DNA from: a virus
Reading direction: 5' to 3' (one strand)
IMG/VR virus record: IMGVR_UViG_3300042309_000376
Coordinates: 1 to 37,474 of that record
Length of the DNA: 37,474 nucleotides
Shown here: positions 1-37,474 of the stretch, in pieces
How positions within the stretch are numbered: position 1 is the stretch's first letter
Layout: each line of letters starts with the position of its first letter
Made by a program: the position numbers and the translations under genes
The notes under the pieces: model-generated
What the model was told of the DNA's origin: nothing
Seen by the model: only the letters and a program-made list of their open reading frames with translations
Database searches by the model: none

Positions 1-43
1 TTGAATTAGGAAAGAGTGAGACCACTTTTTAAACTGGCACATT

Positions 44-69
44 AGAGGGTCTCACCACCCTCTTTTTTT
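44..69 (+). terminator. Rho-independent terminator of an upstream gene
   Basis: A 7-bp perfect stem (AGAGGGT, 44-50, with ACCCTCT, 57-63) has a 6-base loop and is followed by seven T. It ends transcription from a gene left of the window. The motif just before it (22-37) recurs in front of two other terminators in this window. Confidence 0.85.
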
Positions 70-99
70 GTATGATACTCGCATATCGCACAAATCTCA

Positions 100-2256
100 A
101 TGACCGTTAAGTTTGAAGTTAAGGGGTCTCTTGCCCGTCTTCTAGCGACAGAGGACCTTGTGGTTGAGCACAAGAAGGTGGAGACCGCTTGTTTTAATGT
201 CCACACTCGTGTTCTTACGCTTCCTATGTGGGAAAAAGCAAGTGATAATATCTACACAATGCTAGTTCTCCACGAAATTAGTCACGCACTTTGGACCCCT
301 AATTTTGATTGGACTAAAGATGTTAAAGTTCCCCCACAATTTGTAAATATTGTAGAAGACGCCCGTATTGAAAAACTTTGTAAAAGGAAGTATCCAGGTT
401 CTCCTAAAAGTTTTTACGCTGGTTATAAGGAACTTGCCGATGATGACTTCTTTCAAATCAAAGATGATAATGTAGAAACTTATAATCTTGCCGATCGTGC
501 AAACCTTTGGTTCAAGATTGGTAATTATGTGGATGTACCGATTGAGCGTGGTGAAGAGACTGAAATCATCAATCTGATTGCCGATACTGAGACTTTTGCT
601 GATGTTCTGATTGCTGCAGAGGCACTCTATAAGTATTGTAAGCAAAAACAACAGGAAGAAACTAAGACTCCTATGGATAATCTGGAGTCTCAGGATAGTG
701 GTGCGAGTCAGCAACCTGCCTCTGATTTTTCTGATCAGCAGGAGGGTGAAAACGACCAACCTGAGTCCGAATCTTCTGATGGTGCTCCCTCTTCTGAGGA
801 AAATTCTCAGCAGAAACCTCAACAGCAACCCACAAATGATGGTGGTGAAGAGGATGAAGAACCTGAAGTCAAGACAATGGAGTCTCTGGAAGAGGCACTG
901 AAAGAACTTGTCAATCACGATGGATATGAGAATGTCTATCTTGAACTACCTCAACTTGACTTGGATAAAGTGATTGTCCCAAATGAAGAAATTCATTCTA
1001 ATTGCAAACAATATTGGAATAATTATCTTGAGGAACGGGGGTGGAAGTATGCTGATATTTTTGGTGCAATTGATAAAAAGTTTGCCGAGTTTAAGCGTTC
1101 TGCTCAAAAGGAAGTCAACTATCTGGTGAAAGAGTTTGAATGTCGTAAAGCAGCAGACTCTTATGCTCGTGCTTCTACTGCACGTACTGGTGTTTTGGAC
1201 TGCACTAAACTTCATACCTACAAATATAATGAAGATTTGTTTAAGAAAGTAACTACTCTTTCTGATGGTAAGAACCATGGATTGGTGTTTATTCTTGATT
1301 GGTCTGGATCTATGTCAAATGTGATGGAAGATACCATCAAACAACTTTTTAATCTTTTATGGTTCTGCAAAAAGGTTTCTATTCCTTTTGAAGTTTATGC
1401 TTTTACCACTGATTATCCTTTGGTGAAATATGACGAGAACGGTAAAGCAACACTTCGTCAACTCTCTTACAAAAAGAAAGATGGACTTATTCAGGTTGGT
1501 GAATGGTTTTCTTTGATGAACCTTCTTACCAGTAAAGTGAATGGCAAAACGCTTGAAGAGCAAATGCTGAATGTATTTCGTCTTGCGGTTTCTTTTGCTT
1601 ATCACAATCAGTGCTATTACAGCACTCCTCCAGGTCTGACTCTTTCTGGAACTCCTTTGAACGAATCTCTGATTGCTTTGCATCAAATTCTGCCCAAATT
1701 CCAGAAAGAAAACAAACTTCAAAAGGTTCAGTGTGTTGTTCTAACTGACGGTGAAGGATGTCTTCTCAAATATCATCGTGAAGTTAAGCGTCATTGGGAG
1801 GTGGAACCTTATCTGGGAACTTCTCATATTGGTGCCAATGCCTTTCTTCGTGATCGTAAGACTGGAATGACTTATTCGTGTGATTGTGAATATCACGAAT
1901 TCACTGATATTCTTCTTCGCAATTTGCGGGACAAGTTTGTTGATATCAACTTTATTGGTATTCGTGTTCTTGAGTCTCGTGATTCTGGACATTTTATTCG
2001 CCGGTACTATGGATATTATGGTGATGAATATGATAAGGTAATGAACTCTTGGAAAAAAGAGAAGGCATTTACCATCAAGAAGTCTGGATATCATTCTTAT
2101 TTTGGTCTTTCTGCAAATTCTCTTTCACAGGAATCTGAATTTTCTGTTGCCGATGATGCTACAAAGGCACAAATCAAATCTGCCTTTGCGAAGAGTCTTA
2201 AAAGTAAAAAAATGAATAAAAAAATTCTTGGAGAGTTTATTGAGTTGGTTGTCTGA
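100..2256 (+). CDS. VWA-domain / HExxH protein, CobT-like partner of the AAA ATPase
   Basis: This 718-residue protein has an N-terminal zinc-peptidase-like HEISH motif (H58-H62), a very acidic Gln/Ser/Glu-rich linker at roughly residues 190-265, and a C-terminal von Willebrand A domain with a MIDAS start, DWSGS, at D400. The gene directly downstream is a MoxR/CobS-type AAA ATPase. MoxR ATPases and VWA proteins commonly act as pairs that remodel or load metal into a target, and CobS/CobT of cobaltochelatase are one example. Cyanophages often carry such a pair. The architecture is seen in the sequence; the metal-chelatase role is only inferred. Peptidase activity is possible but unproven, since only the HExxH core is visible. 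No strong Shine-Dalgarno sequence precedes the ATG. Confidence 0.75.
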   Translation: MTVKFEVKGSLARLLATEDLVVEHKKVETACFNVHTRVLTLPMWEKASDNIYTMLVLHEISHALWTPNFDWTKDVKVPPQFVNIVEDARIEKLCKRKYPGSPKSFYAGYKELADDDFFQIKDDNVETYNLADRANLWFKIGNYVDVPIERGEETEIINLIADTETFADVLIAAEALYKYCKQKQQEETKTPMDNLESQDSGASQQPASDFSDQQEGENDQPESESSDGAPSSEENSQQKPQQQPTNDGGEEDEEPEVKTMESLEEALKELVNHDGYENVYLELPQLDLDKVIVPNEEIHSNCKQYWNNYLEERGWKYADIFGAIDKKFAEFKRSAQKEVNYLVKEFECRKAADSYARASTARTGVLDCTKLHTYKYNEDLFKKVTTLSDGKNHGLVFILDWSGSMSNVMEDTIKQLFNLLWFCKKVSIPFEVYAFTTDYPLVKYDENGKATLRQLSYKKKDGLIQVGEWFSLMNLLTSKVNGKTLEEQMLNVFRLAVSFAYHNQCYYSTPPGLTLSGTPLNESLIALHQILPKFQKENKLQKVQCVVLTDGEGCLLKYHREVKRHWEVEPYLGTSHIGANAFLRDRKTGMTYSCDCEYHEFTDILLRNLRDKFVDINFIGIRVLESRDSGHFIRRYYGYYGDEYDKVMNSWKKEKAFTIKKSGYHSYFGLSANSLSQESEFSVADDATKAQIKSAFAKSLKSKKMNKKILGEFIELVV

Positions 2257-2285
2257 TCCATCCGATCCACTTTCCAAACCGTCAC

Positions 2286-2311
2286 AAGGGGCACTTACCT
2301 GCCCCTTTTTT
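2286..2311 (+). terminator. Rho-independent terminator after the VWA gene
   Basis: The stem AAGGGGCA / TGCCCCTT has a 6-base loop and runs into six T. A TATAAT box (2317-2322) follows just downstream and may start cobS transcription, but no good -35 box lies 17 bases before it. Confidence 0.8.
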
Positions 2312-2356
2312 GTGTGTATAATATGGGAGTTCAAATGAAACATACCTAATTACATC

Positions 2357-3505
2357 ATGTCTCGCAAACCTTCTGTGAACAACGAACAACTCATTTCCGA
2401 ACTCAAGTCTCTGTATGGCGCAGAATTTTCTGCTGGTGATGTTCGTGGTTATTGTGCATCTAAAGGAATTTCTTATCCTACCGTGACTCGTTATCTTGAA
2501 CCTTTTAAAACTGATCGTGGTCGTTGGAATTTGGAAGTGACTCAACAACATGTTGATGAGATTGAGCGCACTTTCCAAGCACCTGCCGTGATTCCTCCCA
2601 CCGAACAAAATCTTATTCCCGAAAAAGATGATACCTTCGTCAAGTTTGGTAACTTTAACGATATTAAAAAAATTATTCAGTCCAATATTTTTTACCCTGC
2701 GTTCATTACGGGTCTTTCGGGTAATGGTAAAACATTCTCGGTGGAACAAGCGTGTGCTCAACTCAAGCGTGAAATGATTCGTGTGAACATTACCATTGAG
2801 ACTGATGAGGATGACCTGATTGGAGGTTTCCGTCTTGTAAATGGTGAAACTGCCTGGCACAATGGTCCTGTGGTAGAAGCACTTGAGCGTGGTGCTGTAC
2901 TCCTGCTGGATGAGATTGACCTTGCATCTAATAAGATTCTGTGCCTTCAATCCGTTCTGGAAGGTAAGGGAGTGTTTCTCAAAAAAATTGGTCGTTATGT
3001 GAAACCAGCTTCTGGGTTCACTGTAGTTGCTACCGCAAACACCAAAGGTAAGGGTTCTGATGACGGTAGGTTCATTGGCACCAACGTGCTCAATGAAGCA
3101 TTCCTTGAGCGTTTCCCCGTGACCTTTGAGCAATCCTATCCTGCTCCTGCTACCGAGCAGAAGATCCTGGAAGGCGTTGCTCTGGATCTTGGTGTGGAAG
3201 ACCGTGATTTTTGCAAGCGATTGGTTGATTGGGCCGATATCATTAGGAAAACGTTCTATGATGGTGGTATTGAAGAAATCATCTCCACCCGCCGTCTCGT
3301 TCATATCATTCGTGCTTACAGCATCTTTGGCGATAAGGCAAAGGCGATTCAGGTGTGTGTCAACCGTTTTGATGATGAAACCAAGACTGCCTTCCTAGAA
3401 CTGTACGATAAGGTTGATGCTGATTTTGTAATGCCTTCAGAGACTGCTGAACCGACCATTGTGGGTGCTAAGGGTTCTGATATTGACATTAACGTTCCTT
3501 TCTGA
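2357..3505 (+). CDS. cobS: CobS-like AAA+ ATPase (MoxR type)
   Basis: This 382-residue AAA+ ATPase has Walker A GLSGNGKT (residues 119-126) and Walker B VLLLDEID (181-188). The text between and after them (ETDEDDLIGGFR, then TVVATANTKGKG) is typical of the MoxR/CobS/NorQ branch. The N-terminal 70 or so residues look like a small helical, possibly DNA- or partner-binding, domain. In bacteria CobS is the ATPase subunit of aerobic cobaltochelatase, and the cyanophage homologue is widely annotated as a porphyrin/cobalamin biosynthesis protein. With the VWA protein just upstream it forms a MoxR-VWA pair. The family call is firm; that it boosts host B12 synthesis is a hypothesis. A perfect sigma-70 promoter for the next operon lies inside its last codons. 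Confidence 0.9.
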   Translation: MSRKPSVNNEQLISELKSLYGAEFSAGDVRGYCASKGISYPTVTRYLEPFKTDRGRWNLEVTQQHVDEIERTFQAPAVIPPTEQNLIPEKDDTFVKFGNFNDIKKIIQSNIFYPAFITGLSGNGKTFSVEQACAQLKREMIRVNITIETDEDDLIGGFRLVNGETAWHNGPVVEALERGAVLLLDEIDLASNKILCLQSVLEGKGVFLKKIGRYVKPASGFTVVATANTKGKGSDDGRFIGTNVLNEAFLERFPVTFEQSYPAPATEQKILEGVALDLGVEDRDFCKRLVDWADIIRKTFYDGGIEEIISTRRLVHIIRAYSIFGDKAKAIQVCVNRFDDETKTAFLELYDKVDADFVMPSETAEPTIVGAKGSDIDINVPF

Positions 3506-3511
3506 TATAAT
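3483..3511 (+). promoter_or_regulatory. Consensus sigma-70 promoter for the gp45-gp44 operon
   Basis: TTGACA (3483-3488), 17 bases, then TATAAT (3506-3511) is a perfect match to the vegetative consensus. The -35 and the spacer lie inside the end of cobS; the -10 starts one base after its stop codon. The start point should fall near 3518, inside the hairpin that follows. Confidence 0.85.
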
Positions 3512-3512
3512 T

Positions 3513-3543
3513 GGGGAAGGTAAATTATGACTTTCCCCCTTTA
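3513..3543 (+). terminator. Hairpin, possible terminator after cobS
   Basis: GGGGAAGG (3513-3520) pairs with CTTTCCCC (3531-3538, one G-T pair) around a 10-base loop. The following tract is only CCTTT, so termination may be weak. The hairpin lies in the 5' leader made by the promoter at 3483-3511 and ends just before an ATG at 3543, so it may act on translation instead. Confidence 0.5.
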
Positions 3544-3920
3544 TGTTTGGACCCGAGGACGAACAAAATCTAGTTGAATATAAAATTACTATGACTGATA
3601 AACCAAATCATCTTTGGAAATATAACGAAGATAAAATTCTCAAAGATGTTGAGGATTATGTGACTAGCACCTATCACGGACATTATTGCGGTGATAGTGA
3701 TGGTTATGCTGACATTCAAACCATTGATTTGATGGCAGCAAAGAAATTGGCAGCAGGATTCTGTCAGGCAAACATCCTTAAATACGGTTCTCGTTATGGT
3801 GACAAGGATGGACGCAATAAGCGTGATTTGATGAAAGTCATTCATTATGCTATGCTACTACTTCACTTTGACGGGCATTACACTCGCAAAGATAATGGAC
3901 TATCTGAATTCTCCCGTTGA
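3543..3920 (+). CDS. DUF3310/SaV-like small protein
   Basis: This 125-residue protein has a second half (GFCQANILKYGSRYG, then KRDLMKVIHYAMLLL) that resembles the DUF3310/SaV-like family. That family is common in phages and its role is unknown. An alternative ATG at 3591 would remove 16 N-terminal residues; neither start has a clear ribosome binding site. It is the first gene after the promoter at 3483-3511 and sits directly before the sliding clamp gene, so it is expressed early with the replisome. The family assignment is from memory of the motif and is moderate. Confidence 0.65.
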   Translation: MFGPEDEQNLVEYKITMTDKPNHLWKYNEDKILKDVEDYVTSTYHGHYCGDSDGYADIQTIDLMAAKKLAAGFCQANILKYGSRYGDKDGRNKRDLMKVIHYAMLLLHFDGHYTRKDNGLSEFSR

Positions 3921-3946
3921 TTATTATGAAATTGAAACAAAACACT

Positions 3947-4615
3947 ATGAAACTCTCTGATAATACCTTGACTCTTCTCAAGAACTTTGCTGGTATTAAT
4001 CAGTCCATCCTTGTCAAGCAAGGCAATAAACTCCGTACAATCTCTATTGCCAAGAACATTTTGGCGGAAGCAGAAATCACCGAGGAGTTCCCTCGTGATT
4101 TTGCAATTTATGACCTTAACCAGTTCTTAAATGGTTTGAGTCTTCATCAAGACCCTGACCTTGATTTTGCTGAGGATTCCTATATTACTATTCGTGAAGG
4201 TAAACGGCGGGTTAAGTATTTCTATGCCGACCCGAATGTGATTATTTCTCCTCCAGAAAAAGAAATTAAACTTCCTTCTGAGGATGTATGCTTTCAGTTG
4301 GAAACTGGTTCTCTGGAAAAATTGGTGAAGGCGGCATCAGTTTATCAACTTCCTGATATTTCTGCAATTGGCGATGCTGGTGCAATTCGTCTGGTAGTCC
4401 GTGACAAGAAGAATGACACTTCCAATGAATACTCTATCGTTGTTGGCGAAACTAGTGAACAATTTACTTTTAACTTCAAGGTTGAGAACATTAGTAAGAT
4501 TATCTCTGGCGCCTATGATGTGGTTGTGTCGCGGAAACTCCTATCACAATTTACTAACACTAAGCATAATCTCTCTTACTGGATTGCACTAGAACCTGAT
4601 TCTACATTTGAATAA
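3947..4615 (+). CDS. gp45: Sliding clamp, T4 gp45
   Basis: This is the DNA polymerase processivity clamp, which trimerises around DNA and in T4 also activates late transcription. From the ATG at 3947 the protein has 222 residues and begins MKLSDNTLTLLKNFA, very like T4 gp45. The DFAIYDLNQFLNGLSL stretch is also characteristic. Starts further upstream (ATG 3926, TTG 3917) keep the frame but add residues that T4 gp45 lacks. The stop overlaps the next start by one base. As clamp it works with gp44/gp62 and gp43, all encoded downstream. Because T4-type late promoters occur in this window, the clamp probably also serves late transcription. Confidence 0.93.
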   Translation: MKLSDNTLTLLKNFAGINQSILVKQGNKLRTISIAKNILAEAEITEEFPRDFAIYDLNQFLNGLSLHQDPDLDFAEDSYITIREGKRRVKYFYADPNVIISPPEKEIKLPSEDVCFQLETGSLEKLVKAASVYQLPDISAIGDAGAIRLVVRDKKNDTSNEYSIVVGETSEQFTFNFKVENISKIISGAYDVVVSRKLLSQFTNTKHNLSYWIALEPDSTFE

Positions 4616-5040
4616 TGCAATTTTTACTTTATCTTTCCACAGAAGGACTTGATATTTACAATATGATATCTAAGAAAGTTCTAGTGGTTGAAAACACTCC
4701 TATTTGTAGGAAGCATGACATTTATGGATGGTATCAGTCAAGTACCAAAACTATGACACTTTGCACTGACCGAATTAAATCTGGACCAGATCCTACACAT
4801 TATATAAATGAAACTCTTTATCACGAATCTGTTCATGTTGCACAAGTATGTAAAAATGGACATTTAAAATCATTTGGAATTTCTTTGTCGGACATGCCTA
4901 TCTCGAACAATAGAAAAAATGATATTAAAAATGCTGTTTCTATCGCTGGAGAAAGTGTTCGACACTTAGAGCATGAAGCATTTTGGATGGAAGATAAACC
5001 TGATAAGGTAAAATATGTAGTTCAAAAATACTGCTTCTGA
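4615..5040 (+). CDS. Small HExxH protein, possible metallopeptidase fold
   Basis: This 141-residue protein contains HESVH in the context of a helix (NETLYHESVHVAQVCK), which resembles the active-site helix of zinc metallopeptidases. Four cysteines are scattered through it. No third zinc ligand can be named with certainty; an HLEHEAFWME stretch near the C-terminus could supply a Glu or His. It starts on the last base of gp45 and its stop overlaps the next gene by one base, so it is translationally coupled inside the replication operon. The function is unknown. Confidence 0.75.
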   Translation: MQFLLYLSTEGLDIYNMISKKVLVVENTPICRKHDIYGWYQSSTKTMTLCTDRIKSGPDPTHYINETLYHESVHVAQVCKNGHLKSFGISLSDMPISNNRKNDIKNAVSIAGESVRHLEHEAFWMEDKPDKVKYVVQKYCF

Positions 5041-5552
5041 TGAATATATTCGTCACTTCTCCATTTCCGTCAGAGTCCGCAATCGTACTTCCTGACCGTC
5101 ACATAACAAAAATGGCACTCGAATGTTGTCAGATGCTTTCTATCGTAGCATCTGAGAAATGGGGTCACGGTTACGGGACTCTTCCCAAAAAAGATGGAAG
5201 TCCATATTCGACTGAAAAAGGTGCGTTCCGTAATCATCCCTGCACCAGGTGGGCAGCAGAATCAATTGATAATGCCTATTGGTTAATCAAGTGGGGTATG
5301 AACCTCTGTGATGAGTATTCTGTTCGTTATGGAAAAACTCATTCGTGCTACAATACCCTTGTAACTGCCTACTATCTTTTCCCTAAAGGTAAGATTACTG
5401 AAGTGACTCCATTTGTTCGTGCTATGCCCGATGAATGGAAGTATGATGATAGTATTGATACATTCACTGCTTATAAGAGGTATATTGCCTCAAAACCCTG
5501 GGTTGCGGATAACTATCTCCGTATGCCCCAAAGACGACCTTCGTGGATTTGA
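5040..5552 (+). CDS. Conserved phage protein, pyrimidine-dimer-glycosylase-like
   Basis: This 170-residue protein opens MNIFVTSPFPSESAIVLPD and continues with HITKMALECCQMLS, then RNHPCTRWAAES. That pattern (start, a HxxKM helix, a HPC-W segment) resembles a family related to the pyrimidine dimer DNA glycosylases (PF03013-like) that many phages carry beside replication genes. The likeness is recalled, not computed. A catalytic Thr or amine typical of the T4 DenV enzyme is not evident, so a repair role is only a suggestion. It is coupled to the gene before it and followed by gp44 after 6 bases. Confidence 0.7.
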   Translation: MNIFVTSPFPSESAIVLPDRHITKMALECCQMLSIVASEKWGHGYGTLPKKDGSPYSTEKGAFRNHPCTRWAAESIDNAYWLIKWGMNLCDEYSVRYGKTHSCYNTLVTAYYLFPKGKITEVTPFVRAMPDEWKYDDSIDTFTAYKRYIASKPWVADNYLRMPQRRPSWI

Positions 5553-5558
5553 TTTATT

Positions 5559-6500
5559 ATGAGTGATTTTCTGTGGTGTGAACGACACCGCCCAAAAACA
5601 ATTGAAGATTGTATTCTTCCTGAACAGACTAAAAAGACCTTTCAGGATTTTCTAAATAGTGGCGAACTGCCTAACTTGCTTCTTTGTGGTCCTGCTGGTG
5701 TAGGAAAAACCACCGTGGCAAAGGCATTATGTAATGAATTGGGAGTAGATTGTTATGTCATCAACGGATCCGACGAAGGTAGATTCCTCGATACTGTCCG
5801 AAACAATGCGAAAAACTTCGCTTCGACCGTCTCACTTTCGTCAGATGCTAAACACAAAGTCATCATTATTGATGAAGCAGATAACACGAGCAACGATGTT
5901 CAACTCCTCTTACGGGCGTTTATTGAGGAATTTGCTGGTAATTGCCGATTCATCTTTACCTGCAACTACAAGAACAAAATCATCGAACCCCTCCATTCCC
6001 GATGTGCCGTCATCGATTTCACAATCAAAGGAAAAGAAAAGACCAAGTTGGCAGGATCCTTCTTCAAGCGTCTACAGAACATCTTGGATGCGGAGAGCGT
6101 CCGATATGATCCGAAGGTCCTTGCGGAACTGATAAACAAGCATTTTCCAGACTTTAGAAGGGTTACCAATGAATGTCAAAGATATTCAGTTAGTGGAGAA
6201 ATAGACTCTGGAATTCTTGCATCTTTCTCAGATATCTCTGTAAATGAACTTAACAAGCATCTAAAGGAAAAGAACTTCCCCGAAGTTCGTAAGTGGGTTG
6301 TTTCCAATTTGGATAATGACATCAATATCATTTTGCGTCGTATCTATGACTCTTTGTACGATGTTCTTGACGGACCTTCTATTGCCGCCGCCGTTCTTGT
6401 TATTGCTAAGTATCAGTATCAATCTGCTTTTGTTGCCGACCAAGAGATTAATCTTCTTGCTTGTTTGACTGAAATTATGTGCGAGTGTAGTTTCAAATGA
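5559..6500 (+). CDS. gp44: Clamp loader large subunit, T4 gp44
   Basis: This AAA+ ATPase opens the gp45 clamp and loads it at primer ends. Its 313 residues carry Walker A GPAGVGKTT (44-52), Walker B IIIDEAD, sensor 1 FTCNYKNK and the SRC arginine-finger motif of RFC-type loaders. The length matches T4 gp44 (319). In T4 four gp44 subunits join one gp62. Here gp62 does not follow directly: three other genes lie between them (6497-8344). The stop overlaps the next start by four bases. Confidence 0.95.
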   Translation: MSDFLWCERHRPKTIEDCILPEQTKKTFQDFLNSGELPNLLLCGPAGVGKTTVAKALCNELGVDCYVINGSDEGRFLDTVRNNAKNFASTVSLSSDAKHKVIIIDEADNTSNDVQLLLRAFIEEFAGNCRFIFTCNYKNKIIEPLHSRCAVIDFTIKGKEKTKLAGSFFKRLQNILDAESVRYDPKVLAELINKHFPDFRRVTNECQRYSVSGEIDSGILASFSDISVNELNKHLKEKNFPEVRKWVVSNLDNDINIILRRIYDSLYDVLDGPSIAAAVLVIAKYQYQSAFVADQEINLLACLTEIMCECSFK

Positions 6501-6703
6501 ACCCATATAAAATCAATAAGGCATCCTTATATGAAGTGCCAGTAAAGACAACTCCTGCAAATGTGAAAGAAGCAAATGAAGCACTGTTTCGTGCTAAAAT
6601 GACTCTTCCTGCTGCCGCCAAGCACTGTGGCATGACGCAGAAGGAAATGAAACTTACTTTTTTTGAATACTTAAAGTATAACAAACCTGATTATGAACTC
6701 TAA
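6497..6703 (+). CDS. Small hypothetical protein, HTH-like
   Basis: This 68-residue protein overlaps the end of gp44 by four bases (ATGA) and the start of the next gene by eleven. The segment LPAAAKHCGMTQKEMKLTFF reads like a short helix-turn-helix in which residues are placed as in Fis or sigma-type recognition helices. That is a visual impression only. It is the first of three genes inserted between the clamp-loader subunit genes. Confidence 0.65.
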   Translation: MNPYKINKASLYEVPVKTTPANVKEANEALFRAKMTLPAAAKHCGMTQKEMKLTFFEYLKYNKPDYEL

Positions 6704-7283
6704 TTTTCAAAAACTACAATCCAAGCAAAAGTATAGAGTTGAAACCTACTGTAGGATTGCCTTTAATAATTTGAAAGCAAATGTACATGAATGGTTTGCC
6801 CATAGAGGATGTAAAGATACTGTCAGAGCAGTCACGCATTCATTTTATAACACCGTACATTCACTTTCAGTTCCTTCGGGATTAATTAGTGTTGAAGCAG
6901 TTGAAAAAAAGAAACTTGAACCTGAGTGGGCTCTATGTAAAGACCACTGCTATTCTCCACAGTTTATTGGTAGAATGATCATGGACAATTCAGATAAGTA
7001 TTTGAATGACTATGATCTATATAAAAAATTGTTCATTATGGCATGTACTACGATTATCATTACACCAGAACAAAATAGAAGTCTATCATTTTTAACTTCT
7101 AATAGGGATAATGACTTTAAAATTTATGCACATACTGATAAAAAGTATCAACATTTAAACATACAATTGGTAGAGAAAATGAATGGTACTAAATGGTATG
7201 AGAAGGATATGAAACCTGTCAGTAACTACATTGAAACTCCAAAGGAACTTCTTGAGTATGAAACTCAATTTTTAGTTGTATGA
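6693..7283 (+). CDS. Hypothetical protein between gp44 and gp62
   Basis: I do not recognise this 196-residue protein. It has several His and Cys residues (HEWFAHRGCKD, ALCKDHCYSP) that could bind metal. A hydrophobic stretch, LFIMACTTIIITPE, lies mid-protein and is probably a buried strand rather than a membrane span. The gene looks more A+T-rich than gp44 before it. It overlaps the following gene by four bases (ATGA), so the two are likely made together and may act together. Confidence 0.65.
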   Translation: MNSNFQKLQSKQKYRVETYCRIAFNNLKANVHEWFAHRGCKDTVRAVTHSFYNTVHSLSVPSGLISVEAVEKKKLEPEWALCKDHCYSPQFIGRMIMDNSDKYLNDYDLYKKLFIMACTTIIITPEQNRSLSFLTSNRDNDFKIYAHTDKKYQHLNIQLVEKMNGTKWYEKDMKPVSNYIETPKELLEYETQFLVV

Positions 7284-8344
7284 GTTTATTATCTGAAAGT
7301 GATGCTATTTGGGCAGCAGATCAATTTATAGAATATTATTCTAAATTTAATCGCATTGATGATTACATGCGATTTGTAAAACAAAGTAGAATTCAAAATT
7401 CTTCTGGAAAATTATTTGGTCCTGAGGAGGAAATATTTTCCGACTTTTCAGTTGAACCAAATGATATGTCATTTACTATTCATGAGGTTGATACTAGTTC
7501 TAAACCAAAATCAAAATACAATCAAGAATTGTATTCTGAAATTTTAAATATGACTGCTTCTAATGCAATTGAAGAAGCAATTCCAGGAAGAACAATTAAG
7601 TGGATTGTAACTGAAGATACTACCAATAAAGTTGTTGGTGTGATTAGGTTTGGATCTCCCACGATCAATTCAAAACCAAGAAATGATTATTTTGGAGAGG
7701 TGCTACCTTTATCTAAAATTAATCATGAGTTTGTAATGGGATTTAATATTGTCCCAGTTCAACCTTTTGGATATAATTATCTTGGCGGAAAACTACTTGC
7801 ATTATTGGCATCATCTAATGAACTCAAACGACAGTTTAATGCAAAGTATGGAACTGATCTTCAATACTTTGAAACAACTTCATTATACGGTACAACAAAA
7901 GGAGTATCCATGTATGATGGTCTTAAACCTTATATTCGGCACATAGGAGATACTGAAAGTAATTTTCTTCCCTTATTTCATGATGACTATTTTCGTGAAA
8001 TGTTTTGGTGGTTTAATAATAATGCAAACGATGGTGAGAGATTGATTTCCGCAGATAAGTCTTCAAAGAAATTGAAGATTCAAACTAAGATGATTTCAAT
8101 TATTATGAAGTCTCTTCGTGATGATTCAAAGTTAAATGAATTTAAGCAATCTATTGATCACGCTAAAACTTTGACTGAGAAGAAAAGATATTACATTTCA
8201 AAGTTTGGATATGAACCTGAAGAGGTTATCGAGTGGTGGAAAGTCAAGGCAACTCGAAGGCATGAAAAGTTGCTGCAAGACAACAAATTAAGAACGGAAC
8301 TTGAACTATGGACAGCAGATTCTAACTTGCAAATTATTAGATAA
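7280..8344 (+). CDS. DUF4338/DruA-like protein (tentative)
   Basis: This 354-residue protein has a central block in the order VGVIRFGSPTIN, KPRNDYFGE, EFVMGFNIVPVQPFGYN, LGGKLLALL, ELKRQFNAKYG, LQYFETTSLYG, then KPYIRHIGDTES. The order and spacing resemble the DUF4338 family, which includes DruA of the Druantia anti-phage defence system; its biochemical role is poorly known. The match is from memory and needs a profile search. The gene is translationally coupled to the 196-residue gene before it and ends one base before gp62. Finding it between two clamp-loader subunits suggests an accessory insertion that kept the operon reading through. Confidence 0.65.
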   Translation: MSLLSESDAIWAADQFIEYYSKFNRIDDYMRFVKQSRIQNSSGKLFGPEEEIFSDFSVEPNDMSFTIHEVDTSSKPKSKYNQELYSEILNMTASNAIEEAIPGRTIKWIVTEDTTNKVVGVIRFGSPTINSKPRNDYFGEVLPLSKINHEFVMGFNIVPVQPFGYNYLGGKLLALLASSNELKRQFNAKYGTDLQYFETTSLYGTTKGVSMYDGLKPYIRHIGDTESNFLPLFHDDYFREMFWWFNNNANDGERLISADKSSKKLKIQTKMISIIMKSLRDDSKLNEFKQSIDHAKTLTEKKRYYISKFGYEPEEVIEWWKVKATRRHEKLLQDNKLRTELELWTADSNLQIIR

Positions 8345-8345
8345 T

Positions 8346-8726
8346 ATGGAACTAAAAGACTGGTTAAACTCAATCAATCAAACAAAAAAGAACCTAATTG
8401 ATGAAGACCCTTCAACTGAGAAGGAATATTCTCCATACATTATTAATAAGTGTCTTTCGGCAGAGATTGACTGTATTATGTTTGTGAACGAACTGAATCA
8501 GTATCATTTTCTTCCCAAAAAAATGCAATATGACTTTCTTATAAATATTCTGAGAGTTAGGAAGAGATATTCTCCTTGGCTTCGTAAAGATACAATCAAA
8601 GATCTTGATATTGTCAAGCGTTATTATGGTTATAGTAATGAAAAGGCACAGCAGGCTTTGAGGATTCTAACAAAAGAACAACTAACATTTATTAAATCGA
8701 AATTTGAAACTGGAGGAACAAAATGA
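8346..8726 (+). CDS. gp62: Clamp loader small subunit, T4 gp62
   Basis: From the ATG at 8346, one base after the preceding stop, the protein has 126 residues and begins MELKDWLNSINQTKKNL. This, the CLSAEIDCIMFVNELNQY stretch and the KKMQYDF segment match the cyanophage gp62 family. gp62 is the single small subunit of the T4-type clamp loader and is shorter here than in T4 (187). An in-frame upstream ATG (8301) lies inside the previous gene and is less likely. The last bases, GGAGGAACAAAATGA, supply a strong ribosome binding site for regA. Confidence 0.88.
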   Translation: MELKDWLNSINQTKKNLIDEDPSTEKEYSPYIINKCLSAEIDCIMFVNELNQYHFLPKKMQYDFLINILRVRKRYSPWLRKDTIKDLDIVKRYYGYSNEKAQQALRILTKEQLTFIKSKFETGGTK

Positions 8727-9163
8727 GTGTCGTTCAAGAACCCACTGTACAATGGTCGCCTGATATGATGATAGAAGTCATTCTTAATGAACCAGATGAC
8801 TTTTTAAAAGTGCGAGAAACACTAACCAGGATTGGTGTTGCTTCTCGGAAGGAAAAGAAACTTTATCAGTCTTGCCATATTCTTCATAAGCAAGGTCATT
8901 ATTTTATTACACACTTCAAGGAACTTTTCGCCTTGGATGGTAAACACGCAAATTTAACTGTAAACGATATTCAGCGTCGTAATCGAATCATTCAGTTAAT
9001 TGCCGATTGGGGATTGGTTGAAGTAGTTGATATTAGCAAGGTTCAGGACATTGCCCCTCTAAATCAAATCAAAGTTCTTCCGCATAAGGAGAAGGCAGAT
9101 TGGATTCTTGAGACCAAGTATAATATTGGATCCAAAAAGAAAAGGGTTGAAGAAACCGAATGA
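8723..9163 (+). CDS. regA: RegA translational repressor
   Basis: RegA binds early phage mRNAs at their start codons and blocks translation. This 146-residue version aligns by eye with T4 RegA over MIEVILNEPDDFLKVRETL, LYQSCHILHKQGHYFITHFKE and LIADWGLVEVV. It has about 14 extra residues at the N-terminus compared with T4. The first ATG is favoured because it overlaps the gp62 stop (ATGA) and has GGAGG at the right distance. The gp44-gp62-regA-gp43 order is the T4 order, interrupted here by accessory genes. Confidence 0.92.
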   Translation: MSVVQEPTVQWSPDMMIEVILNEPDDFLKVRETLTRIGVASRKEKKLYQSCHILHKQGHYFITHFKELFALDGKHANLTVNDIQRRNRIIQLIADWGLVEVVDISKVQDIAPLNQIKVLPHKEKADWILETKYNIGSKKKRVEETE

Positions 9164-9170
9164 TAAAGTA

Positions 9171-9195
9171 GGGAGTTCAACACTCCCTTTTTTTA
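9171..9195 (+). terminator. Rho-independent terminator after regA
   Basis: GGGAGT (9171-9176) pairs with ACTCCC (9182-9187) around a 5-base loop and is followed by seven T. It closes the clamp and clamp-loader operon that starts at 3483. Confidence 0.88.
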
Positions 9196-9271
9196 TTATG
9201 TACTGATATATAATAAGGATGCCGAAAGGGTCCACAAAATACAAACTCGCTTAAAAAAAGGAGCTACAATA

Positions 9272-9706
9272 ATGACTAACCTCACAAGGTATACTGCTGC
9301 GGATCTTCCTACTCTATTGGATAAGATCACACGAAACAGTATTGGAATGGATGAATATTTTGATCGCCTATTCAATCTTCACGAAACTACAACAAACTAT
9401 CCGCCATATAATCTGATTCAAATAAATAATGTCGAATCTCATCTTGAGATTGCACTCGCAGGATTTAAGAAAGAGGAAGTAAATGTCTTCACCGAGTATG
9501 GAAAACTTTTTGTCGAGGGGCAAAAATCAGATACAGAATCGGATAGGACGTTTATCCACAAGGGTTTGGCTCAACGAAGTTTCAAGAGAGCATGGACTTT
9601 ATCAGACGACACAGAAGTCCGAGAAGTCACCTTTGAAGATGGACTACTTACCATTCGACTAGGTAAAATCGTTCCAGAACATCATTCTCGCAAAGACTAC
9701 CTCTAA
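9272..9706 (+). CDS. hsp20: Small heat-shock protein, Hsp20 family
   Basis: This 144-residue alpha-crystallin chaperone holds unfolding proteins for refolding. The crystallin domain spans roughly residues 45-135, with LEIALAGFKKEEVNV, LFVEGQK, the AQRSFKRAWTL strand and FEDGLLTIRL, the usual closing signature. Hsp20 is a common gene of T4-like cyanophages. A good ribosome binding site, AAGGAG, precedes the ATG. A TATAAT-like box at 9209-9214 lacks a -35 match. The stop codon overlaps a CTAAATA sequence that may serve the next gene. Confidence 0.93.
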   Translation: MTNLTRYTAADLPTLLDKITRNSIGMDEYFDRLFNLHETTTNYPPYNLIQINNVESHLEIALAGFKKEEVNVFTEYGKLFVEGQKSDTESDRTFIHKGLAQRSFKRAWTLSDDTEVREVTFEDGLLTIRLGKIVPEHHSRKDYL

Positions 9707-9729
9707 ATAAAGAAAAAGTTAATTAGGTG

Positions 9730-9909
9730 ATGAAAACTTTTCAGCAATTTATAGAAAAGGTTGGAGATTTTGGAAATCCCCCTCTATCAACCAAAGAAAA
9801 TTGTTATGGAAGAACCGTAAAATATGCTATGGCACCAAAAAAGAAAGTTTGTGCTTTGAATACTGATAGTGGTTCCGGAGGGTCTTCTGGTGATTCTGGT
9901 GGAGACTAA
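9730..9909 (+). CDS. Short protein with capsid-targeting-like N-terminus
   Basis: From ATG 9730 (a GTG at 9727 is in frame) this is a 59-residue protein. It begins MKTFQQFIEKV, close to MKTYQEFIAEA, the capsid-targeting sequence of the T4 internal proteins. Two cysteines, a basic APKKK segment and a Gly/Ser/Asp-rich tail follow. No Ile/Leu-x-Glu prohead protease site is evident after the targeting segment, unlike its longer relatives here. It may be packaged in the head; this is inference from the N-terminus. A CTAAATA late-promoter-like motif (9703-9709) lies just upstream. Confidence 0.6.
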   Translation: MKTFQQFIEKVGDFGNPPLSTKENCYGRTVKYAMAPKKKVCALNTDSGSGGSSGDSGGD

Positions 9910-9933
9910 ATAGTACTGAATATCGTCGGCGCA

Positions 9934-9977
9934 GGGAGGCAACTGGCAAAATCCAGTTGACACCTCCCCATTTTTTT
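9934..9977 (+). terminator. Double-stem terminator overlapping a promoter
   Basis: An outer stem GGGAGG / CCTCCC (9934-9939 with 9963-9968) encloses an inner stem AACTGG / CCAGTT (9941-9946 with 9953-9958), and seven T follow at 9971-9977. The -35 box of the next promoter lies within this hairpin. Confidence 0.88.
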
Positions 9978-9985
9978 GCTATAAT
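9957..9985 (+). promoter_or_regulatory. Consensus sigma-70 promoter for the gp43 operon
   Basis: TTGACA (9957-9962), 17 bases, TATAAT (9980-9985): a perfect consensus promoter. Its -35 box is part of the preceding terminator hairpin and its spacer contains the T-tract. It should drive the genes from 10007 through gp43, and probably on to mazG, because no terminator is seen before 16573. Confidence 0.88.
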
Positions 9986-10006
9986 GAATTGAGAGGAAAA
10001 CTAAAA

Positions 10007-10342
10007 ATGTCTGTAAAAATTGCCCTATTAAAATCCGGAGAATCTGTAATTGCTGATATTAAGGAGTTGATTTCTGACGATAAGGTGTGTGGGTATTTGT
10101 TCACGAATCCACATAAAATGCAAGTCAGTAATTCAATTTTTCTGACTGAAGAATCAGTAGAACCCGAAGATGGTATGGTCAGTGTAACATTTTCTTCTTG
10201 GATTCTTTTTACAAGTGATAATGAGATTCCAGTTCGTCCTGATTGGGTTGTAACTATTGTCGAACCAGTTAAATCTATTAAACAAATGTATGAGGAAAAA
10301 GTAAATGGAACGGAATGTGAAGTGTCTTCTCTTGAAGGTTGA
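10007..10342 (+). CDS. Conserved small hypothetical cyanophage protein
   Basis: From ATG 10007, preceded by GAGAGGA, this is a 111-residue protein beginning MSVKIALLKSGESVIADIKE. It continues with mainly beta-strand-like segments (VCGYLFTNPHKMQV, VSVTFSSWILFTSD, DWVVTIVEPV). The pattern resembles a small Sm-like barrel fold, and the protein encoded next shares the plan (LLK...E..GSELGEPDCKL.NP). The two may be paralogues. The role is unknown. It is the first gene after a perfect promoter, so it is an early gene. Confidence 0.8.
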   Translation: MSVKIALLKSGESVIADIKELISDDKVCGYLFTNPHKMQVSNSIFLTEESVEPEDGMVSVTFSSWILFTSDNEIPVRPDWVVTIVEPVKSIKQMYEEKVNGTECEVSSLEG

Positions 10343-10559
10343 TACTATATTAATTACCGAAATCGTTGAGATTGGATCCGAACTTGGTGAACCCGATTGT
10401 AAACTAATTAATCCATATCAGTTTTTTAGTGTAGATGATATGAGACCCTGGCCTGAGATTACGAATCAGACTGAACTGATGATTCATTCTGATAGTATTC
10501 TTACAATTGCCGAACCAACCCCAGAAATTATTAAAAAGTATCTTGAACTAACTACCTAA
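10305..10559 (+). CDS. Small hypothetical protein, possible paralogue of its neighbour
   Basis: This 84-residue frame overlaps the previous gene by 38 bases. GAGG at the proper distance supports ATG 10305; a GTG at 10317 would give a protein starting MKCLLLKV, nearer to the neighbour's MSVKIALLKS. The pieces CKLINPYQFF and SILTIAEPTPEIIKKY parallel the neighbour's LFTNPHKMQV and VTIVEPVKSIKQMY. The stop overlaps the first base of gp43. Confidence 0.75.
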   Translation: MERNVKCLLLKVDTILITEIVEIGSELGEPDCKLINPYQFFSVDDMRPWPEITNQTELMIHSDSILTIAEPTPEIIKKYLELTT

Positions 10560-13066
10560 TGTCTTATCGCTTTTACACTAATGTCCAGATGGTTGGAGAT
10601 AACTTTTTGGTGAGAGGTTATGAGAATGGTAAACATTTTATGACCCGCGAAAAGTTTTATCCAACTTTTTTTGTGAAATCAAATAAAAAAACAGAATATA
10701 AAACTCTGGATGGTGAATATGTTAAGGATATTCAACCGGGAACAGTTCGTGAGTGTCGTGATTTTATCCAAAAATATGATGGAGTAGAGAACTTTAAGAT
10801 TTACGGAAACGAACGATTCATCTATCAGTATATTTCTGATATGTATCCAGAAGATGAAGTCAAGTTTGATATTAGTAAGATTAAACTAACAACTATCGAT
10901 ATTGAGGTTGCTTCTGAAAACGGATTCCCTGATGTGGAGTCTGCTGCAGAAGAAATCCTTTTGATTACTCTTCAGGATTATAATACCAAGAAAATCCGCA
11001 CTTGGGGATTGGGTGAATACAATAATACTCAAAAAAATGTAATTTATAAGTCATTCACTTCAGAATATGATTTGCTGAGTAACTTTATCAACTGGTGGAT
11101 GTCTGAGGATAATATTCCAGAAGTCATTACTGGTTGGAATAGTGCGATGTATGATATTCCATATCTAGTCCGTCGTCTTGATAGGGTATTGGGTGAAAAA
11201 TTGATGAAGCGTATTTCTCCTTGGGGATTGATTACCGAGAGAAAAACCGTCATCAAAGGAAGAGAGCAAATTCACTATGATATTGGTGGAATATCGCAAT
11301 TGGACTACTTGGACTTATATAAGAAGTTTACTTATAAGGCACAGGAATCTTATCGACTGGATTACATTGCCGAAGTGGAGTTAGGGCAGAAAAAGTTAGA
11401 CCACTCCGAGTTTGATACTTTTAAGGAGTTTTACACCAAAGGTTGGGATAAGTTTTGTAAATATAACATCATTGACGTAGAACTTGTTGACCGTATGGAA
11501 GACAAGATGAAACTGATTGAGTTGGCGCTTACAATGGCGTATGATGCTAAGGTTAACTATAATGATGTATTTTCTCAAGTAGCAATGTGGGATAGTATCA
11601 TCTATAACTATCTTAAGAAGCAAAACATTGTTATTCCACCCAAAACAAAATCTGAAAAGAGTGAAAAGTATGCGGGTGCTTATGTAAAAGAACCTGTTCC
11701 TGGTGTTTATGACTGGGTGGTGAGTTTTGACTTAACCTCTCTGTACCCTTCTCTCATTATGGAGTTCAACATATCTCCAGAAACTCTACTTGATGAAAAG
11801 TGCCCTAATGTTTCAGTGGATAAAATCCTCAATCAGTCTCTAAACTTTGAGATGTATAAGGATTATTCCGTCTGCGCTAATGGAGCAATGTTTCGTAAAG
11901 ATGTTCGTGGATTTCTTCCTGAACTAATGGAGAAGATATTTAAGGAACGCTCGATTTATAAAAAGAAAATGCTTGCGGCAAAGCAGCAGTACGAAAAAAC
12001 ACCTACCAAGGATCTTGAAAAGGAGATTGCTAGATGTAACAATATTCAGATGGCAAGAAAGATTCAACTCAACTCTGCCTACGGAAGTATTGGAAATCAA
12101 TACTTTCGCTATTATAAACTTGAGAACGCTGAGGCAATCACACTTTCTGGGCAAGTTGCTATTCGGTGGATTGAGAATAGAATAAATCAATATCTTAATA
12201 ATATATTAAAAACGGATGATGTAGATTATGTTATTGCTTCTGATACCGACTCTGTTTATCTTCATGTGGGTCCTCTGGTTGAAAAGGTATACACGGGAAG
12301 AGAGAAAACTAATGAAGGCATTGTTTCGTTCCTTGATAAGGTCTGTAAAGTGGAACTTGAAAAGTATATTGAAAGTTGCTATGAAGAACTGGCGGAATAC
12401 TTAAACGCATACGCACAGAAAATGTATATGAAGCGGGAGTGTATTGCCGACCGTGGAATCTGGACTGCTAAAAAACGATATATTCTCAATGTTTGGGATA
12501 ATGAGGGAGTGCGGTATGAGGAACCGAAACTTAAGATGATGGGTATTGAGGCAATCAAATCCTCAACTCCGGCACCGTGTCGTAAAATGTTTAAGGAAGT
12601 TTTGGGTCTTATGATGAGTGGGACTGAGAATGATGTAATCAAGTTTATCGATAAGTGTAGGAATGATTTTCATAAACTTTCTCCAGAAGAAGTATCATTT
12701 CCTCGCTCCGTTTCCGATGTTCTCAAAAATAGATGTTCTTCCAATATCTATAGTAAAGGAACTCCCATTCATGTTAGAGGAGCACTTTTATTCAATCACT
12801 ACATTAAGGAGAAAAAACTGGATAAAAAATATTCACTCATTCAGAACGGTGAAAAAATAAAATTCTGCTACTTAAAAACACCCAATCATATTCGTGAAAA
12901 TGTAATTTCCTTTATTCAAGATTTCCCTAAAGAACTTGGACTAAATCAATATGTTGATTATGATACGCAGTTTGATAAAGGATTTTTAGAACCCCTAAAG
13001 ATCATATTAAATGCTATTGATTGGAAATCAGAAGAAGTAACAACACTTGATTCTTTCTTCATTTGA
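10559..13066 (+). CDS. gp43: DNA polymerase, family B, T4 gp43
   Basis: This 835-residue replicative polymerase has 3'-5' exonuclease activity. The Exo I motif TTIDIEVAS lies near residue 113 and further exonuclease text (VITGWNSAMYDIPYLVRR) follows. Polymerase motif A is DLTSLYPS (about 391-398), motif B includes QLNSAYGSIGNQ, and motif C is SDTDSVY (about 561-567). The length is below T4 gp43 (898) and normal for cyanophages. The C-terminus, TLDSFFI, resembles the clamp-binding peptide of polymerases. It shows no intein, intron or frameshift. Confidence 0.97.
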   Translation: MSYRFYTNVQMVGDNFLVRGYENGKHFMTREKFYPTFFVKSNKKTEYKTLDGEYVKDIQPGTVRECRDFIQKYDGVENFKIYGNERFIYQYISDMYPEDEVKFDISKIKLTTIDIEVASENGFPDVESAAEEILLITLQDYNTKKIRTWGLGEYNNTQKNVIYKSFTSEYDLLSNFINWWMSEDNIPEVITGWNSAMYDIPYLVRRLDRVLGEKLMKRISPWGLITERKTVIKGREQIHYDIGGISQLDYLDLYKKFTYKAQESYRLDYIAEVELGQKKLDHSEFDTFKEFYTKGWDKFCKYNIIDVELVDRMEDKMKLIELALTMAYDAKVNYNDVFSQVAMWDSIIYNYLKKQNIVIPPKTKSEKSEKYAGAYVKEPVPGVYDWVVSFDLTSLYPSLIMEFNISPETLLDEKCPNVSVDKILNQSLNFEMYKDYSVCANGAMFRKDVRGFLPELMEKIFKERSIYKKKMLAAKQQYEKTPTKDLEKEIARCNNIQMARKIQLNSAYGSIGNQYFRYYKLENAEAITLSGQVAIRWIENRINQYLNNILKTDDVDYVIASDTDSVYLHVGPLVEKVYTGREKTNEGIVSFLDKVCKVELEKYIESCYEELAEYLNAYAQKMYMKRECIADRGIWTAKKRYILNVWDNEGVRYEEPKLKMMGIEAIKSSTPAPCRKMFKEVLGLMMSGTENDVIKFIDKCRNDFHKLSPEEVSFPRSVSDVLKNRCSSNIYSKGTPIHVRGALLFNHYIKEKKLDKKYSLIQNGEKIKFCYLKTPNHIRENVISFIQDFPKELGLNQYVDYDTQFDKGFLEPLKIILNAIDWKSEEVTTLDSFFI

Positions 13067-13073
13067 TGATAAA

Positions 13074-13202
13074 ATGAATCTACCAATTACGGAAAACGAA
13101 CTTGACCTTATTATTGAGATGTTAAAGAATAAACACCCGGCACTCTATAATAAATTATGGTCTTATCGAATTAATCTTAAATACTCAAAGGATGGAAAAT
13201 AA
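13074..13202 (+). CDS. Small conserved-looking ORF between gp43 and uvsX
   Basis: A 42-residue reading frame runs from ATG 13074 to TAA 13202 and fills the gap between gp43 and uvsX (2 bases to the uvsX ATG). It begins MNLPITENELDLIIEMLKNK, ends SKDGK, and appears to be one helical hairpin. Support comes from the tight fit and lack of other use for this gap; there is no domain match I can name. GGATGGAAAAT near its end supplies the ribosome binding site of uvsX. Confidence 0.6.
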   Translation: MNLPITENELDLIIEMLKNKHPALYNKLWSYRINLKYSKDGK

Positions 13203-13204
13203 CT

Positions 13205-14206
13205 ATGGATTTTCTTAAGGACATTGTAAAAGAAATAGGAGGCGAGTATACCCAACTTGCTGCAGATATTGATGAAACTGAAACTTATGTGGACACGGGT
13301 TCGTACATTTTTAATGCTCTTGTATCCGGTAGCATATTTGGTGGTGTATCTGGGAATAAGATTACTGCAATCGCAGGCGAAACTTCTACTGGTAAGACTT
13401 TCTTCTCTCTTGCCGTTGTTAAAAACTTTCTTGATAATAACCCTACTGGATATTGTCTGTATTTTGATACTGAGGCAGCAATTACAAAGTCTCTTCTGGA
13501 AAGTCGTGGAATTGATACATCAAGACTTGTTGTGGTTAATGTAGTCACAGTGGAAGAATTTCGCACCAAAGCACTTAAGGCAGTAGATATTTACCTAAAA
13601 GCAAAAGAGGATGAAAGAAAACCTTGTATGTTTGTCCTAGATTCTTTGGGAATGCTTTCTACAAATAAGGAAATTAACGATGCTCTTGCGGAAAAAGATA
13701 CGCGGGATATGACGAAGGCACAATTAATTAAGGGTGCTTTCAGAATGTTGACTCTTAAGTTGGGTCAGGCAAAGATTCCAATGCTGGTGACCAATCACAC
13801 CTACGAAAGTATGAGTCTTTATGGTGGTAAGCAAATGAGCGGTGGAAGTGGATTGCAATATTCCGCATCCACAATCATCTACCTTTCCAAGTCAAAGGAA
13901 AAAGATGGTACTGAAGTAATTGGAAACATCATTAAAGCAAAAACATTCAAGTCCCGTTTAAGTAAAGAGAATCAAGATGTTGAGATTCGTCTCTATTATG
14001 ATGAACGAGGTCTGGATCGTTATTATGGTCTTCTTGAACTTGGTGAACTTGGTGGAATGTGGAAGAATACTGCTGGTCGCTATGAGATGGATGGTAAGAA
14101 ACTTTATGCTAAACAAATCCTAAAAGAACCGGAAATTTATTTTACCCCAGAAGTAATGGAAAAACTTGATGTAATTGCTAAGGGTGAGTTTAGTTATGGT
14201 TCATGA
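13205..14206 (+). CDS. uvsX: UvsX RecA-like recombinase
   Basis: This strand-exchange protein coats single-stranded DNA for recombination-dependent replication and repair. Its 333 residues have Walker A GETSTGKT (58-65), Walker B CMFVLDSLGML and the RecA-core segments MLVTNHTYES and GGSGLQYSAS. Acidic residues after Walker A (YFDTEAA) fit the catalytic Glu. It lies downstream of gp43, as usual in cyanophages, and overlaps the next gene by four bases (ATGA). Confidence 0.95.
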   Translation: MDFLKDIVKEIGGEYTQLAADIDETETYVDTGSYIFNALVSGSIFGGVSGNKITAIAGETSTGKTFFSLAVVKNFLDNNPTGYCLYFDTEAAITKSLLESRGIDTSRLVVVNVVTVEEFRTKALKAVDIYLKAKEDERKPCMFVLDSLGMLSTNKEINDALAEKDTRDMTKAQLIKGAFRMLTLKLGQAKIPMLVTNHTYESMSLYGGKQMSGGSGLQYSASTIIYLSKSKEKDGTEVIGNIIKAKTFKSRLSKENQDVEIRLYYDERGLDRYYGLLELGELGGMWKNTAGRYEMDGKKLYAKQILKEPEIYFTPEVMEKLDVIAKGEFSYGS

Positions 14207-14748
14207 AGAATATTCGTATCATAAAAACCGGAATTGATGTATCTAAAATACTAGAGCAACTCAAGCAACATCCTGAAGACTGGGGATCTCAAAAAAATAT
14301 TGAAGACTCCGAACAATTAGATCCCACAGAATATACCGTTACTGTTGATGTCCTACAACTCATAATGGGTGGAGTTGAAAAAGAAGGGCAATATGTGGGG
14401 AATACTGAAATATGTATTAAAACACCTGCATATGAAAAGCACACGGAGATTCTTAATTACTTGGGAAAGTATTTTAAGAAACTTCGTCGTTGTGGATTTC
14501 TTGCACTTCCGGTTGGTGAAATTGTAGGTTCTCATATTGATGAAGGAACTTATTATCTTACGAAAGATAGATACCATCTTTCCATTCAGGGAAAATACGA
14601 GTATACTGTTGGGGACGAAACATCAATTATTGAACCCGGAACACTCTTTTGGTTCAATAATAAACTACCTCATAAGGCAGTTAATATTGGCGACAACATT
14701 AGAATCACTTTTGTATTCGATGTTCCGCATCACAAACGAAATCTTTAA
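14203..14748 (+). CDS. 2OG-Fe(II) hydroxylase-like protein (aspartyl/asparaginyl type)
   Basis: This 181-residue protein carries the iron-ligand pattern of 2-oxoglutarate oxygenases: SHID (H111, D113) and, at the right distance, PHKAVN (H157). R167 in IRITFVFDVPH could bind 2-oxoglutarate. RYHLSIQGKYEY and PGTLFWFNN give the double-stranded beta-helix look of the aspartyl/asparaginyl beta-hydroxylase family. Such enzymes hydroxylate protein side chains; the target here is unknown. It is translationally coupled to uvsX and followed by gp41 after 8 bases, so it is made with the replisome. Confidence 0.8.
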   Translation: MKNIRIIKTGIDVSKILEQLKQHPEDWGSQKNIEDSEQLDPTEYTVTVDVLQLIMGGVEKEGQYVGNTEICIKTPAYEKHTEILNYLGKYFKKLRRCGFLALPVGEIVGSHIDEGTYYLTKDRYHLSIQGKYEYTVGDETSIIEPGTLFWFNNKLPHKAVNIGDNIRITFVFDVPHHKRNL

Positions 14749-14756
14749 TTAAAATA

Positions 14757-16133
14757 ATGGAACGACTTGAACTTACAATCCTTAGAAACTTAATATTTAA
14801 TGAAGATTATGCCCGAAAAGTCGTTCCATTTATTCAACCAGAATATTTCGAGCAAAGAATAGAAAAAATTGTATTTGAGGAAACTGTTCAATTCATTGCG
14901 AAGTATAATTCTTCTATCACTATTGAAGCACTTGGAATTGAGATTGATAATCGCAGAGATTTAACAGAATCTGAAAATAAAGATATTTCGGATTTGGTCT
15001 CTAAACTTCACAATGCTCCAGTAGAGAATCAGTGGGTAATTGATACTACAGAAAAGTGGTGTCGTGACCGTGCTATTTACCTAGCACTTATGGAATCTAT
15101 TCATATTGCCGATGGTAAAGATGAGAAAAAAGGTAGAGATGCTATTCCCAGTATTCTTTCGGATGCTTTATCGGTATCTTTTGATAATAATATAGGTCAC
15201 GATTATCTTCAGAATTATGAGGAACGATATGAGTATTATCATAGGAAGGAGGATAAAATTCCTTTCGATTTGGAATTCTTCAACAAAATTACAAAGGGTG
15301 GACTCCCAAACAAAACTCTTAATATTTGTTTAGCTGGAACCGGAACAGGCAAAAGTTTGTTTATGTGTCATTTTGCGTCATCAGTTCTTCTTCAGGGTAA
15401 AAATGTTTTGTATATTACTCTAGAAATGGCAGAGGAAAAAATTGCAGAACGAATTGATGCAAATCTCTTAAATGTTCCTATTCAACAACTAGCAGATCTT
15501 CCTCGTCAAATGTTTGAAACTAAGGTGAATGGTATTTCCAAGAAAACCCAAGGAACCTTAATTATCAAAGAGTATCCAACTGCTTCTGCACACTCTGGAC
15601 ATTTTAAAGCACTTCTAAACGAACTTGCACTTAAAAAGTCATTCAGACCGGATATTATCTTTATCGATTATCTCAATATTTGTTCTTCATCAAGATTTAA
15701 AGGGGGAAGTAATATTAACTCCTATACCCTCATTAAGTCAATCGCAGAAGAACTTCGTGGTTTGGCAGTTGAGTTTAATGTTCCAATTTGTAGTGCGACA
15801 CAGACTACTAGAAGTGGATTTGCATCTTCTGATGTAGAAATAACTGATACGAGTGAGTCGTTCGGACTTCCTGCTACTGCCGACCTTATGTTTGCTCTTA
15901 TTAGCACTGAGGAACTTGAAGATCTTGGACAAATTATGGTTAAACAACTTAAGAATAGGTATAATGATCCAACTATGAATAAAAGATTTGTGGTTGGTAT
16001 CGACAGAGCAAAAATGAGACTTTATGATGTAGAACAGTCAGCACAAAATGACATACTTGACTCTGGTAAAGAAAAGGAGTATAATGACGAAGAAAGAAAA
16101 CCTAAAAAATCATTTGAGGGATTTAAATTCTAA
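14757..16133 (+). CDS. gp41: Replicative DNA helicase, T4 gp41 (DnaB type)
   Basis: This hexameric 5'-3' helicase of the primosome partners the primase gp61 encoded at 22318. Its 458 residues include Walker A GTGTGKS (about 194-200), VLYITLEMAEEKIAERID (the DnaB H1a region), the Walker B IIFIDYLNICSS and SATQTTRSG. The length is near that of T4 gp41 (475). The region before the ATPase core has the expected helical N-terminal domain. Confidence 0.96.
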   Translation: MERLELTILRNLIFNEDYARKVVPFIQPEYFEQRIEKIVFEETVQFIAKYNSSITIEALGIEIDNRRDLTESENKDISDLVSKLHNAPVENQWVIDTTEKWCRDRAIYLALMESIHIADGKDEKKGRDAIPSILSDALSVSFDNNIGHDYLQNYEERYEYYHRKEDKIPFDLEFFNKITKGGLPNKTLNICLAGTGTGKSLFMCHFASSVLLQGKNVLYITLEMAEEKIAERIDANLLNVPIQQLADLPRQMFETKVNGISKKTQGTLIIKEYPTASAHSGHFKALLNELALKKSFRPDIIFIDYLNICSSSRFKGGSNINSYTLIKSIAEELRGLAVEFNVPICSATQTTRSGFASSDVEITDTSESFGLPATADLMFALISTEELEDLGQIMVKQLKNRYNDPTMNKRFVVGIDRAKMRLYDVEQSAQNDILDSGKEKEYNDEERKPKKSFEGFKF

Positions 16134-16134
16134 T

Positions 16135-16548
16135 ATGACCCAAGTTATCGATACAAACAAATATATTGAGTTCGTTCGTCAAACCACAAGTCCCGCAAGT
16201 AGTGACTTTGCGGAACTTCTTGCGCGACTAACTGAACTTGAGACATCCGCTGATGCTGATGTTCCTCGTCTTATGACTGCTGCTTTTGGTATTAGTGCAG
16301 AAGCAGGAGAGTTCACTGAAGTTATTAAAAAAATCTTCTTGCAGGGTAAACCTTACAACGAAGATAATGCTTTTCACCTAAAGCGTGAATTGGGTGATAT
16401 TTGTTGGTATGTTGCTCAAGCATGTATGGCACTAGATACCACTTTTGAAGAAGTACTCCAAATGAACTATGAGAAACTGAGTGCTCGTTACCCTGAAGGA
16501 ACTTTTGATGTATTCCGCAGTGAAAATCGTGTTGATGGTGATATCTAA
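16135..16548 (+). CDS. mazG: MazG-like nucleotide pyrophosphohydrolase
   Basis: From ATG 16135, one base after the gp41 stop, this protein has 137 residues. The all-alpha NTP pyrophosphohydrolase motif is visible as EAGEFTEV followed by KRELGDICWYVAQA, which gives the ExxE and ExxD metal ligands. Phage MazG has been proposed to hydrolyse dNTPs or (p)ppGpp-type signals; the substrate cannot be told here. A longer frame upstream (from 16048) overlaps gp41 and has no MazG character. The stop codon overlaps a CTAAATA motif. Confidence 0.88.
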   Translation: MTQVIDTNKYIEFVRQTTSPASSDFAELLARLTELETSADADVPRLMTAAFGISAEAGEFTEVIKKIFLQGKPYNEDNAFHLKRELGDICWYVAQACMALDTTFEEVLQMNYEKLSARYPEGTFDVFRSENRVDGDI

Positions 16549-16572
16549 ATAGTATACTATAGTAATCTGATT

Positions 16573-16599
16573 GGGGGAGTAATAATTACTCCCCCTTTT
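16573..16599 (+). terminator. Strong terminator after mazG
   Basis: A perfect 11-bp inverted repeat (GGGGGAGTAAT, 16573-16583, and ATTACTCCCCC, 16585-16595) is followed by TTTT. It should end the long operon that starts at 9957. The very tight centre means the loop opens to about 3-5 bases in RNA. Confidence 0.9.
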
Positions 16600-16620
16600 C
16601 AATATAATAAATATTGAAAA
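16596..16620. promoter_or_regulatory. AT-rich inverted repeat with a late-promoter-like core
   Basis: TTTTCAATAT (16596-16605) and ATATTGAAAA (16611-16620) form a perfect 10-bp inverted repeat around AATAA. AATAAATA (16606-16613), a T4-late-promoter-like sequence, spans the centre. It begins within the T-tract of the terminator and lies 17 bases before the next gene, so it could be a late promoter or an operator. Confidence 0.5.
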
Positions 16621-16636
16621 AATACAATTTGTATAA

Positions 16637-16885
16637 ATGAAAGACCTCCAAGAGTTTCTTAATGCTATTATTAATATTTTCACCACTAAAAAATCATTAC
16701 CAAAAGATGTACTAAATGATTTTATCAAGTATTTTTATTTTACTCTTGATAAGGAAATAAAATCAAATAAGTCTGAAGTATTAAAGAATAAATATATTAA
16801 GATTAGAAAAAATGGTCTTAACTACATTATTGATAATAAAGATACAATAATGTTGAATATTCGCAAGAAAAAATTAAGTAAGTAA
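16637..16885 (+). CDS. Small Lys/Asn-rich hypothetical protein
   Basis: This 82-residue basic protein is rich in Lys, Asn and Ile. Its start, MKDLQEFLNAI, is a weak echo of the MKSFxQFI N-termini in the neighbouring genes. The stop TAA shares its last base with the next ATG, which supports a real, coupled gene. No domain is recognised. Confidence 0.6.
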   Translation: MKDLQEFLNAIINIFTTKKSLPKDVLNDFIKYFYFTLDKEIKSNKSEVLKNKYIKIRKNGLNYIIDNKDTIMLNIRKKKLSK

Positions 16886-18309
16886 TGAAAAGTTTTCACC
16901 AATTCATATCGGAAGCAACCGCATCAGCAGACCAAGCTAAACGACTTGGATTGCAAGGTGATAATCACGGTGGTTGGTATGATAGAGCAACCGGAGAGTT
17001 TGTTGCTAAAACCGAAGGTGGAAAGTTAAAATTTTACAATAAGAGACAGAGAATTCCCGGAAAGGATCCTAATCAAACAGAACATGAAAAGAATGTTCCT
17101 TCTCCAAGTTATAATGATCCTAATGCCCAACAACCTCAACCCCAACCTCAACTAGAACCTGAACCAGCAACTGAGCAGCAACCAGTATCACAAGAACTAC
17201 AAGAACCAATAGCAACTCCTCCACCAGTTCCTAAGACCAAAGGAACTCTTACGGTTGCTTTTGGTCGTTTTAATCCACCACATTCGGGTCATTTGCAGTT
17301 AATGGACACTGCTGCAGCATCGGCAGAACAAGAAGGTAGTGACTATATTATTGTACCTTCTCGTAGTCAGGATAAGAAAAAGAATCCATTAGATCCTGAT
17401 ACGAAAATTTCTATGATGAGGCGGTTGTTTCCTGCTCATAGTGAAAGAATAGTGAACGATCCTGCAAATATTACTATTTTTGATGTTCTTAAAAAGGCAC
17501 ACAATGATGGATATACGAATGTTAGAATCGTGGGTGGTTCTGACCGTGTAAAAGAGTTTGAGAAACTTTCTAATAATTATAATGGACAACTGTATGCTTT
17601 TGATACTATTGAGGTAATATCGGCGGGAGATGAGGATCCAGATTCAAAAAGTGTTGAAGGAATATCTTCTTCCCGAATGAGACTTGCTGTTGCGGAGAAT
17701 GATTTCAAAACTTATTATAATCATCTTTATACAGAAGAACCAATTATTGATCCAGAAACTGGTGAGCAAATAATGCAAGAAGATCCACAAACTGGTGAGA
17801 TGATTCCCGCAACACAAATTGTTCCTCTTGTTGATAGAAAAACTGCTAAACAAATGTTTGCTGATATGCAAGCGACAATGGGTATTAATGAGAACTGGAG
17901 TCTCTGGGAAATTGCACCCAAGTTTGATTACCAGACTCTTCGTGAGAATTATGTTTCCGAAAAAATCTTTCAAATCGGACAACTGGTTGAAAATTTAAAT
18001 ACTGGAATTGTTGGAAGAATTATTCGTCGTGGAACTAACTATTTAATTTATGTAACTGAATCTAATATGATGTTTAAGTCCTGGATTACGGATGTGATGG
18101 AAACCAAAAAATATACCGAAGTTAAAATGGATAGTAAGATGAGAGAACCCGGAAAACCAAATACTTTAGTTGGAACTTCTGGATTCTATAAGTATGTTGC
18201 GGACATGACACCTCAAGGAGATGGGTCAAATCTACAGTACGGAGCAAAACCCTATCGGGGATATAAAGTATCTAATATCAGGGAGTTTATAAATAAGTAT
18301 AGAAAATAG
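16885..18309 (+). CDS. Capsid-targeted nucleotidyltransferase-domain protein
   Basis: This 474-residue multidomain protein starts MKSFHQFISEA, very near the T4 internal-protein capsid-targeting sequence MKTYQEFIAEA. It includes a fitting prohead-protease site, ISE before A11. A segment NHGGWYDRATGEFVAK and a Gln/Pro/Glu-rich linker (residues 80-115) follow. Residues about 120-285 are a cytidylyltransferase/NMN-adenylyltransferase-type domain with GRFNPPHSGH (nucleotide-binding HxGH, H133-H136), VPSRSQDKKKNPL, VGGSDR and ISSSRMR. The C-terminal 130 residues hold a small beta domain (VENLNTGIVGRIIRRGTNY). The enzyme fold is well supported; NMN as substrate is a guess. Packaging in the head is inferred from the N-terminus. 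If true, the enzyme could enter the host with the DNA. Confidence 0.85.
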   Translation: MKSFHQFISEATASADQAKRLGLQGDNHGGWYDRATGEFVAKTEGGKLKFYNKRQRIPGKDPNQTEHEKNVPSPSYNDPNAQQPQPQPQLEPEPATEQQPVSQELQEPIATPPPVPKTKGTLTVAFGRFNPPHSGHLQLMDTAAASAEQEGSDYIIVPSRSQDKKKNPLDPDTKISMMRRLFPAHSERIVNDPANITIFDVLKKAHNDGYTNVRIVGGSDRVKEFEKLSNNYNGQLYAFDTIEVISAGDEDPDSKSVEGISSSRMRLAVAENDFKTYYNHLYTEEPIIDPETGEQIMQEDPQTGEMIPATQIVPLVDRKTAKQMFADMQATMGINENWSLWEIAPKFDYQTLRENYVSEKIFQIGQLVENLNTGIVGRIIRRGTNYLIYVTESNMMFKSWITDVMETKKYTEVKMDSKMREPGKPNTLVGTSGFYKYVADMTPQGDGSNLQYGAKPYRGYKVSNIREFINKYRK

Positions 18310-18329
18310 TAAAGTAGTAAAATCTTAAT

Positions 18330-19880
18330 ATGAAAAATCATATTGCCGAAGATCTGCCAGCAAGAAAATTTGCTCCTGCTGCCGCTGGTGCTGCTCCTGT
18401 TGATAGGGATAAAAATAAAGGAAAGACTCCAGAGGAAAGAGCAAAGCAGGCAGTATATGATATTCGTTATAAAGCAAGAAGAGAAGATATTCCTCTTCGC
18501 CAGGCATATTCTGAATACATGCAAAATAGTAGCATGGGTGGACAAGAAAGAAATATTGTCAAGCAAAGATTATTCGGTAAAGAGGGTGGTGGTATGAGAG
18601 CAGAAGATTTTAATCCAATCTTTAAGAATGTGGCATCTGATAATGTCGCCAAAGCACTCTTTAAGGTTTTTGTAGAAGGAACAGAACAAGAACCAGAATC
18701 AATTTATTTAACCTATCTTGAAGAATTAGATACACCAGAGCACAGAAAGTATAAGGTAAGAGTAACCGATAAGAATACTAAAAGGTCTTATGTAAGAATG
18801 GCAACCCGTGAGAAAATTAATCAACTTCGTGCAAATCCAAATATTGAATCAGTTGAGATGACCGAATATGGTGAACCTTATGAGGGTGAGAGAAAGAAAG
18901 GTTCTCAGACCGCAAGAGTTGCTGCAGGTAGAGGATTGGATCCTGTAGGTCAAGAAGATTCTGATATTAATAATGATGGTAAGGTAAACAAGACTGATGA
19001 TTACCTTAAGAATCGTCGTAACAAAATTGGTTCGGCAATTGCAACTCGTAAAGAAGAGTTTATTCATGAAGCGGAAACCGAAGATTCTAACACCCAAAAA
19101 CTTGATTATAAAAAGGGAAAAGTTAAGAATAAAGTAACCATTGCCCCAACCCAAGATAAAAGTGTTGGACTAATGGCACATAATGAACTTGAGGGTGAAT
19201 TGATTGTCGAAAATGGATACTCTAAGTTTCTTAAAAAAGTTCATTCTCTTCAAGAAAAATCAGTAAGTCAAAATCAACAGCAACTTGCTGGAATGGCACT
19301 TGCTTATTTGAGAGGTGAAATGCCTGATGCAAGTGAAGAAGTTAAGCAAATGGCAAAGATGGGTGAGAAAAAACTTCGTGATTTTGCCAAAACCAAGCAC
19401 AAAGGTCTTCCTGAAAAAGTAAAGGAAGAAATGGAATGTGGTTCTGATGATAAGAAAAAAAAGAATGGTGAAGAGGAAGATCCCCGTTCTATGAAGACAA
19501 AGGTGAATCTTGTAAAGAACAAATTGAGGGCAATGGGTCTTAAGATGTCTTATGAACCAGAAGGTGAAATGGTTGATGAGGCAAGAGAAGAAGAAAAGAG
19601 AGGACTTGGTTCTACTGGAGCACAAAGACAAAGACAAAAATCTGGTGAAGAAGGACCTACTGGTAGAAGACCTGTAACTTCATATTCTGGTGGACAAAAT
19701 CCTCAGTTAAGAGGTAAAGAAGGTAAAACAAAGGAGCAGAGGAGGTCAGCGAGTCGTAGATATATCGATCAACCAGGTGGAATTTATGCTGCTCCAGAAA
19801 ACAAACAAGGTGAAGGTAGATACGCAAAAATGCAAGCGAAGAAAAGAGATCAATCACATATGAGTTCAAGGTTTGATTGA
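18330..19880 (+). CDS. Large basic/acidic structural protein with EF-hand-like loop and DUF3008-like segment
   Basis: This 516-residue, highly charged, mostly disordered-looking protein holds several modules. An EF-hand/dockerin-like calcium loop DINNDGKVNKTDD spans 212-224. RKEEFIHEAE near residue 250 resembles an internal capsid-targeting motif with a protease site (IHE before A). A segment from about 314 to 370 (QQLAGMALAYLRGE, then LRDFAKTKHKGLPEKVKEE) resembles DUF3008. The C-terminal 110 residues are Arg/Gly/Gln-rich. It lies directly after the nucleotidyltransferase protein and is probably a packaged or head-associated protein. The modules are visible; their assignments are from memory. 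Confidence 0.75.
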   Translation: MKNHIAEDLPARKFAPAAAGAAPVDRDKNKGKTPEERAKQAVYDIRYKARREDIPLRQAYSEYMQNSSMGGQERNIVKQRLFGKEGGGMRAEDFNPIFKNVASDNVAKALFKVFVEGTEQEPESIYLTYLEELDTPEHRKYKVRVTDKNTKRSYVRMATREKINQLRANPNIESVEMTEYGEPYEGERKKGSQTARVAAGRGLDPVGQEDSDINNDGKVNKTDDYLKNRRNKIGSAIATRKEEFIHEAETEDSNTQKLDYKKGKVKNKVTIAPTQDKSVGLMAHNELEGELIVENGYSKFLKKVHSLQEKSVSQNQQQLAGMALAYLRGEMPDASEEVKQMAKMGEKKLRDFAKTKHKGLPEKVKEEMECGSDDKKKKNGEEEDPRSMKTKVNLVKNKLRAMGLKMSYEPEGEMVDEAREEEKRGLGSTGAQRQRQKSGEEGPTGRRPVTSYSGGQNPQLRGKEGKTKEQRRSASRRYIDQPGGIYAAPENKQGEGRYAKMQAKKRDQSHMSSRFD

Positions 19881-19881
19881 T

Positions 19882-19888
19882 CTAAATA
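19882..19888 (+). promoter_or_regulatory. CTAAATA late-promoter-like motif
   Basis: CTAAATA lies 31 bases before the ATG of the next gene and just after the previous stop. It resembles the T4 late -10 element. A 7-base match alone is weak evidence. Confidence 0.35.
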
Positions 19889-19919
19889 CTTATAACCACT
19901 TCCATTAGGAGAAAGACTA

Positions 19920-20102
19920 ATGAACTTCAATGTACTAGTAAAACTTGGCGAAAGTCTTGTTGGAATGTTTTGGGAGAGTTGCGAAGTTAAGAGATTCGTA
20001 GTTCATCTTCTTGAAAAGTACTCAAAGAGTACTGATAATGATGTAGATGATATGGTAGTAAATCTAGTAAGAACAAAACTTCTTAAGAACTGCCCCGAAT
20101 AA
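19920..20102 (+). CDS. Small hypothetical protein
   Basis: This 60-residue protein is preceded by a good ribosome binding site (AGGAGA). It begins MNFNVLVKLGESLVGMFWES and reads as two helices. Its stop overlaps the next ATG by one base. No family is recognised. Confidence 0.7.
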   Translation: MNFNVLVKLGESLVGMFWESCEVKRFVVHLLEKYSKSTDNDVDDMVVNLVRTKLLKNCPE

Positions 20103-20275
20103 TGTGGGTCTGGGAATGTATACTTCTAAACTGGGGTATTACAGTCTTATTGGCGATTTTATTAGCAACTTCAGAACTACTAGATGAAATACCATCAGTA
20201 AAGGCAAATAGCATTCATAGGTTTGTTTATAACTTTTTAAAAGTTGTAACAAGCAAAAAAAGCAAGGGAGACTAA
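20102..20275 (+). CDS. Small membrane protein
   Basis: A 57-residue reading frame starts at ATG 20102 (TAATG overlap) and ends at TAA 20273-20275. It begins MWVWECILLNWGITVLLAIL, which gives one membrane span of about 20 residues. A basic tail follows and ends with SKKSKGD. The stop codon lies inside the left arm and loop junction of the terminator. The tight coupling supports a real gene; the function is unknown. Confidence 0.65.
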   Translation: MWVWECILLNWGITVLLAILLATSELLDEIPSVKANSIHRFVYNFLKVVTSKKSKGD

Positions 20276-20292
20276 CCCAGTCTCCTTTTTTT
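20267..20292 (+). terminator. Rho-independent terminator
   Basis: GGAGACT (20267-20273) pairs with AGTCTCC (20279-20285) around AACCC, then seven T. The left arm includes the first base of the preceding stop codon, and the T-tract runs straight into a late promoter. Confidence 0.9.
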
Positions 20293-20299
20293 ATAAATA
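20292..20299 (+). promoter_or_regulatory. T4-type late promoter
   Basis: TATAAATA is identical to the T4 late promoter consensus. It lies 30 bases before a structural gene and shares its first T with the terminator's T-tract. Confidence 0.75.
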
Positions 20300-20328
20300 T
20301 CAGTATAAAAGAATTAAGGGTAAGAAAC

Positions 20329-21201
20329 ATGGCTCTTTGGGGCAAGGCAGACAATTTATTTTCTCCTGGTACAGTTGCAGTAGATTATGCAACTGAAACT
20401 ATTACAGGAACAGGAACTTCCTTTAGAGCGGCAGGAATCTCTACAGGAACTACGATTGTTATTGGCGTAGGTGGCACATATGGTCAGGCAGTAATTTCTT
20501 CAATTACTTCCGAAACTGTAATTTCAATTGCAACAACTCAATATCTGAGCGGAGCGGCAATTTCTGGAGTTGGTTATACTCTAACTCAAAAACCAGTTTA
20601 TACTTTAGAAGACTCAAATTACGATCTTACACCAACTACATCTACTGGTTTGAGTAATGCAGTTTATGGTGTGGATGAGTATGAAGCCGCCGCCAATGCC
20701 GCAACTGGTTCTAAGTATAAAGTAGCACACGCCGGTTGGGTCGGTATTCATACTTATGTTGACCAACACGGATACTTAAGAGTCAAATCAGAAGTTCTCG
20801 TAGCTATGTCTGGTATCAGTTCTAATGTACCCGCAACTTATGGTGCAACAGGTGATGCTCTTGATGATGCCGTATTCCCAGACCGTTACATTACAATTAC
20901 TACTCAACCAGTAAGTCTGAGTGGAGTTTCTACAACTGCGGCACAATCATTTAGTGTTGTAGCAAGTGCAACCCCAACAGCACCTCTCGAATTCCAGTGG
21001 CAGTATGCTTCTTATGTTGGTGCCGGATTCACTAACCTCACTAATACTGGAATCTATAGCAATGTAACCACCGCAACAGTCGGAATTGGTTCAACAACTG
21101 TTGGTGCTAATATTCCTGATGGATACCAGTATCGTGCCGTGGTTACTTCAACTGGTGGAGCAACAGCAACTTCTAGTGCAGCAACTCTTGATTACGCATA
21201 A
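20329..21201 (+). CDS. Virion structural protein with Ig-like C-terminal domain
   Basis: This 290-residue protein begins MALWGKADNLFSPGTV and has an N-terminal Gly/Thr/Ser-rich beta domain, TGTGTSFRAAGISTG, that recurs in cyanophage structural proteins. Residues about 188-288 form an Ig-like or Hoc-like beta sandwich (ITTQPVSLSGVSTTAAQSF, FQWQYAS, YRAVVTSTGGATATSS). Ig-like domains on phage particles usually bind surface carbohydrates weakly. A consensus late promoter lies just upstream, as expected for a virion gene. It is probably a head or tail decoration protein; which one cannot be told. Confidence 0.82.
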   Translation: MALWGKADNLFSPGTVAVDYATETITGTGTSFRAAGISTGTTIVIGVGGTYGQAVISSITSETVISIATTQYLSGAAISGVGYTLTQKPVYTLEDSNYDLTPTTSTGLSNAVYGVDEYEAAANAATGSKYKVAHAGWVGIHTYVDQHGYLRVKSEVLVAMSGISSNVPATYGATGDALDDAVFPDRYITITTQPVSLSGVSTTAAQSFSVVASATPTAPLEFQWQYASYVGAGFTNLTNTGIYSNVTTATVGIGSTTVGANIPDGYQYRAVVTSTGGATATSSAATLDYA

Positions 21202-21207
21202 TAACAT

Positions 21208-21579
21208 ATGAGATTTGATGAGTTGAATGAAGATAACTATATTTTATTCGCTATAAAGTATTATGAAAATCCACAATCAGTAACGATGGAGGATTTTGAG
21301 TCTGACTTAAAGCGAATAAGATATGTGAAAAGATTATTAAAAAGATATAAAAATACCGGTGAACTTAAGACTCATCTTATCGTAAATCATCTCATTATTC
21401 TCTTTAATGTTTTTAATGATGCCGCAGTTCCTTTATTATTTTATAACTTGGAAAAGGAACTGTGGCCGTCTATTAAAAGTTTCTTAATTTTCTTAAATCG
21501 TTTACCGGAATATCCCAAAACTCAGATACACGAAATTGTTGAAGATTCTGAGTGCCTGTCTCAATTACAGAAAATCTAA
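21208..21579 (+). CDS. Conserved hypothetical cyanophage protein
   Basis: This 123-residue, probably all-helical protein begins MRFDELNEDNYILFAIKYY. It contains YVKRLLKRYKNTGELKTHL and NHLIILFNVFNDAA. I recognise it as a common T4-like cyanophage protein of unknown role. The start lies 6 bases after the previous stop and the TAA shares a base with the next ATG, so it belongs to the same late transcript. Confidence 0.8.
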   Translation: MRFDELNEDNYILFAIKYYENPQSVTMEDFESDLKRIRYVKRLLKRYKNTGELKTHLIVNHLIILFNVFNDAAVPLLFYNLEKELWPSIKSFLIFLNRLPEYPKTQIHEIVEDSECLSQLQKI

Positions 21580-21803
21580 TGGATATAAACAAAATTATTG
21601 ATATTATTCATAACCTTAAAGAAGAAGGTGAGGGGTCTATTGCGAATGTAGTTGGTAATGGAGAAAAATCTCTTGGATATAATATTGAAACTGGAACTCC
21701 TCCAGTTGATCTAAGAACTAAAAATACAAAAAATTGGAATATCTTTTTTAAGGGTCTTGTAAGAAGAAACAGAAAAAAGCAAAAGAAACAGAAAAATAAA
21801 TAA
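21579..21803 (+). CDS. Small basic hypothetical protein
   Basis: From ATG 21579 (TAATG overlap) this protein has 74 residues. It begins MDINKIIDIIHNLKEEGEG, holds a TGTPPVDLRTK segment, and ends in a very basic tail, RRNRKKQKKQKNK. A role in DNA or RNA binding, or attachment to another virion protein, is possible but unproven. Confidence 0.7.
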   Translation: MDINKIIDIIHNLKEEGEGSIANVVGNGEKSLGYNIETGTPPVDLRTKNTKNWNIFFKGLVRRNRKKQKKQKNK

Positions 21804-21861
21804 TAACATATTACTACTTGATTTTTTTGTTTCGTAGAACCCAATACCCACCGACAAAAAA

Positions 21862-22305
21862 ATGTTTAGCAAATCATCTAACGAAACAAAAATTGCTGTT
21901 CTTGAAGAGCGTCTTACATCGTATGAGGTTATGATGAAAAAGATAGATGAAGCAATTCAGATAATGGGTAAGACAAGTCAAAGCATTTCTAAAATGTTGG
22001 CGGTTCATGAAGAAAAATTAGAAAATAATAATAAGAATGATGAATTAATCATTGATAGAATTAAAACAATAGAAGTCAAAAATACAGAGGAACATACTAG
22101 AGTAATTGAAAGATTTGAATCATTGGAAAAAAAGATAGATGGTCGTATAGAAACAGTAGATAAAAAAGTTGATGATGTTGTAAAGTTTCGTTGGATAGTT
22201 GTAGGAGCATTAGTAATCGTCTCCTTTGCATTTTCACAGTCCACCACCGTCGTTGATATCTTGACGCCATCCCAAATGCCTGATAGAATAGAGAGCACGA
22301 AGTAA
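21862..22305 (+). CDS. Coiled-coil protein with C-terminal membrane anchor
   Basis: This 147-residue protein is predicted by eye to be a long coiled coil (residues 10-105, with repeated Ile/Leu/Val heptads). One membrane span, RWIVVGALVIVSFAFS, follows at about 111-126, and then a short exterior or periplasmic tail. Proteins of this plan in phages include holin- or spanin-like and tail-needle-like factors. No lysis gene lies beside it, so the role is open. Confidence 0.75.
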   Translation: MFSKSSNETKIAVLEERLTSYEVMMKKIDEAIQIMGKTSQSISKMLAVHEEKLENNNKNDELIIDRIKTIEVKNTEEHTRVIERFESLEKKIDGRIETVDKKVDDVVKFRWIVVGALVIVSFAFSQSTTVVDILTPSQMPDRIESTK

Positions 22306-22317
22306 ATACTCTTTATA

Positions 22318-23289
22318 ATGGATTTGATTGATTCCAAGTATATTGGATTAGTTTCGTCACGCCTCCAGAAATTTAAGAGAGTTAAAGCGGATCTCTACAA
22401 TTTTCGCTGCCCTCTTTGCGGAGATTCTCAAAAGAATAAAAGTAAGACGCGGGGGTATTTGTATGCCGTAAAGACGAATACGAACTTTAAGTGCCATAAC
22501 TGTGGCGCAAGTATGTCGTTCAATAACTTTCTCAAAAAAATAGATCCAACTCTTCACCGGCAATATACACTTGAGAAATTTAAGGAAGGATATACTGGTA
22601 AGAACTTTGTTGTTGAAGAACCAAAGTTTGAGTTCTCAAAACCAACCTTTTTTAAGAAACTGGATCTTCCCAAAGCATCATCAAATCAACTTGCCAAGGA
22701 ATATCTGGAAAAAAGAAAACTCAATCCAGAAAAGTTCTATTTTGCTAACAAGTTTAAGGAATGGGTGAATACTCAAAAACCCACCTTCAATAAGATAGTG
22801 AGAGATGAGAGTCGCATTATTATACCAATGTATGATACACAAAATAATCTCATTGGATTTCAGGGAAGAGCACTCGGATCCTCTCCCAATAAATACATCA
22901 CCGTGATGCTTTCTGATGAATCACCCAAACTTTATGGACTCGATCAAATCGATTTCACAAAACCAATTTACATCGTTGAAGGACCGTTTGACTCCACTTT
23001 CATACAAAACTCTGTTGCTATGTGTGGGTCCGATGTTGATATTAGGTCGTTTGGTTGGAGCGATTATATTTGGGTTTTTGATAATGAACCACGCAATCGA
23101 GAAATCGTCAACCGAATATCAAAAACCATCGACAGAGGTGATAAAGTAGTTATCTGGCCAACGAATATCCAGCACAAGGACATTAATGATTGTGTGATTG
23201 CTGGACTTAATGTTATGGATGTGTTAAAATCAAATACTCACTCAGGTTTAGAAGCAAAAGTAAAGTTTAACGAATGGAAGAAAGTATGA
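22318..23289 (+). CDS. gp61: DNA primase, T4 gp61
   Basis: This primase makes RNA primers and works with helicase gp41. It has 323 residues. An N-terminal zinc finger is formed by C31/C34 (RCPLCGD) and C59/C62 (FKCHNCGA). A Toprim-like domain has IYIVEGPFDS, with the metal-binding Glu, and IWVFDNEPRN. The end overlaps the start of nrdA. The length is near that of T4 gp61 (342). Confidence 0.94.
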   Translation: MDLIDSKYIGLVSSRLQKFKRVKADLYNFRCPLCGDSQKNKSKTRGYLYAVKTNTNFKCHNCGASMSFNNFLKKIDPTLHRQYTLEKFKEGYTGKNFVVEEPKFEFSKPTFFKKLDLPKASSNQLAKEYLEKRKLNPEKFYFANKFKEWVNTQKPTFNKIVRDESRIIIPMYDTQNNLIGFQGRALGSSPNKYITVMLSDESPKLYGLDQIDFTKPIYIVEGPFDSTFIQNSVAMCGSDVDIRSFGWSDYIWVFDNEPRNREIVNRISKTIDRGDKVVIWPTNIQHKDINDCVIAGLNVMDVLKSNTHSGLEAKVKFNEWKKV

Positions 23290-25586
23290 GCAACGGAACA
23301 AAGGTTATTAAGAGAAATGGGTCGATTGAAGGTCTTGACCTAAACAAACTACACTTGATGGTTGAGGAGGCGTGTAAGGATCTTGCAGGTGTCTCTGCAA
23401 GTCAAGTCGAGATGCAGTCTGGTATTCAGTTTTATGATGGTATTACTACGGCAGAGGTTCAGGAGATTCTAATTCGTTCTGCAAGCGATCTAATTGACCT
23501 CGACCACCCTAACTATCAGTTTGTTGCTGCTAGACTCCTTCTGTTCGCTCTCCGCAAGCAGTTGTTTGGTCGTATGCACGAGTGTCCAACTGTTAAGCAA
23601 CAAGTAGAGCGTTGTGTTGGTAGGGGGGTCTATGACGCAGAGATTCTAAGTCTTTATAATGATGAAGAGTTTGATAAACTTGAATCCTTTATCGTTCACG
23701 AGAGAGATTATCTCTTTACCTATGCAGGTCTTCGTCAGGTAGTTGATAAGTATCTTGTTCAGGATAGGAGTTCTGGTTCTCTATATGAGACTCCTCAATT
23801 TATGTATCTTCTGATTGCCGCCACTATTTTCTCTAAATACCCAAAGGAAACACGCTTAGATTACGTTAAGAAGTATTATGACGCAATCAGCAAGCACAAA
23901 ATCAACATCCCAACGCCGATTATGGCAGGAGTCAGAACTCCACTTCGCCAATTTGCATCTTGTGTTCTCGTTGATGTTGATGACACCCTCGATAGTATCT
24001 TTAGCAGCGATATGGCTATTGGTAAATATGTCGCACAAAGGGCTGGTATCGGCATCAACGCTGGTAGAATCCGTGGTATCAACTCTAAAATCAGAGATGG
24101 AGAGGTACAACACACAGGCGTTGTCCCCTTCCTTAAGAAGTTTGAGGCAACTGTCCGATGCTGCACTCAGAACGGCATCAGAGGTGGTTCTGCTACAGTT
24201 TTCTTTCCTATCTGGCACCAAGAAATAGAAGATATTCTAGTTCTTAAAAATAATAAAGGAACCGAAGATAATCGTGTTCGCAAATTAGATTATGGAATCC
24301 AAATCTCCAAACTGTTTTATGAAAGATTCATCAAGAATGAAGAGATTTCACTCTTCTCTCCGCACTCAGTTCCTGGGTTGTATGATGCTTTTGGCACTGA
24401 TTCATTTGACGGGTTATATGTGGGTGCAGAACGAAATGAGTCTATTCCAAGAAAAACGATTGGAGCACAAGAACTCTTTCTGGACCTTCTGAAGGAAAGA
24501 GCAGAAACTGGTCGTATTTACATTATGAATATTGACCACTGCAATTCTCATAGTTCTTATTTGGATAAGGTTAATATGAGTAACCTTTGTATGGAGATCA
24601 CCGAACCTACGACTCCAATTCAACATATTGACGATGAGAATGGAGAAGTCGCAACTTGTATTCTATCTGCGATCAATGTTGGAAAACTAAAGCATTTTGA
24701 TGATATGAAAGAACTTTGCGATCTTTCTGTTCGTGCTTTGGATGAGATTATTGACTATCAAAACTACCCTGTAAAGGCGGCAGAGAACTTCACCAAGAGG
24801 CGTCGTTCACTTGGGATAGGTTATATTGGTTTGGCGCACTTTCTCGCTAAGCACGGCGTCAAATATGAGGATCCTACATCTTGGAAACTGGTACACGACT
24901 TGAGTGAGGCATTCCAGTATTATCTTATTCAGGCAACCGTAAATCTTGCAAAAGAAAAAGGTGCCTGCGAATATGCTCATCGTACAAAGTATGGTCAGGG
25001 TATTCTGCCGATTGATACATACAAGAGAGATGTTGATGAAATTGTTCCGAATAATTTGAAGTATGATTGGGAAGGTCTTAGGGAACAAGTTAAGCAATAC
25101 GGAGTACGGAACTCAACACTGTCCGCACAGATGCCATCGGAGAGCAGTTCCGTTGTGTCAAATGCAACGAACGGAATCGAACCACCTAGAGGATACTTGT
25201 CCGTTAAGAAATCGAAGAAAGGACCTCTTAAGCAGATTGTCCCCCAGTATCAAACTCTTAAGAACAATTATACGCTTCTTTGGGATATGCCTAGCAATGC
25301 TGGTTATATCAATATTGTTGCTGTTATGCAAAAGTTCTTCGATCAGGCGATTTCTGGAAACTGGTCATATAATCCAGAGAATTATGCCAATAATGAAGTT
25401 CCTGTGTCGGTGATGGCGCAAGATATGCTTACTTGTTTTAAGATGGGGCATAAGACAGCGTATTACCAGAATACTTATGATATTAAGACCGATGAGGTAG
25501 TTGAAGAACCAAAAGAAGACCTTCAATCACTTCTTGATGACATTATGAGTTCTGATGAAGATGATTGTGAAAGTTGCAAAATCTGA
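23286..25586 (+). CDS. nrdA: Ribonucleotide reductase class Ia, alpha subunit
   Basis: NrdA makes deoxyribonucleotides from ribonucleoside diphosphates. From ATG 23286, which overlaps the gp61 stop (ATGA), it has 766 residues and starts MSNGTKVIKRNGS; an ATG four codons earlier is also in frame. An ATP-cone-like N-terminus (KVIKRNGSIEGLDLNKLH), the catalytic NLCMEI motif (N-x-C-x-E), CVLVDVDD and CILSAINVG for the redox cysteines, and a C-terminal DDCESCKI cysteine pair are all present. The gene is intact, without the intein or intron often seen in phage nrdA genes. NrdB follows. Confidence 0.96.
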   Translation: MSNGTKVIKRNGSIEGLDLNKLHLMVEEACKDLAGVSASQVEMQSGIQFYDGITTAEVQEILIRSASDLIDLDHPNYQFVAARLLLFALRKQLFGRMHECPTVKQQVERCVGRGVYDAEILSLYNDEEFDKLESFIVHERDYLFTYAGLRQVVDKYLVQDRSSGSLYETPQFMYLLIAATIFSKYPKETRLDYVKKYYDAISKHKINIPTPIMAGVRTPLRQFASCVLVDVDDTLDSIFSSDMAIGKYVAQRAGIGINAGRIRGINSKIRDGEVQHTGVVPFLKKFEATVRCCTQNGIRGGSATVFFPIWHQEIEDILVLKNNKGTEDNRVRKLDYGIQISKLFYERFIKNEEISLFSPHSVPGLYDAFGTDSFDGLYVGAERNESIPRKTIGAQELFLDLLKERAETGRIYIMNIDHCNSHSSYLDKVNMSNLCMEITEPTTPIQHIDDENGEVATCILSAINVGKLKHFDDMKELCDLSVRALDEIIDYQNYPVKAAENFTKRRRSLGIGYIGLAHFLAKHGVKYEDPTSWKLVHDLSEAFQYYLIQATVNLAKEKGACEYAHRTKYGQGILPIDTYKRDVDEIVPNNLKYDWEGLREQVKQYGVRNSTLSAQMPSESSSVVSNATNGIEPPRGYLSVKKSKKGPLKQIVPQYQTLKNNYTLLWDMPSNAGYINIVAVMQKFFDQAISGNWSYNPENYANNEVPVSVMAQDMLTCFKMGHKTAYYQNTYDIKTDEVVEEPKEDLQSLLDDIMSSDEDDCESCKI

Positions 25587-25634
25587 CCTGATTAAATATA
25601 AAAGTGTGAGTTAATTTAGAGAAGAAAAAAAATT

Positions 25635-26816
25635 ATGGATTTTAACTTTAAGACAAAACTAGAGGAGAAAAATGTGTCCGAATCAATGACGGTTTTCAAC
25701 TCTCAGGAAGTTGATACCAAAAAACAACCAATGTTTTTTGGTGCTCCTCTGGGTATTCAGCGTTATGATTCTTACAAGTATCCAATTTTCGACAAATTAA
25801 CTCAACAGCAACTTGGATACTTCTGGAGACCCGAAGAAATCTCATTACAAAAAGACCGTGGTGATTATCAAACATTGCGCCCAGAACAAAAGCATATTTT
25901 TACCAGCAATCTGAAATATCAGATTATGCTTGATTCTGTTCAGGGAAGAGGTCCTGGTATGGCATTTGCTCCATACTGTTCTCTTCCCGAACTGGAAGCG
26001 TGTATGAAGGTCTGGGAGTTTATGGAGATGATTCATAGTCGCTCATATACCTATATTATCAAGAATGTTTATTCAGACCCTTCGGATGTTTTTGATACAA
26101 TTCTTCGTGATGAAAGAATCCTAGAACGCGCCGTGAGCGTTACAGAAGCATATAATGATTTTATCAATAGTGCTCAACATTATGGAACTTCTGAACTTTG
26201 GAAACACGCCCAAGAATCAGTTCCTTACGCACAGGCAGAAAGATATGAACTCAAAAGAAAACTGTTCAGAGCAGTTGCAAATGTTAATATTCTTGAAGGT
26301 ATTCGCTTTTATGTCAGTTTTGCTTGCAGTTTTGCATTTGGCGAACTCAAACTTATGGAAGGAAGTGCAAAAATCATCGGTCTGATTGCCCGCGATGAGA
26401 GTCAGCACCTAGTTATCACCCAGAACATTCTGAATAAGTGGAAAGAAGGTGATGACCCCGATATGAAGAAAATCTCACAGGAAGAAGAACCCTGGGTTTA
26501 TAAGACCTTTGAGAATGCGGTCAATCAAGAAAAACTCTGGGCAGAGTATCTGTTCAAGGATGGTTCTATGATTGGACTAAATGATAAACTTCTTTGTCAG
26601 TATGTTGAATGGGTTGCTAACCGCAGAATGAAGGCAATTGGTCTTCGCCCACTTTATGATATTCCTGCCAAGAATAATCCCCTTCCTTGGACCTCACACT
26701 GGTTGAATTCAAGAGAACTTCAGGAGGCACCGATGGAAACGGAGAAAGAGTCGTATGTGATTGGTGGTATTAAACAGGATGTTGGTGCTAATACTTTCTC
26801 AGGTTTCAAGTTGTGA
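25635..26816 (+). CDS. nrdB: Ribonucleotide reductase class Ia, beta subunit
   Basis: NrdB holds the di-iron/tyrosyl radical cofactor for NrdA. Up to 393 residues are encoded. Metal ligands appear in EFMEMIHSRSY (E-x-x-H, with the radical Tyr four residues on) and RDESQH (E-x-x-H). The LTQQQLGYFWRPEEISL segment is typical. The start is uncertain: ATG 25635 has only a weak ribosome binding site, while GTG 25674 has GAGGAG at good spacing and ATG 25686 gives MTVFNSQEV, closer to family N-termini. The stop overlaps a GTG that starts a small gene. Confidence 0.95.
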   Translation: MDFNFKTKLEEKNVSESMTVFNSQEVDTKKQPMFFGAPLGIQRYDSYKYPIFDKLTQQQLGYFWRPEEISLQKDRGDYQTLRPEQKHIFTSNLKYQIMLDSVQGRGPGMAFAPYCSLPELEACMKVWEFMEMIHSRSYTYIIKNVYSDPSDVFDTILRDERILERAVSVTEAYNDFINSAQHYGTSELWKHAQESVPYAQAERYELKRKLFRAVANVNILEGIRFYVSFACSFAFGELKLMEGSAKIIGLIARDESQHLVITQNILNKWKEGDDPDMKKISQEEEPWVYKTFENAVNQEKLWAEYLFKDGSMIGLNDKLLCQYVEWVANRRMKAIGLRPLYDIPAKNNPLPWTSHWLNSRELQEAPMETEKESYVIGGIKQDVGANTFSGFKL

Positions 26817-26974
26817 CGCCAAAAATACTCAATAGTGATGGAAATTACGATGAGTGGTGTGAAGAAGAACTTATAAAATGTTATAAAGATGCTGCCGAAT
26901 ATGATGATTTCCTTTTCGGAGACCACGACTATTCTTATATTTGGTTGAATAATAAAACTAATGAGGGTCCTTGA
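26813..26974 (+). CDS. Small acidic protein with GTG start
   Basis: A reading frame of 53 residues begins at GTG 26813, overlapping the nrdB stop (GTGA), and ends at TGA 26972-26974 inside the terminator. It has the segments YDEWCEEELIKCYKDAAEYD and FLFGDHDYSYIWLNN, acidic and aromatic. Coupling to nrdB and the exact fit up to the terminator support it. The role is unknown, though a link to NrdB is conceivable. Confidence 0.55.
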   Translation: MTPKILNSDGNYDEWCEEELIKCYKDAAEYDDFLFGDHDYSYIWLNNKTNEGP

Positions 26975-26989
26975 GGCTCTCTTTTTTTA
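26963..26989 (+). terminator. Terminator after the nrd genes
   Basis: GAGGGTCC pairs with GGCTCTC with one bulged T and a 4-base loop, followed by seven T. The T-tract runs directly into a TATAAATA late promoter. Confidence 0.75.
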
Positions 26990-26995
26990 TAAATA
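26988..26995 (+). promoter_or_regulatory. T4-type late promoter
   Basis: TATAAATA lies 27 bases before the next ATG and is fused to the terminator T-tract. Confidence 0.75.
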
Positions 26996-27021
26996 AAACT
27001 ATAAAGAACTTATAAGAAAAG

Positions 27022-27966
27022 ATGTCAAGACTTACAGGTGCTGATGCATATAGTTTGATGGAGGCATATAATAATGTATATGCCCCTCAAGAACTCACCG
27101 AAGAGCAGGTTTGGGAAGAAGTTGAGAACTGGGTCAATTCACTTGTAGAAGAGGGTTATGACCTGAGTGATTATACCTGGGAAGAGATGTATGAGTCTTA
27201 TTTGAGTGAAATGGGTCAAGCAAGAACTACCGGACAAATGACTGCTCCAATTTCCAATGCCCCATATCAATCCAGATTTGCCCGTCCAATGAATGCTGGA
27301 ACTCCTAGACAAACTGGTAGAGGAACTGCAGTATCCAGACCTCCAATTGGTAGTCTTCCAACGAATTATAGGGGGGCAGAATTGCAGCAAACGGCGGCAG
27401 CAAGAGCATCACAAGTAGGTACATCGCGCCAAGGAACTGCTGGTGGTCCCACAACTGGTGGAAATACTCCTATTGGACCTTCACCTTCAAGACCTGCAGC
27501 TCCAGCCTCTAGACCTGTTGCTCCCGCTCCTAGATCTACTACTCTTTCAAGAAGACCTGCTACTGCCCCCGCAGGAGGAACAACAAGACCTACACCAACC
27601 GCAACTACCACACCGACACCAGCACCTTCTGCTCCTAGAGCAAAAGATACTAGTATTACCGATATGATTGGTAGATCGCAAGTAAGACAAGGTGCTCCTA
27701 TTAATACTGGAAGTTCAACATCAGATGCTCGCGCTATGGCTGCTAGATCAAGTGTAGGTGCAACACCAACACCAAAACCAGCACCATCAACTGCTGCCGC
27801 AAAACCAACTCCAAGACAGGCAAGATTGAATATGGAAATGGAGTATGATACTTTTGATACTGTTCTGGAATATCTAGTTGCCGAAGGTTATGCCGATACA
27901 AATGAGGCAGCACTTGTAATTATGGCAAATATGAGTGAAGAGTGGAAGCAGAGTATTGTTGGATAA
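27022..27966 (+). CDS. Pro/Thr-rich late protein with conserved C-terminal helix module
   Basis: This 314-residue protein has three parts. The N-terminal 65 residues are acidic and helical (LTEEQVWEEVENWVNSLVEE, then ESYLSEMG, where LSE before M may be a prohead-protease site). Residues about 70-270 are disordered and rich in Pro, Thr, Ala and Arg. The last 40 residues form a module with YDTFDTVLEYLVAEGYADT and EAALVIMANMS. The same C-terminal plan ends the last third of the protein at 29481. A late promoter precedes it and a terminator follows, so it has its own late transcript. It is probably an internal head protein; the function is unknown. Confidence 0.75.
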   Translation: MSRLTGADAYSLMEAYNNVYAPQELTEEQVWEEVENWVNSLVEEGYDLSDYTWEEMYESYLSEMGQARTTGQMTAPISNAPYQSRFARPMNAGTPRQTGRGTAVSRPPIGSLPTNYRGAELQQTAAARASQVGTSRQGTAGGPTTGGNTPIGPSPSRPAAPASRPVAPAPRSTTLSRRPATAPAGGTTRPTPTATTTPTPAPSAPRAKDTSITDMIGRSQVRQGAPINTGSSTSDARAMAARSSVGATPTPKPAPSTAAAKPTPRQARLNMEMEYDTFDTVLEYLVAEGYADTNEAALVIMANMSEEWKQSIVG

Positions 27967-27990
27967 GTCCACTTCCAAAACTGGCACACA

Positions 27991-28019
27991 AGAGGGTCTT
28001 CATTGACCCTCTTTTTTTT
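27991..28019 (+). terminator. Rho-independent terminator
   Basis: AGAGGGTC pairs perfectly with GACCCTCT around a 6-base loop, followed by eight T. The last T is the first base of a late promoter. Confidence 0.9.
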
Positions 28020-28026
28020 ATAAATA
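28019..28026 (+). promoter_or_regulatory. T4-type late promoter
   Basis: TATAAATA lies 22 bases before the ATG at 28048 and is fused to the preceding terminator. Confidence 0.78.
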
Positions 28027-28047
28027 ACTAAAAAGTAAGAAAGAAAC

Positions 28048-29439
28048 ATGAAGTCCTTTAGTCAGTTTTTGCAAGAGTCATATTTGAGTGAAGAAGAAGC
28101 GAGACAAGGTTCTTTGATGACTCGTAGTGGAAAACCCCAAGATTTTAGAAATCCAAAAAAAGTTCCTTTTACTGCAACTGACCCTACCCCTACTCCAGCG
28201 TCTAGAAGACTTCCTGCTGCTGCTCCAGATGCACCAAAAACACCCTCTGGACAATTAGAAATTCCTGAACCAAAAACAACTAAAGTTTCTGGAACCAGTG
28301 TTAGAAGCGCAGGAGAAGTTCGTCAACCATCTTTACTTACAAAATCAGGTGGAGCACAAGATTTTACAAAAGCAGGTAAAGGGAGAGTTCCATTTACATC
28401 ATCCGAACCAGTAAAAGCAACAAAGCGTCTTTCTGCGGGTGCTCCAGAAGCACCAAAAGCATCTTCTGGTCAAATGGATATTGATTTTAATGCTAAACCA
28501 AATAAAGGTGGAGCACTTGTAAAAACATCTTCAAGCACTCCTGCAACTAAAGCAGGTAAATTAGCAACAACATCTTCCACCAAACCCGCAACAAATCCAC
28601 CAATTCAAGCAGTAAATGTAAAAGATATTACTAAAAAACCAAAGGCACTTCCTGCTGCTAAATCATCAGTAGGAAAACCACCAGCAGGTGTGAAACCCTC
28701 AGGCGTAAAAGGTTTGCGGGGTGTTGGTGGTAAAGCATTGGGTGTTGCCGGGGCTGGTCTTGAAGGTGGAATTGAGTATAAATCGCAGAGAGATAGAGGT
28801 AGAACTAGAGCGGGTGCTTTAGGTGGAGCATCTTCTGCGGTTGGTGGTGGATTGACTGGAGCAAAAGCAGGCGCATTGACTGGTGCTAAATTAGGTTCTG
28901 TTTTAGGTCCAAAGGGTGCTGCCGCTGGTGCAGTAATTGGCGGTATTGGTGGATATGTTGCCGGATCTGAATTGGGAAAAAAGGGATTTGAAACTGTTGC
29001 TGGTGCCACCAAAAAGGAAAAGGCCGCAATGGCACAAGCAAATCGCCAGAGACAAGCAGGAACTGCAGTTAAAGGTATTGGGGGTAAAACTACATTCAGT
29101 CAAACCAAACCAGGTGGTCCTGCATTTATGTCAACAGGTTCTGGATCGCAAAGAAAAACAGTTCAACTTGCCAAGACTGGTGTAGTTCAAAGAGGTGGGC
29201 AATCTGTTGCGGGTAATCTTGCATTTAAAGGTGGTAAAGCAGTTTATAAGGCAGGCCCAAGTGCTCAATCACTTGCTAAAACTTCTTCTAATCCATTAGA
29301 AAGAATTGGAAGAACTATGTTTGCAGGTGCATATAAGAAATCAGATGCCGCCAATGCCGCCAAGAAACTTGCTACCGCAAGACAATCAGATGCTGCTCGT
29401 AATAAAGCACTTGGAGTAAAAGCAAAACCAGCAGGTTGA
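28048..29439 (+). CDS. Basic Gly/Ala-rich protein with capsid-targeting N-terminus
   Basis: This 463-residue protein begins MKSFSQFLQESYLSEEEA. It resembles the T4 internal-protein targeting peptide, with two Leu-x-Glu sites (LQE, LSE) where the gp21-type protease could cut. Two imperfect copies of a unit follow: QGSLMTRSGKPQDFRNPKK and QPSLLTKSGGAQDFTKAGK, each continuing VPFT and then a RRLPAAAPDAPK-like segment. A glycine-zipper stretch of about 60 residues (GAKAGALTGAKLGSVLGPKG and on) could insert into or span a membrane. The rest is very basic. A packaged protein that meets DNA or the cell envelope fits; this is inference. Confidence 0.75.
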   Translation: MKSFSQFLQESYLSEEEARQGSLMTRSGKPQDFRNPKKVPFTATDPTPTPASRRLPAAAPDAPKTPSGQLEIPEPKTTKVSGTSVRSAGEVRQPSLLTKSGGAQDFTKAGKGRVPFTSSEPVKATKRLSAGAPEAPKASSGQMDIDFNAKPNKGGALVKTSSSTPATKAGKLATTSSTKPATNPPIQAVNVKDITKKPKALPAAKSSVGKPPAGVKPSGVKGLRGVGGKALGVAGAGLEGGIEYKSQRDRGRTRAGALGGASSAVGGGLTGAKAGALTGAKLGSVLGPKGAAAGAVIGGIGGYVAGSELGKKGFETVAGATKKEKAAMAQANRQRQAGTAVKGIGGKTTFSQTKPGGPAFMSTGSGSQRKTVQLAKTGVVQRGGQSVAGNLAFKGGKAVYKAGPSAQSLAKTSSNPLERIGRTMFAGAYKKSDAANAAKKLATARQSDAARNKALGVKAKPAG

Positions 29440-29443
29440 TTTT

Positions 29444-29451
29444 TATAAATA
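29444..29451 (+). promoter_or_regulatory. T4-type late promoter
   Basis: TATAAATA begins five bases after the previous stop and lies 30 bases before the next ATG. A short T run precedes it but no terminator stem is visible. Confidence 0.7.
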
Positions 29452-29480
29452 TCTGTATGTCAGGTATTTAAGTTATAACC

Positions 29481-30812
29481 ATGTCTAGAATTTCGCAAGA
29501 TTTCATCAATAGCGTTGGATATTTGTATGAAGAAATCAATATCCAACAGAACGATTTTTTAAATGAAGAATCTGAGTACTATGATGAGGAAGCATCGGAA
29601 CTAGTAGAAGATATTGTTGCTACTATTTCAACTTCAATGGTTTATGAGGGTTATAGTGCAGAAGGTATTATTGGATTTCTTGCAGATTCTTCCGAAGAAT
29701 CTATCATTGAGAAGTACCTGAGTTTTGATGAAAATATTCTTACAGAAAGTACGGTTTCTGAAGATTATATTGTAGAGCAAATTGATATTTTAAATGAAGC
29801 AATTGGCAGTGCTTTAAAACTTCTTGGTAGAGGTGTCATGGCTACTGCTAAGCCAGCAGCACGATTAATTAAGACTGCCACTAAAAGAGCAATTGGTCCT
29901 GGGGGAAGAAAAGCAGTTACTAAAGCAGTTACAAAAGTAAAAGATATCGCTAAAGGAGCAAAAGCAGCACTTCCAGGAATTGCAAAAGGTGCTCTATTAG
30001 CAGGAACTGGCGTTTTGACTGGATACGCGGGAGCAAAACTTGGGGGTGCAGGTGGAGATGGCAAAGTAGGTCCCAAGATTGTAGGCCCTAAGATTGTAGG
30101 TCCAAAGATCGTAGGACCCAAATCTTCATCCCCTTCAGGTGGTGGAGGATCTACTCCTTCAGGTGGTGGCGGTGGTAGACCTTCTACACCTTCTTCAGGA
30201 TCTCCAAAACCTAGTCCATCAAAATCAAAGGCACCAACCGGTGAAACTGATATGCAAAAGTGGGCAAGGTTACATCCAAAACTTGCTGCTAAAGTTAAAC
30301 CGGGTCAGTCTGGTTATGATGAAATTTCTGCAACTAGAACTAAACCAGGTCCTAATGAGAAACAGGATCAAACTCCAACACAAGGTTCTCCAGATGCTAA
30401 GATTGACACCAAGGCAGTGGATGCTGCTCTAAAGGCACAACAAGAAAGAGATAAGAAGAGGGCACAAGAACAGGCAGTAAACTCTTCCTACGAATATGAT
30501 GCCTATGACCTTGTACTGGAGTATCTCCTCTCTGAGGGGCATGTAGACACCGTAGAAGAGGCACATTATGTGATGATGGTAATGGATGCTGAAATGATTG
30601 GTGATATTGTAGAAGGTGCAGTAACTGGTGCCGCTGGACTTATCAATGCTGTTATGAAACCTGTTAATCAAACTCCAGAGGAAGGAAGAAAAGCAGTCCG
30701 TAACCTTACCAAAGGTCTGGATGTAGTTGCTAAACCAATCAAATCTGCTATTAGTCCAATAGATAATTCAAAAAAAGCACAACAAGAAAGACTGAATAAG
30801 CGGAGACCATAA
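29481..30812 (+). CDS. Late protein with IVGPK repeats and the shared C-terminal module
   Basis: This 443-residue protein has an acidic, helical N-terminal domain (about 1-110) ending at ILNEAIGSALK, where LNE before A is a fitting prohead-protease site. A strongly basic Ala/Lys-rich part with a Gly-rich hydrophobic patch follows. Four near-perfect copies of (I)VGPK are next (coded 30066-30122), then a Gly/Ser/Pro linker. The segment YEYDAYDLVLEYLLSEGHVDT matches the C-terminus of the protein at 27022. A further 60 residues end in QQERLNKRRP. The late promoter and its place among similar genes suggest an internal head protein. Confidence 0.75.
   Translation: MSRISQDFINSVGYLYEEINIQQNDFLNEESEYYDEEASELVEDIVATISTSMVYEGYSAEGIIGFLADSSEESIIEKYLSFDENILTESTVSEDYIVEQIDILNEAIGSALKLLGRGVMATAKPAARLIKTATKRAIGPGGRKAVTKAVTKVKDIAKGAKAALPGIAKGALLAGTGVLTGYAGAKLGGAGGDGKVGPKIVGPKIVGPKIVGPKSSSPSGGGGSTPSGGGGGRPSTPSSGSPKPSPSKSKAPTGETDMQKWARLHPKLAAKVKPGQSGYDEISATRTKPGPNEKQDQTPTQGSPDAKIDTKAVDAALKAQQERDKKRAQEQAVNSSYEYDAYDLVLEYLLSEGHVDTVEEAHYVMMVMDAEMIGDIVEGAVTGAAGLINAVMKPVNQTPEEGRKAVRNLTKGLDVVAKPIKSAISPIDNSKKAQQERLNKRRP
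30066..30125 (+). repeat. 15-bp tandem repeat, four copies
   Basis: Four imperfect 15-base units (GTAGGnCCnAAGATn) encode repeated VGPKI. Third-position differences between copies show that the repeat is not newly formed and that the peptide repeat is under selection. Confidence 0.8.
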
Positions 30813-30837
30813 AGTTTAAGTATTATAACATAACTCA

Positions 30838-30864
30838 AAGCACCTCTTGACAAGGTGCTTTTTT
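30838..30864. terminator. Terminator, possibly bidirectional
   Basis: AAGCACCT pairs with AGGTGCTT (30838-30845, 30853-30860), followed by T's on the + strand and preceded by AA on the other side. It separates the + strand late gene from the end of the - strand endonuclease gene. A TTGACA in its loop, 17 bases from TAGACT (30870-30875), makes a possible weak promoter. Confidence 0.75.
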
Positions 30865-30913
30865 ATTGCTAGACTAGGTTTGTCCCCGTTGAAGGATAAG
30901 TTTTATCTAAGCT

Positions 30914-31339
30914 TTAAGACACCTGAGAACTCTTAAGTACCAGTTCATAAATCCTATCCACTTCACTAGAAAAGAATTTACCTTCTACATTTGTGTTGTA
31001 ATAGTCTTCTCTTAAGATTACATCACGCTTGAACTGTTCCATTGTTTCATAAAAACTCATAGATTTCTTATGAGGACATAGGTATAAGATTTCTCTAGAG
31101 AACTTATCTTTACCTAGTTCTTTTACATCCTCTTTAAGTTCATCACACGAACCCCAATAATCAATCCAGTCACTTTCTTTGGTTTTTCTACGGCCGGTCT
31201 TACGATCTTTTTGACGAGTCCAGAAATGTTTTTTACCAATGTATTTTTTATGATTGGTTAAATTTGTAATGAGATAAACAAATCCTTCCATTCCTTTTGG
31301 TACATCCGTAAAGTCCACACTATTATACTTCCAAGTCAT
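30914..31339 (-). CDS. GIY-YIG-like endonuclease, likely homing type
   Basis: This is the only gene on the - strand. From the ATG at 31339 it has 141 residues: MTWKYNSVDF, then GFVYLITNLTNHKKYIGKK (variant GIY at 20-22 and YIG at 33-35) and W-R-rich text. SDWIDYWGSCDELKEDV and the FYETMEQF segment with a likely catalytic Glu complete the GIY-YIG core. An upstream start at 31414 adds residues with no family likeness. Such free-standing endonucleases in T4-like phages (Seg type) are selfish genes. The opposite strand and flanking hairpins mark it as an insertion. On the - strand CTAAATA (31366-31360) lies 20 bases upstream of the start. Confidence 0.8.
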   Translation of the reverse strand: MTWKYNSVDFTDVPKGMEGFVYLITNLTNHKKYIGKKHFWTRQKDRKTGRRKTKESDWIDYWGSCDELKEDVKELGKDKFSREILYLCPHKKSMSFYETMEQFKRDVILREDYYNTNVEGKFFSSEVDRIYELVLKSSQVS

Positions 31340-31397
31340 GATTAAGATTTTATATAAAATATTTAGAGTGTTGCAGAAACTCCTTGGAGATGATAGG

Positions 31398-31601
31398 ATG
31401 GTGAACAACAGCACTCCTAATATGACTCTTTTGGAACAGACTCTGAGAACATCACATGATTGGGCAATTGATCGTATTCATTATTTGAGTGAAAAGAATA
31501 TTGATGATGCTTATGCAATTCAGGCAGAGTTTAGAGAATGGATGAATCCTGATATCCCAGAACACGATGTTTTTTCACTGGAATACCTCGGAGACACTTA
31601 A
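31398..31601 (+). CDS. Small hypothetical protein
   Basis: From ATG 31398 (GGAG seven bases earlier with some extra spacing) this is a 67-residue protein beginning MVNNSTPNMTLLEQTLRTS. It contains DWAIDRIHYL and EFREWMNPDIPEHD. A longer frame from 31338 overlaps the - strand gene start and is less likely. No family is recognised. Confidence 0.6.
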   Translation: MVNNSTPNMTLLEQTLRTSHDWAIDRIHYLSEKNIDDAYAIQAEFREWMNPDIPEHDVFSLEYLGDT

Positions 31602-31614
31602 GAAACTGGACTAC

Positions 31615-31643
31615 TTGACAAACACTAAATATTAACTTATTAT
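31615..31643 (+). promoter_or_regulatory. Sigma-70 promoter before the lysozyme gene
   Basis: TTGACA (31615-31620), 17 bases, TATTAT (31638-31643). A CTAAATA sequence lies in the spacer. The predicted transcript has a leader of about 125 bases before the ATG at 31775. Confidence 0.75.
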
Positions 31644-31649
31644 GAAGAA

Positions 31650-31774
31650 ATCCCTGTTATGAGCAGGGTAATTATTATGAGTCTTTGATCGTGACAATTA
31701 GAGCCGTGGAAAGTGCCCTCCGAGAGGTTGGGTGTACCCCCTTTCTAAACGGATGCCGAATTCAATTAAAATTA
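31650..31774 (+). promoter_or_regulatory. Structured 5' leader of the lysozyme gene
   Basis: Two hairpins are visible in the leader. CCCTG / CAGGG lies at 31652-31668. A stronger one at 31722-31745 pairs GAGAGG with CCTTTC (one G-T) around an inner GGG / CCC with a TGTA loop. The stretch 31701-31760 is visibly richer in G+C than the genes around it. No Shine-Dalgarno sequence precedes ATG 31775. I cannot assign it to a known riboswitch or leader family. Confidence 0.5.
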
Positions 31775-32422
31775 ATGCTTAAAAACCTAACAAATGTAAC
31801 CGTAGCTCTTTTAGGTGCGGTTGCAACATCAGCGGCAACACTGCCAGCACCGAGTATGGCAACATCTTCAGCACTACAACCGCCTTTCGCAATTGTTCCT
31901 GAAGGTCCTACTCAAGAGACAGAGACCAAAGAGGTTGTTCCCGAAAAACCTAAAGTAAAACGATTAGTTTGTAAAGGATGTAATACTAATGAGTCCCGTA
32001 CTCTGGAATTCTTACAGAAACGAGGAATTACTGACAAAAACGCCCTAGCAACCATTATGGGCAATATCCGACAAGAATCTACCTTCACACCTAATGTATG
32101 TGAGGGTGGTGCTAGAGTGTCTTATAGTGCTTGTAGGAGTGGTGGTTATGGATTGATTCAATTTACCGATGCTCCAAGATATAATGGTCTTGGTAAGTTT
32201 GCTGCTCGTATTGGTGGAGACCCTTCCACACTTGATACTCAACTTCGTTATATTATTACTGAACCACAATGGCGAGGTATTGAAGATAGATTGAAAGTTC
32301 CAGGAAAACCTATTGAATATTATATGCGTTTAGCATATACTTGGTTGGGTTGGGGACATAAAGGAGCAAGAACTGAATATGCTTATAACTACTCAAATAA
32401 GTTAGTTCTTACTGAAGTCTAA
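31775..32422 (+). CDS. Exported lysozyme-like peptidoglycan hydrolase (phage tail lysozyme type)
   Basis: From ATG 31775 the protein has 215 residues. It opens with a signal-peptide-like segment, MLKNLTNVTVALLGAVATSA, ending near PAPSMA. A Pro/Glu/Thr-rich linker leads to a domain from about residue 75 with ALATIMGNIRQESTFTP (catalytic Glu in RQES), SGGYGLIQFTDAPR and YYMRLAYTWLGWGHKG. This matches the lysozyme-like fold called phage tail lysozyme. Frames starting upstream (TTG 31685, GTG 31691) would add 28-30 residues from the structured leader. The enzyme may act in lysis or in entry; a signal peptide favours release from inside the host. Confidence 0.82.
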   Translation: MLKNLTNVTVALLGAVATSAATLPAPSMATSSALQPPFAIVPEGPTQETETKEVVPEKPKVKRLVCKGCNTNESRTLEFLQKRGITDKNALATIMGNIRQESTFTPNVCEGGARVSYSACRSGGYGLIQFTDAPRYNGLGKFAARIGGDPSTLDTQLRYIITEPQWRGIEDRLKVPGKPIEYYMRLAYTWLGWGHKGARTEYAYNYSNKLVLTEV

Positions 32423-32437
32423 AATTCATAAGTCCAC

Positions 32438-32445
32438 AATAAATA
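32438..32445 (+). promoter_or_regulatory. Late-promoter-like motif
   Basis: AATAAATA fits the relaxed T4-like late consensus NATAAATA. It lies just before a terminator hairpin, so a transcript starting here would begin inside the hairpin and reach the ATG at 32475. Confidence 0.5.
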
Positions 32446-32447
32446 CT

Positions 32448-32474
32448 GAGGAGTTCTATACTCCTCCTTTTTTT
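32448..32474 (+). terminator. Terminator touching the next start codon
   Basis: GAGGAGT pairs with ACTCCTC around a 5-base loop, then C and seven T. The T-tract ends immediately before ATG 32475, leaving no room for a ribosome binding site after it. Confidence 0.85.
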
Positions 32475-32876
32475 ATGTTTAATTTCAATTTTGGTAAGAA
32501 GAAACCTGATATTAAACAATATGCAATTATAGGAGTCGTATTGTCCTCCATTATTGCAATACTCTCTCAATGTTCTGGAATATCCACAAATACTTTATGG
32601 GACTTATTGGATGAGATGCAACGAAAATATTTCCCACAAACTATTCTTAATGACTTTATTATTAAAGATGATAAAAAACTTGAAAGAAGAATTAAGAGAG
32701 ATGTAGATAGAGCAATTGATGAGTATTGGAGACAAACTGGAGAAAAATCAGTAGAGATTCCTGCTCCAATCTTTTCAGAGAAACCTGTAGATGAATCTGT
32801 GTGTTATACCGAAGAATGTAAGGCACTTGGGGGAGAAATGAGAATCTGTGCTCCTTGGGTAAAAGACTGCAACTAA
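32475..32876 (+). CDS. Small membrane-anchored protein with C-terminal cysteines
   Basis: This 133-residue protein has an N-terminal span (KQYAIIGVVLSSIIAILSQC), a charged helical middle, and a C-terminal part with four cysteines (CYTEECKALGG, then ICAPWVKDC). The cysteines could form disulfides in the periplasm. It follows the lysozyme gene, so a lysis accessory (spanin- or holin-like) role is possible but not shown. No ribosome binding site is visible because a terminator abuts the ATG; translation may start on a nearly leaderless late mRNA. Confidence 0.7.
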   Translation: MFNFNFGKKKPDIKQYAIIGVVLSSIIAILSQCSGISTNTLWDLLDEMQRKYFPQTILNDFIIKDDKKLERRIKRDVDRAIDEYWRQTGEKSVEIPAPIFSEKPVDESVCYTEECKALGGEMRICAPWVKDCN

Positions 32877-32918
32877 AAGTGTTATATATAAACATATCTT
32901 ATTTTTATGGAGATTATT

Positions 32919-33107
32919 ATGTCTACATCACAAGAACTACTGAATGCTGTTGAAGCCTGGAAAGTAGAAGACGAAAAGTTTGCTGCTGGTAATAATGCCG
33001 CTGGTACTCGCGCTCGTAAAGCACTTCAGGAGATCGCCAAACTCGTTAAGACTCGTAGAACCGAAATCACTGAAGAAAAGAACACCCGTAAGGAAGCAAA
33101 GGGTTGA
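32919..33107 (+). CDS. Small basic histone-like cyanophage protein
   Basis: From ATG 32919, with GGAG at good distance, the protein has 62 residues. It begins MSTSQELLNAVEAWKVEDEK and continues with NNAAGTRARKALQEIAKLVK and a Lys/Arg/Glu-rich tail. It is a common small cyanophage protein, helical and DNA-binding in appearance. Another ATG four codons earlier is less well placed. Its stop codon TGA is part of the -35 box of the tRNA promoter. Confidence 0.75.
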   Translation: MSTSQELLNAVEAWKVEDEKFAAGNNAAGTRARKALQEIAKLVKTRRTEITEEKNTRKEAKG

Positions 33108-33132
33108 CAAGAGGGTTCTGATATCCTATACT
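33104..33132 (+). promoter_or_regulatory. Sigma-70 promoter of the tRNA-Arg gene
   Basis: TTGACA (33104-33109), 17 bases, TATACT (33127-33132). The -35 overlaps the preceding stop codon. A leader of about 80 bases before the tRNA contains the pairing GGAGGT / ACCTCC (33148-33153, 33176-33181). Confidence 0.82.
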
Positions 33133-33220
33133 AGTTTCACGGGTGGAGGAGGTCCAAACTTCTTATAAATCCCACACCTCCCATGCCTCTCAACGATGCA
33201 CAAACAGGGAGGTTCCTTAT

Positions 33221-33497
33221 GTCTCAGTAGCTCAGTTGGATAGAGCAACTGCCTTAAACATAAATGGAGCGTCATAAAGGAAACTTTATGAATGTAACTT
33301 CTCAAATTCGGGGAACCCTTTAAAATGGCAATCCCGAGCCAAGCATCGTAAGATGAAGGTGTAGAGACTTTACGGGAAGTGCCTAAGTCCTTTTGGGATA
33401 TGGTAAAGAGAAAGTCCAGACCACAAACAGAGATGGCGAAGAAATTCGTAGTGGTAAGCTAAGCAGTCGGTCGCTGGTTCGAGTCCAGCCTGAGATG
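33221..33497 (+). tRNA. tRNA-Arg (UCU) interrupted by a group I intron
   Basis: Joining 33221-33255 to 33459-33497 gives a normal cloverleaf. The acceptor pairs GTCTCAG with CTGAGAT (first pair G-T), the D stem is GCTC / GAGC, the anticodon stem is ACTGC / GCAGT, and the loop is CTTCTAA. The variable loop is 5 bases, and the T arm is GCTGG, TTCGAGT, CCAGC. The discriminator is G33497 and no CCA is encoded. The anticodon TCT reads AGA/AGG arginine codons, which are common in this A+T-rich phage. The short variable loop rules out Leu or Ser. The gene makes a working tRNA only if the intron is removed. Confidence 0.93.
33256..33458 (+). ncRNA. Group I self-splicing intron in the tRNA anticodon loop
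   Basis: The intron is 203 bases long. The 5' exon ends in T (tRNA position 34) and the intron ends in G, as group I introns require. P2 is CATAAAG, GAAA loop, CTTTATG (33273-33290). P3 pairs ACTTCTC with GGGAAGT (7 bp). P4 pairs TTCGGG with CCCGAG. P6 has a CATC, GTAA, GATG hairpin. P7 uses AGACT and AGTCC. The conserved blocks AATCCCGAGCCAAG, GTAGAGACTTTACGGG and AAGAGAAAGTCCAG match, by memory, the cores of the cyanobacterial tRNA-Leu(UAA) intron. The last helix pairs ACCAC with GTGGT. An internal GAG can pair with the exon CTT to form P1. It contains no reading frame. Confidence 0.93.
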
Positions 33498-33515
33498 TTT
33501 TTGAACCTTAGGTAT

Positions 33516-33523
33516 TATAAATA
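33516..33523 (+). promoter_or_regulatory. T4-type late promoter for the HNH gene
   Basis: TATAAATA lies 23 bases before the HNH endonuclease ATG. The endonuclease would thus be made late while the tRNA is made from a sigma-70 promoter. Confidence 0.7.
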
Positions 33524-33545
33524 ATAATAACTAAAAGGTTCCATT

Positions 33546-34016
33546 ATGAATAAATGTTTATTCTGTAAAGAAGAAACAAAAAATCCAAAGTTTTGTGGGA
33601 GAAGTTGTGCTGCTTCATATAATAATAAAATAGCACCAAAAAGAAAACCAGAACATAAGTGTATTGATTGTGGAACTCCCATAACAGCAAATCGCTCTCG
33701 TTGTAAAGAACACTATTTGTTGTGGTTAAAGGATAGAGAAGTAAAAGATATGACACTTAAAGAAGCAATATATGAAAAACATCATAAGTCTTCCGCTTTT
33801 GCATTGGTTAGAACACGAGCAAGAGCTTTTGCTAAAAAACTTGGTTTTACCGAATGCATTAAATGTGGATATAATAAACATATAGAAATTGCTCATATCA
33901 AACCAATATCTTCTTTTAGTGAAGATATTATGGTTAGTGTCATAAACTCGAAAGAAAATATAATGCCCCTGTGCCCTAACTGCCATTGGGAATATGATCA
34001 TAATCTCTGGACTTGA
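33546..34016 (+). CDS. HNH endonuclease, free-standing homing type
   Basis: This 156-residue protein has two halves. N-terminal Cys pairs (CLFCKEE, FCGRSC, CIDCGTP, SRCKEH) look like small zinc ribbons. The C-terminal HNH domain has CIKCGYN (C104/C107), EIAHIKPISSF (first His 117), NIMPLCPNCH (N138, C143/C146, H147) and WEYDHNLW. The catalytic and zinc residues are intact, so it should be active. It starts 48 bases after the intron-containing tRNA. The stop codon TGA overlaps the -35 of the next promoter. Its DNA target cannot be read from sequence; the intronless tRNA-Arg anticodon region is the natural candidate. Confidence 0.9.
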   Translation: MNKCLFCKEETKNPKFCGRSCAASYNNKIAPKRKPEHKCIDCGTPITANRSRCKEHYLLWLKDREVKDMTLKEAIYEKHHKSSAFALVRTRARAFAKKLGFTECIKCGYNKHIEIAHIKPISSFSEDIMVSVINSKENIMPLCPNCHWEYDHNLWT

Positions 34017-34041
34017 CACTATTCCAAAACTGGTGTAATAT
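34013..34041 (+). promoter_or_regulatory. Sigma-70 promoter after the HNH gene
   Basis: TTGACA (34013-34018), 17 bases, TAATAT (34036-34041). The -35 overlaps the HNH stop codon. It should drive the structured RNA segment and tRNA-Asn, perhaps also tRNA-Thr. Confidence 0.8.
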
Positions 34042-34047
34042 ATAAAC

Positions 34048-34190
34048 TGATAGAGCGTAAGTCCCTGTTATATCCTTATGAGGTATATCACACTTACGCC
34101 ATCAAATGTAGGAAGTGCAACACCTCTCGCTGGTTTAGACTGGATGATGTGAAAGGTGATTCTGTCCGCACATAGAAATCCCTCCTACCA
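34048..34190 (+). ncRNA. Candidate structured RNA(s) between promoter and tRNA-Asn
   Basis: No coding frame of note is present. A first hairpin pairs GCGTAAGT (34055-34062) with ACTTACGC (34092-34099). Inside it is a second helix, ATATCCT with AGGTATAT (one bulged T) and a TATG loop. A second element nests GTAGGA / TCCTAC (34108-34113, 34183-34188), GTGC / GCAC (34115-34118, 34168-34171) and CACCT / AGGTG (34121-34125, 34154-34158). It ends 7 bases before tRNA-Asn. I do not recognise a family. In T4 the tRNA cluster also encodes two stable RNAs of unknown function, so a similar role is possible. Confidence 0.55.
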
Positions 34191-34195
34191 TATAA

Positions 34196-34267
34196 TCCAC
34201 AATAGCTCAGCGGTAGAGTCGCGGTCTGTTAAACCGTTTGTCCCTGGTTCGAATCCAGGTTGTGGAG
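34196..34267 (+). tRNA. tRNA-Asn (GUU)
   Basis: The acceptor pairs TCCACAA with TTGTGGA and the discriminator is G34267. The anticodon arm is GCGGT, CTGTTAA, ACCGT with anticodon GTT. The T arm is CCTGG, TTCGAAT, CCAGG. No CCA is encoded. The anticodon stem contains a weak pair (G-T), which is tolerable. Confidence 0.92.
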
Positions 34268-34348
34268 TCGGAAGGTCTGGAAATGTTCGGGTCTTCCTCA
34301 CTAAAACCTAGAATAATTTTAGGTCAGGGGGATGGCCTCCCCTGTTTT
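34268..34348 (+). other. Spacer with hairpins between tRNA-Asn and tRNA-Thr
   Basis: Three pairings are visible: GGAAG / CTTCC (34270-34274, 34293-34297), ACCTA / TAGGT around an AT-rich loop (about 34306-34324), and CAGGGG / CCCCTG (about 34325-34345). The last one is followed by TTTT and could end transcription, or it could be a processing signal before tRNA-Thr. Confidence 0.45.
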
Positions 34349-34420
34349 GCCCTTGTAGCTCAGTGGTAGAGCAACGGTTTTGTAAACCGTTGGTCGCTGG
34401 TTCAAATCCGGTCGGGGGCT
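34349..34420 (+). tRNA. tRNA-Thr (UGU)
   Basis: The acceptor pairs GCCCTTG with CGGGGGC (two T-G pairs) and the discriminator is T34420. The D stem is GCTC / GAGC. The anticodon arm is ACGGT, TTTGTAA, ACCGT with anticodon TGT. The T arm is GCTGG, TTCAAAT, CCGGT with two wobble pairs. No CCA is encoded. Its last base is the first base of the next -35 box. Confidence 0.92.
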
Positions 34421-34448
34421 TGACATAATACTCGTTATGTCTTATACT
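34420..34448 (+). promoter_or_regulatory. Sigma-70 promoter after tRNA-Thr
   Basis: TTGACA (34420-34425), 17 bases, TATACT (34443-34448). GACATAA / TTATGTC inside it forms an inverted repeat (34422-34441). It should drive the cloverleaf-like RNA and tRNA-Gly. Confidence 0.8.
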
Positions 34449-34474
34449 TCTTTCGTCCGTGTGAAGTGAAGTGC

Positions 34475-34547
34475 GTGAGAGTGAAGCCAAAAGTAAGGCA
34501 CCCTGATAAAGGATTCAGTAGAAGGATGCAAAACCTTCCACTCTCAC
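34475..34547 (+). ncRNA. Candidate tRNA-like cloverleaf RNA, 73 bases
   Basis: A perfect 9-bp closing stem (GTGAGAGTG with CACTCTCAC) encloses three hairpins: GCC / GGC with an 8-base loop, CTGA / TCAG with an 8-base loop, and GAAGG / CCTTC with an 8-base loop. The length and order of arms mimic a tRNA. However, the T-loop TTCRA signature and a usual D-loop GG are absent, so it is not a normal tRNA. It ends 5 bases before tRNA-Gly, downstream of a good promoter. Confidence 0.55.
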
Positions 34548-34552
34548 AATTT

Positions 34553-34623
34553 GCGAATGTGGTGTAGCGGTAACATCCCATCCTTCCAAGTTGGTGTCAC
34601 GGGTTCGATCCCCGTCATTCGCT
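34553..34623 (+). tRNA. tRNA-Gly (UCC)
   Basis: The acceptor pairs GCGAATG with CATTCGC and the discriminator is T34623. The D stem is GTGT / ACAT with a wobble. The anticodon arm is CCATC, CTTCCAA, GTTGG with one T-T mismatch and anticodon TCC. The T arm is ACGGG, TTCGATC, CCCGT. No CCA is encoded. An inverted repeat GCTCCA / TGGAGC (34625-34643) follows without a T-tract. Confidence 0.9.
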
Positions 34624-34645
34624 TGCTCCATAATTCCTGGAGCGT

Positions 34646-34652
34646 CTAAATA
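34646..34652 (+). promoter_or_regulatory. CTAAATA motif before the porin gene
   Basis: This late-promoter-like CTAAATA lies 31 bases before the porin ATG. The match is short and no -35 partner is evident. A CTTAACAA (34671-34678) nearby resembles one PHO-box half-site but stands alone. Confidence 0.35.
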
Positions 34653-34682
34653 AACACTGTAGTTGTAAAACTTAACAAATTT

Positions 34683-36209
34683 ATGAAACTCAAACAACTG
34701 ATGCTTGCGCCTGTTGCTCTGGGAATGGTTGCTCCTGTTGCTGCGAATGCGGCAGATCTTAACATTGCAGCAGTCAACCAATATTCCACTTCGGAACAGG
34801 TTACAAGTGTTTCACAATTCTCCGATGTAAAGTCTACTGATTGGGCATACGGAGCACTCTCCTCCCTTGTAGAGCGTTACGGTTGTGTTGCCGGTTACCC
34901 TAACGGCACTTATGCTGGTGGTCAATCAATGACCCGTTATGAGGCAGCAGCACTTCTGAATGCCTGCCTGGATCGTGTGACGGAAGTTACCGATGAACTT
35001 CAACGCCTTATGAAAGAATTTGGTGCTGAACTTGCAGTTATTCGTGGTCGTGTAACCAAACTGGAAACACAAGTTGGTCGCCTGGAAGCAACTCAGTTCT
35101 CCACCACTACCAAACTTCGTGGTGAAGCAAACTTTGTTCTTGGCGGTGTTAGTGGTGCTCAGACTCCTGGTGCTACTCGTAATACTCCCAGCACGAATGT
35201 TGGAAACACGGCATTCAACTATGATCTTCGTCTGAACTTTGATACATCGTTCACTGGCAAAGATCTGCTTCGTACTCGTCTGCGTTCTGGTAATTTCTCT
35301 TCTCAACCTTTTGGTTCTTCCAACTCCCTCTTCAAACTGGATAAGGCAGAAACTTCTCAAGGTACTGGAACTTCCAGCAATGTGTGGTTGGATCGTCTGT
35401 ATTACCAGTTCCCTGTTCTCACTAAGGGTATGACTGCTACTGCTGGTGCTTTGGTTCGTAACACTGAGATGTCATGGATTCCTTCGGCATATAAGTCGGA
35501 CGTTCTTGACTTCTTCCAACTTGCCGGTGCTCCTGGTGTCTATAACAAGGCAACTGGATCTGGTTTTGGTCTTCAGTATGTTCAACCTGGCAAGAAAGGT
35601 GGACTTGTTGCTGGTGTAAACTATGTTGCTCAGAATGGTTCTGAATCCAACAGGGGTGAGTTTAACGAATCTGGTGGTCTGAATACTCTGGCACAGATCG
35701 GTTATCGTGCTCCTCAGTGGGGTGCTGCCTTTGGTTATCGTTATGGTACTGAAGGAACTCGTGTTCGTACTTTTAATGCCGTTGCTGGTGGATCCGGTGC
35801 TCTTGCTCCTGGTCAGACTTCTAATGGTTATGCCATCAGTGCTTACTGGCAACCCAAGACCTCTGGTATTGTTCCCTCTATCTCCGCTGGTTATGGTTGG
35901 AATGATGTAAGTCGTAATGCGCTTGGAAAAGCAACTCCTAATGGTGCTACTGATTCACAATCTTGGTATGCTGGTCTTCAGTGGAGTGATGTATTTGCCA
36001 AGGGTAACGGTGCTGGTTTTGCTATCGGTCAACCTGGCAATGCTGCTGGTCTTTCTAAGGATGCCCTTATGTGGGAAGCATTCTACAAGTACCGTGTGAG
36101 TGACAACATTTCAATCACTCCTGCAGTGTTCTATGTTTCTAACAATCAGGCATTCACTGGTGCTTCTTCCAACTTCGGTGGTATTATCCAGACCAAGTTC
36201 ACCTTCTGA
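34683..36209 (+). CDS. Cyanobacterial-type outer-membrane porin (SLH plus OprB-like barrel)
   Basis: This 508-residue protein starts with a signal peptide, MKLKQLMLAPVALGMVAP, probably cut after ANA. An SLH domain follows at about residues 43-98 (FSDVKSTDWAYGALSSLVER, then YPNGTYAGGQSMTRYEAAALL), then a short coiled coil (RVTEVTDELQRLMKEF to VGRLEA). A beta barrel of alternating strands ends at TKFTF, the C-terminal aromatic signal for outer-membrane insertion. This is the architecture of cyanobacterial SLH porins. It likely came from a host and could change nutrient uptake or surface properties during infection. It lies next to pstS, so a role in phosphate supply is attractive but unproven. 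Confidence 0.9.
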   Translation: MKLKQLMLAPVALGMVAPVAANAADLNIAAVNQYSTSEQVTSVSQFSDVKSTDWAYGALSSLVERYGCVAGYPNGTYAGGQSMTRYEAAALLNACLDRVTEVTDELQRLMKEFGAELAVIRGRVTKLETQVGRLEATQFSTTTKLRGEANFVLGGVSGAQTPGATRNTPSTNVGNTAFNYDLRLNFDTSFTGKDLLRTRLRSGNFSSQPFGSSNSLFKLDKAETSQGTGTSSNVWLDRLYYQFPVLTKGMTATAGALVRNTEMSWIPSAYKSDVLDFFQLAGAPGVYNKATGSGFGLQYVQPGKKGGLVAGVNYVAQNGSESNRGEFNESGGLNTLAQIGYRAPQWGAAFGYRYGTEGTRVRTFNAVAGGSGALAPGQTSNGYAISAYWQPKTSGIVPSISAGYGWNDVSRNALGKATPNGATDSQSWYAGLQWSDVFAKGNGAGFAIGQPGNAAGLSKDALMWEAFYKYRVSDNISITPAVFYVSNNQAFTGASSNFGGIIQTKFTF

Positions 36210-36232
36210 TAGGTTAACTTCATAATAAAATT

Positions 36233-36256
36233 GGAGGGGGAAACCCCTTCTTTTTT
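36233..36256 (+). terminator. Terminator after the porin gene
   Basis: GGAGGGG pairs with CCCCTTC (one G-T) around a GAAA tetraloop and is followed by six T. Confidence 0.88.
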
Positions 36257-36270
36257 GTGCAAATAAAAAC

Positions 36271-36314
36271 CTTAACCTAATCTTAGTTGACTTTATATTT
36301 TCTTCAAATAGAAT
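36271..36314 (+). promoter_or_regulatory. Likely PHO box and promoter of pstS
   Basis: CTTAACCT (36271-36278) equals the cyanobacterial PHO-box half-site. Second and third weaker copies start 11 bases (CTTAGTTG, 36282-36289) and about 20 bases (CTTTATAT, 36291-36298) later. TAGAAT at 36309-36314 can act as -10. In host cyanobacteria PhoB binds such tandem sites during phosphate starvation, and cyanophage pstS is known to respond to it. Confidence 0.72.
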
Positions 36315-36337
36315 TATCTTGTAGTTATTCACTTTTT

Positions 36338-37309
36338 ATGAAACTCAAAAATCTTATTGCTGTCGGTCTGGTTGCTGCTCCTGTTGCCGCTCTTGCTGGA
36401 CCTCCTTTGAACGGTGCTGGTGCCACCTTCCCAGCGCCCATTTACCAACGATGGTTTCAGGACTATGCTGCTTCAACTGGTAATCGTGTGAATTATCAGT
36501 CAGTCGGTTCCGGTGCTGGCGTCCGTCAGTATGTCGCAGGAACTGTCGATTTCGGTGCAACTGATGAACCTATTTCGTCAAAAGAGGCAAGTAAAGTAAA
36601 GCGTGGTGTCGTTCAGATTCCTATGGTAGGAGGAACGATTGCCGTTGCCTATAACAAACCTGGATGTACTCTGAAACTGACTCAGAAGCAGGTTGTGGAT
36701 GTTTTCCTGGGAACTATCAAGGATTGGAAGCAACTTGGTTGTGCTTCTGGTCCAGTCCGTGTTGTTCACCGATCTGATGGTTCTGGAACTACCTTTGCAT
36801 TTACTAATTCACTTTCTGCGTTTTCTTCTGAATGGAAGAGCAAAGTTGGTGAAGGTAAGTCGGTCAAGTGGCCTGTTGGTATTGGTGGTAAAGGAAACGA
36901 AGGTGTTGCGGGTTCCATTCGTCAAACCGCTGGTTCTATCGGTTATGTAAATACCGGATTTGTAAGAGCAAACAAACTTCAGGCAGCAGCAGTCCAAAAC
37001 AAGGCAGGGCAGTTTGTTCTTCCTACTGCTAAATCTGGTGCTATTGCTCTGAACAGTATTGCTCTTGATAGTAACCTTGCTGGAGAAAATCCAAATCCTT
37101 CTGCTGCTGGTGCTTATCCAATCTCTACTCTGACTTGGATTCTTGCCTATAAGAGTGGTAATGGTGCAAAGGCAGATGATATTCAGAAGGCACTCAACTA
37201 TGCCCTGAGTGCAAAGGCACAAATGATTGCTGATGACTTGGGTTATGTTCCTCTTGCTGGAAGCATTCTCAACAAATCAAGAATTGCCGTGAAGCGTATC
37301 GGAAACTGA
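36338..37309 (+). CDS. pstS: Phosphate-binding protein PstS
   Basis: PstS is the periplasmic phosphate-binding component of the host Pst ABC transporter. From ATG 36338 it has 323 residues, with the signal peptide MKLKNLIAVGLVAAPVAALA. The mature start is GAGATFPAPIYQRWFQDY, with SVGSGAGVRQYVAGTVDFGATD and SDGSGTTFAF forming the phosphate pocket (the latter the key Ser-Gly-Thr loop). An upstream in-frame ATG (36287) lies within the promoter region and is unlikely. Cyanophages carry pstS to support phosphate uptake in starved hosts. No other pst genes are here, so it must work with the host transporter. Confidence 0.96.
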   Translation: MKLKNLIAVGLVAAPVAALAGPPLNGAGATFPAPIYQRWFQDYAASTGNRVNYQSVGSGAGVRQYVAGTVDFGATDEPISSKEASKVKRGVVQIPMVGGTIAVAYNKPGCTLKLTQKQVVDVFLGTIKDWKQLGCASGPVRVVHRSDGSGTTFAFTNSLSAFSSEWKSKVGEGKSVKWPVGIGGKGNEGVAGSIRQTAGSIGYVNTGFVRANKLQAAAVQNKAGQFVLPTAKSGAIALNSIALDSNLAGENPNPSAAGAYPISTLTWILAYKSGNGAKADDIQKALNYALSAKAQMIADDLGYVPLAGSILNKSRIAVKRIGN

Positions 37310-37316
37310 TATTAGG

Positions 37317-37346
37317 AGGGGGGGGTTGACAACGACTCCCCTTTTT
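37317..37346 (+). terminator. Possible terminator after pstS, overlapping a promoter
   Basis: AGGGG (37317-37321) can pair with CCCCT (37338-37342) with an inner GTT / AAC helix, followed by a short T run. The eight-G run makes other pairings possible. Confidence 0.55.
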
Positions 37347-37354
37347 AATATAAT
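37326..37354 (+). promoter_or_regulatory. Consensus sigma-70 promoter at the window end
   Basis: TTGACA (37326-37331), 17 bases, TATAAT (37349-37354), again with the -35 inside a terminator-like hairpin, as at 9957. Confidence 0.85.
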
Positions 37355-37375
37355 CAAAAGAGCATTCGGAGGATT

Positions 37376-37474
37376 ATGTCTCTCATTTCTCAAAAAGACC
37401 GTGAAATGGCAATTGAAGCATTAGAACACTATAAAACTACAATTCCATTAATCATTAACTTTGGAGAACTTCCT
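37376..37474 (+). CDS. Start of an unidentified gene, cut by the window end
   Basis: The reading frame starts at ATG 37376 with GGAGG just upstream and is open to the last base (33 codons). It begins MSLISQKDREMAIEALEHYK. A perfect promoter precedes it, so it is an early gene. The visible part is too short for a family call. Confidence 0.75.
   Translation, partial: MSLISQKDREMAIEALEHYKTTIPLIINFGELP

Follow-up and report, generated by a model that had tools for sequence, protein, structure and literature searches.

A cyanophage core NMNAT-like adenylyltransferase with a T4-like capsid-targeting sequence, predicted to be packaged in the phage head

Sullivan et al. (2010) described T4-GC190 as a 'putative citidylyltransferase', a cyanophage core protein present in purified S-SM1 virions (PMC3037559). 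Orthologues were detected in the virion proteomes of S-SCSM1 (ORF91; PMC9602691), S-SZBM1 (S-SZBM1_140, 2 peptides; PMC9146016) and S-CREM2 (gp154, 3 peptides; PMC10665884), and a particle-borne NMNAT was already discussed in two of these papers (PMC9602691 is one), with a warning about carry-over. Several groups, reporting both this enzyme and kinases from cyanophage virions, were unable to separate packaging from carry-over. For the internal protein IPIII of phage T4, experiments showed that residues 4 and 7 mainly govern targeting, and residues 8 and 10 processing (PMC9026906). Because virion detection and the NMNAT discussion are in print, the main idea of the original prediction, a virion-carried NMNAT-like enzyme, is already published; the packaged nucleotidyltransferase that it proposed is supported, but it had missed that the gene is a known core gene whose product occurs in virions. 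New here is the packaging rationale, and the literature searched, which covered few subscription journals, held no mention of a capsid-targeting sequence (CTS) on the T4-GC190 enzyme.

The window analysed is the whole stretch of 37,474 nucleotides from an uncultured virus. The enzyme gene is the plus-strand ORF 16885-18309 (474 aa; ATG at 16885, stop ending at 18309), and this ORF as well as the HSGH (residues 133-136) and ISSSRMR (residues 260-266) motifs were exactly as first described. The following features were assigned to the gene and its direct neighbours.

16637-16885, plus strand: upstream ORF of 82 aa, whose stop shares one base with the enzyme start (TAATG)
16885-16914, plus strand: CTS MKSFHQFISE, residues 1-10, with a predicted prohead-protease cut after E10 (I-S-E/A)
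16927-17049, plus strand: leader module, residues about 15-55 (ADQAKRLGLQGDNHGGWYDRATGEFVAKTEGGKLKFYNKRQ), placed by alignment and leader profile matches
17050-17226, plus strand: low-complexity Pro/Gln-rich linker, residues about 56-114, variable across the family (pLDDT below 50 at residues 53-108)
17239-17892, plus strand: predicted adenylyltransferase domain, residues about 119-336, with GRFNPPHSGH, NPLDPDTK, GGSDR and ISSSRMR
17911-18237, plus strand: C-terminal module, residues 343-451, a small beta barrel, SH3-like at best
18330-19880, plus strand: downstream gene, 516 aa, phrog_3326, with a DUF3008 segment

Judged by its sequence, the protein is a member of the cyanophage core cluster T4-GC190 / PHROG 395; it matched PHROG 395 ('cytidyltransferase') at E 3.9e-90. 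Relatives were found in 530 of 50,697 phage records, for the most part cyanomyoviruses, and 235 records aligned over at least 80% of its length. The closest sequenced isolate is S-SRM01 (57.6%), and IMG/VR contigs reached about 84% identity over the aligned positions. P-SSM2 gene 194, which carries the label T4-GC190, is 57% identical over 93%, and the S-SCSM1 orthologue 43% over 100%. With S-CREM2 gp154 as a query, a single IMG/VR relative was found.

The central domain matched PF01467 (E 4e-11; 43.7 bits against a cut-off of 21). Twelve residues (F126, G127, R128, F129, N130, P131, P132, G135, H136, S261, S263 and R266) were invariant in 81 aligned members; position 133 was T in 61 of these and H in 20, either being normal in the superfamily. 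An AlphaFold model built from 34 sequences was confident at residues 119-336 (pLDDT mostly 75-91) and poor elsewhere. Foldseek comparison of the model with the PDB ranked NMNAT/NaMNAT (NadD) structures best, from E 8.6e-7 upward, with FAD synthetases and PPATs among or behind them. Profile, conservation and AlphaFold/Foldseek results support the predicted adenylyltransferase fold of residues 119-336 with its invariant (H/T)xGH and SxSxxR motifs, as originally put forward, and the comparison of a predicted structure with NMNAT structures, proposed as a check, matched the NMNAT/NadD fold with the motif residues invariant. The domain is probably an active adenylyltransferase.

Its substrate is less certain. 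Across the 34 members, the NCBIfam models for NadR, NadD and CoaD matched 33, 25 and 19, respectively. The window protein itself scored 24 bits with TIGR00482 (cut-off 112.45) and 20.9 with TIGR01526 (cut-off 341.15), both curated NMNAT models, and 18.1 with the CoaD model TIGR01510 (cut-off 103.3). Neither the protein sequence nor the family profile gave a significant hit when searched against the PDB, the only relevant match being a cyanobacterial NadM at a non-significant E of 1.1. By VIA, PPAT (Z 13.2, rmsd 3.2, 159 aligned) and NadD (Z 12.9, rmsd 3.3, 164 aligned) tied. The layout of GRFxPxHxGH and NPL...K recalls NadM and NadR, CoaD having GTFDP instead; a likeness to CoaD is seen too in the segment that follows the second motif, SSSxxR...GD. 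A packaged enzyme acting on another substrate, such as phosphopantetheine (in CoA synthesis) or an acceptor that is a protein or a nucleic acid, so that the affected cofactor is not NAD, would agree with the level VIA scores, the 19 CoaD matches and the CoaD-like segment. However, the NadR and NadD models find more members, and at better E-values, the first motif and NPL...K are NadM/NadR-like and the weak PDB match is a NadM, and we regard a substrate other than NMN as a possible but lesser alternative. NMN or NaMN as the substrate has in our opinion an even chance. Because fold and motifs are present and NMNAT-type models fit best yet remain under their cut-offs, we call the protein an NMNAT-like adenylyltransferase and not an NMNAT. 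The suggested action on host NAD was thus borne out in that NMNAT-type profiles score best, but none reached its curated cut-off and PPAT structures fit equally well.

Residues 1-11 (MKSFHQFISEA) align without gaps with MKTYQEFIAEA of T4 IPII/IPIII, and the positions mapped in T4 correspond to F4, F7, I8 and E10. In the clade of the window protein, M1, K2, F4, F7 and E10 were invariant (81/81) and position 8 was I or L in 80 of 81 sequences; the divergent S-SM1 clade had a CTS in 80/80 loci. Over both divergent clades the CTS was kept in 160/160 IMG/VR loci, with one variant, at position 8. A strict motif was composed from the enzyme family and T4 ahead of the count in S-CREM2. Applied as a control to 52 kb of T4, it picked out IPII and IPIII and no other protein. 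In the complete S-CREM2 genome it matched 4 of 219 proteins (gp6 SAM lyase, gp13, gp14 kinase and gp154), against 0.06 expected from shuffled N-termini; none of 2000 shuffles reached 4. The capsid-targeting N-terminus that had been predicted is therefore confirmed by conservation at the T4-mapped positions and by an above-chance occurrence in S-CREM2.

Other proteins with such a start were seen. A second window protein (28048-29439, plus strand, 463 aa) starts MKSFSQFLQESYLSEEE and has a glycine-zipper-like segment; a homologue with a matching start is present in S-SRM01 (L094 25897-27240). This product is a candidate head-packaged, possibly membrane-active protein. A CTS protein of about 100 aa (MKSFxQFISESVNIAGDFNGNLYMN...) recurs in several cyanophages (L274, L286 and L288, position 1501; S-SZBM1 122311-122628) and is absent from the S-SZBM1 proteome detections. 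At position 1501 of L289, the CTS is fused to an apparent RlpA-type domain (VRITDPKTKKSITAPVVDRGPY), judged by eye.

All four strict-CTS proteins of S-CREM2 are among the 52 proteins of the published virion list (Fisher p 0.003). A looser CTS pattern was weaker (5 virion proteins out of 9, p 0.04), so it is the strict form that gives the association its strength. The virion list of S-CREM2, the single proteome compared gene by gene, contained 0 of 24 replication and metabolism enzymes, which argues against carry-over. In S-SZBM1, the strict motif matched just gp191 and gp192, both small and neither detected in virions; the strict motif therefore does not guarantee detection. The enzyme of that phage (gp140), which was detected, has a CTS that is one residue shorter (MRFRQFIIEA). 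The CTS-virion link seen in S-CREM2 is at best weakly replicated in S-SZBM1. The emPAI values reported for S-SZBM1 were 0.26 for the enzyme, 0.30 for the prohead protease and 27.64 for the major capsid protein (PMC9146016); as the enzyme lies near the protease and far under the capsid protein, it is probably present in few copies. An injected enzyme can be scarce, yet a small dose caps the NAD made within minutes. A gp21-type protease and a scaffold are present in S-CREM2 and S-SZBM1; the window is a 37-kb fragment in which head genes were not identified.

An infected-cell enzyme that adheres to particles, with a CTS-like start that is coincidental or otherwise used, would also explain virion detection. 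The proteome authors themselves raised carry-over, the peptides were few (3 in S-CREM2, 2 in S-SZBM1) and the enzyme of the P-HM1 clade lacks the tag. Against this stand detections in independent phages by different groups, the lack of replication and metabolism enzymes in the S-CREM2 virion list and the conservation of the CTS at positions mapped experimentally in T4, and we consider carry-over quite unlikely. The head packaging first suggested for this protein draws support from the conserved T4-like CTS, from orthologues in at least four other cyanophage virion proteomes and from the 0/24 count for replication and metabolism enzymes; packaging of the window enzyme in the head, predicted from its sequence and from virion presence reported for orthologues, is very probable.

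Behind the tag lies a module of about 35 residues with the pattern LGL...GHGGWYD...GEFVAKT..G.L. A profile made solely from the N-terminal leaders of the NMNAT-like enzyme family matched the S-CREM2 gp14 kinase (E 1.6e-12, with a second internal copy at 3e-7) and the gp12 nuclease (E 7.6e-12, module portion alone); the match to gp154 (5.7e-4) was via the tag only. There were zero matches in T4, P-HM1, S-SZBM1, C48C1 and HTVC008M. In gp12, a CTS-like stretch (RFASFMAEA) precedes the module by about 20 residues. Both gp14 and gp12 are virion proteins of S-CREM2. In pairwise searches, the gp14 leader found kinases of S-CRM01 and relatives (E 8e-5 to 0.03) and, weakly (E 0.3), the cytidylyltransferase N-termini of S-ShM2 and S-RIM14. 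As the leader module also occurs on a packaged kinase and a large nuclease of S-CREM2, tag and module together seem to form a loading leader that is reused on unrelated virion enzymes. We propose, with somewhat less than even confidence, that cyanomyoviruses use a transferable CTS plus a GHGGWYD/GEFVAKT leader of about 35 residues to load unrelated enzymes into the head for injection, an effector code that could be read from sequence. With the same reserve, it may cover the NMNAT-like transferase, an APH-like kinase and a large nuclease, and a SAM lyase with the CTS alone.

The SAM lyase, S-CREM2 gp6 (L083 3837-5081; PF23780, E 2e-19), has the strict CTS and was detected in virions; it is a candidate injected anti-restriction enzyme. 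The virion protein gp12 (L083 7704-10313) is annotated as 'CRISPR-associated endonuclease Cas9' and had no Pfam matches at E<=0.01; the Cas9 label looks doubtful.

In the C-terminal module, W400 and G-x-I-x-x-R-G-x-N are conserved, and its model had a pLDDT of 83-88 across module residues 11-60. No PDB match was found for the module at E<=0.001; of the weak rows obtained some were of SH3/KOW/Tudor type, so 'SH3-like' is tentative. In P-HM1-type phages the enzyme stands alone in 80/80 loci, as a protein of about 180-188 aa that lacks the strict tag, and in the loci inspected the following gene bears the C-terminal barrel at its start (P-HM1 L099 2980-4877; 80 IMG/VR loci, L184-L263). The P-HM1 barrel gene begins MKSLADFTKKSKVAEA, reminiscent of T4 IPI (MKTFKEFTSTTTPVSTITEA). 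This arrangement, one protein in the window and neighbouring genes in P-HM1, suggests that enzyme and barrel work together, and in P-HM1 the barrel partner might serve as the enzyme's carrier into the head. In a tree of the catalytic domain, the rows scored as tagged fall on one side of a branch with support 89/87, C48C1 being counted as untagged from its annotated start. C48C1 gene 89 has a GTG at L101 2944 that overlaps the upstream stop; read from this GTG it gives MIKNFSQYLLEEE and gains both a CTS and the beginning of the first catalytic motif, and the annotated start is probably misplaced. Since C48C1 is tagged if read from the GTG, the P-HM1 line may equally well have lost the tag.

The leader and barrel flanking the domain could also belong to a chiefly structural or core protein, in which the enzyme fold serves assembly or DNA/NTP binding and catalysis is incidental, and the virion-protein neighbours of this core gene in S-SCSM1 point the same way. 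However, stand-alone copies without extra modules occur in P-HM1-type and jumbo phages, and the superfamily motif residues are all invariant in the 81 sequences, as for a working enzyme; we find a structural role improbable and prefer an active enzyme.

The enzyme gene is preceded by uvsX, a 2OG-type oxygenase, gp41 helicase and mazG (window 13205-18309). The uvsX, gp41 and mazG neighbours were assigned through synteny with S-SM1 and S-SRM01, the oxygenase separately, and the location downstream of uvsX, gp41 and mazG matches the order in S-SM1, S-SRM01 and P-SSM2. The 82-aa ORF and the enzyme gene are likely to be translationally coupled via their one-base overlap, and P-SSM2 genes 193/194 overlap by one base as in the window. 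In S-SCSM1, the downstream gene is a neighbour in a virion-protein island (SSCSM1_89-93 are annotated virion proteins). Strong terminator-like hairpins at 16573-16595 and 20264-20288 flank the block 16637-19880; in the region 8 such hairpins were found against 2.8 expected. The bracketing hairpins suggest that the block is a separate transcription unit. A late-promoter link was sought via CTAAATA; it occurred 9 times against 7.6 expected and, being near expectation, was given no weight.

In S-SM1 and P-HM1, the gene 5' of the enzyme (T4-GC71; L095 4809-5783, L099 1784-2989 and L264 1-1179) has a KWDGAP motif resembling nucleic-acid ligases; no T4-GC71-like gene with KWDGAP was found at the equivalent window position. 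A search for an NAD-pathway partner gene near the enzyme in the window found none. The 'NAD synthetase' of S-SRM01 (L094 28969-29400, minus strand) was rejected as pathway support; it is a misannotated SegE-type GIY-YIG nuclease, as is its window homologue (30914-31414, minus strand), and the lead was therefore dropped.

With moderate confidence we favour a scheme in which a head-loaded T4-GC190 adenylyltransferase, ejected with the DNA, supplies NAD early. As the head is assembled, residues 1-10 would bind the scaffold core, as those of T4 internal proteins do, and the prohead protease would cut after E10. A few copies would be retained in the head and ejected along with the DNA. Once inside the cell, the central domain would move AMP from ATP onto a phosphorylated acceptor, for which NMN or NaMN is the likeliest candidate, and NAD would be topped up ahead of phage gene expression. 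This early NAD might support early metabolism or compensate for NAD lost to host defence. That the enzyme does raise NAD early in infection we put forward tentatively, as somewhat doubtful. If it makes NAD, cyanophages would adjust host cofactors before phage genes are read, in hosts that are among the ocean's most abundant photosynthetic cells. The sequence rule (CTS at T4-mapped positions plus the common module) predicts which enzymes are truly loaded and injected.

Compared with known systems, the enzyme shares the CTS pattern MKxFxxF(I/L)xE/A with T4 IPII and IPIII, cut and injection being predicted here; the mature part of the T4 proteins is unrelated, and the enzyme's copy number is probably low. 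The analogy drawn with T4 Alt holds for the route, that of an injected head protein, but not for the chemistry: Alt is an ADP-ribosyltransferase and the window protein an adenylyltransferase, with no ADP-ribosyltransferase domain among its Pfam matches at E<=1. With NadR, NadM and NadD it has the fold, (H/T)xGH, SxSxxR and the GRFxP start in common, but scores under each curated family cut-off; to our knowledge, cellular NMN/NaMN adenylyltransferases have neither the CTS and leader nor the C-terminal barrel. CoaD shares the fold (Z about 13) and differs by GTFDP in place of GRFNP, the window enzyme again scoring under the cut-off. If the protein is indeed an NMNAT, it would serve the end of the phage NAD+ reconstitution system NARP1 (Adps, Namat), NAD supply in infection. 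Its Namat is of the Nampt type and skips the NMNAT step (PMC12774641), and thus belongs to a different enzyme family. Finally, T4-GC190 members (P-SSM2 gp194, S-SM1 gp190, S-SCSM1 ORF91) have the CTS, leader, catalytic domain and C-terminal barrel in common with the window protein, which shows no defining difference from them and is an uncultured relative's copy.
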